9,716 nt of DNA, taken from assembly GCA_005801425.1 (NCBI GenBank), contig SYDY01000059.1, positions 1 to 9,716 on the forward strand, given 5' to 3'. Position 1 is the stretch's first letter. Each line of letters begins with the position of its first letter. Below the pieces are notes generated by a model. That model did not search any database, was not told the origin of the DNA, and saw only the letters and a program-made list of their open reading frames with translations. Both the position numbers and the translations under genes were made by a program. Positions 1-9,716 of the stretch are shown here, one piece after another. Source of the stretch: Bdellovibrionales bacterium. GTDB lineage: Bacteria > Myxococcota > XYA12-FULL-58-9 > SYDY01.

Positions 1-31
1 CGCATCGCCGGGTGGGGGGCTCGGAGATACG

Positions 32-745
32 CTAAACCGCAATCCCCAACGCTTCCAATTCCCGCACAATGATCGGCTCCCAACCACGATTGGCGGCGGG
101 GCTTGCGGGGCTTGGATGGGTGATGCGGCCGATATTGGGCACCATGTTGCCAAGAGCCAAACGCGCCCGTTTTTCAGCAAAGGCCCCCACACCGATGACC
201 CATTCAGGTTTGATATAAGCAATCAGTTCGCGCAAGGCTTCGTCGCACAATGCTTCAAGCGATGCCCGTTCATGGGCCGGAAGCTTGTCGGGTGTGATGT
301 TTTTTCCACCTTCTTCCATGAATACCAACGGACAATAATTGGCCACGAAAAATTGTTTAAAAAAACGCTCCGGCGTTTCAAATCGATTTTTTGCAAATCC
401 CCAAAGACGTTTGCCACTGACTTCACTGCGTGGGCACGCAAAGCCTTCAATGGGTCGTTTGGGATGTTCGTGGGCAGGTTTGTCGATGTTGGTCGTAATG
501 CCCATCCAATCGCGCACCATGGATATTTCACCAAACGGCACCCCGGTTTGGGTCATTCCAAAGGGGCCTGGATTCATGCCAAGCATCACCACGGGCACAC
601 CGGGTTTGGCATACCGCGCAAGATACATTTCGTGGGCAGCGCGTGCGTATGCCAGGGGATTGTACACGTAGGCTACAGGATCTTGGAACGTGAGCTTTTC
701 GAGGAGATCGGAGAGGTGCCTGCTACTTGCCATGGGATCGCGCAT
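32..745 (-). CDS. smug1: SMUG1-family uracil-DNA glycosylase
   Basis: The 237-residue product is predicted to remove uracil, and probably oxidised or deaminated bases, from DNA as the first step of cytosolic base excision repair. It resembles vertebrate SMUG1 closely, as I recall that sequence. Motif 1 is GMNPGPFGMTQTGVPFG at residues 56-72, with Asn58 as the water-activating residue. It is followed by the SMVRDW and EHPKRP stretches and SEVSG-LWGF (108-117). FVANYCPL (133-140) carries the uracil-binding Asn136. Motif 2 is HPSP at 210-213 with His210, followed by a NRGWE segment (219-223). Length matches the family. The start at 745 has no Shine-Dalgarno sequence; Met5 (733) is an alternative start. 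The gene is divergent from the 852-2078 gene. All catalytic positions I can check are present, so activity is likely. The family is patchy in bacteria, which fits horizontal acquisition, but nothing here proves that. Confidence 0.93.
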   Translation of the reverse strand: MRDPMASSRHLSDLLEKLTFQDPVAYVYNPLAYARAAHEMYLARYAKPGVPVVMLGMNPGPFGMTQTGVPFGEISMVRDWMGITTNIDKPAHEHPKRPIEGFACPRSEVSGKRLWGFAKNRFETPERFFKQFFVANYCPLVFMEEGGKNITPDKLPAHERASLEALCDEALRELIAYIKPEWVIGVGAFAEKRARLALGNMVPNIGRITHPSPASPAANRGWEPIIVRELEALGIAV

Positions 746-750
746 GGCTT

Positions 751-780
751 GCTATACAAAATAAGCTGCGTGCGTGTCAG
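751..780 (-). promoter_or_regulatory. possible sigma70 promoter for the SMUG1 gene
   Basis: On the minus strand CTGACA (775-780) is separated by 18 bp from TATAGC (751-756). The -10-like hexamer ends five bases before the ATG at 745, so a transcript from it would begin at or just before the start codon and be leaderless, or would have a leader of about 12 nt if Met5 (733) is the true start. Both hexamers are imperfect, and short matches of this kind occur by chance. Confidence 0.3.
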
Positions 781-840
781 ATCTGATGCACTTTTTTTGT
801 TCATCCCATGGCCCCGCTTACACTGGGCTCAGGTTTTTAT

Positions 841-850
841 GAGGGGGTGG
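841..850 (+). promoter_or_regulatory. ribosome binding site deciding the GTG start at 852
   Basis: A purine block GAGGGGGTGG lies directly before the GTG at 852. It is the only convincing Shine-Dalgarno-like sequence near the 5' end of this frame. The next in-frame Met codon would be at residue 95. An ATG at 839 is in a different frame. Confidence 0.6.
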
Positions 851-851
851 T

Positions 852-2078
852 GTGGATCCAAGCAAAGCTGGTGGTGGTGGTTCAGTTATTCATGCTCATC
901 AAGCAACAGAAGCTGCAGCCCCCCAAGTGCTAAAAAGCGCTTTAAAGCCACATACCCTCCTCCCTAAGGACACCGTTGGGCCTCCTGTGGTGTCTGCTTC
1001 TGGGCCGTCTAGGGCATTTAGTGTACTACCAGCGAATCCAAAAGATGTCGCAGGGAGTCAGTCAAGAGTCGATCAGAAGGCTATAGCGTCATTATCAGAG
1101 GGTATAGATACGTTATCGCAGCAGGGGATTATCATGCACCGCGATCTCCCTACAATAAAAGATCTGATAGATTTATGTCAGGCGCATGTGAAGACGGCAG
1201 GTCAACCACCCGGTGTTTCACGTGACGTGGTCATTACTTTGCGCAGGTGTGCTGAGGAACTGAACTACCTACTGCATCCAGAGCTCGCAAAGCGACACGA
1301 AATATCGATTGAACAGCCATCCTTCCTCGAGATCGAGCAGAAGGCCAGGACAGATCTGGAGCCGGCCCTACGGCAGCTTTTATATACCGCCAGTACGCTG
1401 CGGCATGACATGGCCGTGCGGGAGAATCTCCTCCCACCCACGTACCCGGAACCTAGCGCTACAAGCGAACGGAAAGCCGACGCCAGAAGAGTACAATGGG
1501 GAGAGCTCCCCCCATCGCATAAGGACAACGCAGCAGCGGTGCGACCAAAAGCACCAGCCGCCACACCGGCGAGTGCAGCACCTCAGACTCCAATAACGCT
1601 TATCGATGCATCAAAGCCCTACCTGCTCGGTGATTGTTACCGCATACAGGTGAAGGTGCAGTTGGACAAAGGCGACCCCGTTTCCATGTGCATTGAGTTA
1701 CCAACGGAATTTGACCCATTATCGGGGACCGGTGCCGATCTCGTGCATGGGATTTGGGATAGACTAAAGCAATTGCCCGAGATGAAAGAGGCTCTAAAAC
1801 AGAAGTTGGCTCCGGATCAGCAAATTGTTATTTCGGACGTAACCGAACCAGAGCCGATGATTGGGCGTGAGGATGAGCGGTTTCCTGATGCTCTTCAAAA
1901 CATGATTGAGGAAAGAGGATACACGGTCGTTGAGGGAGCAGCTCAAAAGCCGGGCAGCATATCATTTAGCGCTGAGACAGGTTACACGGTGTTGCCACTG
2001 GAGCCTCCGGGCAGTGTACATCACTTTGATACCCAGGCAAAACTCATTGCATGGCTGTTGGCAATTCCTGTGGCATGA
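852..2078 (+). CDS. hypothetical protein, disordered N-terminus and two predicted domains
   Basis: I do not recognise this 408-residue protein. It has no signal peptide or membrane segment, so it is probably cytosolic or exported by a non-Sec route. Residues 1-70 are rich in Gly, Pro, Ala and Ser and look disordered. Residues 73-193 look helical, with charged amphipathic stretches around 75-140 and 157-192. Residues 194-249 form a second Pro/Ala-rich linker. Residues 250-408 look like a mixed alpha/beta domain beginning near PYLLGDCYRIQV, with an acidic loop TEPEPMIGREDE (331-342) and an aromatic/aliphatic tail. It starts with GTG behind a purine-rich ribosome site. Its last 35 bases overlap the end of the convergent 2044-3213 gene. 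The disordered-N-terminus plan resembles the 5309-6430 product, but I see no sequence similarity. Frame length and ribosome site support a real gene; function is unknown. Confidence 0.72.
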   Translation: MDPSKAGGGGSVIHAHQATEAAAPQVLKSALKPHTLLPKDTVGPPVVSASGPSRAFSVLPANPKDVAGSQSRVDQKAIASLSEGIDTLSQQGIIMHRDLPTIKDLIDLCQAHVKTAGQPPGVSRDVVITLRRCAEELNYLLHPELAKRHEISIEQPSFLEIEQKARTDLEPALRQLLYTASTLRHDMAVRENLLPPTYPEPSATSERKADARRVQWGELPPSHKDNAAAVRPKAPAATPASAAPQTPITLIDASKPYLLGDCYRIQVKVQLDKGDPVSMCIELPTEFDPLSGTGADLVHGIWDRLKQLPEMKEALKQKLAPDQQIVISDVTEPEPMIGREDERFPDALQNMIEERGYTVVEGAAQKPGSISFSAETGYTVLPLEPPGSVHHFDTQAKLIAWLLAIPVA

Positions 2079-3213
2079 TCATGCCCATGGTATTTTTAAG
2101 CTCCCCGCGCTCTACGTCAGACAGAAAATCAAGCATTGCCATCACCGTGGGGCTTTCCATGGAAAATTCGTTATGGGGATGTGTTTTGGATAATTGCGAC
2201 AACGCAAACACATCTTTGGCGAGGCTGCCTAACGTCGCAATATCCATCGTCGATGCATCACGTGTCGCTTGGTGAAGCGCACCTACGTTGTTCCATACAC
2301 GTTCGTAGGCATGTGCAAACTCTGTGGCCTCATGTTTGGGCTTCAACACCGTCAACGCCCGCATGGCCCAGCGCGATACAGCGCATACGGTGCCAAGTTG
2401 CCAAACCCCTTGGGCATCGGCAGTCCCAAGGGCATGGGCTGCCTGAATATTTTTTGCAACATCGATGGGCTCGATCAGGGACAATAGGCGAAACCAAAAT
2501 CCAAAGGCTTTGCTGTCGTCAGCCACCAAATGCAAACCTGAAATATTGCGTTTCACATAACATTCGGTGGGGACAGGGCATGCCTCGGTGCCATACCAAA
2601 TACTAGGAAGGTCTGAGGATTGGAGTCTGTTATCATAGCGTAGGACATGGCGATGAACATCGAGAAAATCGCATACCCAGCCGCGCTGCAAGGCGATGCT
2701 GTGATCATGGGGAACATCCATCTGTGTCCAAACGCATGTTTGGATCCCGCCACTTAAGCGATCGCACACCGCGCTAAAAAGGCTTACCCACCACGATGCA
2801 AGATGATCCAAATCGGCTTCACGGGGATCGCCACGTGGCACGTTTTGCGCTTCAGAGGCGGCTGTTATCGCTTGTTGGGCAATTTGGATTGTACTAGCGG
2901 CACTTCCTGTCGACGCGCTTTGCAATACTTTGATGAGACGCGGCAGTGCTTTATCGGCGCGCAAAAGGGTGGCGACCAGGCCATGGGCGTGGGTGTATGC
3001 AGCGTCTGACGTATCGAGTCCAGGAGGAACTGGGGGGTAGGACAATTGCCCACGCACCAAATCATGACACACAGGGGTGTAAAAGCAGTGGATCCCTGTA
3101 CGGAAGTAATAATCAATATACGCAACTGGGATGATTGGCTTTTCCGAAGCCCCATCGTATGTCAATGTGCAATATTGTTGAACAGAGATACGGGTGACGG
3201 ACATCGGGCCCAT
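2044..3213 (-). CDS. hypothetical protein, mostly helical
   Basis: I do not recognise this protein of about 389 residues. It begins MGPMSVTRISVQQYC. The frame opens further upstream with a TTG at 3282, which would add a 23-residue Ile/Leu/Ser-rich extension; I prefer the ATG at 3213 or 3204 because neither the TTG nor the extension looks natural. No start has a clear Shine-Dalgarno sequence. The N-terminal third contains an aromatic and Cys-containing stretch (VAYIDYYFRTGIHCFYTPVC). The middle and C-terminal parts look helical, with Trp, His and Cys scattered through them, and the tail is Met-rich. There is no signal peptide or obvious membrane helix. It lies downstream of, and on the same strand as, the NlpC/P60-like gene 3304-4038 and could be co-transcribed with it. 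It converges on 852-2078 with a 35-base overlap. Confidence 0.68.
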   Translation of the reverse strand: MGPMSVTRISVQQYCTLTYDGASEKPIIPVAYIDYYFRTGIHCFYTPVCHDLVRGQLSYPPVPPGLDTSDAAYTHAHGLVATLLRADKALPRLIKVLQSASTGSAASTIQIAQQAITAASEAQNVPRGDPREADLDHLASWWVSLFSAVCDRLSGGIQTCVWTQMDVPHDHSIALQRGWVCDFLDVHRHVLRYDNRLQSSDLPSIWYGTEACPVPTECYVKRNISGLHLVADDSKAFGFWFRLLSLIEPIDVAKNIQAAHALGTADAQGVWQLGTVCAVSRWAMRALTVLKPKHEATEFAHAYERVWNNVGALHQATRDASTMDIATLGSLAKDVFALSQLSKTHPHNEFSMESPTVMAMLDFLSDVERGELKNTMGMIMPQELPTAMQ

Positions 3214-3303
3214 TATCGATTCATAATATCTAATGTTGCGAGATAGAGATGATAGGATAAATATCCATAGATGAATGGGCAACTGAGGTGGGACAGTGGT
3301 GTT

Positions 3304-4038
3304 TTATCCCCCGGCACTATCTTTAACATACTCTTCATAAGGTATGGCTTTTATCTGTTGGGTCGCCGGATCTTTTTCGTAGAAGTAAAGTTGTTCCCGT
3401 GGCACATGGCGTATCCAACATGGTACGTCATCACTTACAATCTTTCCAACATCGTAAATATCCATCATTTGTTCCATCGTCGTAACGATAACAGGTCCCA
3501 TACCCAATTTACTTAGAAAGTGAATGGAGTTGTCGGCGAGACGTACAGCAATCATTTCATGCTCGACGTCATCCTCTTTGCTGCGAAAACTCACCAAATC
3601 ACCTGACCGAACTGACGCTTGCGCATAGGCATGCCACTGCGCGAGAGGGGATGCTGAGTTTTCAATCTGAATATCTTTCATATGCGTCGCAGGTTTTTCC
3701 ATGCCATCATGACTGTGGATCATCCTATGTGCAGCGTCGTAAAGCGCAGTCCTGTTTGCATCATGTTCTGCAGGAATGCCTTCATGTTGTTTTGCGATGA
3801 CTGCTGCGGCAAACTCATTGCAATCAATGCCTCCGTCATACAAATTGCGTAAATACCAATTGGTGCTGTTGGGATTGGCGAGAATAAATGCACCCTTGTC
3901 ACATGCATCTTGTGTGGCGCTCATGTAGTCGGCGTTTGGGCAAAATGGTGCATCTGCTTTGGGAGGGTACGCGGTTGGAGGCGTCCAAGTAAACTCGGGC
4001 ATCATACGAAACACAGCCTCATGCAGGTCTTCTGGCAT
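3304..4038 (-). CDS. NlpC/P60-like cysteine-hydrolase or transferase-fold protein
   Basis: This 244-residue product carries a pattern like the NlpC/P60 papain-like fold. DCNEFAAAVI (72-81) has candidate nucleophile Cys73, compare DCSG-F. GDLVSF (146-151) matches the GDLVFF strand. HEMIAV (160-165) offers His160, compare HVGIY. SIHFLSKLGMGPV (171-183) offers His173. The Cys/His/His spacing, with 13 residues between the two His, is close to that of peptidoglycan endopeptidases such as E. coli Spr (as I recall it). Bacillus Tgl has the same core, so it may be a distant relative of the two Tgl-like genes at 5309-7248. There is no signal peptide, which argues against action on the cell's own murein. 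The ATG at 4038 has no Shine-Dalgarno sequence and lies in the same frame as 4054-4350, so this may be the C-terminal part of an interrupted gene. The family call is mine from motifs only. Confidence 0.62.
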   Translation of the reverse strand: MPEDLHEAVFRMMPEFTWTPPTAYPPKADAPFCPNADYMSATQDACDKGAFILANPNSTNWYLRNLYDGGIDCNEFAAAVIAKQHEGIPAEHDANRTALYDAAHRMIHSHDGMEKPATHMKDIQIENSASPLAQWHAYAQASVRSGDLVSFRSKEDDVEHEMIAVRLADNSIHFLSKLGMGPVIVTTMEQMMDIYDVGKIVSDDVPCWIRHVPREQLYFYEKDPATQQIKAIPYEEYVKDSAGG

Positions 4039-4053
4039 TGGTCTGGATGCTAT

Positions 4054-4350
4054 TTATGTTGCAATAATTTCCCAATGTTTTGCCACTTTCGGTGGCATTT
4101 CTTTTCTTTGAGATGCGGGAACACCCATCGATGGTGTTTTCTCTGGGATAGGTGGAGAATCAAGCGGAGATAGGGTGCTATCAGTTACCTTGGTGGATAC
4201 TGTGTGGAATGTTTCCTCAGCAGGAACCCCATCGCTGGATCCCATTGTTTTGGCTTTGATCTGAGTTTTAGGGATATCCGAAGGTATTGCCTCTTTGGTT
4301 GGCAATGATTGTATCGGCTTGACCATGCGGCTGATTATGTCCAGAGGCAT
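4054..4350 (-). CDS. Pro/Ser/Thr-rich reading frame, probable N-terminal part of the 3304-4038 gene
   Basis: This frame of 98 residues from the ATG at 4350 (or 102 from a TTG at 4362) is rich in Pro, Ser, Thr and Lys with almost no hydrophobic core, so it looks disordered. It ends with TAA at 4054-4056. The next frame, 3304-4038, is in the same phase, with only five codons between the stop and its ATG. In the neighbouring 5309-6430 gene a similar Pro/Ser/Thr-rich segment is fused to the catalytic domain. The simplest reading is therefore one gene of about 350 codons interrupted by a nonsense codon. It could instead be a separate small gene. It is divergent from miaA with 78 bp between the start codons. 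I see no ribosome site for either start. Confidence 0.45.
   Translation of the reverse strand: MPLDIISRMVKPIQSLPTKEAIPSDIPKTQIKAKTMGSSDGVPAEETFHTVSTKVTDSTLSPLDSPPIPEKTPSMGVPASQRKEMPPKVAKHWEIIAT
4081..4097. other. short perfect hairpin inside the 4054-4350 frame
   Basis: TGCCAC (4081-4086) pairs with GTGGCA (4092-4097) around a five-base loop. On the plus strand a T-rich run follows (4098-4109), which gives a weak terminator look, but no plus-strand gene ends here. On the minus strand the hairpin lies about 24 bases before the in-frame TAA. It may be only a feature of the coding sequence. Confidence 0.25.
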
Positions 4351-4428
4351 GTTGCTGCACAAATTATGCGTGGGCCTTCTCGGCCTTCTGCCCCTGTCAA
4401 AATTCAGCGTATGTGTTAAGCAAAGAGG

Positions 4429-5358
4429 ATGGGTTCACCCATCCCAACCATCGCCCTCGTTGGCGCCACCGCCACAGGAAAAAGTGCGCTTGCCATGGCG
4501 TTGGCAGAGCGTTTGCAGGGCGAGATCGTCAATTGCGATTCACTGCAGGTGGTGCGTGGTTTTGATATTGGAACGGCCAAAGCAAGCATTGAAGAGCAAC
4601 GAAAAATCCCCCATCATCTGCTTGATGTCACCGAGGCCCATGCACCGCTGGATGCGTCGGTGTTTGCTGACATGGCACGCAAAATCATTACAGATATTCA
4701 GGCACGTGGTCGTGTGGCGATTGTGTGTGGAGGAACGGGACTTTATTTTCGTGCGTTGCGATGGGGGTTGATTGATGCGCCCGCAGCCGATCCCAATTTA
4801 CGAGAACATCTTGAAAAACAAGAAAAAGCGGGTCCAGGATTTTTGATGCGTCGTTTGCATGCGCTTGATCCCGAAGGGGCTGCAACCATCGATCATCACA
4901 ATCTTGTGCGTGTTTTGCGTGCTGTTGAGTTGTGTGAACTCACAGGAAAACCGGCAAGCAGTCTTCGTCATGAACATGGTTTTTCGCATGAGAAAATCCC
5001 CATGCATGCCCTATGGCTTCGTCGTCCTCGGGATGTTTTGCATGCGGCCATCGCGCAGCGCACCAAGCATATGCTTGAAAGTGGATTGATTGATGAAGTG
5101 CGAGGACTTCTTGCAAACGGTGTTGATCCTGCATGCCGCGCCATGCAATCGGTGGGGTACCGTGAAGTGCTGCAATTTCTTGCAGGCGAAATCTCAAAAG
5201 ATGATCTTGAACACACCATTACCGTGCGAACACGCCGTTATGCACGCCGTCAAGAAACCTGGTTTCGTGCGGAAAAAATGATGCGGTCGATAGAAGTGAC
5301 CAATGAAACTATTCCGATGCTTGCGGATCGTGCACAGGTGGAGTTATCGCACGCATGA
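4429..5358 (+). CDS. miaA: tRNA dimethylallyltransferase MiaA
   Basis: MiaA transfers a dimethylallyl group from DMAPP to N6 of A37 in tRNAs that read codons starting with U. The 309-residue product has the Walker A loop GATATGKS (12-19). NCDSLQVVRGFDIGTAKA (35-52) contains the catalytic-base Asp37; the usual Tyr of this motif is Val42 here. IPHHLLDV (60-67) and GGTGLYFRAL (101-110) follow, then QSVGYREVL in the second half and ARRQETWFR (272-280) near the end. Length is normal for the family. The ATG at 4429 directly abuts an AAAGAGG sequence, which is too close for a good Shine-Dalgarno; an upstream ATG at 4411 runs into a stop at once, so 4429 is the best start. The 3' end overlaps the convergent 5309-6430 gene by 50 bases. 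It stands alone here, without its common partners mutL or hfq. Confidence 0.96.
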   Translation: MGSPIPTIALVGATATGKSALAMALAERLQGEIVNCDSLQVVRGFDIGTAKASIEEQRKIPHHLLDVTEAHAPLDASVFADMARKIITDIQARGRVAIVCGGTGLYFRALRWGLIDAPAADPNLREHLEKQEKAGPGFLMRRLHALDPEGAATIDHHNLVRVLRAVELCELTGKPASSLRHEHGFSHEKIPMHALWLRRPRDVLHAAIAQRTKHMLESGLIDEVRGLLANGVDPACRAMQSVGYREVLQFLAGEISKDDLEHTITVRTRRYARRQETWFRAEKMMRSIEVTNETIPMLADRAQVELSHA

Positions 5359-6430
5359 GTGCTTCCGCGCTAACGCGTACGACATAGATGTGATTGCCGG
5401 CCGCCGTTTCGCTCGTAAATCCAGGAATATGGAGTTTCGAAATTGCATCCGGATCTAGCTTTCCCTCCATTGCGACTTGGTTGACATCTTGAAAATGTTC
5501 CGGGACGTCGGCCAATGCGAGGCGATGTGTTCCAAAGCCCCTCACAAAGCCTCTGTCCACAACAACAAAATATTCACCGGTCCACAAGCCACCTTTGACG
5601 TGCGTTCCATATTCATCTGCATTTTTTGCATATGCGACATCCCCGATTTGAAATTCGTCGGTAGACGGGACTTCATGAAACTGGAGAAATTTTCCGGGCT
5701 CAAGCGACGATCTTTTTCCACCCATATGGGTCCAGCCAAGGAGTTGGATTGTGCTAAGAAAGAGGTCTCCTTCTTTCATATAGAGACGATCGAAATTTTC
5801 GGGGCCAATGGCGCACATGACACCCAAAAGAATGCATGACTTCGCACCTGTTTGGCAGTCCAAAGTGGACACAGCTTCATCGGGGGCACTTCCAAGGGTT
5901 TTGCCTTTTGTGAATATATTGGAAATCGCTTCGCTGGGGGTTGTGCTTGGCGGTGGCACCGCTCTGGTGCCTTGTGGTTGCCAGTCGAGGGGCTTGATTT
6001 TATCTTTTGGAGTGGCTGGATAATACGCAACACCGCCATTGAGTATTTCCATCGCTTTCGCGGTTGCGTGGGTGACCACATGCTGGAGTCTTTGGACTTC
6101 GTCTGTAGGGTCGCCTCTGTACGGAGGAATGGATTGATTGATGATTTCCACGACATCATTCGGTGTTGATCTTAATTGGATCATACGTGCCGTTGTCGAC
6201 CTGAGCGATGGTGGTGTTGTGGGAGCCGAAGGGTGACTGGCCTCCGATGATTGCAGCAAAGAAGGTGCTATGGGTGCGGGACGATTGGGTGGCGGGGGGA
6301 TTTGTTTAGGGCGTGTTGTCGTTGCCGAAGATGGATCATCAGCAGCAACTGCGTGGAGATCAGTGATTTCAGCTGATTGCGAACGGTCCACAACCGGCAC
6401 GGGCGACCCTGTTCTGTGAACATCTGACAT
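5309..6430 (-). CDS. Tgl-like transglutaminase-fold protein with disordered N-terminus; His position is Arg
   Basis: The 373-residue product has two parts. Residues 1-85 are Pro/Ser/Thr/Ala-rich, with a PPPP run at 45-48, and look disordered. Residues 86-363 align by eye with the neighbour 6442-7248 and with Bacillus Tgl, the protein-glutamine gamma-glutamyltransferase: PSEAISNIF (165-173), DCQTG with candidate nucleophile Cys192, AIGPENFDRL (207-216), GDVAYAKN (263-270), WTGE with Glu286, and a RGFG segment (297-300). In Bacillus Tgl the catalytic Cys, Glu and His sit in FEC, GEN and HG-G. Here Cys and Glu are kept, but the His position is Arg297 (codon at 5540-5542), so activity may be changed or lost. 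It lies 11 bases downstream of its paralogue, so the two are probably one operon. No signal peptide is present. The 3' end overlaps miaA by 50 bases. Confidence 0.72.
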   Translation of the reverse strand: MSDVHRTGSPVPVVDRSQSAEITDLHAVAADDPSSATTTRPKQIPPPPNRPAPIAPSLLQSSEASHPSAPTTPPSLRSTTARMIQLRSTPNDVVEIINQSIPPYRGDPTDEVQRLQHVVTHATAKAMEILNGGVAYYPATPKDKIKPLDWQPQGTRAVPPPSTTPSEAISNIFTKGKTLGSAPDEAVSTLDCQTGAKSCILLGVMCAIGPENFDRLYMKEGDLFLSTIQLLGWTHMGGKRSSLEPGKFLQFHEVPSTDEFQIGDVAYAKNADEYGTHVKGGLWTGEYFVVVDRGFVRGFGTHRLALADVPEHFQDVNQVAMEGKLDPDAISKLHIPGFTSETAAGNHIYVVRVSAEALMRAITPPVHDPQASE

Positions 6431-6441
6431 GATCTATTGTC

Positions 6442-7248
6442 TCATAGTTCTGGCCGTGCGGCTTGTCGTTTTGGGGGATCCAACAAACGCATGAGCTGTT
6501 CCACATCGACGCGCAAAACATAAAATGGTGTTTTGCTGTATGCGCGTAGGCCTGGAAGCTCGGATGTGGTCTTTTGAAGGGGTGGAGGTGCGCCGTGGTT
6601 GTATGCCTCGGTTAGCCATTGAACGTACTGCTGTTCGGTGCCTTTGTCGCATCCGTAACCATGGTAGAGGTTGCTTCCCAAAGTAATGACATGCTCTCCG
6701 GAAAACCCACCCCCAGGATTCCATTGCATGTAATCATCGTGATTTTTGAAATAGGTCCAGTCGCCGATCCGCAATTCTTCTGGGTTCTGCACCTCGGTAA
6801 ATTTAAGTAGGCGTTGGGGCCCGAAATGTGCGCCGGTCTGCCCTAAACGGGTCCAGGCCAAGATGGCTATACGGCTGATGCGCAATGTCCCGGCTGGAAA
6901 CAGTCGATCGAAGTCTTCCGAACCGATAGCGTCGTGCAATCCTTTGAGCACTGAGAGGTGTGCGGCCATCTGGCACTCCATGCGTGGAGGCGAGATAAAG
7001 GTGGAGCGTATGGCTTCTGAACTGGATACGTCAGGCACTGCGACCAGTGCTGGACCTTGGGCTTGCCACATGTTTGAGAGTGCCATTCCAGTTGATGTGT
7101 GAAGTCTTTCGGAATGGTGCAGGGCATCCATGGCGTCGGCGGTATATCGGCCAATGGCCTCTGCAAGCATTTCAGGTGAAAGCCGCTCATACGATTTTTT
7201 GTCTTGCACATTCACAGTGGGTACTCGGGCGTCGCCGATTATTTTCAT
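6442..7248 (-). CDS. Tgl-like protein-glutamine gamma-glutamyltransferase family protein
   Basis: This 268-residue product closely follows the plan of Bacillus Tgl, which forms isopeptide bonds between Gln and Lys side chains using an NlpC/P60-type core. Visible motifs in order are SSEAIRSTF (76-84), MEC with Glu91 and nucleophile Cys92, DAIGSEDFDRLF (106-117), GDWTYFKN (162-169), SGEHVITLG with Glu185 (183-191), and YHGYG with His196 (195-199). All three catalytic positions reported for Bacillus Tgl (Cys, Glu, His) are present, so it may be active. Length is near that of Tgl (about 245). There is no signal peptide or disordered head, unlike the paralogue 5309-6430 that follows 11 bases downstream. 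The start at 7248 has no Shine-Dalgarno but has a promoter-like sequence just upstream. Substrate and role are unknown; hydrolase or deamidase chemistry is equally possible on this fold. Confidence 0.75.
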   Translation of the reverse strand: MKIIGDARVPTVNVQDKKSYERLSPEMLAEAIGRYTADAMDALHHSERLHTSTGMALSNMWQAQGPALVAVPDVSSSEAIRSTFISPPRMECQMAAHLSVLKGLHDAIGSEDFDRLFPAGTLRISRIAILAWTRLGQTGAHFGPQRLLKFTEVQNPEELRIGDWTYFKNHDDYMQWNPGGGFSGEHVITLGSNLYHGYGCDKGTEQQYVQWLTEAYNHGAPPPLQKTTSELPGLRAYSKTPFYVLRVDVEQLMRLLDPPKRQAARPEL

Positions 7249-7257
7249 GTTGGGTTT

Positions 7258-7285
7258 ATTTTATCATTGTTCAGTATTATGACAA
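7258..7285 (-). promoter_or_regulatory. sigma70-like promoter for the Tgl-like operon
   Basis: On the minus strand TTGTCA (7280-7285) and TAAAAT (7258-7263) each match consensus at five of six positions, with a 16-bp spacer. Only nine bases separate the -10 box from the ATG at 7248, so transcription would start within about three bases of the start codon. The lack of a Shine-Dalgarno sequence is consistent with a leaderless message. It lies in the 96-bp divergent gap shared with pheA. Confidence 0.42.
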
Positions 7286-7344
7286 TATTCTGTGTGTTCT
7301 CAATGCTGGCGGATCGTGTGTGTCATTGATACAGAACGTGCACC

Positions 7345-8433
7345 ATGAACGATAAAAAGACCGAAGACGCTTTGTGTGCGTTGCGCAATCAAGTCGACGC
7401 ATTGGATGAGAAGATCGTGTCGCTTCTCAATGGGCGTGCGCAATTGGCCCTTGATATTGGTCAGGTGAAGCACGCGAGTGGCCAAAAAATCTATGCGCCC
7501 CAGCGTGAGCGCATGGTGCTTCAACGTATTTCTGATAAAAACACAGGCCCCTTGCCCGATGAGAGCATTACGCTGATTTACAAAGAAATCATCAGCGCAT
7601 CGCTTGCTTTGGAGCAGCCGCTTCAAGTGGCGTTTGTGGGTCCCGAAGCAAGCTTTACCCATCAAGCCACCAAACGACATTTTGGTTTGAGTGCACAATC
7701 ACAGGTGAGTCGTACCATCGAAGATGTTTTCGACAGTGTCTCGCGTGGACGTTGTGCCTATGGCGTTGTGCCGGTGGAGTCGTCGTCGGTTGGGGCGGTG
7801 GCAGGAACGCTCGATGCATTGGTGCGTTATGATCTTAAGATCTGCGCCGAAATATTGCTCGAAGTAAGCCATCATTTGCTGACGCGATCGGGGCACTTGG
7901 ACGGGATCAACAAGATCTACGGTGAAGCCGAAAACATCGGTTCCTGCCGCGTATGGCTTGATGAAAATTTGCCAGGCATTCCATTGATTGATGTTTCAAC
8001 TATGGGACGTGCCGCAGAGCTCGCAGCCAGCGACGCATCGGCTGCGGCCATTGGCACTGACCTTGCGGGTTCTATTTATGGCATTCGTGTTGCAACACCA
8101 AGACTCGATAACACAGCAGGCGATCTCGCACGCTTTTTTGTGATTGGGAGCGATGCGGCCGATCCCACAGGGACCGATCGTACGTCGATTGTGTTTGCAC
8201 TTCCCGACGATCCGGGGGTTTTGTTCAAAGTGTTGGAACCCTTGGCCAAGGAAGGGATCAACATGTCACGCATCGAATCGCGTCCCGCTCGCGGACGTGC
8301 GTGGGACTATATGTTTTTCGTGGATGTTGAGGGACATCAGCGCGATCCACACATTGCAGCGGCCTTAAAAGAAATGCAGTCCATTTCTGTATTCTTTCGC
8401 ATCCTCGGAAGTTACCCGCGCGGAGAGTTATAA
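7345..8433 (+). CDS. pheA: P-protein: chorismate mutase fused to a degenerate prephenate dehydratase and ACT domain
   Basis: The P-protein turns chorismate into prephenate (AroQ domain) and prephenate into phenylpyruvate (PDT domain), with Phe feedback through ACT. Residues 1-91 form an apparently complete AroQ mutase: Arg14, Arg31, Lys42, Arg54, Glu55 and Gln91 match the E. coli residues with a +3 shift. The PDT region starts VAFVGPEASFTHQA (95-108) and aligns along its whole length, but key positions differ: the VENS motif is VESS (144-147), the YSH-x-Q-x3-QC motif is IYGEAENIGSC (191-201), and the TRF motif is ARF (262-264). Dehydratase activity is therefore doubtful. The ACT domain (about 277-350) keeps DPGVLF (GALY-like) and ESRP. 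Total length of 362 is typical. The ATG at 7345 has no Shine-Dalgarno. The stop is one base before the hisC start, so the two genes form an operon. Confidence 0.95.
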   Translation: MNDKKTEDALCALRNQVDALDEKIVSLLNGRAQLALDIGQVKHASGQKIYAPQRERMVLQRISDKNTGPLPDESITLIYKEIISASLALEQPLQVAFVGPEASFTHQATKRHFGLSAQSQVSRTIEDVFDSVSRGRCAYGVVPVESSSVGAVAGTLDALVRYDLKICAEILLEVSHHLLTRSGHLDGINKIYGEAENIGSCRVWLDENLPGIPLIDVSTMGRAAELAASDASAAAIGTDLAGSIYGIRVATPRLDNTAGDLARFFVIGSDAADPTGTDRTSIVFALPDDPGVLFKVLEPLAKEGINMSRIESRPARGRAWDYMFFVDVEGHQRDPHIAAALKEMQSISVFFRILGSYPRGEL

Positions 8434-8434
8434 T

Positions 8435-9505
8435 ATGCTAAAACTTGCAAACGACAGTTACGATCATTTGAAACCGTACGTTCCAGGAAAGCCCATCAGC
8501 GAAACACAACGCGAGCTTGGACTTGAACGTTGTATCAAGCTTGCGTCCAATGAAAATCCATTGGGTCCTTCGCCGAAAGCGCTTGCGGCCGCAACACGTG
8601 CATTACAGCATATCAATGACTATCCCGATGGTGGCGCGTATGCGTTAAAACAAGGCCTTTCGCGTTTTCTTGATGTTTCATCTGATATGTTGATTGTGGG
8701 GAATGGTACCAACGAATTGATCGAGATGCTGATCCGTACGTTCATCCGTCCCGATGAAAACTTGCTGTATATTCAAGGAACGTTCATTGCGTATCGTTTG
8801 TGTGCCGAAGCCGCAGGTGTTGCAATTAAAGATGTCGGTAACGATCTTGACGCCATCATCGCCGCCATCGATGAAAAAACAAAAATGGTGTTCATCGGAA
8901 ATCCCAACAATCCCACGGGAAGTTACATCAACAAAAAAGACTTAGAATATTTTCTAGGAAAAGTTCCGTGTGATGTGATCGTGGTGCTTGATGAAGCCTA
9001 TTTTGAATATGCGACGGCGCCCGATTATCCCAATGGCCTTGCGTTTTTAAGTTCTCATGATCGTCTTGTGGTCACGCGCACATTTTCCAAATGCTATGGT
9101 CTTGCCGGTTTGCGTGTGGGCTATGCTGTGGCCCAACCTGAATTGATTGATTACCTCAACAGGGGACGTCAGCCTTTTAACGTGAGTAGCATTGCCCAAG
9201 AAGCGGCGCTAGCGGCCCTTGACGATCAAGAACATGTGAAGCGCTCGGTTGCCATGAACGCCCAAGAAATGCAGCGTGTGGTGCCTGCACTTGAATCACG
9301 TGGTTTGAAAGTAACACCGAGCCAAGGCAATTTTGTTCTGGTGGATTTTCATCAACCCGCACACGATGTGTTTCAAAAACTGTTGCACCAAGGTGTGATT
9401 GTGCGTCCCATGGCGGGGTATGGTTTTGCCACATCGCAACGGATCACGCTTGGAACACCCGAACAAAATGATATGCTGTTGCACGCGATTGATACGGTTT
9501 CATGA
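8435..9505 (+). CDS. hisC: histidinol-phosphate/aromatic aminotransferase, HisC2-type
   Basis: This PLP-dependent class I/II aminotransferase of 356 residues converts imidazole acetol-phosphate and, in HisC2-type proteins next to pheA, probably phenylpyruvate or 4-hydroxyphenylpyruvate. Motifs: KLASNENPLGPSP (35-47), NPNNPTG (156-162), DEAYFEY (186-192), TFSKCYGLAGLRVGY (216-230) with PLP Lys219 and phosphate-binding Arg227, and QRITLGTPEQN (335-345) with substrate-carboxylate Arg336. Length is normal. GGAGAG at 8422-8427 gives a good ribosome site seven bases before the ATG, lying inside the end of pheA; only one base separates the two genes, so they are probably translationally coupled. No other histidine gene is near, and the pheA context favours a role in Phe/Tyr synthesis. 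Specificity cannot be settled by sequence alone. Confidence 0.95.
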   Translation: MLKLANDSYDHLKPYVPGKPISETQRELGLERCIKLASNENPLGPSPKALAAATRALQHINDYPDGGAYALKQGLSRFLDVSSDMLIVGNGTNELIEMLIRTFIRPDENLLYIQGTFIAYRLCAEAAGVAIKDVGNDLDAIIAAIDEKTKMVFIGNPNNPTGSYINKKDLEYFLGKVPCDVIVVLDEAYFEYATAPDYPNGLAFLSSHDRLVVTRTFSKCYGLAGLRVGYAVAQPELIDYLNRGRQPFNVSSIAQEAALAALDDQEHVKRSVAMNAQEMQRVVPALESRGLKVTPSQGNFVLVDFHQPAHDVFQKLLHQGVIVRPMAGYGFATSQRITLGTPEQNDMLLHAIDTVS

Positions 9506-9520
9506 TCGGTAATGTCCTGA

Positions 9521-9549
9521 TGTAGGGGCGGTTCGCGAACCGCCCTTTC
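9521..9549. repeat. perfect 20-bp palindrome, REP-like element or hisC terminator
   Basis: Bases 9526-9545 are a perfect palindrome with half-site GGGCGGTTCG, preceded by TGTAG and followed by TTTCG. It begins 15 bases after the hisC stop. It can fold into a GC-rich hairpin, but only three T follow, so it is a weak intrinsic terminator. Palindromes of the form TGTAGGGGCG...CGCCC occur as interspersed repeats in various bacterial genomes, as I recall, so a REP-type repeat is the alternative. A related TGTAGGGCGC occurs at 9566. Confidence 0.6.
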
Positions 9550-9588
9550 GGGGTTGAATCGTATTTGTAGGGCGCTTCACGTGTACGG

Positions 9589-9631
9589 ACCGGCGACATA
9601 GGTAACAGATCGTACCGGTACATAGGTGACA
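9589..9631 (+). repeat. two direct repeats at the IS end, probable transposase-binding sites
   Basis: ACATAGGTAACA (9596-9607) and ACATAGGTGACA (9620-9631) differ at one base and are 24 bp apart from start to start. Each is preceded by CCGG and one or two bases, giving a repeat unit of about 19-20 bp. Two helical-turn-spaced copies at an element end fit binding sites for the helix-turn-helix part of an IS481 transposase. The function is inferred. Confidence 0.6.
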
Positions 9632-9677
9632 CTGATTGGCATAATGTAATTTATGCCTTGGGAAGAATCCAGTGTCA
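9627..9677 (+). promoter_or_regulatory. nested hairpin enclosing the transposase start codon
   Basis: An outer stem pairs TGACACTG (9627-9634) with CAGTGTCA (9670-9677). An inner stem pairs GGCATAA (9638-9644) with TTATGCC (9651-9657) around a six-base loop. The ATG at 9653 is inside the inner stem. In a transcript reading in from hisC this fold would hide the start codon, while a transcript starting inside the element might avoid the outer stem. Similar start-codon sequestration is known in other IS elements such as IS10 and IS50. Confidence 0.55.
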
Positions 9678-9716
9678 TGGACGCGAAATTAAAATTCATA
9701 TCTTTGCTTGATAAAA
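9653..9716 (+). CDS. IS481-family transposase, N-terminus only
   Basis: The frame encodes MPWEESSVMDAKLKF followed by ISLLDK and leaves the window. IS481-type transposases, which join an N-terminal helix-turn-helix to a DDE integrase core, very often start MPWK-x-SVMD-x-xLRFV. Matching Met-Pro-Trp, Ser-Val-Met-Asp and the Leu-x-Phe spacing makes the family call good despite only 21 visible residues. There is no Shine-Dalgarno before 9653; Met9 at 9677, preceded by GGGAAGA, is an alternative start. Integrity of the rest cannot be judged. Confidence 0.72.
   Translation, partial: MPWEESSVMDAKLKFISLLDK

What the first reader, a model, noticed from the sequence alone, without database searches (positions are those of the whole stretch)
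7345..8433. P-protein whose prephenate dehydratase active site appears erased while chorismate mutase and ACT stay intact
Seen: the PDT domain aligns collinearly with proteobacterial P-proteins, but the VENS Asn is Ser146 (codon 7780-7782), the YSH-x-Q-x3-QC motif reads YGEAENIGSC at 192-201 (Ser to Gly193, His to Glu194, last Gln to Ser200), and the TRF Thr is Ala262 (codon 8128-8130). Known: the TRF Thr (Thr278 in E. coli P-protein) is required for dehydratase activity and the other positions are strongly conserved. The mutase residues Arg14, Arg31, Lys42, Arg54, Glu55 and Gln91 and the ACT ESRP motif are kept. Inference: the protein may be a Phe-regulated chorismate mutase without dehydratase activity, or act on another substrate.
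Basis: partly seen in the sequence, partly recalled or inferred. Interest (0 to 1): 0.75.

Follow-up and report, generated by a model that had tools for sequence, protein, structure and literature searches.

The report
Chorismate mutase with a dead domain
A normally two-activity enzyme for making phenylalanine has kept its first activity and its phenylalanine sensor but seems to have lost the active site of its second, because another gene in the same genome now carries that step, and the same loss happened separately in a second family of the same phylum.

Summary
Confirmed and explained. window:7345-8433 encodes a colinear CM-PDT-ACT P-protein whose prephenate dehydratase (PDT) site is erased (E. 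coli N160, S208, Q215, T234, N276, T278 all replaced). It misses 11 of 25 conserved PDT columns; 84 intact PDTs miss 0-6. Against its nearest intact relative (G001) motif columns are 29% identical, the rest of PDT 59%, CM 54%, ACT 58%: fold kept, site lost. The gene holds the genome's only CM_2 domain. The genome has a second, intact PDT, in a PDT-ACT-TyrA fusion on contig C27 that is also its only TyrA. So the protein is most likely a Phe-regulated, mutase-only pseudo-P-protein feeding prephenate to that fusion. Four P-proteins of family f15 show similar erosion, each beside a separate intact PDT; a full-length tree rejects common origin with the window (AU p 0.004-0.006). In G002 (same order) PDT and ACT are gone, CM is fused to the aminotransferase, and a TyrA-PDT-ACT fusion lies elsewhere. 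Not shown: enzyme activities; the structure model was too poor to use. New variant of a known kind.

The parts
7345..8433 (+). pheA-like gene: chorismate mutase - eroded prephenate dehydratase - ACT (362 aa)
   Evidence: ORF and translation; Pfam/NCBIfam; only CM_2 in the genome
7381..7617 (+). chorismate mutase domain (residues 13-91), active-site residues R14, R31, K42, R54, E55 kept; E90 at the E. coli Q88 position
   Evidence: PF01817; alignment to E. coli PheA
7627..8154 (+). prephenate dehydratase domain with erased active site
   Evidence: PF00800 match 7627-8154; conservation and alignment
7777..7794 (+). E-S-S-S-V-G in place of E-N-S-T-E-G (N160 equivalent = S146)
7918..7947 (+). YGEAENIGSC (residues 192-201) in place of YSHPQALAQC
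7993..8007 (+). V-S-T-M-G (residues 217-221) in place of V-S-S-T-A (T234 equivalent = M220)
8122..8136 (+). D-L-A-R-F (residues 260-264) in place of N-x-T-R-F (N276 = D260, T278 = A262)
8185..8373 (+). ACT regulatory domain (residues 281-343) with intact ESRP (311-314)
   Evidence: PF01842; alignment
8435..9505 (+). hisC-family aminotransferase, starts 1 base after the pheA stop; same neighbour as in G001 and the fusion partner of CM in G002
4429..5358 (+). miaA (context: upstream neighbour of pheA in G001 and of the CM-hisC fusion in G002)

Best explanation
A pseudo-P-protein. The N-terminal domain makes prephenate from chorismate and is the genome's only detected CM_2 chorismate mutase. The middle domain keeps the PDT fold but has lost the residues that bind and dehydrate prephenate. 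The C-terminal ACT domain keeps the Phe-binding ESRP motif, so Phe probably still down-regulates the mutase through the dead domain, as in classical P-proteins. Prephenate goes to a separate PDT-ACT-TyrA fusion (G000:C27) that makes both phenylpyruvate and 4-hydroxyphenylpyruvate; an aminotransferase, probably the adjacent hisC-like one, finishes Phe and Tyr. The erosion became tolerable once the second PDT was present. Shown: sequence changes, gene content, intact relatives, a rejected common origin with the f15 cases, purifying selection on the PDT scaffold in f15. Inferred: loss of dehydratase activity, retained mutase activity and Phe control, order of events.
For: Residues: seven PDT positions changed, incl. 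T278, Q215, N160, S208; 11 of 25 conserved columns missed, against 0-6 in 84 intact PDTs. Conservation is inverted: motif columns 29% identical to G001 against 59% for the rest of PDT (Fisher p 0.008), while G001 vs G017 is 75% vs 63%. Replacement: one CM_2; second PDT with EN, S, Q, ST, N and TRF kept, fused to TyrA; no other TyrA, the second weak hit looks like ProC by sequence. Reciprocal: the fusion's ACT reads HSRP for ESRP. Parallel: four f15 P-proteins eroded, each with the only CM_2 and a separate intact PDT; common origin with the window rejected, AU p 0.004 and 0.006. G002: PDT and ACT deleted, CM fused to hisC, TyrA-PDT-ACT elsewhere. None of 14 sampled single-PDT genomes with a P-protein has lost the N160, Q215 or T278 equivalents. 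PDT scaffold dN/dS about 0.24-0.42 in f15. The TRF triad is described as critical for substrate binding and catalysis in PMC10845154.
Against: No assay. No usable structure: AlphaFold with three sequences gave mean pLDDT 44. Residues can migrate; T219 lies next to the lost T234 position. GqqA complements a pheA mutant although its authors find only two of four E. coli catalytic residues conserved (PMC8192741). The tree of PDT+ACT alone does not quite reject one origin of the eroded P-proteins (p 0.068). A second PDT is permissive, not sufficient: sampled f19 genomes with two PDTs keep both largely intact. The genome is a draft in 121 contigs, and its family has no other member in the searched set.
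Confidence: 0.85

Rival explanations
1. The PDT domain is not merely dead but has acquired a new ligand or reaction in its cleft, for example sensing another pathway metabolite.
For: The scaffold is under purifying selection in f15; window and f15 made some of the same replacements independently (N160S, S208G, P210A, E at residue 196). GqqA is a PDT homologue reported with an extra acylase activity (PMC8192741).
Against: The shared replacements look like small, easy substitutions (inspection, not tested), and some occur in otherwise intact PDTs (E196 in L069, L076, L081; N160S in L048, L052). The f15 four differ from each other at several sites. No genomic context points to another substrate.
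Confidence: 0.12
2. The PDT domain is neutral baggage on the way to deletion, as in G002, with no structural or regulatory role. (Compatible with a mutase-only protein; it differs from the best explanation only in denying the domain a role.)
For: G002 shows that the domain can be deleted and CM fused to the aminotransferase.
Against: Outside the motifs, window PDT diverged from G001 no faster than CM or ACT (dN 0.35 against 0.44 and 0.39), f15 PDT scaffolds have dN/dS about 0.24-0.42, and ACT with ESRP is kept in all five eroded proteins.
Confidence: 0.2
3. The domain still dehydrates prephenate or arogenate, weakly, with displaced residues.
For: E159 equivalent, R263, F264, C201 and several glycines are kept. 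PDTs can tolerate some loss: GqqA complements pheA (PMC8192741).
Against: Q215 and T278 equivalents are 100% and 99% conserved in 84 intact PDTs and both are lost here, with N160, S208, T234 and N276. Plant arogenate dehydratases also mostly keep TRF (PMC10845154), so a switch to arogenate would not explain the loss.
Confidence: 0.08
4. Sequencing, assembly or frameshift artefact, or contamination.
For: Draft genome in 121 contigs.
Against: Single open frame, all domains intact, other frames do not restore the motifs; GC 0.508 here and 0.493 on C27; completeness 100, contamination 1.34; expected gene order; parallel cases in other genomes.
Confidence: 0.01

Closest known systems
P-protein (AroQ-PheA-ACT, bifunctional chorismate mutase/prephenate dehydratase, CM_P2 type)
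   Same: Same domain order, colinear over the whole length, 55% identical to the intact G001 protein, aminotransferase gene next door.
   Different: PDT active site erased; NCBIfam PDT equivalog PRK11898 scores just under its cut-off (218.1 against 219).
CM fused to HisC-like aminotransferase in G002
   Same: Same locus (miaA upstream; aroA and cmk downstream in G001 and G002), CM kept, dehydratase found in a TyrA fusion elsewhere.
   Different: PDT and ACT are deleted, so no ACT-based Phe control.
TyrA-AroF of Pseudomonas syringae, with one fusion domain disrupted (PMC1173090)
   Same: Catalytic function of one fused aromatic-pathway domain discarded and the partner kept; the authors suggested the remnant might become a regulatory domain.
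   Different: There the lost domain is a truncated AroF; here a full-length PDT is lost by point changes, with its ACT sensor kept.
GqqA of Komagataeibacter europaeus (PMC8192741)
   Same: PDT homologue with departures from E. coli catalytic residues.
   Different: Monofunctional PDT-ACT that still complements pheA and is reported as an N-acyl-homoserine lactone acylase.
PDT/TyrA fusions (TyrA-AroQ-PheA-ACT of Archaeoglobus, PMC1173090; G002 and G048 TyrA-PDT-ACT)
   Same: Join dehydratase and dehydrogenase on one chain, like the C27 gene; PDT domains of the G000, G002 and G048 fusions form one clade (100/98).
   Different: G000 has the opposite order (PDT-ACT-TyrA) and no CM in the chain.

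Membership tests
Bifunctional chorismate mutase/prephenate dehydratase (P-protein) | CM_2, PDT and ACT domains in this order on one chain | tested here: met
   Pfam, all over cut-off
Bifunctional chorismate mutase/prephenate dehydratase (P-protein) | Chorismate mutase catalytic residues (R11, R28, K39, R51, E52, Q88 or E) | tested here: met
   Alignment to E. coli PheA; Q88 position is E90, as in most relatives
Bifunctional chorismate mutase/prephenate dehydratase (P-protein) | PDT catalytic residues (N160, S208, Q215, T278 of E. coli) | tested here: not met
   S146, G193, S200, A262; 11 of 25 conserved columns missed
Bifunctional chorismate mutase/prephenate dehydratase (P-protein) | ACT with Phe-binding ESRP motif | tested here: met
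   E311-P314
Bifunctional chorismate mutase/prephenate dehydratase (P-protein) | Both enzyme activities | not testable with these tools
   Needs assay or complementation
NCBIfam PRK11898 prephenate dehydratase equivalog | Score over curated cut-off | tested here: not met
   218.1 against 219 bits; the intact-looking C27 fusion also falls short, 189.3, so this alone does not show loss
CM_P2 chorismate mutase (TIGR01807) | Score over curated cut-off | tested here: met
   83.5 against 69.55 bits
Pseudoenzyme domain (catalytically dead, fold kept) | Catalytic residues lost while the rest of the domain is conserved | tested here: met
   Motif identity 29% against 59% for the rest; dN/dS of the scaffold below 1 in f15; for the window itself dS against G001 is near saturation

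The most novel reading that the evidence does not exclude
In at least two lineages of this phylum the dead PDT domain of a P-protein was remodelled, with some of the same replacements (S at N160, G at S208, A at P210, E at residue 196), into a new non-catalytic sensing domain that controls the only chorismate mutase.
Probability: 0.12. Interest if true: 0.75.

Novelty: new variant of a known kind. Interest (0 to 1): 0.5.

Why it matters
It catches a bifunctional enzyme between states: intact (G001, G003), active site erased with the rest of the domain kept (window, f15), domain deleted and partner fused to the next enzyme (G002). That makes the fate of a redundant domain in a fusion enzyme testable, and asks whether a dead catalytic domain is kept to pass Phe feedback to its partner. 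It is also a practical annotation trap: by Pfam the gene is a PDT, but the dehydratase is probably the gene on another contig.

Tried and rejected
Frameshift artefact: rejected. Common origin of the eroded P-proteins: PDT+ACT tree inconclusive (p 0.068), full-length P-protein tree rejects it with and without most motif columns. Window PDT as sister of the C27 fusion PDT (recent duplication): rejected, p 0.0016. Missing CM in other f15 genomes as hidden eroded P-proteins: six have CM-DAHP synthase instead. Literature search for pseudo-PDT cases: no such case apparent among the six papers returned. P-proteins on plasmids gave only distant relatives, not pursued. The E. coli and Corynebacterium mutagenesis papers (Zhang 2000; Hsu 2004) were not read; they are known here only as cited in PMC10845154 and PMC8192741.

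Full report
The observation. The 362-residue ORF at 7345-8433 is as described, with CM_2, PDT and ACT domains well over Pfam cut-offs. The gapless alignment with the intact P-protein of G001 (55% identical, same order) and the alignment with E. coli PheA fix the correspondences: N160>S146, S208>G193, H209>E194, P210>A195, Q215>S200, T234>M220, N276>D260, T278>A262, with E159, C216, R279 and F280 kept. Other frames do not restore the motifs.

More than chance. Among 84 other intact PDTs of the phylum, Q215 is invariant and T278 99% conserved. Of 25 columns conserved at 85% or more, the window misses 11; intact PDTs miss 0 to 6. Conservation is inverted: window against G001, 7 of 24 motif columns are identical against 92 of 155 for the rest of PDT (Fisher p 0.008), whereas G001 against G017 gives 18 of 24 and 97 of 155. 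The motif columns were chosen from the finding, so the less biased measure is.

The genome. The only CM_2 domain is in this gene. The only other PDT is at G000:C27, a frame of 588 residues (586 from its first GTG) with PDT, ACT and both TyrA domains. It is also the only convincing TyrA, the second hit looking like ProC by its sequence. Its PDT keeps EN, S, Q, ST, N and TRF; the His of SH is Lys, but the solved PDT 2qmw also lacks that His. Its ACT reads HSRP where the window protein has ESRP, and is just under the Pfam cut-off, so Phe sensing may have stayed with the mutase protein. This last point rests on one genome.

Relatives. The order has eight held genomes. G001 and G003 have intact P-proteins. 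G001 reads miaA-pheA-hisC-aroA-cmk; G002 reads miaA-[CM-hisC fusion]-aroA-cmk, with PDT and ACT gone, and has a TyrA-PDT-ACT fusion elsewhere. In the window two genes with TGL similarity lie between miaA and pheA, and hisC follows pheA after one base. aroA, cmk and miaA in G001 and G002 were named by inspection of their sequences.

A parallel case. Family f15 of the same phylum has four P-proteins with eroded sites: all four lost S208, H209, T234 and N276; three lost N160; G057 and G041 lost Q215; G041 has T278S. Each of these genomes has a separate intact PDT and this as its only CM_2. In the 90-row PDT tree the window groups with G001 and G017, the f15 four with G112. Holding window and f15 together is not rejected on PDT+ACT (p 0.068) but is rejected on CM-PDT-ACT, p 0.006 with all columns and 0.004 without most motif columns. 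So I count two independent erosions plus one deletion (G002). All three occur where another PDT exists; 14 sampled single-PDT genomes with a P-protein keep the N160, Q215 and T278 equivalents. A second PDT does not force erosion: sampled f19 genomes with two PDTs keep both largely intact. Three events is a small number.

Why the domain stays. Between f15 pairs the PDT scaffold has dN/dS near 0.24 to 0.42, like CM (0.23-0.30) and ACT (0.30-0.36); motif columns are 0.35 to 0.74. For the window against G001 dS is near saturation, but scaffold dN (0.35) does not exceed CM (0.44) or ACT (0.39). This supports a structural or regulatory role over free decay; it is inferred, not shown.

Literature. 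The TRF triad is described as critical for substrate binding and catalysis (PMC10845154). Song et al. 2005 note in P. syringae TyrA-AroF an unusual case of one fused catalytic domain discarded, and suggest the remnant could become a regulatory domain (PMC1173090). GqqA warns that a PDT homologue with departures from E. coli catalytic residues can still complement pheA (PMC8192741).

Noticed in passing
L012 (G006:C645), 1117-2607 +: A DAHP synthase in the same order carries an N-terminal shrunken PDT-ACT piece (PDT below cut-off, SRF for TRF, ESRP lost): another fate of a PDT-ACT module.
   Followed up: partly
L001 (G000:C27), L011 (G002), L067 (G048): PDT domains of these fusions form one clade (100/98) but TyrA lies after PDT-ACT in G000 and before it in G002 and G048.
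   Followed up: partly
L085-L090: f14 genomes have long frames with PDT near the start and a CM-like stretch near the end; the middle was not identified.
   Followed up: no
L109-L114: Six f15 genomes without a P-protein have a CM fused to a DAHP synthase (by inspection) instead.
   Followed up: partly
window 5309-6430 and 6442-7248, - strand: Two neighbouring genes with similarity to protein-glutamine gamma-glutamyltransferase (TGL; the first just below cut-off) sit between miaA and pheA, which are adjacent in G001.
   Followed up: no
window 852-2078 +, 2044-3282 -, 3304-4038 -: Three sizeable ORFs without any Pfam match.
   Followed up: no
L048, L052, L054, L056: The monofunctional PDT next to an intact P-protein has VESS for VENS with the other motifs kept.
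   Followed up: no
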